Positions 1-64,000 of a stretch of 64,000 bases of DNA are shown piece by piece. The position numbers and the translations under genes were made by a program. How positions within the stretch are numbered: position 1 is the stretch's first letter; each line of letters opens with the position of its first letter. The notes beneath the pieces are model-generated. The model saw nothing but the letters and a program-made list of their open reading frames with translations. It did not search any database and was not told the origin of the DNA. Source of the stretch: Marchantia polymorpha subsp. ruderalis (taxonomy: Eukaryota > Streptophyta > Marchantiopsida > Marchantiales > Marchantiaceae); assembly GCA_037833965.1 (NCBI GenBank), contig AP031352.1:14612501-14676500 (forward strand), given 5' to 3'.

Positions 1-411
1 ACCAAGGGTTCAATGCGGAAGTTGATGCACCTGAAATCAATTACTCTCCGAAGGGAATTCAGTGTTATTCAGCTCTTCTATGATTGGAGCAGTCATTATA
101 GCTAAAATTCGGGACCAACCTTGTAGCCATGAGATAAGCCCATTACCTACTACTGTCTGATGAGCAGTTCTCAAGATCTCGCTCTCACCACGGTTTATCT
201 CTGTTAAATCATACGACGTTCTCGTCTGTGTTAACGTAGTTTGGTGATTTTTCTTTAACCACCACTCGGCCAAATTACGCTCTCTGTTCAGAAAGCTTCA
301 TCAGTGGCTTTCTTCCTCATAAATAATAATCTCAAAATCCCAAAATTAAACAATCACTTTCTCCCTCAGTGACATCACTTGCGTCGAGAGAAAACACGAA
401 TTTCGATGTAT
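1..411. other. No recognisable gene
   Basis: A 78-codon open frame on the minus strand (37-273) has no family signature I recognise and no convincing splice context. Nothing else is visible. Confidence 0.5.
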
Positions 412-492
412 CGTGGTCGGCAGGATTCGAAGCTGCGCGGGCAGAGCGAACACGATTTCAGTCCTGCCTGCTAATCTTTCCCCAAGGACCAT
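412..492 (-). pseudogene. Decayed nuclear tRNA-Ser (UGA-like) gene
   Basis: Read on the minus strand, the 3' half closely matches plant tRNA-Ser. The variable-arm region reads GCTCTGCCCGCGCAG, then a T arm TTCGAATCCTGCC, then the acceptor strand CGACCAC. The anticodon region reads ACTGAAA, so the anticodon would be TGA. The 5' half is damaged. The acceptor strand ATGGTCC pairs with CGACCAC at only five of seven positions, the D arm lacks the usual GAGTGGTTAAGG form, and the B box has CTTCGA in place of GTTCGA. I see it as a degraded copy or partial relic. The identity comes from memory of tRNA-Ser consensus features, not from a covariance search. Confidence 0.62.
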
Positions 493-1786
493 TTCTGGGA
501 TGGCTGCGATCGACGTTAAAATTAGTTCTAACATACAAATTGTATCTATGTATTGAAAAGAATATAACACAAAGAACTAATTTGTGAAATAGATCGACGG
601 CACATCAGTCTTGAATTCCTTCGTGAGTCACGTATTGTCTAAAAAGTATATTTCCTATTCATATGAAATTATGATCTCACAATGTATATCAGATTTTTTA
701 AACTTCACCTACTTTCAGCAGAAGACATCACATCAAAAGTTTTGCACATAACTCTCTAGAGAAAAACAAGCCATATGCATATCCTCAACGGCTATCACAT
801 GTTTTCCCCGAGAAAATCGTATCCACAACTCCCTACCAATGTTTCAACATTTTACTACGGCCCAAACAAAATAAAATCGGCCCATAGTACCTCCGGTCCA
901 ATTGTCTTGAAGAGATTTCACGGGAACCACACAACAAATTTGTTCTAAAAGAATCGATCAATCATCAAAATATATCGGGATAGAAGAAATAATCATTATG
1001 TTCTAAAGGCAAAGAAAACTAACAGGATCATCATCAAACAGGATCTTGCAGGATGATGGATGTGTGAAGAACATACTATTTCCCTTGAAAGTGAGCTGAT
1101 GAAGATGAAAAATTGCTAATCGGTTAGACCGTCATTCGTTAAATATATATACATACGTGAGTCTGGAAATAAAAGAAGTGTTTGCACTTATTTTACTAAA
1201 TCTAAATTGATATATATATATATACATATATAACATATAAATTCACATTATATTTTTGGGAAAATTTAAATAATGTATAAAATATGGAAATTCAATAAGT
1301 GACAAGATGAACATATTGAACATATTTTGATTCTCAAAATAAAAAGATTGATTTATCACGATATAATTCATTATAATCAAAAAAATAATATGTAATTTCA
1401 TTAAAAATATAAAAATGAATTGTATTTAATATTTCTATATCAAGATTATAACTAAAATATGATTCATGCCTAACTTTCATCATATTGTACTCTTGATTAA
1501 AAAAAATTATTTTACGAGATTGTACATTCAGAGACGCACTACGAGCAATAAAATCCAGTAATTGAATGGTGTTTGTTGATGAAGGGAAGAAGAAAATTTT
1601 GATGTAAAACCAAGCTGTTACATGTGAAATGACTCATAGTTATTCTTCGTTATAAGTCTTACAGGTCAAATGATGAGATAGAAAAATCAGAAAGATATAT
1701 ATTGGTTGTCATCTTCTCAAATCAATATGTTTGATGATTTTAAACAAATATGAGAGACAAAGCAAAAAAATATTTCAAATTCAAAA

Positions 1787-1826
<40 letters not shown>

Positions 1827-2040
1827 TCGTTGCATCGATACTCAGTTCAAAAGAATTTCATGTTGAGTGTCATCAACACTGTTATTCAGGAAATTTCATC
1901 CTTTTTGGAAAAAATGTTTATGTAAAAGGTGATTTTAGAAAAAATGAAAGAATGAAAAACATGAAAGAATTTTGAAAGATTCAATTTTTGGTCATAATGA
2001 CATAGATTGCCAAACTATAATTGTTTGATTTCAACTCCTT
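493..2040. other. AT-rich spacer, no gene
   Basis: Strongly AT-rich sequence with poly-A and TA runs (for example near 1,210-1,230) and stops in all frames. No gene or conserved motif is visible apart from the microsatellite listed separately. Confidence 0.6.
1789..1824. repeat. (AT)18 microsatellite
   Basis: Uninterrupted AT dinucleotide tract of 36 bp in AT-rich spacer DNA. Confidence 0.95.
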
Positions 2041-4130
2041 TTTAGATATGTTGACGACATATGCCAAGGTCATCTACCTTCAAGTGTGGGGTTGGCGGAC
2101 GCATCAACTCTTTTGAGGTGTTCTCATTGACAGGTGCCACTGGCGCTCATACAAAGAGAGGGAAAATCATATTGCAGAGTATTCTTTGCAAACGTTGGCG
2201 GTCACTCTATCGAGAATAAGTAATAATGAAAAGTTTTAATGTTGCCAAACGTAACTCATGGAGCAGTGGTCCGTTGGCAACGGTGGTCATCGTCGTAGGG
2301 ACTTGGCGGGGCCTCATTCCTACTCACGAAAGTTCTCGAAGCCTCCGTCCGGGCTTCTGCAGTGGGATGAATACGAGGGCATGCAATACGACTGTTGAAG
2401 AAGCAAGAAGTGACTAAGACGGGACATATTCATGAACGTGATTCACAATCATATGCCCGCCCCTTTACATGCAACTGGAATATGTCGAACATGTTTCATG
2501 CATTCGACCTCTTAGAGTCTTCGACAGTCAACTTCTTCATACTGCGGGAAATTACGTCACACTATCCTCTTACGATTTCTGCCATAACCCAGTAAGCAAG
2601 CTCGGATCAGCCGGTTGCTTCTTTGCGATGTATGGGTCACATAGTAGGAACAACGTTTTGTCTGATTTATACACATATTCATTTTCTAAAGAGCAATCAG
2701 GTGTCTAGTTATGGACGAAAAGACGGGCATTATCCACACTTGTCATTTCCACGTAAGTGGTAACTGGTGTATATATTCCGCTTGTGCACAGCTCCTCGTC
2801 CTCTAAAACGTCACCAAAGCATGTGTCAGCGATGAAGAAGTTTTACTCAACATGATGCATTCGTGACAAACCATGCTTATCGTGAAGCAAAGCGCTGCAT
2901 GAGTTGTCGTGCGGAGTTTGGTTCTCAGGACTTCCCATGTGATGTATAACGTAACACCCAAGCATATCAATTCTATTGTTCCTTACTGTATGATCCTGTT
3001 GGAAACAGTTGACATCCGAAACGATGTATGTTTGTGTGAGGTTTGATTCTGCCCTTGTCTGATATCACGGACTAGTTCAGTGCAATACCTTCGCAGATCC
3101 TGACCGATGCCTGCAATGGATCGTATCCTCAGCTTGTATCATACTACAGTTTTATCTTCTCCAACGACACGGGCACTTGACAAGCCATGTTTCTTTCAAG
3201 CCTCTAAAAGGCAATTCTCTCCTCCAAAGGCTGAACTCTACGCATGCACCATGGCTCAAACTTGTGGCTCTGCATCTGTAGGTCCCATATGCCAATGGTG
3301 GATGTTCGTAGAGCTGGGTGTAGGCTGAGCTTTCCGGTTGTAGAGTTTTCAGACATGCAGGACTTATGGTCTGCATGTCTGAAGCACTCGAACATTGCAA
3401 GATTCCCAGGGTATCATCCTTCATTCCTCCACGAAACGCAAGTGTCTGTCCGAATATAGTTCGGCAGATGCATGCTTTATTCGCATTTGCAACTCTTCTA
3501 TGCCCCTTCTTCTCGCCTTCAAGGCATATTCTTCTCCCTCGGTTTCACTTTTTTCGGACGGTTACTAGAGATTTGTTGATTGTTGATATACCATCTGGCT
3601 TTGTTGATTTCTACACTTTTGCAGCATCCAAGAAACAATTCACTCAGAAAATTGAAAATGCAGCTGCTCGGACATGTGTGGGAATAGCACCAACGCACTA
3701 TTGGGTTTCCGACCAAGCTTCTAATTTCAATGTGACTGTTAGTTGTGACATCGAGCTTTTCGATATTATCCTATAACCGTCTTTGTCTTGTTTCTTTAGA
3801 ACGACCTTTTGGGGTCTGCCCCATGCTCCACTGCTTTTGTTATGTTTTTATCATCTACGCTTTGGAGAAAAAAAGCTGAAGAGTCCTCCGACACAATACT
3901 TCACACGCGTTTCAATTATGTTTGCCAATCATAAGCACAAAACCGACTTCGGTCCACTAATTTCCATTTCTATAATTTTCAAATAATATGAATTTCCACA
4001 TCTGTATCAAAGAAGAAAATCTTCATTTTCTCTCAATTGAGCAACTGTTGAAGACTGAAATAATTACAATATATATGATAGGAAGATATAATATCCATTT
4101 ATTTTTTGCTTGTACAAACTTGCAAATGTA
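2041..4130. other. Moderate-GC spacer, no gene supported
   Basis: Base composition rises between about 2,040 and 3,790, then falls to AT-rich. Open frames of 60-136 codons exist on both strands (the longest is 3,366-3,776, +), but none shows a domain, splice structure or codon pattern I can defend. It may be a decayed gene or transposon. Confidence 0.4.
3348..3383. repeat. Perfect inverted repeat, 13-bp arms
   Basis: Arms TTCAGACATGCAG (3348-3360) and CTGCATGTCTGAA (3371-3383) flank a 10-nt spacer. Confidence 0.9.
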
Positions 4131-4164
4131 TATGTACACCGATCTGATAAGATCGGTGTACATA
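4131..4164. repeat. Perfect inverted repeat, 15-bp arms, GATA loop
   Basis: Arms TATGTACACCGATCT (4131-4145) and AGATCGGTGTACATA (4150-4164) are exact reverse complements around a 4-nt loop, GATA. Confidence 0.95.
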
Positions 4165-4942
4165 AGATAAAATGTGTGACAAGATAAAATGTTCATAGAG
4201 TCAACAATGCAATATAGAAACTATTAACATAAATAATTTAATAACATAAATAAAAGAAACTATTAATCATAAGGGTGCGAGCATGAACTAATTTAGGTAT
4301 CCGGATATGCTCGGATAACACTTTAATTATACACAATAGCTTTAGAAGACAGATTCGGTTTGTTTCTTTACTGCTGAAATTAAAATAATTGCAAAATTTA
4401 TCATTAGAAAACCATGTGATCATCCAAAATAAGTTATTTATGTTATCAGTTCTAATAGAACATTTTAGCTGTTAAGTGATATATAACTAGAAGGATTTTT
4501 GTTATCCTTTAACATTTTTCTAAAAATTTCAAATGAAAATCACACAGAGTGAAATTTTTTTGTTTTCAATGAGTTATAAAAACTACTTATGTATGAAGAA
4601 GTTTTTTTTTAAATTTCACAACGACAAAAGCGGGAAGTTATGTTGTCTCACAGTTTTTCATATCATTGTAGTAAATTTTATCCGATCCAAACATTATGTA
4701 TAAGTATCACTTATATTTATAGCTCATCTTCATCTCTATTTCCAATCGATAGTGTAATAGAATGAAATCTAGAAGGCTGCATACTGATTTAATATTTAAA
4801 TACATCTTTCAGATATCTATAGATTTTCCACAAGCTTAAAGTCTACTATATAATAATTGAAGTATAATTTAAGCTAGAGGCATAAATACTTGGTTAAGGA
4901 GAAAATACATCATATAGTTCCTTCCCCTCTTCTTTGAAAGAA
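4165..4942. other. AT-rich spacer, no gene
   Basis: AT-rich, with stops in all frames. Nothing recognisable. Confidence 0.55.
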
Positions 4943-5000
4943 GTTCGGCTAATTTAGATCTCCCCCAATTCTCGTGAGGGGGGATCTAGATTAGCCAAAC
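4943..5000. repeat. Inverted repeat (hairpin), arms of about 23 bp
   Basis: The left arm (4943-4966) and right arm (4978-5000) are reverse complements with only a few mismatches, around an 11-nt loop. Shared cores are GGCTAAT, TAGATC and a C run pairing with a G run. It could be a foldback element or a small RNA precursor; nothing in the sequence decides between these. Confidence 0.85.
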
Positions 5001-5170
5001 TCTACTTGTTTTGAGAGTGTATGAATTTCTTACAAACAGAATGACCCCATGAGTAGCAAATGTGGCATTTCCCACGCGAGCGTAAATGAATTGTCAAACT
5101 CAGCATAATCTGTAAGACCTGCAACTAGAAAATTCATCACGAGAAAAGCATCGTCATTTCACTAGGTAAT

Positions 5171-5202
5171 GCATGTAGAATCTAGACATAGATTCTACAT
5201 GC
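5171..5202. repeat. Perfect inverted repeat, 14-bp arms, GACA loop
   Basis: Arms GCATGTAGAATCTA (5171-5184) and TAGATTCTACATGC (5189-5202) flank a 4-nt loop, GACA. Confidence 0.95.
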
Positions 5203-5447
5203 CATAAAATTGTGGGGAATTTAGGCCATACGACTTCAAAACAAAAGCAGCCAATCTTGGGCACGATCATGACTATAGTTAATCGACAATCGAAAAATGG
5301 TCTCGGCATCAGGTTGGAGAATGTCGTTTGATGAAGACGTGTCCAAGAGCAAGGATTATAGCATAGCATGTCTCCTTGGAACTTGTTATCTGAAGTACAT
5401 TCTGGGTCGATAACTTTCAGTACCTCACGTGAATTTATAAAAAGTAT

Positions 5448-5555
5448 TCAAACTCTTTTCCTGAAACTGCACAGAACTTGGATCTATGACTTTATGTACC
5501 AAACGTAATTTAATAAAAAAGAGTCAAACTCTTTTTCTGAAACTGCACAGAACTT
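5448..5555. repeat. Direct repeat pair, 32 bp
   Basis: Copies at 5448-5479 and 5524-5555 differ at one base (C or T within the T run). Both contain CTGAAACTGCACAGAACTT. The period is 76 bp, so this is a two-copy local duplication. Confidence 0.9.
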
Positions 5556-5559
5556 ACTT

Positions 5560-6500
5560 TTTTCCAAGACAGCGGGCAACGCCAACAAACAAAGGTCACT
5601 CTAGCGCCAGATGGTTTGTAGCTGGTCCACGTTCATGTGCGACTCACTATAAGAAGACGGGCAAATTCATGCACGCCGAGACAAATGCGAGAGGCCGACG
5701 TATGAGAAAAACACGCTTGCCCAAATAATTAAGGAAAAATTATAAAGCTGGTATAATTGCGGTTCTTCATAAATAAGTAGAAGATCAACTCATCGTAAAG
5801 TCAATATTGTGGCCCGCCTCCGGAATAAGTTTATGTGACAAGAATCCCTCTGCCAATGGGCTTCTTTGCACTCTTCTTCTTTCCAGATGCCCAGATGGGA
5901 GAGAGATCTCGGAAGGAGCTGCAATTGCTCCATAACGCAGCAGAACTCGATCCAGTCGAGTGTGTGAAGTCTCAACGAGGAATTGTCAGCTTCTTCACCG
6001 CTTCGGCTGGGACATTGAACAAACCCCATCTGGCTCTGGGGTTCCTATTCAACTGAATACACCCTCTTGGAACCATATACGCCGACCACAAGCTCTTGCT
6101 AGTCTATACTTTGTTCTATTTGGATGAGGCTGGAGTGAGATAAGACTGTGCACTTTGCAATTTAAAGGGAACGCTAATGATACTCTTTGTTTTTATGTAA
6201 AGAGTGTGGTCTTCGGCCCCACTCTCCATCCTTCGGTCTTCAATTTGTTTCTTGTGTTGTCCGTTTCATGATTTGACTACAACGGAATCTGCTTCAACTT
6301 GGAATGTGCAACCTTCTACCAACCCCTTGGGCACAGGGCCAAATATTCCGATCTGATTCTCCCGACTGTAAAGAATGCCATGGCAAGACGGCACTATCTT
6401 ACTTTCTCGGTATCCTTGTGGAAATTCTCATTCTTTTGACCGCAATTCTGCCGTGATGTCTCTCGTCTCTCTTCAAAACCCATAACGACGTCGTGATGTT
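5560..6500. other. Moderate-GC spacer, no gene supported
   Basis: Short open frames occur on both strands (for example 5,835-6,056 + and 5,790-6,029 -), but no domain or splice structure is recognisable. Confidence 0.4.
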
Positions 6501-9420
6501 GTTCTACCGCCAGCTCTTGCATCTAAGGACAATGCACATTCTACGCAGTTTGTGTGGATGCAGCAGAACAGTCTCGTCGACTGTACTGCTGCCGAAAACA
6601 TAGGCTCAGCAAAAGTTTCGGCGAGGAAGACATGATGTACCAAACTGTTGTGCCAAAGCCTACAGCTCTTACCGCCAAAAGAAAAGAACGACAGTCGTCG
6701 ACGTTCATGGGTGACAGAAATCGTCAGCAGAGACTAAACAAGATGCACAAATGACCTGAGAAAGGCAACAAGACCGACGATGGTTGGTTGGCGGAAACAG
6801 ATGTGCCCGAGAGATATGTAATAAAGCGCTGTAGGATCTATGGCGGAACGAGATGTGCTCGACGGATGATGGAAAGTGGTTCAGCAGGGCCAGACTCTGC
6901 GCAGCGATGCGAAGGGCGAAAGTCGTGCCTTTTAACTCCGCTCGTCCGCTCGTCCGGTGAACGCAAACTGCACCCTGCGGAACCTGCACACAACACCAAC
7001 ACCGACCGAGAAACAAAGCGAGGCAAAGCGAAAAAGGCATGTAAGAGAAGCGGCAACTGAGCGCCGTGCGTTTCGAATATTAAAGAAGCTCTTGGCGCCG
7101 TAATGCCTCTCGATTTGTCCTGAGACAATCCCGGGCCTGGAGCCACGACGGCCGTCCACTGGGCTCCGAGGCTCGCGGATCGTCGATGCTGCTGGCCTCC
7201 TTTTGGCAGCGAGCTCGGAGTCTAGAGCAGCAGCAGCAGCAGCGGCCGTGCGCTACTCGCCGGGACTTGCTTTCCATTAGGGCTCGTCGCTCTCCCGGAA
7301 AGTGTCCGTGGCACTGTTTCCACTTCCGGGGGACCACATTCAATGGCAGCAGGGCAAAGGCGAGGGCGAGGCGCTGGCCTGGCCTCCTTGTAAGCACAGC
7401 TGTGGTTGGAATTAGCGGTCGTGCTGTGCAGTGCCGCAAGCCGACAGACACCGGGACTAAAATATGCAAATGCTTGCCCGGTGCCCAGAATATGGTGCAC
7501 GAGCTGCTTTCCAACCGAGTTTCTGACGCGTTCGAAACTTGGGGTTGGGTTGCGGTGGGTGGGGACCGTAACCCCCGTGGTTATCCTGTCTCAGATTATT
7601 CACTGTGATCCGGAATCTTGAATCTCAGTCGTCTCACGCTTTGCGTTAATCGAATGCTGGTTGTCCCCCCAATGACGATCTCGAGTCTGGACCGATCGCC
7701 GCATGTGTTCTTGCCATGTCCGAGTTCTCTTACGAATTCCAAGGATTGCAATTTGAATAAGGCTCGTGTTCTGAGGAGGATCCCCGAACATTTTCTGAAT
7801 CTGAAGATGTTGAAGTGGCCCTCGAAGGCCTTACCGATTGGTCGGACTCTCCTCGTAGAAACTGTCATCCGAGTCGTCTCGTGAGGTCTGCAGGATGTGA
7901 AGCTTCTGACGCTCAGGTTGTGAGTGGAGGAGTCGAAAGCTCGCACTCCGAGCGCGGTTAATTTCACGGACCCGGACACACTTGGGTGCTGCAAGCGGCC
8001 GATAAGGAAGGCTCGCGAGAACGAATTGGAAACTCGCAGGGGCAGTAGGGCAGAGTTTATTAAATCCCGATACTCGAATTATGCCATGGGAACTGATTCC
8101 TCAGAACGCCTACAGAGACTGTTGAGACTGTAGGGCGACAGGGGTGAGTCCAATTCCTCGCGGTGCAGACTCTCGGACTTCCTCATCAGGAAAGTGGAGG
8201 CGATGATGATGTGTCCCCAGAGCGCAAGCGAGCAAGAGGTGGCTCATGATCCCCTGACGAGTGCTTCGCACATGGATTGGGAATTTGGGGCCCGATATAA
8301 GCATTTTCTAGGCCGGATTCCCCTTTTGTCACGAATCATTCGCAAGGGATCGTCAGCGGATGAGCACTAGGCGCCCTTTCAACGAATGGAGGAGCTGAAC
8401 AGCAAGGCCATGCTACGAAGCAACTCGGTGGCGCAAAGACGCAAGCCAACAAGCGGAAGAAATTTGGTACAAGAGGTACAATGTGACTCCAGGGGCCGAC
8501 CTGGGGCTGATGGCGTATATGCTCTTTTTGGGAGTGCAAATCGGTCAGCCCTCGGAGCCGATGGGCGGCTAGCTCTGGATGCCGAATGGATGAATTCAAG
8601 GTCGCAATGCGCGACTGGATTGAGGGGCCACGAGCGAAGCCTTGGGGGCCCCATGGTGGTGAGGGAAGGGCACAGGCACAGGTGATGTACTAGGACTCGC
8701 TGACGGAAGCCATGCCTCATGCGTGAGACGATGCGACTCGGTGGAGTGAATGGACTTGAATAAAATCTGCTGGAGAACTCGGTGGAAGGAACAGCGACAT
8801 GGCGATGATAATGATGATGGGAACCTTTTGCGGCCTCGCCTGCAAGAGGATTGATGGGACCCTCCCGCAGCGAGAGCACGCCCGGCAAGAGAAGCAAAAG
8901 GGTGCGCGAGCAGATGTCACCTCGCACATCTCGACGACACTGTGGTCGGTTCCCTGGGCGAACCGTCCGCTCGTCCACCATCAATCATCGCATCCTGAGC
9001 ACCACGTCGTGGGTCCACACCCTCGCTCGAGATCGGTCAATCTTCAGCAGCCAGCGGCCGCAAGGCGGGCTACATTAGCCTCGCCCTCGCCCTCCTCCTC
9101 GTCCTCCTCCTCGGCTCTTCGCCGTGGAATCATCGCCCCGACTGCTCCACCGTCGGCCTCCGTCGACAGTCCCCTTCGTGCCCATCTGGCCCGGCAGAAT
9201 GCGGCCAAGGCCAATCTCGCTCGACACTTCAACGGGCCCTTCCCGATCCGGAATCTCTCCTCGTCCCGTCATCGCGGCCTCCGCAGCCTTGCCCTAAATT
9301 CAGTCCCTCATGTTCCCGATTCCCCATTCCTCTCTAGACTCTGGGCTGTCGTCGAAATCCGCTTTTTGTAGGGCGGTGCATCTCTTCCTCCGTCTCTCCC
9401 TCTTCCGTGTCCTGACGAAT
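6500..9420. other. GC-rich, CpG-rich block without an identifiable gene
   Basis: This block is clearly richer in G+C and CpG than its surroundings and has overlapping open frames on both strands (the longest are 8,379-8,984 - and 8,799-9,371 +). Frames this open on both strands are expected in GC-rich DNA. The translations are low-complexity (runs of S, R, A) with no recognisable domain. A (CAG)5 tract lies near 7,226-7,240, and CTC/TCC-rich tracts lie near 9,085-9,115. It could be a promoter or leader region, a decayed gene, or a lineage-specific gene. Confidence 0.4.
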
Positions 9421-10690
9421 AAATTCGCGACTCCTTTGAAGAGGTTACATACAAATGTTTAACTTTCGCTCGCCTATATTTCCCTTCGTATTTTGTAGAT
9501 TGGAACAAATGACGGTAAATTCGGTTCTAAAATAAACAAGTCTCAATGTTTATTTAGTAAATTGAGCTTAAAACAATTATCTTCGACGAGCCAGTGTGTA
9601 ACGGTATGCTCCCATTTATAATTCGGTAGGTGACTATTTTCCACGACTTTAATATCCTCCTGGAATATGCCTTCTAATAGAATCATCTTGTGAATATATG
9701 CATTTGATGTGGGTCTAGTTTCTCATGCAATTATTATTGCGGCATATGAGACATACTTTGTGCTTGGAGTCATGACGAGATATCTTGTCCTCTCCCTTTT
9801 TATTCCTCGATCCAAGTAGGAGCGTATAGTTTATATAACAGATTTGTAGTTTATAAAAAAGTTCTTCAGTTTTGCCGGATTCAATATCTTTGATTACCAA
9901 GTTACATCTACGTTCTTGCTGTAGCAAGATTCAAGCAGGTGGATCTTAACTTGATCATGCAAAGGAGCTTTCCGACTATCAAAAATTACCTGCTTTGCGA
10001 CAATACGGTTCCAATTTAGCTTGATATATCTATGTACATTTTAGTTTTCACAAGGCAGCGTCGCATTATTTTCAATGTATTGGGATCTACATGACTCATT
10101 GTAGATTTGAAAACTATACACAATAAGTCTAAACCCCCATGATACCTACCATTAAGAGTGAGGACTTTGCTAGTACAGAAGAGTGTGTAAACCTAAACTG
10201 GAGGGAGAGTTGATATCACAGGCAATAGCATGGGGTTATGAAATATTTACAATCAGATCAACAACATCTTATTACTGTTACACTCTTTTTATAATTGTAA
10301 ATCCTATAATTTAAACTGGGTTGATTAGTACGATTATCCATCCTCATCCTCATGTATGGTGACAAGTGGAGCAATAATACTTAACTACTCCGAGCAAATG
10401 TTCTCCGCCATTTTTTCACCTAGCTTTGGACTTGGTTCATAAACAATTTTAGATTCTGGCCTGCACCATTACAATTCCAAGAGCTTACCATAATAATCAT
10501 GAAAAGAAATACTATCACTATTATCACAATCTATTAAACTTTAAAACTATGCTAATTTAGATCAACGAGCAATCCTCATGATGGCAATCATATCAGGTGA
10601 TATTTAACATGTACAGTGTTTGGTGCAGACAGTTCGGGCATATAAGGTGCGATAAGACATGGTCGTGTGTATGATGCTTGATCATAGCAA
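9421..10690. other. AT-rich spacer, no gene
   Basis: Composition drops back to AT-rich just after 9,420 and stays so to about 10,690. No ORF with a recognisable product. Confidence 0.5.
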
Positions 10691-13255
10691 TTTGGTTTCA
10701 TCACTGTACTGCAGGATCCGGTGATCCCCGTCGTTTGGATGTAGAAGTGGCTCCTCCCCAGTTTAGCAGGAAAGTACGACGTCCGCTACAGGAGTTTGTC
10801 TTGTAGCGGACTGGCCCCGAGGGACCGAGAGATTGCCGATGGTCGCTGCGGTCCGGTGCCAACTGTGGGGCACATTGTCCGGTCAGCGTCACCGAGTCAC
10901 GCATTCGAACTCGGCCAACCAGATCGACGCCAGCCAGCAGAGCAGTGCAGTCCGTCCATCCTATTCCAAGGACTCGGGTCGGACGAGAGGTGCGTCCAAG
11001 TGGGAGTGGGGAATCAGCGACCGCCCTCGGCGCTGCATTCGCCTCCAGTCAGCCCAGATCTCCAGCACCAACTCTACGTACGAATTTGTACGCCGAAGCA
11101 AATGGATGCTTCTAGCTGAGAAGTCTCGGTAGCTCTAAATCTATTCCGAGCTCGACGACCCATCTTATCAGTGGCTCCCGAAAGGCGGTCCAGCGTCGAG
11201 CTCGAGAAAAGTCCTCACAAGTTGGAAGCGCTCTGGGACCTCCCTACTACGTGCCATCGCTGACCCAAGTCGAGCAACTCTGGAGGTAGTTCTAGAGCAG
11301 GTAGCAACATGTCTCCGTTTCGGTCTGGATAATACTCTTTTAATAATTCCCACCATGCGAAACCGACCACGGAATCCCTCGCCCCCCGAAACAATTAAGC
11401 TCGCTTGCCCTTGGCTATGGGGCCAGATCATCCGCCCACAAATACAATCGAACTCAACTTCGTACATAGCTGGATTGGCATGACCTCTGCGACCATCGTG
11501 AAGACCCATATTCGCGCCTGCCAGGGCTTCAGATAGGATCGGGATTTCAGAATTTCGGGCCTTCTTCTCGACCTTGGACGTTCCTGACACGCCGGCAGTG
11601 TTTTCATCCTTCCTTGTGGTGCCCAAGGGCCCTCCTGCCCAATCCACGCTTCGTGGTCGCTAGCCCCCTAAAGGAAGTCTACGACGTTCAACTCCCTCTA
11701 TCTCTCTCTCTCTCCTTCTCGAAGCTCGATGAGCTAGCTATCTTCAGGTTGCATGTGTTGTGAAATGCTTAGTACGTTCATTGTTGGAACATGAACCATC
11801 AATCATCCCTTTGCTACGATCATGTTCTAGAGGCAGATAGATGCAGCCCCTTTTGCCATCGGCACAGCGATACACAGACATATTTATAAATTTTATAAGT
11901 CGGGGAAATGCATTTGCATTTAGCCAGAGCTCTTCCAGTCGCTGAGCGGCTTAGAAACGGTGTCAGAGTAGGGATTTACGGATCGTCGAACCGAACGGAT
12001 CCCGACATGTAGAGCTCGTGTTAACTTGCCCTCTCCCTCGGATCGCTAACCGTAGAGCGTATGGAATCGCTCTAACGGAGATTCGTCAACCGGATGGGCG
12101 GGATAACACGTCGAGCAGGAGTCACGTGAATCGCCCACCCCACGAAGGGAATCGACTGAGGGACGGAAATCTGAATCCGACCGCTCGTCCATCGAATGTT
12201 CTGAACTGCGCAGGCCATTCACGGTGCTCGACGAGGTTCGGAAGAGAACTGCGAGGGAGCCAGAGTGGCCGCAGTAGAGGCGTTCGGGGCGACAACGCGA
12301 CAAGGGCGAGGTGAAATCTCCCGCTTCCTTGGAGCGGAGTAAATGCGACTCTTCCAGAATCCAGTCACTGCCGTGGTCCAGGTCACCGGAACAACCGAGG
12401 CGAGCCTGGCGGGGTGCTCAGATGGGAGCCGATCTCGCAACGGACGCTGGATCGAAAGTCGCTCCCACGTCGACGGTCGACGTGGAATCTGCATTGGTAC
12501 ATCTGGGCACTTTATGCGAGATAGCCGAATCGCCACGTGTGCCCGACAGAATCGCGTCCGCCAGGTGTCCATGATTCCTCCCCGGTTTGCCGGTGGGACT
12601 GTCCAGGCCCCTAGAAGAAAAGCTGCCTCCAGTAATCGGCCATTTTTTACAGCGGCCGAGAGAGGGAGCGGGAGGATTGGCGAGGATTGGCGAGGCGAGT
12701 AGCGTAGAGTGTTGGGGAAGAGATGTAGACGAGAGCAGAGGGGGGACGTCGGAGGGAGGGAGGGCGATGGAGATGAGGAGAAGCATTGCGAGGAAAAGAA
12801 GAAGTAGCGGGAGAACTAGCGGCAATAAAACTACATCGTCGTCCTTGGAGTATGCGTTGTCTCGGGGAGTGAGCTGCTGATGTGATCCAGCAGCCGGTCG
12901 AGGGTCTGAGAGATGTTGTTGCGACGTCGCGGCTGCAAGTGGAGTCCGATTCTGTAAAGCTCTTTTCTGGTGATGGTGGACTGAGGTCCGGGCTGGGATC
13001 GAATGGGGAGGAAATTATAAATCGAGGACCTGCTGCCGCGGTTGGCAATTGAGGCCGGGAAGCTGTACATTGAGTCGAATTCCTCCTCCTCCTCCTCCTC
13101 CCCCCGTCGCTCCATCCATCCCCGGGCTGGCTGCATGCGGCAGGCGGAGGACAGTTTTGCGAGGCTAGCGAGCAGAGATCTGAAGCTGTATAGAGCGGTG
13201 TAGTTCCTTTGTATATCCTTTGAGGCTCTCTTGTAATCTATAAAACCACACCACA
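10690..13255. other. GC-rich upstream region of the AVT1-like gene
   Basis: A GC- and CpG-rich block runs up to the AVT1-like start codon and probably holds its promoter and 5' UTR. It contains a CT-rich tract near 11,693-11,720 and a (TCC)n tract at about 13,081-13,100. A small inverted repeat sits at 12,465-12,485, with arms CCACGTCGA and TCGACGTGG around CGG. Long open frames on both strands (for example 11,168-11,647 -) show no known domain. The transcription start cannot be placed. Confidence 0.4.
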
Positions 13256-16200
13256 ATGCGGATTCCCGGTTCGAATCCATCTCTCCTGTACATTGGGAGC
13301 GATGATGAAGACGACGATAATAATACCGAGGTTAATGAGAATGGAGCGCCGACCGGTCGAGGCCACCGTCATACTAACGCCGGTTCCAGGACTTCCTCCG
13401 TCGGCTCCTTCACCAATCCAACATGGCCTCAAAGCTATCGGTGCTTCCTCTTGCCATCGCTTGCACGATTTCTTCTTTTGCAGTTCGAAATGTTTCTGGA
13501 TCACTCTCTTCTCAATCGCCCGCAGTCTATTACATCTGAGCAGATCCTGTCGCCGCCCGCTCGAAGCGTCAAATGGGCCACGGAAGCTCCATAATGGCTG
13601 TTCGTACTCTCCGACAGCCGTAGCTGGTGACAGGAACCCAGTGTTGCGATTCGAGGCCACGTCGAGTCGGAAATTCGAGATTCTGACCCGACGGCTTCGA
13701 CCGCGCTCTCCTGCATCGAGCTCGCCTCGTCCTCGTCGCTTTCCATTTCCCTGCTCATGCATTTGTGACTGAATCGGCAGCTCACGGTGTCTGAGCGAAT
13801 GGAGCCTCGAGCCTTGAGTGGGATTCATACGGAATCACTCTCGCTGTAGTTCGAGAGTGGTCAGACGTCTGGATTCTGCAAATCCTCTGCGTCGCTGTCA
13901 TAATGCAGAGCAGTGTTCTCGACTGCGCTCCGACCGCTCGGTCACTCTTGTCCCAGGATCTTGTCCCAGAAACCATTCGACGAGCGTCGGAAGTGGTTCT
14001 CTCTGGCTGTATTCGTCCCTCGCACTGGCGACGCAGTGAGGCTTCAATCTGAATCCGGACAGGTCTTCCAGGACTCACGCAGTTTGCGAGCTTCGTGAAA
14101 TTGACCATCTCTGGTTCTGTCAAAGGGCAGAGATCACGGTCGGCTCCCGGTCTTCACGGTTCTGGACTGTCGATCCAACACCGAGGACTGAAGCTCGTCG
14201 CTGTTGCGCTTGTACCTGCTCTAGATTCGGAACTATGGCCTGTGCCGTCGAGGCAGAACACGTATAAACCACGTGCACGGCCGAAATTTACACGTTTCTG
14301 TAAACGCTTGGAAGTTGGAATGGCTTGAATGTGTGAAATGCTCGTTTCTCAGCTGGATCTGTCGCTGTCGATGATGGAGCTGATGAGATGTGGAAATCTT
14401 GACGACGTAGGCAACTAGTTCGGGAGTTCCTTGCTAGCTCTTACATGCACGAGGGATGGAGTTTCATGGATCATGTCGGTGGTGAGAATTTACAGTCTCA
14501 GGAGTGGAGCATGAGGACATTTGCAAAGGAAGAGACGTGGATGCTAAATGGATCGAATGTTGCTGTGTGTTCATCTGCTGCAGGCAATCTATGGACTATC
14601 AAATCGTGTCAGGATCTCCGACCTTTCAAATTTTTAGCCCCATTCCTCGCATCAGCAGTTCATTTTTATCCTCCTCGTTTAAGAAACAAGATAGCGCCTT
14701 TTTTTCGAGCTCGGAGAATCTGCGGATACCCTTCCTGCCCGGTAAGGGCGAAGATGCGGAACAGGGCCTCGGAGGCGCCAAGCCAATCTGCAAAGTGGAC
14801 TCGGACGCCAGCATCACCTACCTGCCCTCCAAATTCGCGGATGCTGAGAGGGAAGAGGAGGGCTCCAGCTTCACGCAGGCTATGCTCAATGGTAAGCACC
14901 CTTCCAATGGTCCTGGCGAAGTTCGTATTTTCTTCTCGCTCTTTGGAGAATGTGGCAGTTTGCCAATTTTCTGAAGAGCACCTGCACGATCAAAATGAAA
15001 TTTCATAGCGAATCAGACTAATGACTCGTCCTCTGTCGCTCTGTGTTCTTAGAAGGACCGTCCAGGTTTTTGATGCGCCTATAGCCCTCGTGAGGGCACC
15101 TCCTTCATGAATGCACCGCGTCCCTCCTCATTGCTGTTCCGTCTTCTGTCATCGGACGCCGAAATGTCCTTTCGAGCTCCACAGAGCGTGGAGGACTTGG
15201 ACTAAAATCTGCTCCTGCTTGCATGTAGTGCAGGTTTGAACGTGCTGGCTGGAGTTGGTGTTCTTTCTACACCGTATGCTCTCAAGGAAGGAGGCTTTTT
15301 AGGAATTATTCTTTTGTTTGCTCTTGCAGCTATTTGCTGCTACACAGGTATTTTACTCCGTCGTTGCCTCGACAGCCAACCAGGCATGCAGTCGTATCCG
15401 GACATCGGGCAGGCTGCCTTCGGCACTACCGGACGCTTTATTATCTCTGTGAGTATGCTCCACTCCACGCCGCCACGAATGCCACGAATGCCTCGTTGCC
15501 TGTGCACAACACTCTGGATTGTGCTTGAATTCCTCCATCATTGCCTTCGAGTTTATGATAATGTAAAATATTCCAGGACTGTGCGGGGTCACTGAACTAC
15601 TGTTTCATTGTCCGCTAGTTCTGCGCTAGTAGAACCTGTCTTGGCACATTCCCGCTGACCAAGGAACTTCGGAAGATCTCTGTCTGCATTTGCGGAAGAT
15701 GAAGCTGTTCATAGAGTAGTCAATCATAAATGTTTCTCGGGAAGTCATCCGTCCGAAAGATTATTCACATTTCTAGTTTTTGTTATCCTCCCAGCCTTGA
15801 AGAGTCCAATGCCCCCTAGTTTCACTGCAGCAGGGCAACCCTGCTGATGTCACTTTGGTGGAGACTGAATGTCCTTCCGACTTGGAAAAGAATAATGCCA
15901 ATGCCGCAAACTCGACTGAAATTGCAACGAAAAGTAGATTCTGCGGCCTGACGTCTGTTCCGTGCCTTCATGTCGATCCTAATACTACGTTTCGTTGGTT
16001 GCTTGGGTGCAGATAATCCTTTATATTGAGCTCTATGTAAGTGATGATTTCGAGCTTCTCCTGTTGTTGCAAGTTAACTCCTGATTCTGTACTGTTTGCT
16101 ACTACTGAATGTGAACCTTTAGTATGATGGAATAGTCAAGAGTCTGCACCGTAAACAGATTTTCAAGCTCTGGTTGGAAGTCTTTTATTCGGGTCGAATT

Positions 16201-18854
16201 GATATCTGCTGTTTCAGGCATGTTGCGTGGAGTTTATCATCTTAGAAGGAGACAATTTGTCAGCTTTGTTTCCTGGTGCTCGACTCGACATGGGAGGACT
16301 TCACCTGGATTCTCAGCATGTCTTCTGTATTGTATCGGCCCTAGTGATCATGCCCACTGTGTGGCTTCGAGATTTGAGCGTGCTCTCATACGTCTCAGGT
16401 TCCTATCTCTTACTTATTCCATCGAGCATTCTTCAAGCGCTAGACTTTCCTGGATATGCTTTTGAGTTGAGACTAGATCCACCTGACCATGACATGTGTA
16501 GGATCCAAGTGTCCCATTAATTCCATCAGGCTGCATAAATGCTGACATTCGATCGTTCATTCTGCGCAGCTGGAGGGGTGGTTGCGACCCTTGTAGTGGT
16601 GTTCTCGGTCTTCTGGGTAGGAGCTTTTGACGGTGTAGGCTTCCACCGAGGCACGGGACCTCTTCTCAATATTGCACAGCTTCCTGTCTCCATTGGTCTT
16701 TACGGGTTTTGTTATTCTGGCCATGCTGTTTTCCCCAACGTTTACACATCCATGAAAAGACCTCAAGATTTCAATCTCGTTCTTCAAGTCAGGTACGCGA
16801 CTAGTGGAGTTTTATTCACCTATTGTCACATCAGCTCATAGTATAAGGAGGGAGGCAGGAACCTGATACCGTATAGGTTACGAGAGAAAACAAATGAACA
16901 AGTTGTATTTACCTGATCATTTTCGACATTCGCGTTTCAGGCTTTTACCCTTGCGTAATGAGTAATCCTCTTTGGACCAATTTACTGACTCTGTATCTGG
17001 GGTGCAGTTTCTTCATAGTATCGTTAATTTACGGAGGAATGGCAGTTATGGGGATTTCAATGTTCGGACAAGACACCTTATCTTCAATTACTTTGAACCT
17101 GCCGAAAGAGTTCCTGGCTTCAAAGATTGCTGTGTGGACAACTGTAAGAAGCAGTACCTCTCAGTTCTGAACTTTGGGCTTCATCCCGGTCAATTTTGTG
17201 TTCCTCTGGAATCTGCAGTTGTACTGAAATTCCAAGTGACTATCAGAACTAATGTAAAGAAGGTGTGTGGCGTGTGGTTTTGTTTACAGGTCATCAATCC
17301 CATTACCAAATATCCACTCTTTTGATCAAATTTCTGTTCTGCACACTTTCCTTTACCTTATTTAATGTCGCCCAGTTGAATAGAAAGGACTTCAAAGTTA
17401 AATTACGTTCTCTTACGCTTTAGTAATATAGTCAATGAGTGTTTTAATCCATACGCGTAGCAGTTGTGAAATGGCTTTTCTCAGCTTTCAATACTTATCT
17501 CCTTAACTCTATGAGGTGGCACATTCGCGTTGACTATGACTCCAGTCGCACTGTGCTTGGAGGAACTTCTTCCTTATGAGAAAGCAATGAAGTATTCGAC
17601 GTTTCTCAGAACCGGACTTGTCATGTCAACTGTTGCCGTAGCAGTGCTCGTGCCGTATTTTGGTAGGTTCTTTCGCACTGACTACCGCACTGGGTGTATT
17701 CTGAAAGATTGATCTTCCATCATTGTTTCGAGTACTACTTGTTCAAGACCGGGAAATTTTTTGAAATTCTCAATAAGCTTTCGAAGTCATCCAGTTTCCC
17801 TGCATTGCATTGGCATGCTTGGCAGCAACCAGACGAGAGTCATGTTTTACACCAGTGCCTGCTATGATGGGTTGCCATCCTCAGACTCGGACACAGAATT
17901 TGGCCATTTTCCAGCTACAGTTTTATCAAGCAAGCTAGAATCCCTTCTATTTCAGTTGCTTAGAGTTTTGTCAAATCTAAAAACATCATAGCTTTTATAG
18001 ATATTTCTTCACCTTTCTTGGAAGCAACGAGTCCAGAATCACGTCACTCACCAAATGCTGCCCCAAGGTCTGTCAACCTCGATGTTGTTGCAAAGTACCT
18101 GAATACTTTCACACACATTTGCTACTAAACGAGCTAGACTTGTTTGCCGTCAAACGCTTTTTATCGAGAAGATTAGATGCTAACTTCAACTTTGCGACTT
18201 TGGGCAGGGCTCGTCATGGCATTCATCGGTGCTTTCCTGAGTATGACAGTGGTAAGTTTTTACTCTAAAAGGATTCAAGACGTCTAATTTTTGTGCCTCC
18301 ATAAAACAAGACTTTAGGAGAATGCTTCTGTTTACACTTCCTTTCGTATACTTTGAAGCGAAGTCAATGGTTGCAGTTGAACATTATATGCAGTGTCAAA
18401 CTTCTGACTCGACGAATTATGATCTGCAGTCCCTTATTTTACCATGTCTGTGTTACCTGAGTATTGTGGGCGACAAGACGACGATCATGCAGGTGAATGC
18501 TCTTGCACGTAGGGCTTATGATACATACAATGCTGCAGTAGTAACAGTGGTTACATTTAGGAGAAAGTATCAAATCATGGAAACCGCTCTACATGCTTTG
18601 TATAGGAAACCCCTCAGTAATCAGAGATCCTCCCGGTAATGGGGAATCTCAAGATTTTATTTAACTTGAAGGTGGATGTCTAACACTAACTTTGAAGCCA
18701 AATTTCAGCCGTCTGTGAGGGCAGTGTTTCTAATATTGCCTTGTGCTTGCAGCGTATCGTGTGTGTATTCATCATTGTGGTGGGCGTAGTATGTGTCATA
18801 GCTGGCACATACTCATCAGTTGCTGGAATTATACAGAGCGTTTTTGATACTTAG
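13256..18854 (+). CDS. AVT1: AVT1-type vacuolar amino acid transporter
   Basis: Twelve coding exons, all phases consistent, 546 aa: 13256-13440, 14584-14891, 15234-15448, 16013-16036, 16218-16398, 16570-16792, 17008-17143, 17290-17309, 17523-17662, 18208-18251, 18430-18492, 18753-18854. The start is the ATG of an acidic N-terminus (SDDEDDD, residues 15-21). A WPQSYRQSMD segment spans exons 1-2 (about 57-66), as in plant AVT1 proteins. The Aa_trans transporter domain runs from about residue 158 to the end. It contains [19 protein letters not shown], the [13 protein letters not shown] segment, [15 protein letters not shown] and [10 protein letters not shown]. Family members move neutral amino acids across the tonoplast with proton coupling; that role is by homology. 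About eleven membrane spans are expected. Length fits the family (about 550 aa). Eleven introns: ten are GT-AG, and the intron after exon 8 is AT-AC (listed separately). Exons 4 and 8 are micro-exons. No frameshift was found. Confidence 0.95.
16013..16036 (+). other. AVT1: 24-nt micro-exon of the AVT1-like gene
   Basis: The exon is bounded by GTGCAG upstream and GTAAGTG downstream and encodes IILYIELY in frame. The next exon continues with [14 protein letters not shown], which recreates the conserved family segment at that point. Skipping would remove eight residues of a membrane span without shifting frame. Confidence 0.9.
17290..17309 (+). other. AVT1: 20-nt micro-exon preceding the AT-AC intron
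   Basis: It starts after TTTACAG and encodes VINPITK, the lysine codon being split two bases to one with the next exon. Joined to 17523 onward it gives [21 protein letters not shown], matching the NPxTKYALTM block of AVT1 proteins. Skipping would shift the frame. Confidence 0.88.
17310..17522 (+). other. AVT1: U12-type AT-AC intron (213 bp)
   Basis: The intron begins ATATCCACTC and ends GGTGGCAC. The U12 5' splice-site consensus is ATATCCTT, so the first six bases match. A perfect U12 branch-point core TCCTTAAC lies at 17500-17507, placing the branch adenosine about 16 nt before the AC end, within the short range typical of U12 introns. No GT donor occurs before the in-frame stop just downstream (17,323-17,325). 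The nearest AG (17,513-17,514) would, if spliced from exon 7, lead to an early stop. Only the AT-AC pair restores the conserved protein. Confidence 0.88.
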
Positions 18855-19076
18855 AGACACAGAATCCTGGAGCGTGGAATCTTGGAAGCCGGGGCTTCCT
18901 GCAGCCTTAGAACCTTTCAGAGTTGTTGGTCACAGAGAGACGAAGAATCCTGAAGTGTGCAAACTTGCAAGCCGAGGTTTCTTGCAGCCTTAGAGTCGTT
19001 CAGGGTTTTTAGATGCTGACAGACACAGAATCTTGGAGTATGGAAACTGGAAAGAAGCGCTTTCTTGCAGCCTTAG
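18855..19076 (+). repeat. Three tandem diverged repeats of about 80-85 bp directly after the AVT1 stop
   Basis: Units start at about 18855, 18936 and 19021. Each begins with a form of AGACACAGAATCCTGGAG and ends with a form of TTTCTTGCAGCCTTAG. The array begins at the stop codon, so it probably lies in the 3' UTR. The third unit is shorter. Confidence 0.85.
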
Positions 19077-20230
19077 CTATGGACTTAATCTCCAGCGAAG
19101 ACAAATGGCGCAAGGAAAAAGTAATTGCTACCCATGAAATTGCAGGAGCTGGAGCCCGGAAATTAGCTTAGGCGTAGACATTAGATCTATAGGGCATAGA
19201 TGTGGGTAGAACCTGCAAATTCTTTTTGTATATTAGTTTATACTTTTTACATCAATTCGATTGTAATCCTTCCATTAAGTGACAACTTTATAAAAGATTC
19301 GAAGTCTTCTTCTTTTGGGACTTCAACTGAAACGTGAGGCACACTGAGTATCCCTTTTGTCATCTTCTGTTCTTACACGTTGGCCACTGCACCTAGCCTG
19401 CGCAATTCCACCGACGTAGCTCTTGCACCAGGGACTCATTTCTATCGGCTCCATTCCTGAGCTTTTTCAAGGTAGGAAGCCAAAGCTAGCTATCAGAGGA
19501 CTACACGATGATTCACAACCAACTTTCCAACTTTTATAATCCACTTTGTGCTCCCGGCGCACAGAGCCCACTGCTTTCAAAACGTTTTAGATTATATCAT
19601 GATCACCTAAATACAAACAACTTCAATCATTCACAAGATAAACTTCATGTCTCATATTCTTACATCATAAAAATATCCAAGTATTTGGCACTAGTTGGCT
19701 TCAACTTGTTTTAACCATTGATTTGAGAAGATTTCAAAAATCATCTCGTAATCTTATGTAAGAATCATATTAGTCAATATAATCATCTCAAGTCTCATCA
19801 TCCATGTCAAAATCAGATCATGTAATAAATTCATCAATATACTTACAAGATGCTTTCGCAATCTTAATTCTTAAACAAAATTTCTTTTTAATCAATTTTG
19901 TATTTCCAGATGCTAAAAGCTAAAGAATGTTAAAAAACGTTGTTACCATAAAACATATTTCAACAATAATAAACTGAAATTTCTGTACATTATTTAAAAA
20001 AACTTGAAAAGTTGAATAATTCATGATACGCTTGATACATATTTTGAATAAACTGCAAGTTCATCTTATCATGGATCATCTTTCAACATAAATCACTATC
20101 TAAAAGTGTAAAAACAAATTCATTGTACTCCTTATTATATATCTTCACATTAAATTATGGGATGTGAAAATATTTGCATTTTTTCATATTCTCGTAATAC
20201 AATCACTTTAAAAAAACATTGATCTATTGT

Positions 20231-20470
20231 CACAAACGTGACATACAGTAGTGATGACGGTGTAGAGACGGTTTCAATTTTTTTCAATTTTGCACGATGC
20301 TAACTTTCCAACTTAATGGGTGTTGACAACTTTTTTCAACTTCAAAGTTGGTGTCAATTTTCCAAATTTAGAGTTTTTATAAGCAGTAGAATATTGAAAC
20401 ATTGTTCTTTAGTCTCGTTGACCTACTCTTTCAATATCAATACTACTTCTAGTTGTTTCATCTTGAATTG
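20231..20470 (+). repeat. Diverged repeat, copy A
   Basis: About 240 bp resembling 23,495-23,760 in the same orientation. Landmarks in order: GTGACATA then GTGACGGTGT-like sequence, CGATGC/AACTTT blocks, a CCAATTTAGAATTT-like segment, then a TTC-AATATCAATA-TACTT block. The copies are about 3.27 kb apart. Confidence 0.65.
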
Positions 20471-21654
20471 TTTTTACATCTTGTTTTAGAGTGTTGTTTC
20501 AAATTTTGTGTGAGTTGAACTCCGCACCAGTATGATGAAAGTCTACTATCAATTTTGTAACTATAATTTTAAGCTTTTCACATTCGGTGATTGTTCCAAA
20601 ATGAGAAGACTCAAAAAAATTGCCACTTCATTTTTGAACCTCCAAGCGTATCAAATTCAAGATGAGGAAATCTTCCAACATGCAGATGCAAAACGTGATA
20701 GTGATGCTCAAACAGCTATAACAAGAGAATGTCAACCTACAAAATGCCATAAAACAACTTCAAGTTGCTCGCACTCAAATTTATATTCCATCTCCTGCAA
20801 CAAATCTAGTTTCACAATCGTCATAACATCTTTGAGTAAATTTGTCATAAAAGTTTGACATAGTATAAAACTTCAAAATTTTTTCAATCACGTTCGACTT
20901 ATTTTTCGTTTTCAATCACAAAGATACTAAACAAAAAAAACAAGTTAGATTTATTGATTATTATCATTATCAAAGAATGATTCTCCACATCTTGCATACC
21001 TTGATTAATTATATTAAGATCTTGCAAACCTTGATTAATTAGATTAAGAATTCAGCATGATGTTTGGAAAAGGAGATCAAGTCTTCATAGCAAAAACAAA
21101 ACTTCAAATATTACAACAACTATCTCCTTTACCTTCAACATACATTGCAAAATTTCAACAACATGCATGTGATCTCCATTGAAACAATACAGCTCCTTAT
21201 CACTATGTTTTGATAAGTGAGTTTGTGATAATATCAAAAGCTTGTCGTTGAACTTGCACAAACCAACAACTCTATAAGAATCCATGACTCAAACAATTGA
21301 TTGCAACAACATGTTCTTTGAACAACAATAAAAAAAAAATTGCTCTTTGAATCATATCAAGCAAATTAAATTGCTCTGGCTTGCCAAACTTTTTCAAGCA
21401 CTTTTACTTTATGGTTCATACAAATCAACACATTTACAAGGAGAAATTAAACGAAGAAGGAAAAACAATGACGTAGCACAAAGCACGTGTGTTTAGATTA
21501 TGTAGTCAAAAATCACAACTTAAACAATTGTCTTGTGAACATCGAGACGCACAAATTTTGATACACCTCAAGCATTGATAAAAATTGATAAAAATCTTGT
21601 AAATGTGTTAGTAGAGACTATTAATGTAGTTACTTGATTTCAAGTCCAAATTTT

Positions 21655-22010
21655 CAAAGCTCTAATTTAGACATGATAGATTTGAACTTTTGAATAAGTC
21701 TACTTTCATTTTACTGTTTTCAAATTGTATGAAACATCTCAAGATGATGTTAATCCAATATTGTTGTTTCGAGATGAGTTTTTATAGAATCATATTACAA
21801 TTTGATGCTTTGGACTTGACATTGAATAACAATGCTAGCATTTTTAATCCTGTAAAGTTTCCACATAAGTATTTTCACGTCTCTAATTTAAATCTAATAG
21901 ATTTGAAATTCTTGAAAAGATCTACTTTCATTTCATTTAATTCCAAATCGCCTTGAGATGATATCAATCCAATATTGCAGTTTCAAAATGAGTTTTTAGA
22001 ATACTCGAGA
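21655..22010 (+). repeat. Two tandem diverged units, period about 216 bp
   Basis: Units at about 21,655-21,790 and 21,871-22,010 share a CTAATTTA...ATAGATTTGAA block, TCTACTTTCATTT, CTTGAGATGAT-like sequence and CAATATTG..GTTTC..AATGAGTTTTTA. No coding capacity is conserved. Confidence 0.7.
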
Positions 22011-23494
22011 TTACTTTATATTCCTGAAAATTCATGCCGACTCCAAATTTTACAATCTTGAGATTGACACAATTATTAAACAAGATCATGGAACTAATAT
22101 TAAGACATTTTTGTTGACCACAAGTATAAATTATTATGACGGACAATTTCACAACATGTGACTTCCACTCCAGATCCAAGATACCTCATCATCGTCTATA
22201 CGTCTTACTTCAACCGTTGCCGATTGTGTAAACTCCATATACATTCATATCCATGAAATTCATTGTGCAATTTTCCATTGTGTCCAAATTGTACCCATTT
22301 GAACCCATTGTGTCCAAATCTATTGAATCAACTTTTGTTATAGGTTAACGTTTGACAAATATGACATATTTTGTGTCTTACAACAAGATTATCAGAGTTA
22401 AAGAATCAATACAATTTTTCTTGAAGCATATACAAATATCATGGATTTTTTGGCTACATCATTTTTGATTGTGATAGACAAATTACATCCAAGTTCTTGC
22501 AATCTCTATTCAAGACTTTACATTGTACTATCATCTTCAAACGGAAGGGTAAACTAAACAAGTGAATCAAAAATGTATAGACTAAACAAGTGAATCAAGT
22601 ATTGTAGCAGTAATTAAAGTGTTTCATCAATTACTATCAAGACAATTAATCTTTACTTCTAGTTGCAAAATTTGACTACAATAGTATATTTCAAGAGTTC
22701 ATTGATCAAACTCTCTTCTTTGCAAATTATGAATATCATTTACAATTTGACTCTTTGAATGTGAATTTAGCAAAAAATTCCAGTTGCGCAAGATCCTTTC
22801 ATCATAGATTTGAAGATATATTTGAATACATGAATGCAATGCTTGTAGAAACTCAACAGCGTCATAAAAAAAAATCAGACAAATCTTGAAAGAAAATTCA
22901 AACATCTCAGTTGAAAATAAAGTCTTGTTTTTGTGTCACAATTTGGAGAATTGTAGATAGAGCGACAAATTTGACTGTTATCATCTTGTAAGTTTTTTTG
23001 AATAAAGAAGTCAATTAGATAGCATACACATTGGATCTGCTATCATTTATGAAATATCATTTAGTGTTTCATACTTCATTGCTTGAGTCGTACAAGAATT
23101 GATTATTTTGGGTCAGTTGTCAGCACTTCCGTCGCCAATTAATATTAACGAAGAAGATTATTTCAAGTTTCTAAAATCATAGACTTTCTCATCAAGGGAA
23201 TGAGATTAGAATATCTTGTACATTGGCAGTGCTATAAAGTAAGAAGGCGAACTTGGGAATTTGTTGCTTATCTTGCTTATGCTCCCAAAATGATAAAAAA
23301 ATTCATCGTCACAACTGACAAATTTGAGTGACAAACATATTTGGATCCAACAAGTCTAGACCAACACCAGCAGTGAATCAGGCAGTAACCTTGTCATTAT
23401 CACATGGATTTCTTATAATAGATTTTTAGTTTCTATTTTTGATAACATAGATAAAACAATTTATGAAACTCATTGATTGAAAAGTGTATGATTT

Positions 23495-23760
23495 CACGAA
23501 AGTGACATATACTATTAGTGACGGTGTGAAGGTCATGTCGACTTTTTTAAACTTCGAAGTTGAAACTACTTGAAGTATGTGACAACTCTCCAATTTTTTA
23601 GACGATGCCAACTTTTTGTAACTTTGGACAGTGCCAAGTTTCCAATTTTAGAATTTCTTGTAGCATACTCCTCACTCCTATCAACACTGCAACTACCTAT
23701 TCTTCCGATATCAATATTACTTTCAATTTTCTTGCTTCAAGTGAAATTACTTCGAGGGTT
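23495..23760 (+). repeat. Diverged repeat, copy B
   Basis: Partner of the copy at about 20,231. It could be the second LTR of a very old non-autonomous element, but clean TG/CA ends and flanking duplications are not visible. Confidence 0.65.
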
Positions 23761-24158
23761 GGAACTTCAATTGCTATTCCGAGTAGTATGTGAGTTAAAA
23801 TCTGACACATCTACAGTGAAGACGATAATGCCCATAGTTTAGTATATATTCATCAGCATTCTTCCTCATTGATGATTTAACATGAAAGCATATTTCATAA
23901 CGCATGTTGGTGAATAGACGTTATGTGTATGGGGAGATGGTTTCCCATTGAACAGAAAACTTTTCAAATGTGAATCCTTTGATCTGTGGCCATGATGAAT
24001 AAGTTAGAACTAATAGCACGTGTATTCCAGTGGTTAAAATGGAATATATCTGATCAATCTACAGGCATGCAATCTAATTCTGTGTAAAATTGTCGTTGTG
24101 AATCGTTGACTTGAATTGTTAGAGCCCTCGAACTCGCACACCAGCATCAGTGATGACT

Positions 24159-24227
24159 ACAGCCTAGAGTTTACGTAGGACCAGCTCCAGCATACAACCT
24201 AGAGTTAAAGTGGTACCAGCTCCAGCA
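24159..24227 (+). repeat. Two-copy tandem repeat, 34-bp units
   Basis: Copies at 24159-24192 and 24194-24227 both contain CCTAGAGTT and end ACCAGCTCCAGCA. Confidence 0.8.
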
Positions 24228-25319
24228 GCAGCACAATAGGTGATGTATATGACAACAATTTCACAACACTAGAAATCGGACGTCTGCCGGTAATACAACG
24301 TGTTAAGAAAAGAAACCGACCAGATATTCACGTTATAAGTAGCTGGTAACTAGCACCCTGATTGGTCTTTTTCCGAATGCCTTCAATTTGATTCGAGAGT
24401 CTGTTGTGAACAATCAATTAATTCTTTTGTGACCTTGGGAATTCTCCCGATGTTCATTTCTTAATGGTTTATCATAGATCCAGATCAATCCCCCTCTTCC
24501 CTTCTCATGATACTCCCGTTATTGATGGATTAACCAACAAAGTTGTCTCGCAGTCGCATCAGGAAGTCCCGTAATCAGCCTAAAGAATAGATAGCTTCCC
24601 ATCCACCTTCACATGCCTGGTTGGATAAATGAGATGCGAACGGGCAGCAAACTCGAAGGCAAAGTACAAACGAATTGGTCATTTAATCCAGATAAAAGAG
24701 AAGTCCTACACGATAGACAGCAGAACGAACGACGCGGGGACTCAAGTAAAATGTAACAATTTACACAGCATCTGGCAAACGCTCTGATATTAACATACTG
24801 ATTGGTCCCAAAGAACCATTAACTTACAAGGGACGGCCCAACTTACCTACTTGAAACTGCTGACAAAATATTCCAACCCTTCCATCTGCCTGTATTTTCT
24901 GACCATGAAAATGTGTAACTACTAGATGATAAAGACCTAGCCAGGCAGCTCTTGATTGACATCGTGGCAGACATAACACAACTGTTTTATTGTCCGCAGG
25001 ATCTGGATCTTGACATCAAGCAGAGACCATTTAAACCAAAGAGCAAATGGGTGCCTGCCGTGGTAAACTGGGAGTGGTTTCGCTTTCATATTACATGTAA
25101 CTTGACTGCTGCTGTCAAAACTGCCGATCCGCAATGGTATAGACACGATCCTCTCTGTCGCAGGTTGTCTTTCAGTTGTTTCTCCGGAGAGTATCATCTA
25201 TGCCTGTCAATCTCATACGATGTCTGAAATTAAAAGAGAAGTCGAAGTGATGATCACATAACTACAGACAAAAAGAAGAAGGTGATGTCTAATTGATAGA
25301 GTGAGACCGATCTTCACGT

Positions 25320-28300
25320 TTAGGGATACACACAAAGAGCCACGTTTATCCTGAACATCGTGCCCTGCCTGCAAATGAAACTCATGATTCTGTTGAAAAA
25401 TCAGGTGGCTCGCTTACCTATCGCTTTCACGAGAAGGAGAAGGGGAATGCCTGCGATGAGAATACTTGCTAGGAGGAGACCGTGAACGAGAGCGCGAGGA
25501 TCGTCTAGAGATACACAATCATCATACTTGCCATGTAAGTCACACAACTCTTACTTAGATACACAACACTTAATCCTTAGAAGTGTTACCCTGCCGGAGG
25601 GCACCTGCACAGAGAGCACTTGGAAAAGTACCATCGTAGTTAAAGTCACTGGGACGCATTTCATACAACCTATATACAACCCTGCTTTCGCTGATCAGAT
25701 AGAAGTAGCAGTCTGAGTTCATTACATTCATCGAACTTCCATCGAAAAGCAGGGAATATTCATCTAGTCGAAGCAGGTCACTTCAGACAGCCAGTAATCT
25801 TATTTTAGTTTTTGATTTGCCTAGATGTACTATGATATAATGGTATAGCTGCTTCGTCAATCTCTTAGAAGCACTCCCGGTATTCGAGACAAGCAGCGAA
25901 ACTACCTCTATACTTAGCATCAACAGGAGATTTAGGACTACGTAGTTATGATTAATGTTCAGAGCAGCTAAAACCTTCTTTGCGACTTGCTCCGAGGCTG
26001 AATAGGGACTAAGTATTAGCAGGTGTCGACACCTGCCTTTTGCCAACCAATATGCAGACACTACTGTTGCGTTTATAATCCCAAAACTACTAAGAGAACA
26101 AGCCCAAAGACTGATATATTTATAAATAAAATTTTCGATAGCAACTTTAAGCGATCTACTAACGAGTTATAACAAATCACAATTTTAGGAGCAAGGGCTC
26201 CAGAACCTTCAGAAAAAGTGGATAGTCAGAAATGCGAGTCACGTGAAACTGAAGAGGTTGAGCTTGGTCTCGAAGGGCTGTCTTAACATAATCAATACGC
26301 GAAAAATAGTTGTCCAAAAGCTACACACAAAAAGACACTTCCTTCTAGAGAAAATTGTGTACATGAAGAGAAAAACATTCAATGTATTCTCTGGTTGGTT
26401 GCGAACAAACGAGGGATATTTAGTTCTCAATCACATACCTTCTTCTAAATCTCACAGGTGATCGAGACACACTGAGCCGCCTGTTGGATCTGCCAAGCCT
26501 CCTGAAATTATCATACGAAACAATCTAAAATCAGGCATGTAAAAGCGTATCTGCTCACATGTCAAATTCATCTTATATCGTTCATTGACCAACTGATCCA
26601 CGTTAAAAGAAAAGTTTCACATATGAGAATGACTCGTAGAGCATTGAAAAGAAAGCAGTCTCGTAGAGAATTCGATATGATGAGATATCTACACATAGTT
26701 ATAATCTTTCATCGCGAAGACTCTCAATTGTAGTGATATTTCGGTCTGCCTGGATTGTTATTGTACCTGAAAAAACTATCAGGTGACTCTACTACCAAAG
26801 TACTGAGTTAACATAAAAAACTGAATTTAGTGTAATTAAGATCGCTATTCTCCGCATGTTGTATTCTGAAAGTCAAAGACCCGTGCCTGGCTCAGCGCGA
26901 GGATATTTGTTGCTAAACAGGGAATATTCGCATACTATTCTACCTCTTCATCAAACCTATCTTTCTCATGACAACATAACTTCAGTTTTGAATTTCGTCG
27001 TTCTTGCAAAAACACCAGAGTTAATGAAATCTGAATTTTGAAGATGTTTCCTTCTTTAAAGATCGTCATCAACTTCAGAACAAGCTTTTCAGCACAGCAT
27101 TCATGCAAACAACAGACAGAACGAAATGATCGTCGAGTAAAAGCTGTAAACCTGACGAGATACTTTCGGAGAGAAACAACTTTCGATAAAGTATTAGATA
27201 GGGGGTAACGGTTTACACACCTCTGCTTTGGACTCTTGCTCCTATCGTCACCAGAACTGCTTTCATGGCTGGAGGAGGGACTTCTTCCCCTACTACTTCC
27301 TGAGGAAGACCTGTGCTTATTCCTTTTAGAATCCCTAGAGTCCTTTCGCTTTTCTCGGCCTCTTTCGGTGCGATCCTTTTCCCCTTTTCTTCTTTCCCTC
27401 TCATGGGTTCTGCCACGATCTTTGCCCCTTTCAACCTTAGATTTCTCTCGGTCTGTTCCACGCTCTGACTCTCGAGTCTTGTCCTTGCCATAAATCTTGT
27501 CTGTGTCTCTTTCGCGGTCTTTGTCTCGAGCCTTTTCTCTACTCCGTTCCGACTTCCCATCTACCTCTCTATCTCCATCGCGACTCCGATGCTTAGAGCG
27601 CTCATGATCCTTGTTACCGTCTTCGACCTTCTTCGCTACAGTTTCACTAACTTCCACACGTGCTTTGATTCCACCAGATATCGTACCACCTGTTCCATCA
27701 TTTGACTGAAGTTTGGTATCTTTTACGTGTCTCTCATGCTTCAACTCGGCTTTGTTATAGTCCTTCGTTGCAATCATTCCTTGCACCTGCCCACCACTAG
27801 AACTGCGATCTTCGCGTTCCACATCCACATGAGCTTCGGTTGCTTTCACTCGAGAATTTGAATTACCGTGCCTGTCTTCTTTCAGACCAATTTGGCTCCG
27901 TGAAGTTCCACTTTTGAAAGGCCGCCCAGATACCTCCGAGTCAATCTTGTCTCTACCTACGTGATCTGAGAAGTTCGTAGTCGTTCGTTCGGTTTCCCAG
28001 TGTCGGGCTCTTCTAGGACTTCTGGCATCCTGGTCACTACTGTTGCTATCTTCATTAGAGCGCTTCCTACCTTTGGACTCTGATCTCATCTCCTTTTTCT
28101 TCTCCTCGCTATCTACCGCTTTATCTCGCAATCGCCCGTCTCTATCCCTAGATCTTTCCTTCTCCCTCTCCTTCTTGTTGCTATCCGCTTCTTTCTTGTC
28201 CCTCTCGCGATCCACCTCCTTGCTTTTCTTATCCTTCCTCTCCTTCTCCCTGTCTTTCTTGTCGCTTTCGCCATCTCTTTTTTCCTTTTCTCTTGCAACT

Positions 28301-31300
28301 ACTTCCTTCTCTTTCTTCTCCTTTCGTTCGGAGTTCACAGGCAAAATAATTTCCACTTCTCTGCCCTTTCTTTCCTCGAAAGTATCATCGTCCTCAGGTA
28401 CTTTAGCACCTTTTCTCTCACTTCTCTTCTCTTCGGTCTTCCCTCTTTGATTCTGTGGATCATCACTGACGTCTGGATGTACAGAATTGGAGTATGGTTT
28501 AAGTGCACGTTCTCCGCCTTCATCATCTGAGGCGTAGCTAGCAAGACCAAGAACATTACCCAGAGGAGCGCCAGAGCTTATGCTTTCACTATCATCTTCA
28601 CTAGGTGCTCTAGTGCGATTTGCTGGGGCGACCAGTACCCTTGCAGGCGCGACGAGACTCGGCGCGGCAGGGGGGGATGGGGAGGAGTTGGACCGAAGGA
28701 TCACTCTCTTATCAGTCTCCATTGGTAGGGGTTTCTGACTTTGTCCTGAAATTGCAAATGATTGAAAATAGGCGTATAAAACTTTCATATATCGACTACA
28801 CACCTCGGTTGTCCTAAAGAACTTTACCAAGTTCACATCCCTGCTAAACCATAAGTAAACCATCCTGCTAAACACAGACTGACCGAAGCAGAATAACGTT
28901 CGCTGAAAATGTAAGCTTTAGTGTCAAAAATATAAAACCAAAAGCATCAAGTGTACCTTCTTCAACTTGCTCATCTTCATCGAAAATTTCTTGCGCTATC
29001 TCGTCAAATAAATCGTCAGTAACCTGCAGTGAAAGATTCCAAAATGTTTATAGACGAAAACATCTGCAATAATGATTGATATATGCCACGTCACACGATA
29101 TTATACATCTTATCACAAAGCGAAACAAATATGCAAAGACCAGCCCTTTCTTTTACAATCGGGAGGTTTAACATACCTTCAAAAGCACCTCGGTCAGGAC
29201 ACGCTTAATCTCCTGGTTCATTTGAGCTGTCCTTGCTGCCTCAGCCTCATCCTGTAACCAGTTCGCAAATCACTTCATCACATCTAAATCAAAAAGAGAA
29301 GAACACACTCTATATTCAAATTGCCTTCGACGATCGGTTTCAAGCTTAATTACCTCGTCATCTTCGTCATTGTCACTTGGTCCAGAAGAATCACTTCTCG
29401 TCCTCTCAGCTGTTCCCACCTTGTGTGCCGAACCTGCGGCGGATTCACTTCCATTTGCCCGAACAAAGTCTTCTGTCAAAGAAACAACAGTCGAACTGCT
29501 CGGGCCGACAGCAGGTTTCTTTTTGAGTAATTCTTCACGCAACCACGAAGGAACGGGTGCCTGCGAGATCAGATATAGCGAGTGTTAGCGCCGATTAAAA
29601 TACAGAAAAAATCAGAGACGTCAAATCTAATGAAATTTGTCTGATATCGAAGGTATAGTACAGATTGCATAATCAGGTGGGCCCATATATTTGTATGTAA
29701 AACATTACCTTCTTTGGACGGTCAGGAGCACCCATATTTCCATTGCTGTCAGGCAAGAAAACAGGCCCAACCCCTGCACCTGGGCCTTGCCCTAAAGAAG
29801 GGCTACTTCCAAACCCAAATGGACCACCTAGAGGAGGTCCGGCTGGGCGGAAACCTGGCCCACGTGGCGGCCCATGAGATCTAGGAAACATGTTTAGTGG
29901 TTGATGACCATGCATGGGATGAGTCTGGAGGTGTGGATGACTATGGTGAGGGTGATCGAACTGCACAGGAGACCAACAAAACTAATACTTAGTCACCGAA
30001 ATCACTGAACTATGGTAACCAAAATGATAAACCTGAGTTGGTTACGCGAACTGCGCAAGCTTCAAATTATTAGCATTCAGTTATGAAGACGTCAGAATAA
30101 TACCTGTGGTCCAGGGTGACTACCAGGACCGCCAGGTCCTAATCCTGGAGGAAAAGATATGCCTGGCGCACCCAGAGGTGGCCACACGGGCATCCCACTC
30201 TGAAGACCACCAAAACTCACATCAGTGCCGTCCATCCCTAAGGAGGGCATAGACGGAGCAGGAGGTATGTATGGTGTTGAGGGCGGCTGCTGATAGTCTT
30301 GAGACGGAGGTTGCTGAAAGTCAAACTGCTGCTGCTGGTGGAAATCAAAAGGAGGAGGTGGGGCAGAATCTTGATAGGAGAACTGCTGGGGTTGAGGCAA
30401 TGATGGAACTTGAACTGGCAACGGGGATGATTGTGACTGCTGCTGTTGCAAGACGGGGGCAGGTGGAGGACGAGAGAGCTGCAGATTGGACTGTTCGTGC
30501 TGCTCTGTCCCTGGGGGCGCTGAAACAGATGCAATATTCTTTCGTGAGTACTCTCACCAATGTGATTCTCAAATCCTGAAGTGTAAACTGCTGGTCTCAA
30601 ACAAGCGTCTACAATACGACCAGCAACTATTGAAAAATTCATTTGTTTATTTAAGACTCGACACAGCTTCTATGTGAGGCAAAAGAGCTACCAAACAAGT
30701 CGTCTGTTTTCTCATAACCGAGATCACAACAATGGAGGGCAAATCTCAAGGAGAACGTTCTTTCACTTCATGTTTGTATTTACCGTTACACTTCACCTGA
30801 TTCAGATGTCTCGGCACCAATTTGAAGAAGTTACTAAGGAAATGACAAAAACTCCAATAATAAACCTACCTGCATGTGCAGTATCCTGGCCATAACTTGA
30901 CGACACATCCTGTGGATAGCTGCTAGGAACAACCTGTGCATGGCCTGCTTGGGAGTAAGTCGATGGCGCTCCTTCTTGAGTAAAGCTTGGAGGAGGGTCT
31001 CCCTGTCCATAAGCCGCCGTCGTTTCTTGAGGAAAACTGTGTGTCTCTTGCCCGAAATTTGTGGCAGCATCATGCGAGAAGCTATGAGAAGCTTCTTGAC
31101 CGGGGGGTTGTAGAGTTGGGGGTCGGACAGCCTCGGGTGGGCGCTGAGCAGCTTGAGGAGGCTGTTGAGGATATTCCTGATAACTTTGCTCAGGCTGCGA
31201 CAGGACTGGCTGGGCTTGCGCCTGGACCTGTGCTTGAGCTTGAGCTTGAGCTTGTAACTGAGCTTGATGAGCTGCCTCTTGTGCAGCTTTAGCTGTGGCC

Positions 31301-33208
31301 CAGGCTCTTGCTTTGGCTGCCCAGTCCTCCTCCTCTGAACCAGTGCTTGCACCTAAAAATGGTAAATTGTAAATAGATCAGGCCGTAAAGTTTAGAGGAG
31401 CTCAGACAGGTTAAACAACACTTTAAGTCTACAATTCATTTTCGTTTCAAGCACCAAGTTGTGCCCAAGACAGCACTCAATCGTGAGTGAATGTCGTAGT
31501 CTGACTACCAGTTAACTTCAGGTATATGACTGACAGACCAAAAGTGATCTCTAACGGTTTGAACTTCGCCCACCTTGATAATTCCACTGAGGCTGATTCC
31601 ACGTGTTGTTCGCAGGCCACACCTGGAAGGGAAACCATACGATCACGTTAGTGAAGCAGAGGCACAAAATATGTTACAAGAAATTCCAAGATCAGATACT
31701 ACGTCACTCACAATCTCATTTCTGATGTCAGTAGATACGACAAAGCTCAACATTCGTCCAGAGCACGACACCTCCCACTTTCACAAACAGAAAAGGTCTT
31801 ATTGAACAACCTCCTGACAAGGTTGGTCAAAAAACCAGTAATCTTGCAATACCTGGACGCACATTAATATCTGAAACTGGTTATTATTGCATCACACCAG
31901 TAATTGGCAAAAGCCTCAAAGATATCCATGGTCCATAGGATATACTTTGCATATCTAATCAAAGTTTGTTTCCTGCAATTTTGGTAAAACACTCAATTAC
32001 AAGGTCCTGTAGCTTTACGGGAAACACCTCGAAGTGATACGAGCCAAAACCTGTACCTTGTGCATCAGATTACACCGAAATCAGTTTTGTAGTGAAAACT
32101 TGGTATCGAAGTAATGTGATGAACGAGGCAGATCTCGAATTCCGACGGTTATATTACTTAAAACTGACGCATATATATAGTCTTGACTACAGCAGTAATG
32201 TGAACTGCGAAATTCTGCCCACTACTGATCTCAAGGTTTCCGATAATCGTTTCCAGTATCCGATTGAGCAGATGCTAACTGGAGCAAAACACAGCAGACG
32301 ACACAATAGTTTCTCACAGGCTCAGTGTGAGCAATCAGTCATCCAGTATGCTGCTCTCCGCCGTTCAACGCGAACACAATAATCATGTGCAGATTCGACT
32401 TGGAGAATTGTTCAGATAAGTTAGGGAAAACCCCCCATCGCATCCAACGGGTGAAGAATGACTTTCAATGAAGAAGCTCCCTGTCAGGAAGCCAAATCCA
32501 GACGTAACTTCCCCAGAACATATAATGAGGACACGAAGAGCGAAAATCACACACAGATGGTCCAGTCCAAAATTGGGCAGGCTCAAAGATGAAAACACGT
32601 CGAACATACTCCGGGCTATAATTCCCGCTCAGAAAATATCCGGGTCTGACGCAGACCTCTTCAAATTCGCTTGCCATGAAGATGACTGGGCGCTCTACAT
32701 CTCTTGGAGCTTAAAACTGAACATGACAGACTGCATAGCACTATCTGACATAAAACCCAGAATTTTTGACAAAATTATGGTGACATCGCAGAAAAGAGTT
32801 GGAACTAGTCATTATACCGCAAAGCGTACGGAAGGGTGGACAAGCTATCGGCAGACGTGAGAACACCTTAGTTACATCGAACCTTTCAAAATTATGTAAG
32901 TATGAACGATCTCGCACCTGTTCTTGCTGAACATACATATGTCCTTGGTGCTGTGGTTGTTGAGGCTGGGCCTCAGCCTGGTGCAGAGGGGGACCATACT
33001 GTTGGGGTTGCATATAATAGTCAGGCTGTCCATAAGGTTGACCCGAAGGCTGTGCATAATGTTGTACAGACGGATCATGAGACGGCCATTTATAAGCTTG
33101 AGGCACCATATACGGATTGTGCTGGTTAGCACCATACCAACCCCCGGGCTGCTGTTGCTGCTGATCCATCATGTGTCTCTGTCCGTCCTGCGGTCCATTC
33201 CCGTCCAT
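25320..33208 (-). CDS. Q/P-rich and RS-rich nuclear protein, probable pre-mRNA processing factor
   Basis: Twelve coding exons, phases consistent, 1,187 aa: 33208-32918, 31622-31574, 31352-30870, 30519-30104, 29960-29709, 29560-29354, 29251-29177, 29023-28957, 28745-27221, 26501-26439, 25504-25418, 25368-25320. An in-frame ATG six codons upstream (33226) is also possible. Order along the protein: Q/P/Y-rich start (residues 1-97); EEEDWAAKARAWA then a QA repeat (about 115-155); Q/P/S-rich (to about 413); H- then P/G-rich (414-497); VPSWLREELLKKK (about 500); acidic SGPSDNDEDDE; helical DEAEAARTAQMNQEIKRVL (567 on); TDDLFDEIAQEIFDEDE; about 500 residues of KE/RE/RS charge repeats; a final SR-rich tail. 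RS domains of this kind mark nuclear speckle and splicing proteins, so that role is inferred. I do not recognise a named family. The last exon is the least certain part; an acceptor 8 nt further on would also work. Confidence 0.88.
26019..26036. repeat. Perfect 18-bp palindrome inside intron 10 of the RS-rich gene
   Basis: GCAGGTGTCGACACCTGC is its own reverse complement with no spacer. Confidence 0.95.
31220..31260 (-). repeat. Hexanucleotide repeat encoding a QA tract
   Basis: Repeated GAGCTT (plus strand) reads CAAGCT/CAGGCT on the coding strand, within exon 3 of the RS-rich gene. It encodes alternating Q and A. Confidence 0.85.
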
Positions 33209-33870
33209 CTTCCGCTCGAGCGCCACTCAATTCTTCCAACGACCTCTGCCGTTCAAAACCGTCCCACAGCCCCACTACCCCGGAATGAATTTCCACGCCC
33301 TGGCAAAATTCTACACTCTGTCACAAAATTTCTAACACCTGCAAATGACTACACATTCCATCCTCGACAAATCTGCAAAGTCCACCTTAACCGCGTGCAG
33401 CTCCAACCAATCTAATTCTGCTTTCCAACGAAATTTGCAGAGCTTCCTCGCGCGCCCAATGTCCTCGGATTCGATGCCCCTAAACCCTAAAGTATGACTC
33501 CTCAAATCGAAATGTCTTCTCCTCGCTGTGCCCGAGCTCCTCCCTCGCTCGCTCCCTCGATCGATCAGTTTCGAGAAAGAACGGGCCGGGTCATCGATGG
33601 CCCATAGATCCACTCGGGATCTTGAAGCACCCGGTATTCCGGTCCCCTGCTGATTTAAACCCGAAACAAAAACTTCATGCACCAGCCTACGTGGCATCTT
33701 CTCCGGTGAACTCCATGCACTTGTACGGGCTGCAAGCTCGCACACTCGCCGAGCTACCGAGAACGTTCTGACGACGAGAGCTGCGTCCATCGGGGTACGG
33801 TTCGCCTGTCGGGACTCGAAGGACCCCAATCTGAAAATCATTAAAAGGCTAAATATATTAAACTGGCACA
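33209..33870 (-). promoter_or_regulatory. Upstream region (5' UTR/promoter) of the RS-rich gene
   Basis: A GC-richer stretch directly upstream of the start codon, ending where AT-rich spacer begins near 33,840. It holds a telo-box (33,482-33,490). A 179-codon frame on the same strand (33,332-33,871) gives no recognisable protein and is most likely a leader artefact. No TATA box can be assigned. Confidence 0.5.
33482..33490 (+). promoter_or_regulatory. Telo-box motif (AAACCCTAA)
   Basis: An exact AAACCCTAA within CCCCTAAACCCTAAAG, about 275 bp upstream of the RS-rich gene start. Telo-boxes are known plant promoter or leader elements, common in genes for translation and growth. Function here is inferred. 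Confidence 0.5.
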
Positions 33871-36800
33871 ATTATAACTTTCTAATAAAATAATGTCTAG
33901 TTAGGTACAAATACATATATCCAGAAATATAATACTGTTCTCTTAGGTACATGGAAGACTGAATGATCTCATCGCCCATGTTGAACGATATCACTCTGTT
34001 TCGATAATGTTACACGGTCAACAAGCACTTCGCTGCTCTTTGTGTCCTTCTGGCATTTTCGATCAAAGATTATGTCTCAATTTGTTTTGTGAGTTGAATT
34101 TCATGTAGAAATTACATCAAACCTACGGTAGCGTGACTTTCCCTCTAATGTCATAACACATTACTGGATGAAAACTTCAAGTGAGGTTCAAGAACTTTGT
34201 GTGGATGTTCGAGTTCAGAAACTTGAACTTGAAAAATTCTGAGTAAATCCCACTGCAGATATCCGAAATGAATAAATGAAAACGAAGAAATCAAGTAACT
34301 TTCATGACAACCTTCAACTTGGATCATAACTTGATTTCTATTTCGAGTAGCTTCACAACTGGGAAGAATGATCCTGAAGCGATCGTTAGTGCTCGATCAT
34401 CAGGACAAGTAACAACTTCGCATTGCGGACAGAAAGCGCGCGGAAGACCGGAACTTCACATCCAGAAGGAGAATTATAAAGTGGTAATTACATCCTCTTC
34501 CTGTGGTAGAGCACCACTTGCCTCAGTTAGAAAGATTAGAAAGAAGCTCCGAAGGAACCTCTTTTCTGTCTACTCCCGAGCCCTTGCTCGGTACGGTCCC
34601 GAACTACAACGGGGAATCCCACTGCCGACAAGAGGTCGGACGGGAGAGGACGAACCGTGGTTCCGAAACGTTTGTGTGTTGTCTAGTTTAGACATCTGGG
34701 TCTCCCTGTACGGACAGGTGCCGTACAGAAAAGCATGTTGATGAATCTCTTTCCTCTTGGTTCCAAAATAGCTCGTGCATCTCAGCAAGAGGATCGGTAA
34801 CATTGAGATTCCAAGAAAGAAGCAAAAGATCATGCGAATTCCCATCAACTCTCACATGGAAGCAACCACGGACTAAAGTCCATAGAGTCGTATAGAAAAC
34901 TTGCTAATGCAGCTAATGTGTTTTCATTGTCTTTTGCCTACTGGTCGTCATCAGAATCCATCACCTACCTTGATTGTTCTACTATAGATTTCACAATGAC
35001 AGCTCTAGACAATGGATTATATCTACATGTTCTCCTATATATATCAATAAAAGCAAGCTGGTGCCAAGTGGATAATAGAAGGGTATTATTCAAATAAGGC
35101 GAGCATCATTCCGCGAGGTAATCAGATTAATCTTTACAGAAAAAACGCAAGAGGTGATATCATCATTATTTAATATGAATCATCAATGAACAAAACATTT
35201 ATAATTTTATTACAGTGAAATTTTGACTTTTTCAACGAAACAGCACACATGAAACTATCGCATTCAAAACATTGAGCTTAAAGTATGAAGAATTTGAATC
35301 TCATCATATAACTTTTTTCTCAAATTCTGAATATCAAATATATTATTTTAAATCATAATTTTAACCAATTTGACTTACATCTTCATGTACTAACCTGTGA
35401 TCTTGAAATTCACAAGCTAAAAACAAGTCTAACAACTTTTTTGACAACTTTTTGTAATACAAAAATATCAAATAATCCTGAACAACAAAGTAGATAGATT
35501 TTGTTTATCCACTTTTTTCAAAATCAAAATTAGTGTATATGAAATATTGATTCTCACAACTTGCCCTCTAAGATACTTCCAATTGTTATCGTTGAAAATG
35601 AAAATTTAGACCTCAACATTGTACTCAAACACTCCACATGTGTAGTCTTCAATTTCACATTTTAGGTGTTTTCTTCATAATACATCATTTGTTATTAATT
35701 ATGCTTCATTAAATAACTTGAATCTTCATAATATCAATAAATTTTTTCAAATACTTCCTGCTTTACTTTGTGTACTCTGTTGAAACAGATCTTTGTTTCA
35801 ATCCATAAATAAAACATTAAAAGTCAAGAGAATAACTTCAAATATAAAATATCATCACTAATAGAATGTGTACAGCAATTATATAATCCTAATCCAAAGG
35901 TTCTAGTTTGAAATTTATTTTTTCATCAAAAATATTCAAAAATAATGAGATCATGATAGAACATACATCTTTATTTTCAAAACCTAAGAAATAATATTTC
36001 AACATTTGACTATAAATTGATTTTCTGTCAACACGCTATTTTGTTCTTTGATATGATTTTTTTGACATTAATGAGCTGTTTCTTCATAATGCTGAAACAA
36101 ATGCTTTTGGCATTAATTTCATGACTCATGAATATATAAACTACATAACCAAATAACTAAAAGTTTGTTTCAACTTCAAAACTTGTTGGTGTATATTCAT
36201 CTGTATTCTTTCCATCTCTTCTTGATCAGATAACATAAAAAAACAAGCATAATCAACTTGTGAATAGATCAAACAAAACTTGCCGAGATCAAACTATGAT
36301 AAATATATAGATAAAACTTGTGATCAAGTATCAAAACTTCTAACGTTGAAAAGTAACTGATATGTAAATACTATAAAAGCATTGAGTTATAAATGAACAA
36401 CAAATTGGACAAGTAACAATTGAACCAAATGGAAACAGCATAGGAGGATAAGGTAAATTTTTATCATTAGATTTTGGTTATTTCATTCATTCTCACACTA
36501 TTCTTGATCTTTATAATCTCTTGAAAACAAAATTGCACAAAAGAAAAAAGATGATGGCAATAATACTAGCAGAAGATTACGATTAATTTTCCTGTCATGA
36601 AATGATCAAATTTAAAAAAAATTCGCAGTGCAACATAAAAGACTAAAATGGTTAGAAGAATTCATAATTTTGTCGTCTTCTTGTAAAAGAAAGATTTTAA
36701 ATCAAAAAAATATTGTTGTAGCAATAATGATGTTTTCAAGTTGGTCATTTTGGTGTAGAGTATATGTAAACGGAGTATATTTTGAAGTTTATTTAATCCA

Positions 36801-37848
36801 TATATTGTTCTTGATGAAAATGGAGCTCATGAGTGGCGAAATTAATTACGTAACAAAAAAGTAATAACAAACATCGATTGTACGTAGGTGGTCTACAGAA
36901 TTATTTATCATGATTCTTAGATTTTATTAAGAGATAATTGTTTTTGTTGTTTTGGGCACGTGATAGAATTAAAGTGAAAAAATCAATCACACATTTGAGC
37001 TCGGCATATTGGTCTCGAGCAGCAACTCATTCGAGGCTGTGCACACTTACCCTGCTTATCCGCAGGGGTTAACGGTTGTGTGCACCTTGACTCTGCATTA
37101 GATGATTCCAGTGAACATTAGATGTTCCCAACCTACTAATAACAACGTGAGATGATTACTTCCTCAGGTGCACAACATCAGATATCGAGTTATTTGACAG
37201 CGACAAGTTTTGAAGCAGGTATAAGAGCATTCAAGTGAGAAGTTAGGAACAGTAGATCGAAACTCCAGTCTTTCGTAATCGTGCTTGATCATGCCAAAAC
37301 GGACAATTCTCCTCGCAGTACACCACGCAGAAAATCTCAGCGGACTAGATCGGCAAACAGACAGTGTTCGTATAGTAATAAGCCATTGTACGTTCCTAAG
37401 CACAAATGCAAAGGAGTCCGCAATGTTCGACCAGATACATTCAGAGATTTGCAGGGTTTGATTTCAGGAGCATTTTTAAGATAAGAGCTAATTTCGAACT
37501 GCTATTCATGAAAATCTGAATCCAAGGAGACAGACAAATACATTCCGGCCACTACACATTTTCCTGAAAAATCACCTTTGGGTCATGAAATGTATAACTA
37601 CCTCCACAGTAACGGGCAACTGGGTTTAAAATATAACGCAGAACATACCATACAGGATCTCAATGTCTGTCACATGAGTGTAGAATGCGTTGTACAACAG
37701 TGTCTTAACACAATATACACAAGAAGATTGCAAAATTGTAGTTCTTCAAATGCTCAGCCAGGAGATCCTGATGTGACCAAAATACATCTAAAGCTTTGAG
37801 CCTCTACTGAGTAAATAAAACCTTAAAGAATGGACTAACTTTTCTTTC
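33871..37848. other. AT-rich intergenic spacer, no gene supported
   Basis: Mostly AT-rich. A moderate-GC island at 34,300-34,850 has a 145-codon open frame (34,304-34,741, +) of unknown meaning and a small inverted repeat (34,706-34,730 area, arms CTGTACGG/CCGTACAG). The island at 37,020-37,800 is probably the 3' flank of PSRP3. Confidence 0.45.
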
Positions 37849-39013
37849 CTATAGTGAGTTGGAAGCATTTTGCTGCCACAAGTTGATGATATCGGTTGCC
37901 TGGTTCAGAAGAATAATAGTGCGCTTGCGAGAGATCCACTTCTTGCTGTCCAGCTTTGCCTTCAGTTCCTCCCAGGCGTCTTTCCTAGGCCAGAAAAAGT
38001 ACGGACTAAGGGGGATGGTCCCGTGGCCGGGAACAACCTGATCCAGGGCGATACCGATATTTTTCTCCAACCACAAAAACCTCAAAGTCACCCTTTGCCT
38101 CCTTGGTGCTTTCACTGAAACTCGGGCTTTCTGCAAAAGAGGGGAACATGATTTCAGGGTTGTACACCGTAGTACATTTCAAATGAGACAAGAGAGAACA
38201 ATATAAAGAATGTAATGCAGCATGACTGCTAAGTCAGGAAAGAAAGCTTTCAAAATCATGATGAGGCATTCCGGACGCGGCAGATTTGCGACGAGTTCAC
38301 ACATAGCTCTTCGTAAAAAACCGGCTCGAATGTCAGGAAAGGCTTTGGCGAATTGATCCGTTGGTACAAATACTGAGATACCGAAATATATTGTAAGTTC
38401 GGCATAACAGACTGACAAATGAAAAGCCCGCACACAGTTCTCATGCAGACATTTAACGTTCAATTCTAGGTTGAAGCAATTCACCAAACTCCCCCAAGTT
38501 GCGATATTTTAGCATGACCGCCATGAAAATTTACAGTGCCACGGTTTCTACATACTACCACAACACAACACTCGAATTCTGAACTCAACAATTTCAGAGT
38601 AATCAGCTCACAATTTACTTTCTTCAATCGCAATAACGACTCCAGCTCCCACAATACTACAGCTCTTCACATCGCAATTCACGTCCGGGTGTGGCCAGTG
38701 TCAGAACTTAGACGGATAGTGGAGAAAGTCGTACCCTTTTGGAGCCAGGACTGCTGCCAGCAGAATGAGGCTTGACGGCCTCCTCCTCAACCTCGGCACC
38801 GTCCTCTGCTCTGACGCTAAGGCGCCTAAACCCTTTCTCTAAATTCGCCACGGAAATGCTCTGTCTGTGGCCATAAACCTTGACGCCCTTCAAGGTGCAG
38901 CCCTTGGCGAAGGAGACGCTGGAAGCTCTGCTGCTGGTGCAAGAACTCGCTGCAGAAGCAGCGGGGGCGGCCGCAACCGCGGAGGTCGCGCAGCAAACTG
39001 TCATCGAGGCCAT
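37849..39013 (-). CDS. PSRP3: Plastid-specific 30S ribosomal protein 3 (PSRP3/Ycf65-like), chloroplast precursor
   Basis: Two exons, 39013-38735 and 38130-37849, joined in phase 0 by a GT-AG intron (GTACGAC...TTTTGCAG); 186 aa. Residues 1 to about 65 are rich in A, S, T and V with almost no acidic residues ([17 protein letters not shown]...), a typical chloroplast transit peptide. The mature part has an acidic linker (EDGAEVEEE), then the conserved PSRP3 domain in exon 2: [34 protein letters not shown], then [13 protein letters not shown] near the C-terminus. The protein is a small-subunit component of plastid ribosomes, encoded in the plastid as ycf65 in some algae and in the nucleus in land plants. 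Length matches the family. An in-frame ATG three codons downstream (MTV) is an alternative start. Confidence 0.95.
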
Positions 39014-39300
39014 AGCTGCAAGCTTCTCCCTGCGTCTGTCCGGGTCCTCGTCGCTGCCCGAGCGTTCGCGTTTTGAGAGTGGATCGTTCGACTCCTGCTG
39101 AATGCCACGGACGAGGGCTAGCTAGCGGAGCGTCCAAAGCCTTCCTTCCGCCATCGTTCCATCTCCTTATCCTTTCCAATTCTCTCGCCTGCTTCCGGTC
39201 ACCCCTGTCTTATCCCTTGAATAAGCCCTGGGTCCGACTCGACTCGCCCGCGGGGATCTGGATCTCTGACAACCACTGCCGCGAGTGAGGAGGACAGGCA
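39014..39300 (-). promoter_or_regulatory. Upstream region of PSRP3
   Basis: A GC-richer stretch directly 5' of the PSRP3 start, returning to AT-rich DNA after about 39,300. It presumably contains the 5' UTR and promoter. No TATA box is clearly placed. Confidence 0.4.
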
Positions 39301-41204
39301 GCCCTCATGCACACACAAATAATTACTACGATGATACTTTTACAGTCACAGTGTGCCGGATCACGTCTATTGCTCGGACATTTTCGTTGTTGATTATTGT
39401 TGGCATCGGCGAAACATTTTCATCACATTTTGTGTAAGTCAGCCGAGGCTCACTGCCGGTCGATATTCAGGGAAGCTTTCATCCTTTTAATGAGAATACA
39501 GTGAGAGGACGTTGTCTGCAGTTTAGTCGTTTTCGGGAATTGCCTCGTGTAAGTTTTGCATTTAACATTCCGATTCGTATATGGTTTATGAAGGTGAGTA
39601 ATGGATATTTATTTCCATGAGTTTGAAATCGATGGAAAGAAAAAGTATCAATATTTGTAATATTTTAGAAGTCCATACGAGTGCTTGATAAAGATTTTCG
39701 AATTTTAAAACAAATCTCATTTCTTCATTAACTAGATGAAACGAACATCGATTGCAACCACAACCAGAAAATGTAAGAGCATTAGGAAATTGGTAATCAC
39801 ATGAAGATGGTATAAAAGTTGAATGAGAAATCAAATCAAGACTTGTCTTGACTTTTTATTCCATATGTTTATTTCTTATACTAAATAGGTTTTTTTTCCA
39901 AAATGAATATATATTTATGAAGCAATAATCAAGCATCAATTGAAAATATTCAATGGTTATGTTGAGATAAGAGTTAGTTTCATATCACAAATTTCCCAAT
40001 AGAGTTCAAGAAGAAGTAATCTACAACTTCTTTTGTGAAGTAGAACAGACAGTAGAGTTCTTCTTGGATACAGCGACATTTGCATGTCATCGCACCAACC
40101 TAGAACTCCAAGGGTACATATCAACTCTATGATACCTTATATTTCAATCATGTATGTGTGGTTTGTAATATGTGTGGTTAGTATAATATTGACAAACATC
40201 GGTGCTAGGGATTGACCTCCTTATTGAATGATGTCACTAACAAAAGAAAAGTGCTTATACTTCTTATAAGACGATACATTAGTAACATAATGTTTTTTAA
40301 GTGCTGTTTGGCTACAAGATTAATTTCATTTGCTATTTTGTATTGTTCAGAAACATTAACATTGATGTTCTTATTGCATTTGAATAAAGATATTTGTACA
40401 CATGTCTGGTAGTGCAAGAAAGATTAAACGCTTGGACGTTAAGACAAAGTTAAGGGATCTCAACTTTCTAAGTCAACAAGCAGCACATCCAATACTTTCA
40501 AATATCTTGAGAAGGAGAGAAGTTATCATGCACGTGGCATTGGATTTGAATTGGGATGAATCCAAAAGCATTGTATATCACATTAGTTGCAAAGTTTTAT
40601 GTACATTCTGCATGAATATTATATGCGCGTTGAGATGAATGCGCTTACGATGAAAGTAAGTAGCTATGAGTTCAAAAAAAAAGCTTTGTTTCTTTGAAAT
40701 AAGATCTTGCATAAGTTTTACCAAATGTTTATAATATTTAAAACACAATTTTTTTCCAGACATGCGTTGCGTCGAATGTATGGCTTGAGAAAGATTTGAA
40801 GCGCGTATCAAAATCTAGCAAAAAAAAGAGCTGATGAGAACATAACAGACTTACTTTCATTCAGAAGAAAATACATTTGCATACAATTCACAAAATGATG
40901 ATTAATGTACCATTCAAATGTATTATTAACATTAATAAGTTGACTTTACAATATCACAAACATCATACACAATGAATTCAGATGATTGTGCTGTTTAGCA
41001 AAGCAAAGAACAAATTATAAATTTTAGATGAAAAATTTACCATCCATTGTATAGAAAATAGATTTTGTTCACGTGTTTTGAATATCAATAAGAATTTCAA
41101 AATTATCTTTGATTATCAAGTTAAAACTTGGCAAAATACATAAAATCTATGCATATCTTGCACAAGTACAACAAAATTGTAATCATTACTTCATATTATA
41201 TATA

Positions 41205-41245
41205 TTTCAAGACAATTGTTTATGAAATGAACAATTGTCTTGAAA
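41205..41245. repeat. Perfect inverted repeat, 16-bp arms
   Basis: Arms TTTCAAGACAATTGTT (41205-41220) and AACAATTGTCTTGAAA (41230-41245) flank a 9-nt loop. Confidence 0.95.
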
Positions 41246-43926
41246 AATCTGTGTGTCATTTCATGTTTGAGTGTCTAAAATCCAAGATACATTTGTATCA
41301 TCAAAATTGTTTTTTATATCAAAATTGATGCATCTTTTTTTTTCATCAATGTTATCAGCGAATGTGAGCATCTTGATCATAAATCATTCAGTCTTTCAAA
41401 ATATGTTTAAACAGTTCTCAACTCAAACATTTAATATCCAAGTATGAAATGTGGCAAGGGAATGAACATGCATTTGATTTTTAGTTTTTGATTAATGATC
41501 ATGCATATATGATCAACATGATTGATTGGATCAAATCAACATTAGATGATATTGAATAAAATAATACTTGATAGTGCTTTATCAAAGTCATTTTTTATTG
41601 TCGTTTTCAATAGTAATTTCAATAAAAACATCTGTATCAATATGCTTCCATTAAAATCAAGTTTATAATGATTTAGTGAAAATTTTGCAAAATATTTGAC
41701 TTAATGATAAGCTTTGAACGTCTTTGAGTCTAAATAACACAAATATTGAACAAGTTGTCAAAGATTCAATTTAAGTGTATGCTCTTGATAATATTAAAAT
41801 TTTTGAGGCTATAGTGAAACAACACAACATCTTGCAGAATGCCAGCAATTCAAATGACGATGATGTTGTTGAAATCTCACCTTTGATGATCGTCAAATAA
41901 AGTAATCAAACAACCATTGATTTAATCCATTTTACTTTATTTTTAGATCATTTTTATTGACATGAGTTCAAAATAACTTGTTTTTTCATTTCAATAGAGC
42001 TGATTGTACGTTGATATAGCACTAGGATTTAAAAAAAAATTCATTCAAAGATGGAATCATAAATTGTGAAGAGATACCAATTATGGTTCTTCTTTTAGTT
42101 ATATAGCTCTTACCAACAAGTACAAGTAGATAAAATTTTATCCTCACCCTCCATTCCACTTCTAGTGTATTGATGATTTGGCAAATATACATAAGAAGCA
42201 CACGGATTCTGACCAACTAACACACTCAATCTTTACCTAACAAGCACACTAATTGATGACATGTTGTTTCTAACCAACACACAAACTAGTACATGGATTG
42301 TTGACGTGGCACTATAGATTTTCCACTATTATCTACTCTACTCAATCTTAAGTAAACTTTACTTTAGTTCTAACTAACTAATGATGATTATAATTAATAT
42401 ATTAACAAATTTAACAAAGTTATATATCTCAAACAATTGACAATATAATATGTAGCAAAGTAATTATTACTTCTTAAAATAAATAACCATTGAGATAAAA
42501 GTTAAAAAAACATTTGTCAAATTTACCTTGTTCATAGCTCTTTTTTGTGATTATGATAGGGTTTGAAACTCCAAAATTATAATTGAAATTGTCAGTATTG
42601 AATAACATCATGATCTTATTGCAGTATTGAGATTTTTGGATAGATTTACTAGTTTTTGAAATTTGATATCACTAATGAAATATGTCATTCATACGAGGTG
42701 ACGATCTTGGAAAGTAATACTTTGTATATCAAACTTTCTACCTTACTTTACACAAAACATTTACAATACTTTTAATAAACAAGCACTAGATGATTAATTT
42801 ATTTGAAATCAATTACATCATGTGATGAGACATATGATACTTATTTTTGTTTGAAATATATCAAATTTGTGGAAAAATCAAAGTAAATTTTGATTTTTTG
42901 GGTTAATAAGTTTTAATTATTGTGACATTAATGAACATTTTCCCAACAAAAATTTTTGAAATTTGTATGATTTGCATACAATTAAAATTATTATGAAAGA
43001 TGTAGTCAACGGAGCATTGTGCAGCAATATACAATCATAATATCAATCTATTTTAATGAAAATTTGGAAGAGAAATCAACCTGATTTATTTGAATTTTTT
43101 TTTCATTAAAAATTTAATTATGTTTATTTTCTTGTTGAAGATTTCAATTCAAAAAACTAACTTATAATTGAAAGTATTACTAAATTTTAACTATTTTAAA
43201 AATTTGCAGATCATAAAATTAGAAGTTAAATTAATTATTTAATAATATAGATGTTCATTCCATGTGCAGTTACATTTAATTCGAATTACATTTAGATCTT
43301 TGTAATTTTAGGTTAGACTACTACTCAAATGTAATGTTAGCTAGTAGAAGTTTTTAATTTTATGTAAGAATACAGATGAAAATTTCAAATACATAATTTT
43401 TTTTTTATCCTAAATCTTGATAAAAGAGTCCAACAAAACAAACTATATGTGCAATTCCCTAAACCCTTAAAAATCATCTTTAAATTTATTTTTTATAATG
43501 TATTATGCAAATTAAAATAGACACATCATATATTAATGACTGGAATTTAGGATAGAAATTTAAAGTCATGCTGATTAAAAATAATATCTAAATGAAAATA
43601 TTCCCTTATAAATTATTTATACTTTTTTTCTTCATATTTTTATTAAAAATACATGCATTACAAGTAGACAATTTTAACTTTTTAGTGCATATATTGTTGA
43701 AAATTTGAACAAAATGTTTCAAATTTTCGAAGAAATTGTGCTTAAACCTTTATTCATGAATATTTTATTTACACAATGAAAACTGAAAATTAAATTTCAA
43801 ACACATGACAGTAAAAATTTTTGTACATTAAAATTTTAATATAAACAAAATTTATAATTAAAGTAGGAACAGTATAATTTAAATTGAATTTGTTTTTGGA
43901 ACTTCTTGAATTGACAATACTTCTTC

Positions 43927-43947
43927 TATATATATATATATATATAT
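43927..43947. repeat. TA microsatellite
   Basis: About ten uninterrupted TA units in AT-rich DNA. Confidence 0.9.
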
Positions 43948-45199
43948 GTTTCAATAAAAAATTATCATTCAAAAAAAATATTGAATCTAATGTTTCAGTA
44001 TATTTGATTCAATCAAAATATTTCATCATCTTATTCTGATTTAATCATATGTTTATAATTTATATTCTGATCTGATTATAATAGGTTCACCTTGTCAATT
44101 ACGTAATATTTCATTAAGACACAATGTGGTTTGAAGATTTTCCAATTCTTCATTATACAAAAAGCAAATTATGTTTAGTTTGAGATATAGTAAGTATTTT
44201 TTTTCCTGATGAAAATGCCAAAATATTTTCAAATCCATTTTAGTAGTTGATCTTAGAAATATTTTAGAGTTTGTATATGGACAATCCTATGATATACTTC
44301 TCTCTGTAAAGATTCATATTAGCAAGAAGATATTCTGATGAGTGGGATGGATTTTTGTTTTAAACGGATTTCCTCAAAATGAGCACGGGCTCTAGAGAGA
44401 AGGATGTATAAGATTTCGTACCTCGTTTCATGGTACGCAATAAAAAAGAAATTGCATCAATCTAATAAAAATTAGAGCATAAATGACGTTTTTCCAATCT
44501 TGATTGCATTATTCTTTTACAAATATAAGATTTATCTTAATCTTTGTGATAGTAGGGGGTTTAGAAAACTTACATATCCCTTAATGGCTGACCCAGAACA
44601 GTGCTAAACGTGATAAGAGGATAACATTGTAGGGGACTTTTTCACCTGGCATATTAACCTTTTCGCAGAATCGTTGTTGAATCGTCCAAGTATTGAGATT
44701 TGAGAAGAAAAATTTAAGACTGGATTTTCGCGTTAAGAAAACCTTGTGGATCCACAGAACATGTACGTGCCAAACCTGTTGAGTTTCATGGGAAGGATTC
44801 CGTTCCGGTTGTTTTGTTGTATGACTCTGATTAGAGAACCCCTAATATAATCAAATTTATTCATTTGCAAATAAATCACTGCACGAAACACCTACTCAGT
44901 TCTCAATTTTCTGCTGTCATTGTGCCCATTAACTGTTCAAGAATTCAAATTTGCTACATCTTCCAAATATCAATATTTCTCGGACGCTGAAATGCGTGCT
45001 TCATTATGCAACAAGTACCGCCTTTACTACGTATGCTAGGTAACAAAAACAAATACTTTCAAGTTTAAGATTGTCCTGGATGCATGCAATTCTGTATTTC
45101 TAGGATCTTAACTGCAGCAGCTATCAGATTGTTTTGGCAGTGATTCACGACGAGATACGATATATAAACGTATGAAATTTGTCATAAGTACTAAGTACA

Positions 45200-46039
45200 T
45201 CATACTATTGGAGAAACTCGTTACACCCGAATACTATTTCCGTGGCACGCCTCGTTATCGACAAGCCCTAAAAAGCAGTAGACATCGAATATGCTCATGG
45301 AGAACATCAAAAAAAAAAAACCCATGCACTTGAACATGGCTAGAAATTCCACCGATCGTCCTCTTGAAGAAAGATAAGGTGAACTCTCAAAGGAGAACAA
45401 TACAAGATAGAGCAGAGAGGTGTGGTAAAACCAGGAACCGAGCGTATGTCTCCATACAGAGCAGAGCGAAGACATGAAAATGACCAAAGTAGGGAACAAT
45501 TCGTCCAGTCTCACAGGGAAGAAACCACCGGAAATTATTGGACCGGAAATATGCAATACCGCATATCAAATATTCTGACGATCTATCTCTCTATTTCTGT
45601 GCATCCCGATTGGAGATTCTGGACTCAGAGGCAGACGTCGAAGAAAGCACAAACGCATAGTGGCACAAAAGCCGCTGGATGCAGGGCGTGGGGAACGCTG
45701 CAGCAGATTTGTCGTGTCTACTGCACGTGACGAGGCGTAAGACACACAAACACATCAACCCACGTACTGTACTGAACACCATACAGTATCGTGTGTAAGT
45801 ATGTAAGTTCGTTCGGTCGTTAGTCCATGATGAAACAAAAGAGCACTTTCGTTCACAGTTCCAGCTCCACCGACTTTCTCCTTCTCCTTCTCCTTCACTG
45901 CTGTGTTCGTGTCTGAATTCATGTACTCCTTCGTGTTCCGTGCTGCGAAGATTGCAGGCTGATCAGCTGCTGCGAAGACCTATTGTGAAAATTTCTGTTC
46001 GCTCGAATTGGAGGACGGACGGTTTGGGTGCTCCGCTCG
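45200..46039 (+). promoter_or_regulatory. Upstream region of the ITPase gene
   Basis: G+C rises towards the ITPase start. A CT-rich tract (CTTTCTCCTTCTCCTTCTCC) lies at about 45,874-45,893 in the probable 5' UTR. The start site cannot be placed exactly, and the frames present show no domain. Confidence 0.4.
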
Positions 46040-48908
46040 ATGTCAGCCATGGGCGTTAGGATGCAGCTTTCCAGCCCTGTCACCTTCGTCACTGGGAATG
46101 CCAACAAGCTCGAGGAAGTGAAGATGATTCTTGGCCAGACAATTCCGTTCCGGTCTGTTAAATTGGATCGTAAGTTCATTTCTCGCTGCATCAAACCGGA
46201 ATCACGTTTTTCAATATACGCCTTCGACCTTTGAACAGACTGATCGTCCTGTACTTTCGAACAGGGTTGCTAGGACGTTTACTGGTGGAATAGAAGGTGG
46301 TCTTCAGAGTTACAGCATTACTTCTTTGGGAAATCTCTTGGCCGGTTCTTTGGCAAAAAAATTTGGGCAGTTAAATTTTCAGTCCACTTTTTTAGTTCCC
46401 AGGTCAATCAGATCGCCGCTTTAATGTCACGGTTGGTTGTTGAAGAAGTCTTAAACTCCGCATTTCACTCTAATTTTTCTTCAAAACTCTCAATTCTTCT
46501 CAAGCGAATGTTCGTGCCCACATTTGCTCAGATCTACAGTCATGCTGTAGTCAGCCAGACCGCTCATAGATATTTCTCTCAACCGAACCAGGTTATGAGC
46601 CTACCTAGGGCTTGGATAAATACATCAAAGGGACTCCTCATCGAGTTTACTTTTCTTAAGGCAGATGAGACATTTCTGTGACACGCATGGATGACCTTCA
46701 GTTAGTAGATACCAAGACTTTGGAAGCGTTTCTTATGCATGTAGACTGAGCAGTACACTGATGGTGTTATATACCAGCCTGCACATAAGCCGTAATGTTT
46801 GCTTTGGATTGGCCACCTTATACTTTGAAGCAGTGTGTTCTATAAACCCTTGAAGGAGTAATGACTTAAGTACTTATGCGCGGCCTTGATGATTCAGTTC
46901 CCGAATTACAAGGGGAACCGGAAGATATATCGAAGGAGAAATGTCGACTGGCAGCAAAAGAGGTAAGCATTTGCATTTCCATCTGGTCATGCGCAGCGAA
47001 AATCTTCAACTCTTCCATTAACGTAATCGAGTAGTTATTCAATTTCGGAGACTAAAACCCTATTTCACGGTATCTGACCAAATTTGTGTACAATGCATAT
47101 TTATGGCCTGTCAAAGGTAAACGGCCCGGTGCTGGTTGAAGATACCTGTCTTTGCTTCAACGCCTTGAAAGGTCTTCCAGGTGCATTTCTTCGGCTCTTC
47201 GGCTTTTAGTGTTGGAATCCTGGCTATTTTCTCCCTCGGACGTATTTGCTCTCGTATTCTCCTAAGTAAAGGTTTTTAGTACATGTCTTGACATACTGCT
47301 GCTTCAGTCCTTAGGCAATTCCTAGGCGTCTTAACCACAATTTGCTTGTATACAGAAGAGCTTTTCTTCAAAGGTTGTCATTCAGGTGGTTTCAGCTGTG
47401 TTTAATGTCTTGTGATACCTTTTCTTGACAGGTCCTTATGTGTAAGCATTGCAACCTGATATCGGAGCATCAGATGTTTGAGTTACTGAGAAAAGGAATG
47501 GAGCACCTGAGTGTCAGTGCAGTATATTGGAGGGGAATTGTGAGTTTATAGAACCCTCTTAGGAAACAAAACCGGTGTTATCCTTTGAACCTATGCATCT
47601 CTACCTGTAATAATCATTCACGCGTGCCTTTATGTATACAGGTAATCTCTAGTAAACAGGCTTTTCTCTTATCCTCTTTTCCCTTGTATCCTGTTTCAGA
47701 TAACTTTGGATAAGGGTTAGATATAAATTTTAATGTTGGATCCTCTTTCATTGGTTGAAGAATTTACATAATTGTTGTAACCACAGCCGACGTTGATATA
47801 ACTTTGTTCATTTCTTCTCTTATTGTGACACAGAAAGTGGTTCTTGCAAAAGACTGGCCATGAAGGTAATGCGAGGATATACATTTTCATCGATGCTCTG
47901 CGTGTGATTCTTGTGGAATACTGAATGACAGTGTTTATGTTGAAAGTCTGTAATTGATTGTTGTGCTAGTTCGGGCAGTCGTTTGATGCAACCTGTCGAT
48001 GCTGTCTTCGATTGTCTGGAGCTCTAGCACCTGATATTCTGTTCTGTCATTAAGTTATTTATTGTCATAGAATTGAATCTAGAAACAGTGCCTTTAACAT
48101 AACTTACGATTGACGATTTGACGTCGTCAGGGCTGAACAATCTACTCGCTGCGTACGAGGACAAGTCGGCGTACGCACTATGCGTATTTTCGCTGGCCCT
48201 TGGACCTGACGCGGAGCCTCTTACTTTCAGTGGACGAACTGAGGTAGAGTTTATTTAAAACCATTTTCATCGTAGATGTTGATTGTAGTAATGGAGGAGA
48301 AATATTAGTACGAGTCCCAAGTTTATAAAACGGAAGACCTTGCTTGCATATGCGCTCTATTAGACGTCAACATGGTGCCAGATTTGGTCTTACGAAGTGT
48401 GGCTTGTTGTCTGGGATGCCCTGCAGCTGGTAGATACAACGCTCCATGCAACCTTTATGCATAATGTTATGTGTAATCTGCAACTCTTATTTGTTTCCAT
48501 GGAGTTTCTGTGTCACATTTTCTTCTGATGCCAAATACGAATATATTGGGGAAACAGGGAAAAATTGTTCCAGCCAGAGGTCCGGGTGATTTTGGATGGG
48601 ACCCTGTCTTTCAACCAGATGGATATGACCTGACGTACGCATACTCTACCTTTGTTAAATTCCTTGTATCAAGCACGTAAGCTATGCGAGGCTAGAACTA
48701 ATCACTTCTGTTTACTCATGCTTTATCTTTTTTAAAGTTGCGACTGTGCGCGTAAGGAGGCGATTTCTAAGCTGGTTGTTTGAATTTTCATGAGTACAGA
48801 TTTGCAGAGATGAAGAAGGAAGATAAGAATAAAATTTCACACCGAAGAAGAGCTCTAGACAAAGTCAGGGAACACTTCTACGAAAATGACTACGCTCCTC
48901 CAGTTTAG
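46040..48908 (+). CDS. ITPA: Inosine triphosphate pyrophosphatase (ITPase/HAM1 family)
   Basis: Eight coding exons, phases consistent, 199 aa: 46040-46169, 46898-46962, 47117-47180, 47432-47441, 47834-47865, 48131-48243, 48558-48634, 48800-48908. The enzyme hydrolyses ITP, XTP and dITP to the monophosphates and pyrophosphate, keeping deaminated purines out of nucleic acids; usually cytosolic. Family marks visible: [13 protein letters not shown] (residues 15-27, phosphate-binding loop), [13 protein letters not shown] (47-59), [23 protein letters not shown] (71-93, catalytic acidic residues E73 and D74), [14 protein letters not shown] (109-122), [14 protein letters not shown] (147-160) and SHRRRAL (177-183, base recognition). 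Length equals the usual 190-205 aa. The first ATG is chosen; M4 or M8 would also keep the core. All introns are GT-AG. Exon 4 is only 10 nt. Confidence 0.95.
47432..47441 (+). other. ITPA: 10-nt micro-exon of the ITPase gene
   Basis: The exon GTCCTTATGT lies between TTCTTGACAG and GTAAGCATT. With one base from exon 3 and one from exon 5 it gives G-P-Y-V, completing the conserved GLPGPYVKWF block. Its length is not a multiple of three, so skipping shifts the frame. The alternative donor two bases earlier breaks the frame. Confidence 0.88.
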
Positions 48909-50860
48909 TTTACAATTTCAGTTATTTGAGAAGCTTTATCTTTCATAGTGTGTCACTCTTGGCGTAATCAACCTGTCCTAGCGGAGCTTTGGAAAGGGCG
49001 AATGGTCTTCCATGGGTGAGTTGTATACTCCAATAAAGAACCTGAAGTGATACCAACAGAACCAGCAGGACAACAGCAGGCATTCTGCTCAATAAGCTGT
49101 AATTAGGTTGACAATTTTGCACCTAGTCTTGTCCAGGAAAGATGGCACAGTCACGCAGAGGCTTCAATTATTCCAGGAAAATAAAGGTAGATCCAAGATT
49201 TCCACTAGAAACTATTCAAATGGAATCTGCATCCCCACTCAACCCAATGCACCTGTAATAAATTAAATATCTCGCAAAATCGCCTACCTTTCTGATACGC
49301 AATATTATTAACAGCCTTGATCGTAATTGGTCATAAAGCGGGGGCAAGATTCTGACTTCTGTAAGTTCCTTGCCCTGGTGGAAAGCGCGGAGCGAAGCGA
49401 AAACCCTTGATAATAGCAATGGAGTGCTCACGAAGAGTCTGAATCACGCCACTCCGCAGGAATGTGATGGCCATGGGAAGACTTTTTAACTGGAGCAAAA
49501 AAATTCCAACCGCACTTCTAACTTAATGTTATCAAGCATTTTCTGTACATTTTGTATGTCTGTTTGACGGCCATTGAGTTACGCTTCTGATATCTTGTGT
49601 ACATATTTACACTTCACACAACAGAATTCGCTCACACAATCTCTAAAGTTTTTATACGGAGGTCATCATGAAATGTGTCATACGCAAGAAAATACTAAAC
49701 CTGATATATTCATGTAGTAGAATTTTAGAAATCTTTTTAAAATCTGGTCTCAAGCTTTTCTAATTCAAAACATGATAAAATCCTCATCCATTATTCAATG
49801 ATAGTCACTCGCGACTAACATGTCATAGTGATTACGAAGAAACTCATCATTCTACTATAAGTAAATAAGAAAATATTACCTTTAAATCTAACCGAATGAT
49901 TGCATCCTCTAGATACAATAGTGTGCTGTTCTCCTGTAAACTTTCTTATGATCTTACATATTTGCCTTCACTCTCTTCTCATATGAACTACAAACATGCC
50001 ATTTGATGAGATAGTAAATTTTGTGCTCTAGATGCGGTGAGAAGAGTGAATACTGTAACTTATGGGGCTCGACAAAATTGAGAGTGGATATGAAGTACAA
50101 GTAATAAAAAAAATACATTTATCTGCTGTTGCTCGTCAAATGATGTCATAAATATACTCACTCTATTGATAAATATATAGTTATGATAACTAATTCACTT
50201 GAATGTACTTGATAAAAAGTAAGAATAAAAATAATATTTTTCAAAGCTTGATAAATAACCAAATATAAAAAGGTAATATATGAAATTCATTATTTTTCTC
50301 AATTCAAATGTTTTCATCTTCACATCATGTTTTGATTTATCTCATTTTAAGATTTTGACTAAAATTTCAACTTAAAAAACCTATAAATCAATATATATAA
50401 TTTAAGCTTTAAATGTACTACATACGAAGGAATTTATTATCCACTCCTCAATTCTATTTAAAATTAAAGCTTGCATCTTGATCAATAGTTATTGTTGTCA
50501 AACTTATTTAAGTATATAAGAGTATATGCACCACTTCAACAATCAGATTGATATCCATTCAACCACATTGCATCATTTGAAGTTTAAATAAATATTCAGT
50601 TCATTGCTCTTTATATCATAGTTGATTTCATTCAAAAAATCTACATACAAAGTAAGATTTTGAGTCTATTGATTAATTTCTACTTTTGTTCATCAAACAA
50701 ATCCATATATCTCACACTATTTTTTAATCATAATATATTTTCTTTATTATACGTTGATAAATGAAAGAATCGATTGAAATTTACATTTAAAATGAATAAT
50801 ATAGGAAAGTCAAAGATAATATTAAACAAATATTTATAGGAATTTTGAAAAAAATACTTT
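48909..50860. other. 3' flank of the ITPase gene and AT-rich spacer
   Basis: The probable 3' UTR runs to about 49.2 kb. After that the sequence is AT-rich with no recognisable coding capacity. Confidence 0.5.
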
Positions 50861-51745
50861 ATGATTGAGTTAGGACAAGTATGTTCATCATATACTTGAC
50901 AAGTTCGATATCGTTGATTCTAAAGCAGTGTGGATTACTTTGACAGTGAATTTTAATCTTTTCGCAATTAAGTATCCTATCAATATCATTGAAAAAGTAA
51001 AAATATCTGATGTTGCTTATGAACAAGTTCTTGGCAGACTCATGTATTTAATGCTGTGCACTAGGCTTTATATTGCTGTATCGATGAACAAGGTGAACAT
51101 TTACATGTCAAATTTAGAGAAGATTTACTTCGAAGCAATGAAATAAATTCTGAAATATTTGAAGAGTATTTGGATTATAATTTTTTTTTTGATGGTTTAT
51201 CAAACAATGCCAAATGCTTGTTGGGCTACGTTGATGCTGACTGTGGAAAGTATTTGAACAAGAGTAGATTTATAGCTTGGTATGTGTTTATACTTGGTGA
51301 TGGAATCATTAGTTGGAATTCTACTTTGCATAGCTCAGTGTATAACGAAAGCTGAATACATGATGGTAACAAAAGCGACAAAAAAAACTATTTGGTTAGA
51401 CATGCTTATCATGGAGATGAGATTGAAACATGATGTGATCAATCTTCATTGTAAAAGCCAAAGTGCTCTACATCTAGCCGCAAACCAGATTATGGACATC
51501 TGAGTGAAGCACATTAATATGATTTTATCAAAAAAGCAGTTTTTGATAAATCAATTGAGTTGGTAAAGATTAAAAGTAATTTCAATCCAACTATTGTGTT
51601 CATTTTTTTGAAAACTTTTAGACAACATTGTGCTACTATGCGAGTTTTCATGAGAAACAAAACTAGAGTTCACAAGCATTTTAAGTTAACTCTCCATGTT
51701 TTTTCACTATCATGTTTTTGGGTACAATTTAGTTCCAGTTAGCTC
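50861..51745 (+). pseudogene. Dead Ty1/copia pol 3' end (reverse transcriptase C-terminus and RNase H)
   Basis: Fragments in successive frames match the end of copia polyproteins. They run from an RT tail (LGRLMYLMLCTRLYIAV, then ...FEAMK) to RNase H pieces (GYVDADCGKYLNKSR, DGIISWNS, SEYMMVTKATKKTIWLD, LHCKSQSALHLAANQ) and a final VKHI/IELVKI region. A stop codon interrupts it just after FEAMK (51,144), and frames shift near 51,180 and 51,350. The acidic residue expected in the CDSQSA-type motif is lysine here, so RNase H would be inactive even without the breaks. Codon use is as AT-rich as the surroundings, which indicates old decay. Confidence 0.88.
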
Positions 51746-51852
51746 TAATTTAAAGGTTCGCTTTTTGATAGATTTCTTTCTAGTATATTCCAGGAGAAAT
51801 TATATAGATTAAGAAGATAACAAATCCTTTCGATACGAATTAAGGGAAAGAT

Positions 51853-52027
51853 TGTTAGGAGTAATTGAAGTGTAAAGTAGGACTAGAATTAACCTCAACT
51901 CTATTAAGGGTTAACTGCTGCTCTGTATAGAGTTTTGGGTCAAGGGTTTGGAAAATCCTAAACTCAAAACAGTATACTTATATATAATTACAAGTATGGA
52001 TAGAACAACAAAACACACTTGTTAACA
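51853..52027 (+). mobile_element. 3' LTR of the copia relic (about 175 bp)
   Basis: It begins TGTTAGGAGT directly after a purine-rich tract (AAGGGAAAGA, 51,842 on) and ends CTTGTTAACA, giving TGTTA/TAACA inverted ends typical of copia LTRs. A TATA-like stretch (TTATATATAATTA) lies inside. The 5' LTR and the rest of the element are not in the neighbourhood, so target-site duplication cannot be checked. Confidence 0.72.
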
Positions 52028-54900
52028 CCTTGGATTTAAACACTTTTTTGTTTCAATGGACATAGCCCAAGATCGGATGAAGCATGTATTTAATTGTGTG
52101 TTGGTGCAAGTTTGGTGTCTTTTCACATTAGACTCGGAACATGAGTTAAGGGGGACATCGTTCCCGTTAACTCATAGCAAGCCAGAGATTAATTTGTCTG
52201 TTACGAGTTAAGCTTTGGCTAGCAAAATTTAACTAGCAACCGTTGTACCTAGGGTGTATAAACCCCAGTTGATTCTATAACAAAATGAGTTCTTAGATCA
52301 ATATACGCGTGTGTGGATTCCATGCCCGTGAACTTAGTACTTGGTGGATGAACATCTTTACATTCCTGTTTAAACTTTTGATTACTGTTTATAATTCTTG
52401 GTTAACCGGTAAGAATATAGATTTATTTTATAGCAAGACAATATGAAATCCATCATTAAAATAACATCATCCTTATGTAGGGTCATTTTTATCCGAATGA
52501 CCAAACATATAATTTAAAATTTATACCAATGCAAAAAATGAAACAAATTTTGATTTTAAAAAAATGATTCAAATGTTTCTTGGGAAAAAATATAATTAAA
52601 TTGGTATAATCTTAAGAATAGAAGTAATTTTTTTCAGATTTCTTGAATAAATTTTCTCGTCTATTTATATTTTAATATTGTTTCTTGTTTTAAAATAAAT
52701 ATTTGATAAAACATTTATTTGAAATATTCAAGTATTCATTTTCTTTGAACGGATACAAATATTTGAGAGAATATAAAATAAAAATCTCGTCTAGAAAACT
52801 TGGATCTTAAGTATTTATCAATAAATTTCAGATATTTCAGTAATTTCAGATAAAATATGGACCCAAAATATTTTCATTCAGTTCACGTTATATGAAGAAA
52901 TTTTTAAGTTGTTAGTCTTTAAATTATATCATCTTAATATATTATCAATATTTTGTTTTTGATCATGATTTTCTAATGAAGATGCTAACGTGAAACATTC
53001 AATCTTTCAAATACTTTTTGCATGGAATGTAGAAAAAATGTATTTTTTAATGATATACAATTCTTTATGTTTTATTAAAACTTTTACTAAATTTCGATAA
53101 TATGTATGATAATATTTTTGATAATATGTCTTTCATATGTCTTGTGTAAGCCTCAAACTCTGATTATTTCCCAGTCATACAACTCTGATTTCGTCTTCAA
53201 CATATTGTTCTATCCATGCTAACTCTCAATTCAAAATACTAATTTTAATCCCCATTTTCGAAGCTTTGTACCAAGCTTCAAAATGGAAAGAAAATCATAT
53301 GTATGTATAGACTCTCGTATCGAACAAAAGAAGGTTTTTGCCATAAGCAGTCGTTGGTTTCTCATTATTTCCACTCTTGATTGCTTTAGACTGACATCCA
53401 TAGTTGTGACGAAATGACTTCATGATATCCCAAACACACTTACTTGTCTTGAGAAATAAGAATCAATTAACCCTCGTGAAATAAGCACCATTTAATTCTC
53501 ACACCATACTGCATGTATCAAAATACATTCATGTCTCACACATTGCACAAAATCTATTCATCGAAATGATAATACTATGTTGCACACCTCTAACGATCAA
53601 AAAGTCTTCTCATCACACAGTACGTGCTTCAACTGGACCTTAACCCTGCAACTCACAGTGAAAAGTGTCTACTTTCTACGAACTACGAGCTTTTCCAGGA
53701 TGACAAGAGTCATTTAGCCAATCACGAACTCACTGGATTTCTTCATCTTTGATATACGAGCATTAGAAAGGACTGCCCGAGCAGAGCAAAGGATGAAGCT
53801 GTTGGAGATGAGATCCGGAACCTGGTAAGTGATGAGGTTGCCTGTTGGATGTCATTGTATCAAGAAAAAGAGAAAGAGCAAGAGCAAATTGCTATTCGTC
53901 CGGTTACAGTATCGTAAAGTACAAAAGTGTTTGCGTTCATAGCCCTGCACATTACATTCTCTGACAATGTCTAAAGATTGCTCATTAATACGTATTTATA
54001 AGCGAGAGCGAGTACGGAGTGTGAGCCACCTGAGCCACGATTACTTTTCGAATGAACGGTTGAAAATGAACAGAGAAGAGAAGAAAAGGAAATAACCTCA
54101 TTTACCCCTCGTTAGGGCGGCTGCTTGTGTGGACAATTCGAGACGCTAAAACGAAACATCTTTGCACAAATGCAAGACTTCCTTCGAAGGTTGCTTCTCC
54201 AGTCCAGTCTATTGCTTCGGTGCCATCTGCGGGACAGCAGCAGCAATAGGATCCACTCACCAGGTCCTATGTCAGCAGCCGAATCAAATGGCAAGACGGT
54301 CCCAGGTTTGTTACGTGAAATCGTTTAGTGTAGCGCTGCATAGGACAACCTCTCTGATGGTCACGCATCATGTCTGAAACTTGCCATAGGTCCAGCTTCT
54401 CTGACCTACACAAACCGTTATGACCAACGATGAACGCACTGGGTTTTTAAAATTTTTTCAAGCTACAGGTCTTTAAGAACTTCTTACATCACTTATGTCT
54501 GCCCCGGCGGGAATCTGAAGGCCGTCTTCATATGATTAATTCTCTTCATCTCGAGGAGCCGTCACATTCCAAGAAGGCTTAAGCATGGACATAAAGACGG
54601 AATTTCCATCTACACGAGAAGAGGAAAGCACGAGTTTTGGGGCGCAAAGCGAACAAATAGAATGCTACACCTGTGCTGCGAGCCTTTAAGGACTCTAAAG
54701 TGCATTTGTTCAAAAACCTGTTTTGGTTCAGGCGTGTAAGATGCGTACACAGACTGTACTGAGCTATATTTGGCCCATAAAACATCGCCGGAATCTGCCG
54801 GATGTATGTGACGAGCCAGGACAAGGATTTAGATCTGGAGGGTGGCCTAAGCCGTAGCTGCCCTACCCACATTTAGATTCTATAGCTTGGGTAATTCAAT
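52028..54900. other. Spacer, no gene supported
   Basis: The AT-rich part (52.4-53.6 kb) is followed by moderate-GC sequence to about 54.9 kb. Open frames around 54,125-54,377 have no recognisable domain. An inverted repeat at 52,141-52,175 is listed separately. Confidence 0.45.
52141..52175. repeat. Near-perfect inverted repeat, 16-bp arms, 3-nt loop
   Basis: ATGAGTTAAGGGGGAC (52141-52156) pairs with GTTCCCGTTAACTCAT (52160-52175) with two mismatches. Confidence 0.85.
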
Positions 54901-55801
54901 GCAGGTTGCTATACTGGAAACGGACTAGTTTATTGTCATAACTCAGCTCAGCAGTGCTATTTTCACCTGGTAGGCGTGCGACGTGATGTTGCTAGAAGAG
55001 CTCTCTGACAGCGAGTGATCTGAAGAAAATGTTCGTCTGATTCATTGATTTCGGAGATTGAACACACATCTTCTTGCAGTCGATCTCCCACAGCACTCGT
55101 TTCGATCGAAAAGAGTGCGTGGACCTCTGAGCAGTTCCTTATATTCGGTGAAGTCCGCGCTCGGTTGGTCAGTCGGCGAATGTCGATAGAGCCCGTCTAT
55201 GAGTATTGTTTCAATTCGAAGAAGAAGTTCGCGTCTGCTGGTCGTGATCCTGCATTCGATCACACATTGATCAGCCGAGTAGTAAGCGACTCTTATAGCA
55301 GCCGCGTATGCGCTGAAATTTGGTCTGTCTGAAGGTTGTTTACTTATCTGCACAAACTGTATCACGTCGAATTCCGTAGTTGTGAGCTGTGCCAGTCCTA
55401 GCAGAGCATTCCTCTGTCGTTGTTCTCGAGTCAGTCAGTAGTACTGCTTGCTGTTCTCGTGTAGAGTAGAACTTGTGCCTTCCGCGTCCTTGAAGTAGGA
55501 ACTCTTGAGTCGAACACGCTGAAGTATTCAGTTTAGACGTCAGACAGTATGTTTTCTTTCCTACCTGCTCCGTCGGTAGTCTGATTCCCATACGTCAAGG
55601 AAGTCAACACACGCGAAGAGATCCAGTAATCTGAGTAGGCCTTACTGAAGAGGGATTCTATGTTGTAAACCAAAGACTGTTTCTCTCGCTTCTCGTATCA
55701 ACGGACTGGACAAATCCTGGACGTCGGGCGACACTACTGTTCTGAAGTTCTTATACTTGGTCCGCGTGGTATTGTGTGCAGCTACGAGGTGGATTGAGGA
55801 G

Positions 55802-56725
55802 ATGTCTTGTGGCTTTCCTAGGGATCTGGGTCGCCTCAAGCTGCCGTACGGGTTCCGAGACCCGCATCAGACCTGCAATGATCCGTCCTGCAATCGCATT
55901 AGAAGGTGGGGAGGACATAAGTGGATCCCCGGCTGCACCGTACAAGCACTTTGCGAAAACGTGAAACAGTGCAACGAGCCATTTCGCATAGTGAACTCAG
56001 AAAACTACCGCAAGTCGGAGCTCGACAAATACAGTCATCAGTTTGTGGTCCTGAAATTCGAGCCTGGCTACCAACCAGCGATCCACGAGCTACAGCAATG
56101 GTTCATGAGTTTGTACTTCAACTTCGACATCAAGGCGGAACTGGAAGCTGTCCTGGAGAATGACTTCCTCTTGGTGAACTGTTTCTCTTGTGAAGAACAG
56201 GATAGAATGCTGTCTCTGAGTCCAATTTTCCTCATGGACCGCTATGCAGCTGTGAGCCCTTACATCCCGGATTTCGACCCAGACAAACCCCATGAGCAGC
56301 CGATCAAGGAGTTAATGTGGGTCTCCCTGCAGCACATGTCCAAAGTCGCGCAGATAATATTACCGAAGATTCTGGCACCCATTGGCGAAGTTCTTCAGCA
56401 GGAGGAGACGACTGTAGACGGCGTGTTTACTATCAGAGTCCTGTTGGAAACTTGCTTATTCCGAACTGGGGCTGTTCCCTACGTTAGAATACCATTGGGC
56501 AGAGGGTTCACCGAGGTGGTGCACATCGAGTACGAGGATCTGACCCTCAGATGTCAAAGATGCGGCGAGTTCTCCCACCCGGAGTCTGAGTGCGAAAATC
56601 TGGTCAAGTGCTACAGGTGCGAGAAGTTCACTCATCGGGCCGCAGATTGTGACCACGGACCTATCATTCATCCTCCAACTTCGTTTCCTGTCCAGACCAT
56701 GGATGTTGATCGGATGCTGGAGTGA
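55802..56725 (+). CDS. DUF4283-like protein with two CCHC zinc knuckles (Gag/LINE ORF1-type)
   Basis: Uninterrupted single exon, 307 aa from the first ATG; the frame stays open about 45 nt further upstream. Two CX2CX4HX4C zinc knuckles lie at C251-C264 (CQRCGEFSHPESEC) and C270-C283 (CYRCEKFTHRAADC). The upstream region (about 65-240) has the layout of plant DUF4283 proteins: FVVLKFEPGYQP, a linker with FLLVNCFSCEEQDRML, WVSLQHMSKV, and IRVLLETCLFRTGAVPYVRIPLG leading into the knuckles. Such proteins are usually nucleic-acid-binding ORF1/Gag-like products of plant non-LTR elements, or free-standing relatives. No endonuclease or reverse transcriptase follows in the next 7 kb, and the ORF has no stops. 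It may be a domesticated copy, a lone unit, or a recent partial insertion. Function unknown. Confidence 0.78.
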   Translation: MSCGFPRDLGRLKLPYGFRDPHQTCNDPSCNRIRRWGGHKWIPGCTVQALCENVKQCNEPFRIVNSENYRKSELDKYSHQFVVLKFEPGYQPAIHELQQWFMSLYFNFDIKAELEAVLENDFLLVNCFSCEEQDRMLSLSPIFLMDRYAAVSPYIPDFDPDKPHEQPIKELMWVSLQHMSKVAQIILPKILAPIGEVLQQEETTVDGVFTIRVLLETCLFRTGAVPYVRIPLGRGFTEVVHIEYEDLTLRCQRCGEFSHPESECENLVKCYRCEKFTHRAADCDHGPIIHPPTSFPVQTMDVDRMLE

Positions 56726-57809
56726 TAACCTGACAGAATCCAGCAGTTGTTCACCGCTTAGCAGCCTTGTCTCCTCATCACAAGCCATATACATAGTTAA
56801 ACACGGCTCTGGAGTAAGGGATGGTTTGTATAACTGACTCTGCTCGTTTGCTGCAGGCTTTTCTCGCTTGTCACATCTGTACATATACCCCAGTGACTGA
56901 TGTTTGTCCTACGTTTGAGCTGTCACCTCTCAGAGAAATCATGCATCTTCAACAAATGTACTTTGGTCCCGGTTTCAAAAGAAATTCTCAATTCTGTGGC
57001 ATAATCTCACTCACTCGTAGGAAGCTTTGAGATGATATCTCAGTGTGTACCAGAAGAAGCTTTGTGGACACTGATTGTATAAATCGTATCTCTGCTTGAA
57101 CGGTGAACTTTTCTGCCACTTTTTGCTCGTTCGTTTGTCCACGGTTACGAGACAGTTTTAGTTTATAGACATTTGTTAGGAAAGCTTCGTCGGAAAGTGA
57201 AGTGAATGTACTCTCGATGTGAATTCCGAATGAAGAAGTTGCGTCCTATCACCTTCTCATCTTCTATGCGTTTGATTGACCTGAACGGAACACGAGTTTA
57301 CTAAAGCTGATTGATTTGTATCACAAACGCCAAATTTGAAGCACGCAAATATCAGCATCTCCCGCAGGAACTGGAAGGAAAAAGAGGGATAGTGATATTT
57401 TGTCAGCCCGTATGGATCAGAGTAAGCTTCGACCGATAAGTGGCCGAACCTAAATATCATTACAGTTTTTTCCTTCCAAAGCCATTATTTGTATCTTAGA
57501 GTCAACTTCGTTCAGTCCAATCACTGTACGAAAATTTCATCTGTCCTAACAACCAAAACCAAAGTGCCAAAATCGGTGAACAACGTGCCAATAGTACCCA
57601 AAATATCACATTATTAAAATTCCAATCAACTTCAGTCGCCAAATTGGAAATTATATGAACGTTGATCATGATTGATCATATGAGGTAAATCACATGGAAT
57701 GTACAAATCGTCCTCAATACTGCCCGATCGTAGGACCATTGCCAATCTTGCAACTGAAGATGGTCGGAATTTTCTAAATGTGATATTTCGTGTACCAACC
57801 ATTTTGGGC

Positions 57810-57843
57810 CTGAATTTGTTAGTTGATAAACTAACAAATTCAG
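57810..57843. repeat. Perfect inverted repeat, 15-bp arms, GATA loop
   Basis: Arms CTGAATTTGTTAGTT (57810-57824) and AACTAACAAATTCAG (57829-57843) flank a 4-nt loop, GATA, the same loop as at 4,146. Confidence 0.95.
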
Positions 57844-58537
57844 AGTGGATTGTATCTGATTAAAATGAAGATGATAAATGATATGGATTAAAAATATCAT
57901 AACTTTTCAGATAGGCCAATTGTAAATCAATTTATGATCAACATATGATTTTTATATGTATTGTTTTCATCTAATATATGATCATTTGTCGTATAATTTT
58001 ATACCATAAGGCAAGATGAAAAATAATTCAACCACAATTTGAGCTCTCAGGATTCTAAACTTCAATGATGGCTTAATTTACCGTAGGAATTTCATCAAAT
58101 ATTTAGAATAGAAATTTCTATTTAATATTAAGGTTTGAGAAAAAGATGTGTTAAATTTTCTGCAAATTATATTTTAAATAATAAAATGGATATTGATGTA
58201 TCATGGATATACTAGATTATATCAATTTTTATAAATTTTAAATATCTAAATTGTGATTATCAAACCCAAGTAAATACCATAAATTTTTCAGAAGCTAAAT
58301 ACCATGAAGACTTTGGTTAGTTTAAAATAACTATTTATTCTAAATCTAATGCTCTATAATCTGACAGCATATAAATTCCTTAGATTTTTAAGTGTTTTGT
58401 GATATAAGAATCAGTGCCAATCTATACTTTATTTTTATATCTCTCAAATAAAGGATTCAATATTTGTAACATTGATTGCATTTTCCTGGTCATTTCTCAA
58501 AACTATATAATATAAAATAATTTTTTAAAATTACTGT

Positions 58538-58583
58538 CTAAACACACTTGAGCTAATGACTCATTAGCTCAAGTTGTGTTTAG
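58538..58583. repeat. Near-perfect inverted repeat, 22-23-bp arms
   Basis: 58538-58559 and 58561-58583 are reverse complements except for one inserted base, around a single central C. The core is CTTGAGCTAATGA against TCATTAGCTCAAG. Confidence 0.9.
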
Positions 58584-59864
58584 GGATTTTCACCAATCCG
58601 ATCAATCTATGCTTGTGACTGACTGAGCAAAGAACTTGATCCTTTGATCGATTATTTAATAAATAAAATTTTAATTTTAATTCTTTTATTATGAAATATA
58701 CATATATTTGAAATTTAATCATGAATCCTTTTCTAAATTTATGATAAAAATTATTGAAAAATTATTAAATTTTTTATTAATGATTTATAAATTTGAAACT
58801 TCAAATTTTGAATTTGAAATTCGATAATGAAATCAAGCTTCTTTCAAAAAATCCTTAAAATAAATTGAAAAATCTACATAGATATATATATATGTAAAAA
58901 AAAAATTTACTCTAGTGATTTCAAATGAATAATAACAGATTTATGAGATATAATATGAATATATTATATCTGAATTTATAATATTCAGATAAAATCTTAA
59001 ATACGCGCCTAAATAAACAAGTGCAATTGATGCATTTTGATCTTTAAGATAGCCAGATATTCTTACATTTACGTTGGTATGACAAGCCAACTTTGGTTTT
59101 AGATTGAAGGATGTTTGAAGGATGTTTATGAAAGCGAAACAGGAAAAAAGAAGATATTTATGAAATGAATTCTGCTACTTAATTTATAAATATATTATCA
59201 CTTTTATTCAATCCAAAGCTACTCTACATGTTATTTTGTAGTAATCATTAGATAAAAGTGTCATGAAGTAATCAAAATACTCTTAAAAGTTATTCACATT
59301 TACCTTCAGCTTTGTTTTAGCAAAACCTATCAAGACATCTTCATTTCCTTCCATGATACATGTCCATTGCCAAAAAATCATTAGCTGAAAAAGACATGAG
59401 AATGAACAAGTGTATTTTCTACCTCCAACATTGTGTTGGATGCCTTGTTTATATGAAATTGATTGCCCTAATCTACGTGCTTCATCTCAAATTATCGAAC
59501 GAAAGCTATTATCATTCTCTCTTAGATAGGTAGTCTAGGAACGTTATATGAGCAAGTCCGTGGCATAAAGAATGTGAATGAATGAGTGCGTGTGAATTGT
59601 CGAAAGATCTAAAGTTGTGATTTCAATCTTAAAGATAAGCTAAGTTCACCGTAATGTAAGCCCTCACGGCAGGTGAGCACTAACTGCGTGTGTTAAAATG
59701 TGCTCTTACATAGCCAATAAAAGATCCAAATGCGCACGGAAAATCGAAGGCCGCAAACCTCGTGGTTTTGTGGAGATAGAGCTTCCTGAGTTCTGTCCAG
59801 CCAAAACGCCAAACTTTACTGATAATGCGAGAGCCAATTGCTACGAACAAGTTTACGTCAAGCG

Positions 59865-59930
59865 AAGCAGGAACTCTCATAAACTCTCATAAGCCGGATG
59901 GCTTATGTGAGTTTATGAGAGTTCCTGCTT
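59865..59930. repeat. Long inverted repeat, arms of about 31 bp, GGAT loop
   Basis: The left arm (59865-59895) starts AAGCAGGAACTCTCATAAAC and the right arm (59900-59930) ends GAGAGTTCCTGCTT. One or two mismatches fall near TCTCATAAG/CTTATGTGA. The loop is 4 nt. Confidence 0.92.
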
Positions 59931-60299
59931 AGTTCCAAAGGCAAGCCGAAATGCTCTGTACGTGCATGGGATGTTTTGTATCGCTAAAGAACAGATGGCC
60001 AAGACCGAAGATCACCGTAGAAAGAACAACCACGTAGCCCTTAACAATGAGAAATGCACATGAGACTACGAACCCAGTACGGCGCGAGACAACAGAGTGA
60101 GTAACCGGTAAAAGCTTTAATCTTGGAAGCAAGGAACTTTTGCCTTCAATCGAGATGGGAAACTTAAGTTCCGAATTTGAATTGCCGATCCACAAGCTAT
60201 TCAAATCGGTGCATGAGAACGAGTCTCGCAGTCAAAAGGGTTCTTGAACTTTTGAAACAAAACTTTTAAACTTTTTGAACTTTTTCGGATGTTTTGAAT

Positions 60300-60734
60300 C
60301 TTGAATTCTGCCGTTCACGCTTCTCTCGTTCGGAGATTGATTGCCACCTGCCACAGCGGATAAGAAAACCCGCAGCCTCGGAGCGAGCATTTTCATTTCA
60401 GCGCTGCAATCTTGTCACACGCGCCTTCGCCCTTCGCTTCCAGAGTTGGTTTCCGATTCCAGACCCTCAGCAACGAGCTTTCGATATTCGTGAGTAGAGA
60501 TCATTTTTGCTCGGAAATTGTTGTCGAACTGTTCGGAAGCAGCGCACCCGATTTTGCTGTAGCCAACGACTTCAAGTTGGGTAGATTCGATCTAAAGCCC
60601 AGCAAGGTCGACTCGGAAATCTGGTGGATTTGATACGGGCTTTTCGCTGTTCGATCGTCCAGGACGGGGAAGTGCCCTTCAAGTGTGACTTTGTACGGAG
60701 CACGCTCGATACTTCATCTCGAAGATCTTTCACA
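60300..60734 (+). promoter_or_regulatory. Probable leader/promoter of the small membrane ORF at 60,735
   Basis: Composition switches from AT-rich to moderate GC near 60,300, with pyrimidine-rich stretches and no long conserved frame, as seen upstream of the other genes here. The start site is not determinable. Confidence 0.35.
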
Positions 60735-60980
60735 ATGTTGAACGATGAGACCATTACGATGTATGTGCTGGTGGCTCTTGTCTTCTTTCTGGCAGTATGT
60801 TCTATATTTTACGCCATGTGCCTTGATTTGGCACGTTTCTATCGCGCCCACCCGGCAGTTCTACCTCCTGTTCCGGTAGCTGAGGTAGCTTCTGTAGCTG
60901 CAAATGGTGCCCAGGCCCCAAGGATATGGGTCTTACTACAAGCAGCACGACCCTCAGAGGGCAATCTCTCTTTTCCGTAA
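60735..60980 (+). CDS. Small single-pass membrane protein, unknown function
   Basis: An 81-residue frame starting MLNDETITMYVLVALVFFL. It has a short acidic N-terminus, one strong hydrophobic segment (about residues 9-30), then LARFYRAHPAVLPPVPVAEV. I do not recognise the family. A one-base shift near the end opens a second plausible frame (reading PQGYGSYYKQHDPQRAISLF, about 60,917-60,976). The true C-terminus may therefore come from splicing, or the gene may carry a frameshift. The frame downstream runs straight into a tandem repeat that looks non-coding. Confidence 0.35.
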   Translation: MLNDETITMYVLVALVFFLAVCSIFYAMCLDLARFYRAHPAVLPPVPVAEVASVAANGAQAPRIWVLLQAARPSEGNLSFP

Positions 60981-61013
60981 TGTTACATATAAAATATGAG
61001 GTCACGTGCTGAA

Positions 61014-61612
61014 GAAACTGAAGTTTTCAATCCGGCCAGCATGAGTATCGGAGTTTCTCTGATGAATTTGACATTGTTACAAGTTACTCGTCAACAACTT
61101 CCATGGTGGGAAGGTGCTGATTTTCGGTTAAGGTTCTCAGACTCTAAGGTTGTGATGTGGTCTAATCTTACCTCCACAATTTTAGAAGGCAAATGCCAAG
61201 AGATAAATCTGAATTGAAGTTCTGTTCCAGCATAAACATGGACAGATTCTCACATGATGCTGACAATGTTTCAAGTTACTTGTCACAAACGTTGAAGATG
61301 GAGGGCGGGTGTTGTTGCGGCTTTAAGGTATAAGCTCTGAGACTCGAGGATGTGAAATTCATGATTAGAACTTCCAGTGACACATTTCTAGAGGTCAATG
61401 TCAATGGAGAATCTGAAGTGAAGTTCTGTTCCAGCGAACATGAGTATGAGTCTGGAGAGAACCTCGGGAATATCGACATCGCTTTTCAGTAACTCATCAA
61501 CAACGATGATGGTGGGGAGTTGCTGGTTTTAGGCAGAAGCTCTCAGATCCTGAGGAGGCGATAGTGTCTAATTATTCTGGCACAACTTAAAGATGCCAAT
61601 ATCAGGAGACAA
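61014..61612 (+). repeat. Three diverged tandem units of about 200 bp
   Basis: Units start at about 61014, 61211 and 61415. Units 2 and 3 share GAAGTTCTGTTCCAGC. All share forms of AACATGAGTAT, CAAGTTACT-GTCAACAAC, TCTCAGACTC and AGATAAATCTGAA/GGAGAATCTGAA. Frames are not conserved, so this is more likely non-coding (3' UTR or intron) than an array of exons. Confidence 0.75.
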
Positions 61613-63005
61613 TCTCGCTTACAATGCTTTTAGAATCTGTAAATAGTCACCTAGTACTTTATCTGAGATCCAGATACTCTTTGAGTCATCAAGCCTAATA
61701 CCTTTTTTGAGGATCTTTGACTCTAAAAGTGCAAGAGGCAAAAGTGGATCGTATGATAAAGATGTTGTAGATAGCAATAGATGATACTTCAAGATGTACT
61801 TTCAGTGTCGATGGTTCCGCACGTGACGAACCCAAACAATTAGGTGTTCCATTAAGTAGTAAAGGCTTTTAAGCTTGCAATTTTCTTTCTTATCTTTCTG
61901 AAAATGAGGTCACTGAAGATAATGGTGAACAGTCTCTCATTGTCAACTTGCATAGTTGCTTGTTGGAGAAAATTTTTTCTTTTTTTTCCAACAAGCAACT
62001 ACGCAAGTTGGCCAACAGATCTCTGAATCCATGCCTTTGAATACCTGACTTAATTTTTATCGTCTCACTTATGATGATGGAAATGCCCACATCATACGCG
62101 GTTACAATGTCCACGTTTCCAACATGAAGTTTTGACGAAACAGGACGAAGCAGAAGTTTCCATAGTCATTTGGGGGAGGTTTCTACGTCAGCACAAGACG
62201 TCATTCTCCATGCCGGTGGAATTCATGAGTCGTGACTGCCTGGTAGCGAGTAGAATATTTGTAATTGCAATTAGATTATGTAGAATTATCTTCAGAAAAT
62301 TATTATCAACATAGTCATTTTGCCCTGTTGTGCTTGAGAGGACAAGTATAAACTCCAGAACACGATAAGAGGTTACAGAAAAGTTGGGAGCGGCTGATGT
62401 ACCGTTGAGTTTTTAAAAATAAAATGAGACTGTTAAACATCCGCCGTTATTGGAATGTACAATACATGTGCAGATGGTTCTTGTTAGTATGCTACTTGAC
62501 CCATGATATTGAAAAGGTTGCGTGTGTGAGAAAGTGCCGTCTAGTCAGATTTAGAACCTCTGAAGTTGATTTTTCCTGTAGACCAGCAACGCGCTAGCCA
62601 TTGTAAGAGCCCATTGGTCTTCATGGAACTCAGACTCTAGAACAGAGAATGCAGTGCATTGCTGGAACCTTGCTATTACGTGACGTGAACCTTGATGGCT
62701 ATTGGTGGACTGTACCAGACATTCAGTGGAATTTTCTCATAACATGATGGTACGTCGAAGATACCCTTCATTGAGCATTGTCAACTTTCCAACAAAAATT
62801 ATGGTTGACGATTGCTTGTAGCCTGTCGCTAAAGTCAAGTACTGTCTGGTCAATGACTGATGAATTAACAATATTTTTCGTAACATGATGATGTGCAGGA
62901 TTAGCTGTTGCTCGCAGCACAATGCATTCATTTCATAATCTTCTGAGTTGCTGTAGCCACTATTGCAGCTAGAAAAGGCAGTGTTCTAATTTCGTTGGAG
63001 GAAAC
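61613..63005. other. Spacer between the repeat array and the next small ORF
   Basis: No gene is recognisable. It contains the hairpin at 61,944-62,010. Confidence 0.45.
61944..62010. repeat. Long inverted repeat, arms of about 29 bp
   Basis: The left arm starts CAACTTGCATAGTTGCTTG (61944 on). The right arm ends CAAGCAACTACGCAAGTTG (to 62010). There are two mismatches, and the spacer is T-rich. Confidence 0.92.
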
Positions 63006-63191
63006 ATGATCATCAGCTATGTTCATTTTCTGACGGCTTATGCCCTTCCCCTCTTACTGGTCTTCACTAGTTTCTTCACCATGGGTTACTATTTGGCCAA
63101 ATTGCTATGGAATGACTTTCTTCCTCGTCTAAGCAGATCTGATTCCGCTAACTCGAACTTATCTGCTGATCAAGTACGAAGGAAATTCTAA
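63006..63191 (+). CDS. Small membrane ORF, unknown
   Basis: A 61-residue frame: a hydrophobic segment (MIISYVHFLTAYALPLLLVF...) followed by a polar tail (LSRSDSANSNLSADQVRRKF). It resembles the 60,735 ORF only in layout. No family is recognised; it may be an exon of a larger gene or spurious. Confidence 0.22.
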   Translation: MIISYVHFLTAYALPLLLVFTSFFTMGYYLAKLLWNDFLPRLSRSDSANSNLSADQVRRKF

Positions 63192-64000
63192 TTTTCCATT
63201 CCAAATCTACTAGCATGGCAAAACTGGTAGAGATTTCCAATCAACAACCATGAAAACTGGCTTACGGGTCAACGAAAGAGATATAGGAATGCTTTGTTTC
63301 GTCGAAGACCACTTGAACTGCTCACGCCATTGTCTGGCTAATCTGATGGAAGGTGTACTTTCTATTATTCTGAGTAGATTACAGGATTATGACTCCTTAC
63401 TTCTATTCTGGGAACAGAGATAATTCGTGGCTGTTCCGAGTTCTGTTATGGTTGTTGGGAAAGCCTCTATGCATCCCTTATTCAGCCACCATATCAGCTG
63501 TGTCCGTCACAATGCAACAATCGATGTGGGAATGGTACGAAACTCTTCCAATTGATGTAGATTACCCTTTCAAATTGGGCATAAGAAGCACCAGTCAACT
63601 CAGTGCATCGCTTGAAGTGTCCACATATCGTTATACGTATCAACCATGAACTTGAAATGATTCGATTTGTACTCAACTATGAGTACTCCTAGTTTCTCAC
63701 AATAGACATCTCAGCCTAAGTTTCGGTTATTCTCATTCTCTAAATTAGAAATAATCATTATTACTAATTTAGGTTCATCTCAATCGGGAGAAATTGCCAC
63801 GTTCGGATCAGCTCATCTGCTGAGGGTCATGGAAGAGAAGTAATAGTAACTTTCTGTTGTGGAGGAGACGGGGGTATGTAGATTCCCGTACATGAGCTTG
63901 ATCGAAAGCTGATCTCAAATGATTGACACACGATACAAAAATGTAAGATAAATTTCAGCTTAACAGTTGCTTATCCATGATTCCACCATCTTCGTATGAG
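63192..64000. other. Window end, no gene supported
   Basis: An 86-codon frame (63,389-63,649, +) has no recognisable domain. It could be an exon of a gene continuing past the window. Confidence 0.35.

Follow-up and report, generated by a model that had tools for sequence, protein, structure and literature searches.

The locus discussed here raises two linked questions: whether the short interval behind a 20-nt exon of a transporter gene in Marchantia polymorpha subsp. ruderalis is an AT-AC intron of the minor (U12-type) spliceosome, and whether its unusual 5' splice site marks poor splicing. The gene lies in the window, a 64,000-nucleotide stretch of contig AP031352.1. Its 12 exons joined into one protein with an Aa_trans domain (PF01490 in Pfam, E 1.1e-66, residues 155-535), so that the domain of amino acid transporters is present, and its nearest relative of solved structure was proton-coupled amino acid transporter 1 (5.3e-12). 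The AVT1 subgroup name is our presumption. Ten of the 11 introns are GT-AG and intron 8 is the sole AT-AC one, so that the microexon (exon 8) sits between a GT-AG intron 7 and an AT-AC intron 8 (Table 1). A second microexon of 24 nt (IILYIELY) was seen in the same gene at 16013-16036 of the window. Among the matches listed in our literature search, none pointed to a U12 intron in the AVT1-like transporter family, and the accessible part of a microexon survey (PMC8831610) mentions neither U12 introns nor transporters. Elsewhere in the window, positions 40001-44000 have 26% G+C, and a 358-aa open frame at 55649-56722, with a DUF4283 match below the Pfam cut-off, is perhaps from a mobile element.

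Table 1 Coordinates of the transporter gene features and the U6atac gene, and 5' splice sites of the other U12-type introns. Positions are those of the window unless a genome position is given.
Feature	Position	Strand	Remarks
AVT1-like amino acid transporter gene, 12-exon model	13256..18854	+	coding span, 546 aa, stop included
Exon 7	17008..17143	+	ends ACAACT, followed by gtaagaag
Intron 7, GT-AG, 146 nt	17144..17289	+	
Exon 8, 20-nt microexon	17290..17309	+	VINPIT and two bases of a K codon
Intron 8, U12-type AT-AC, 213 nt	17310..17522	+	predicted from splice signals and frame
5' splice site ATATCCACTC	17310..17319	+	agrees with the U12 consensus at +1 to +6 but not at +7/+8
Branch-point core TCCTTAAC	17500..17507	+	15 nt follow the core
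Branch-to-3' splice site tract TCTATGAGGTGGCAC	17508..17522	+	no pyrimidine tract; ends AC
Exon 9	17523..17662	+	completes the joined K codon
U6atac L035	G000:C5:12818140-12818264	minus	94.6 bits over the full RF00619 model
CBP20 5' splice site ATATCCATCT			AT-AC
GPN2/QQT1 5' splice site ATATCCTAAA	locus L056		AT-AC
PHB-like 5' splice site GTATCCTCAT			GT-AG
RabGGTB 5' splice site GTATCCTCAA			GT-AG
NHX5/6-like 5' splice site GTATCCTTGT			GT-AG
TMEM41B-like 5' splice site GTATCCTTCT			GT-AG

An earlier note, made from the sequence of the window, had described an intron at 17310-17522 that starts with ATATCC, contains an exact branch core about 16 nt from its end and stops in AC. Coordinates and signals proved exact, with the branch A 16 nt from the 3' end. 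Intron 8 is laid out as ATATCCACTC...TCCTTAAC(17500-17507)...GGTGGCAC. The ATATCC at 17310 agrees with the RTATCC that U12-type introns carry at +1 to +6 (consensus ATATCCTT as printed in PMC2426677), the branch-site motif stands at the expected spacing, and the AC end is reached without a pyrimidine tract. TT at +7/+8, a preference and not a requirement for membership of the class, is absent: the sequence confirmed AC at these positions, as the note had pointed out. One rice intron classed as U12 has AT there in the accessible part of Table 1 of PMC7367187. The combination ATATCC..TCCTTAAC..AC within 1.2 kb occurred a single time in the 64-kb window, counting both strands, against a chance expectation with mean 0.05 and maximum 1 in 60 one-strand first-order Markov simulations. 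Genome-wide, TCCTTAAC-N10-AC was not in excess (419 matches vs 1091 for the reversed control). U2-type AT-AC introns do exist, which could speak for removal by the major (U2) spliceosome, but the sodium-channel examples carry G at +5 (PMC2831892, accessible part), whereas in intron 8 both +5 and +6 are C, TCCTTAAC is complete and a pyrimidine tract is lacking, so that we regard U2-type removal as extremely unlikely.

The reading frame led to the same boundaries. With exon 8 starting at 17290, junctions of seven dinucleotide classes were enumerated for a first intron base at 17291-17420 and a first exon base at 17440-17559. The frame stayed open into exon 9 in three of them, of which one was AT-AC (17310-17522) and two were AT-AG, and VINPITKFALTMTP was obtained from the AT-AC junction only; the two AT-AG alternatives, neither of which gives this block, were rejected. 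No in-frame GT-AG or GC-AG pair existed among the enumerated junctions. The claim that only AT-AC boundaries restore the conserved block and that GT-AG breaks the frame thus held within the enumeration. AT-AC 17310-17522 and TA-CA 17311-17523 are indistinguishable by sequence and give the same mRNA, in which the exon 8 end ..ATTACCAA would be joined to ATTCGCG. In the same genome, no intron was present at this position in the AVT1-like paralogues L013, L017 and L022 or in the more distant L018 and L020, and paralogues read uninterrupted across the site (VNPFAKFALTITP and VTPLSKFSLGIAP). Since the gene models come from DNA alone, an apparent intron might arise from an undetected GT-AG structure or from a mistake in the assembly; the lack of any in-frame GT-AG or GC-AG pair in the enumeration and the straight reading of the paralogues make this very improbable.

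The genome (241,466,482 bases, 9 contigs) was searched for minor-spliceosome genes, with 14 genomes as controls. Results showed one U11 gene (60 bits), one U12 gene (101.8 bits) and at least 13 U6atac matches (best 94.6 bits), none of which had a counterpart in any of the 14 controls; the U6atac number is a lower bound because 46 of 10,678 first-look candidates were scored. Two zf-U11-48K matches (L033, L034) were found, and since the family also matched one of the 14 controls, an archaeon, it is not specific. Presumably one of the two may be the U11-48K gene and the other a tRNA-modifying protein. U4atac gave no Rfam match in the genome; as the control was likewise silent, this does not amount to evidence of absence. 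A thioredoxin-like DIM1-like gene was closer to human TXNL4B (2.6e-54) than to Dim1 (4.3e-24); DROL1, the Arabidopsis counterpart of this TXNL4B-like gene, has been reported as necessary for AT-AC introns (PMC11039992, accessible part). The U12 snRNA retains GUAAGGA, which, within a piece of that snRNA, pairs with the branch core TCCTTAAC at -10.5 kcal/mol (RNAduplex), and U11 retains AAAAGGG. As to their promoters, the upstream element AACCATAA is common to the U6atac and U11 genes and U12 has ACCCATAA (L035, L048, L049); the U11 and U12 elements stand at -70 and -67, and a TATA-like box lies near -30 in each of the three.

Splice signals, frame, protein family and the presence of minor-spliceosome genes (U11, U12, U6atac, zf-U11-48K, TXNL4B-like) together uphold the identification of a U12-type AT-AC intron, a rare kind, in an AVT1-like transporter, and by class, as judged from its sequence, 17310-17522 is an ordinary member. 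We infer that it is in fact spliced, and by the minor spliceosome. Recognition of ATATCC and TCCTTAAC would fall to U11 and U12 together with the protein U11-48K, the AT-AC termini would be allowed by a protein of TXNL4B/DROL1 type, and the minor spliceosome would join the 20-nt microexon to exon 9.

The U6atac gene departs from expectation. Its box at positions 11-16 reads AGCCGA in L035 and AAAGGA in the Rfam consensus (positions 9-23: UGAGCCGAGAGAAGG in L035, the best copy, vs UGAAAGGAGAGAAGG). Capitals in an Rfam consensus denote strong conservation, and the U6atac box AAAGGA stands in capitals there. The box of L035 does not fit the canonical helix with the 5' splice site, in which AAAGGA complements UCCUUU at +4 to +9. 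Among the 13 listed copies, L035 alone has AACCATAA at -65, and it alone combines the upstream element with a TATA box at -31 and a T-run. C13C14 occurs in all 13 listed copies; AGCCGAGAG is exact in 12 of them, and the diverged L047 still has C13C14. The canonical box, searched as AAAGGAGAGANGGTTAGC and GGAGAGAAGGTTAG, had no exact match genome-wide. The other 12 copies (L036-L047) are dispersed and lack the upstream element, and several diverge at differing places in the 3' part; they therefore look like dead copies, resembling chimeric retro-copies. U6atac folding gave no signal beyond shuffles (z -0.24). Since AGCCGA replaces AAAGGA in the box whose usual partners are about +4 to +9, bases beyond +6 would probably be read differently or hardly at all.

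Further U12-type introns were sought through relatives of genes with known U12 introns, using the motif [AG]TATC[CT]; because of this motif, +5/+6 are biased and positions from +7 onward are unbiased. Published plant genes with U12 introns include CBP20, QQT1, NHX5/6 and RGTB2 (accessible parts of PMC5932401 and PMC4892727), and the CBP20 data include the liverwort Pellia (PMC5932401); the main text of a pan-eukaryotic survey (PMC10639083) is without Marchantia, liverwort or bryophyte. Junction translation supported six further introns, in CBP20, GPN2/QQT1, PHB-like, RabGGTB, NHX5/6-like and TMEM41B-like genes. The least certain of the seven are NHX, where 33 nt separate the branch from the 3' end, and TMEM41B, where this distance is 21 nt and the branch site reads GTTTTGAC. 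TT was present at +7/+8 in two of the seven introns, and the five others include all three AT-AC ones.

Outside the seven, PHB-like L052, TXNL4B-like L055, E2F L064, SUF4 L066, TRAPPC2 L067, TMEM41B-like L070, NHX-like L071 and L072, EXOSC2 L073 and NAA60 L068 were scanned for U12 signals; some of their junctions were read. Some further matches, a third TMEM41B-like gene among them, lay outside this set. The junctions read in E2F, NAA60 and EXOSC2 looked U2-type, and GSS (L061), one GPN2-like (L060) and one NHX (L054) gave single-exon matches. GTATCTTCAACT of NHX was rejected as a U12 donor, for it lies inside an intron starting GTAAGT. A genome-wide GT-type U12 pattern gave 20 matches vs 23 for the control; four of the 20 were read and none was convincingly coding. 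In the NHX5/6-like L065 (reverse, about 586-1179), the intron following SATDPVTVLALF opens with GTAAGCC, a donor of U2 type, and contains TCTTTGAC near its end; it may possibly be a U12 intron converted to U2. Glutathione synthetase (G000:C2:29286645-29287943) matches most of the human query in a single unbroken exon; as Arabidopsis GSH2 has a U12 intron (PMC4892727, accessible part), this suggests a loss of introns.

The earlier note went on to read AC at +7/+8 as a sign of reduced or regulated splicing. An individually weakened site, leading to slow or regulated splicing of the transporter, would agree with the AC itself and with pairing weaker than that of the consensus in two calculations, both for canonical U6atac (-4.2 vs -7.1; -3.4 vs -6.8) and for U11 (-6.2 vs -6.8; -3.6 vs -6.6). 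In its favour, too, skipping of exon 8 shifts the frame, so that exon 9 from its first base reaches a stop (frame 17448-17579), and retention of intron 8 adds YPLF and a stop after VINPITK, each truncating the protein. However, five of the seven U12-type introns supported in the genome, the three AT-AC ones included, are without TT, and duplex energies with the genome's own U6atac flip with fragment length (AVT1 vs consensus -4.1 vs -1.6, and -1.8 vs -4.1 at other lengths). Because of this wider pattern of non-TT sites and the altered U6atac, AC at +7/+8 is poor evidence for weak splicing; that part of the note was left unsupported, and a weakness peculiar to this site appears unlikely.

The low TT frequency was compared with a published baseline. 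TT occurs in 11 of 12 U12 rows in the accessible part of Table 1 of PMC7367187; these rows are not independent and fall, by our own grouping, into six distinct loci, five with TT. Two of seven differed from the 12 non-independent rows (Fisher 0.0095) and not significantly from the six loci (Fisher 0.10), and the binomial P for at most two of seven was 0.0002, 0.005 or 0.03 if the TT rate is taken as 0.9, 0.8 or 0.7. The trend, in seven introns of one genome, is suggestive. Together with the altered U6atac box, it makes the +7/+8 departure look system-wide and not peculiar to intron 8. It could instead be that the departures at +7 to +9 arose by chance in seven introns and that the U6atac change is unrelated. 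The small sample and the Fisher value of 0.10 favour chance, as does the pairing: in the normal register, out of the seven positions from +4 to +10, each of the seven real sites matches the altered U6atac at 2 to 5 and the consensus matches it at 5, which leaves the real sites no better matched. The Fisher value of 0.0095 and the binomial values count against chance, which we hold to be possible but somewhat doubtful.

Our preferred reading of the feature is that a U12-type AT-AC intron of an AVT1-like transporter is spliced by the minor spliceosome and carries a +7/+8 departure that it shares with others, and we consider this very probable. How the departure arose is less firm. Unshifted pairing of U6atac fails at +6 and +7 in all seven sites. 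Canonical U6atac would pair with the consensus site at 7 of 7 positions. It is quite conceivable, if short of probable, that the U6atac-5' splice site helix has evolved here, with three pairing positions changed, the canonical RNA gone and the sites having lost or re-tuned +7 to +9. We infer such a causal link with caution, for altered U6atac alone fails to explain the loss of TT because U11 AAAAGGG still favours TT. In a slightly favoured version, drift in the U6atac box left only weak pairing past +5 and relaxed the selection on +7 to +9, recognition being carried by U11, U11-48K and the branch site. In the other, the helix was rebuilt, for example with C13C14 bulged and UUGAG pairing with +6 to +10. 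Such a two-base-bulge helix, UUGAG(CC)GA vs UCCUCAA at +4 to +10, fits RabGGTB at 7 of 7 positions, PHB-like, NHX5/6-like and GPN2 at 6, TMEM41B-like at 5, and AVT1 and CBP20 at 4; re-pairing is only weakly supported because the consensus site also fits at 5.

Alone, intron 8 would be one more U12 AT-AC intron, and the genome context makes it useful. Mammalian tests show that pairing between U6atac and the 5' splice site is important (PMC4980772, accessible part), and a genome that naturally combines a changed box with degenerate positions +7 to +9 would offer a test case for the shares of U6atac vs U11, U11-48K and the branch site in recognition. In genomes of this kind, minor introns may escape classifiers that were trained on TATCCTT.

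Compared with known systems, the transporter shares the domain match of the Aa_trans family (PF01490), and its AVT1 subgroup and any vacuolar transport are presumptive. L035 keeps the GAGAGAAGGUUAGCA core and T-run end of Rfam U6atac (RF00619) and has the upstream element and TATA box, but differs by A12G, A13C and G14C in the box, by A8U and by changes at 6-7. Like plant U12-type AT-AC introns such as CBP20 intron 4 (PMC5932401, accessible part), intron 8 has ATATCC, TCCTTAAC shortly before its end and an AC end without a pyrimidine tract; unlike that type, it has AC and not TT at +7/+8 and an AVT1-like transporter as host. In mammalian cells, according to the accessible part of PMC4980772, splice-site positions 5/6 have U6atac 14/15 and U11 6/7 as pairing partners, and matching changes in these two snRNAs rescued a mutant splice site. 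The engineered U6atac GG14/15CC suppressor and its CC5/6GG site (PMC4980772) have changes of the same box in common with the Marchantia RNA, whereas here position 14 of that pair is altered together with 12 and 13, and the splice sites keep C5C6.
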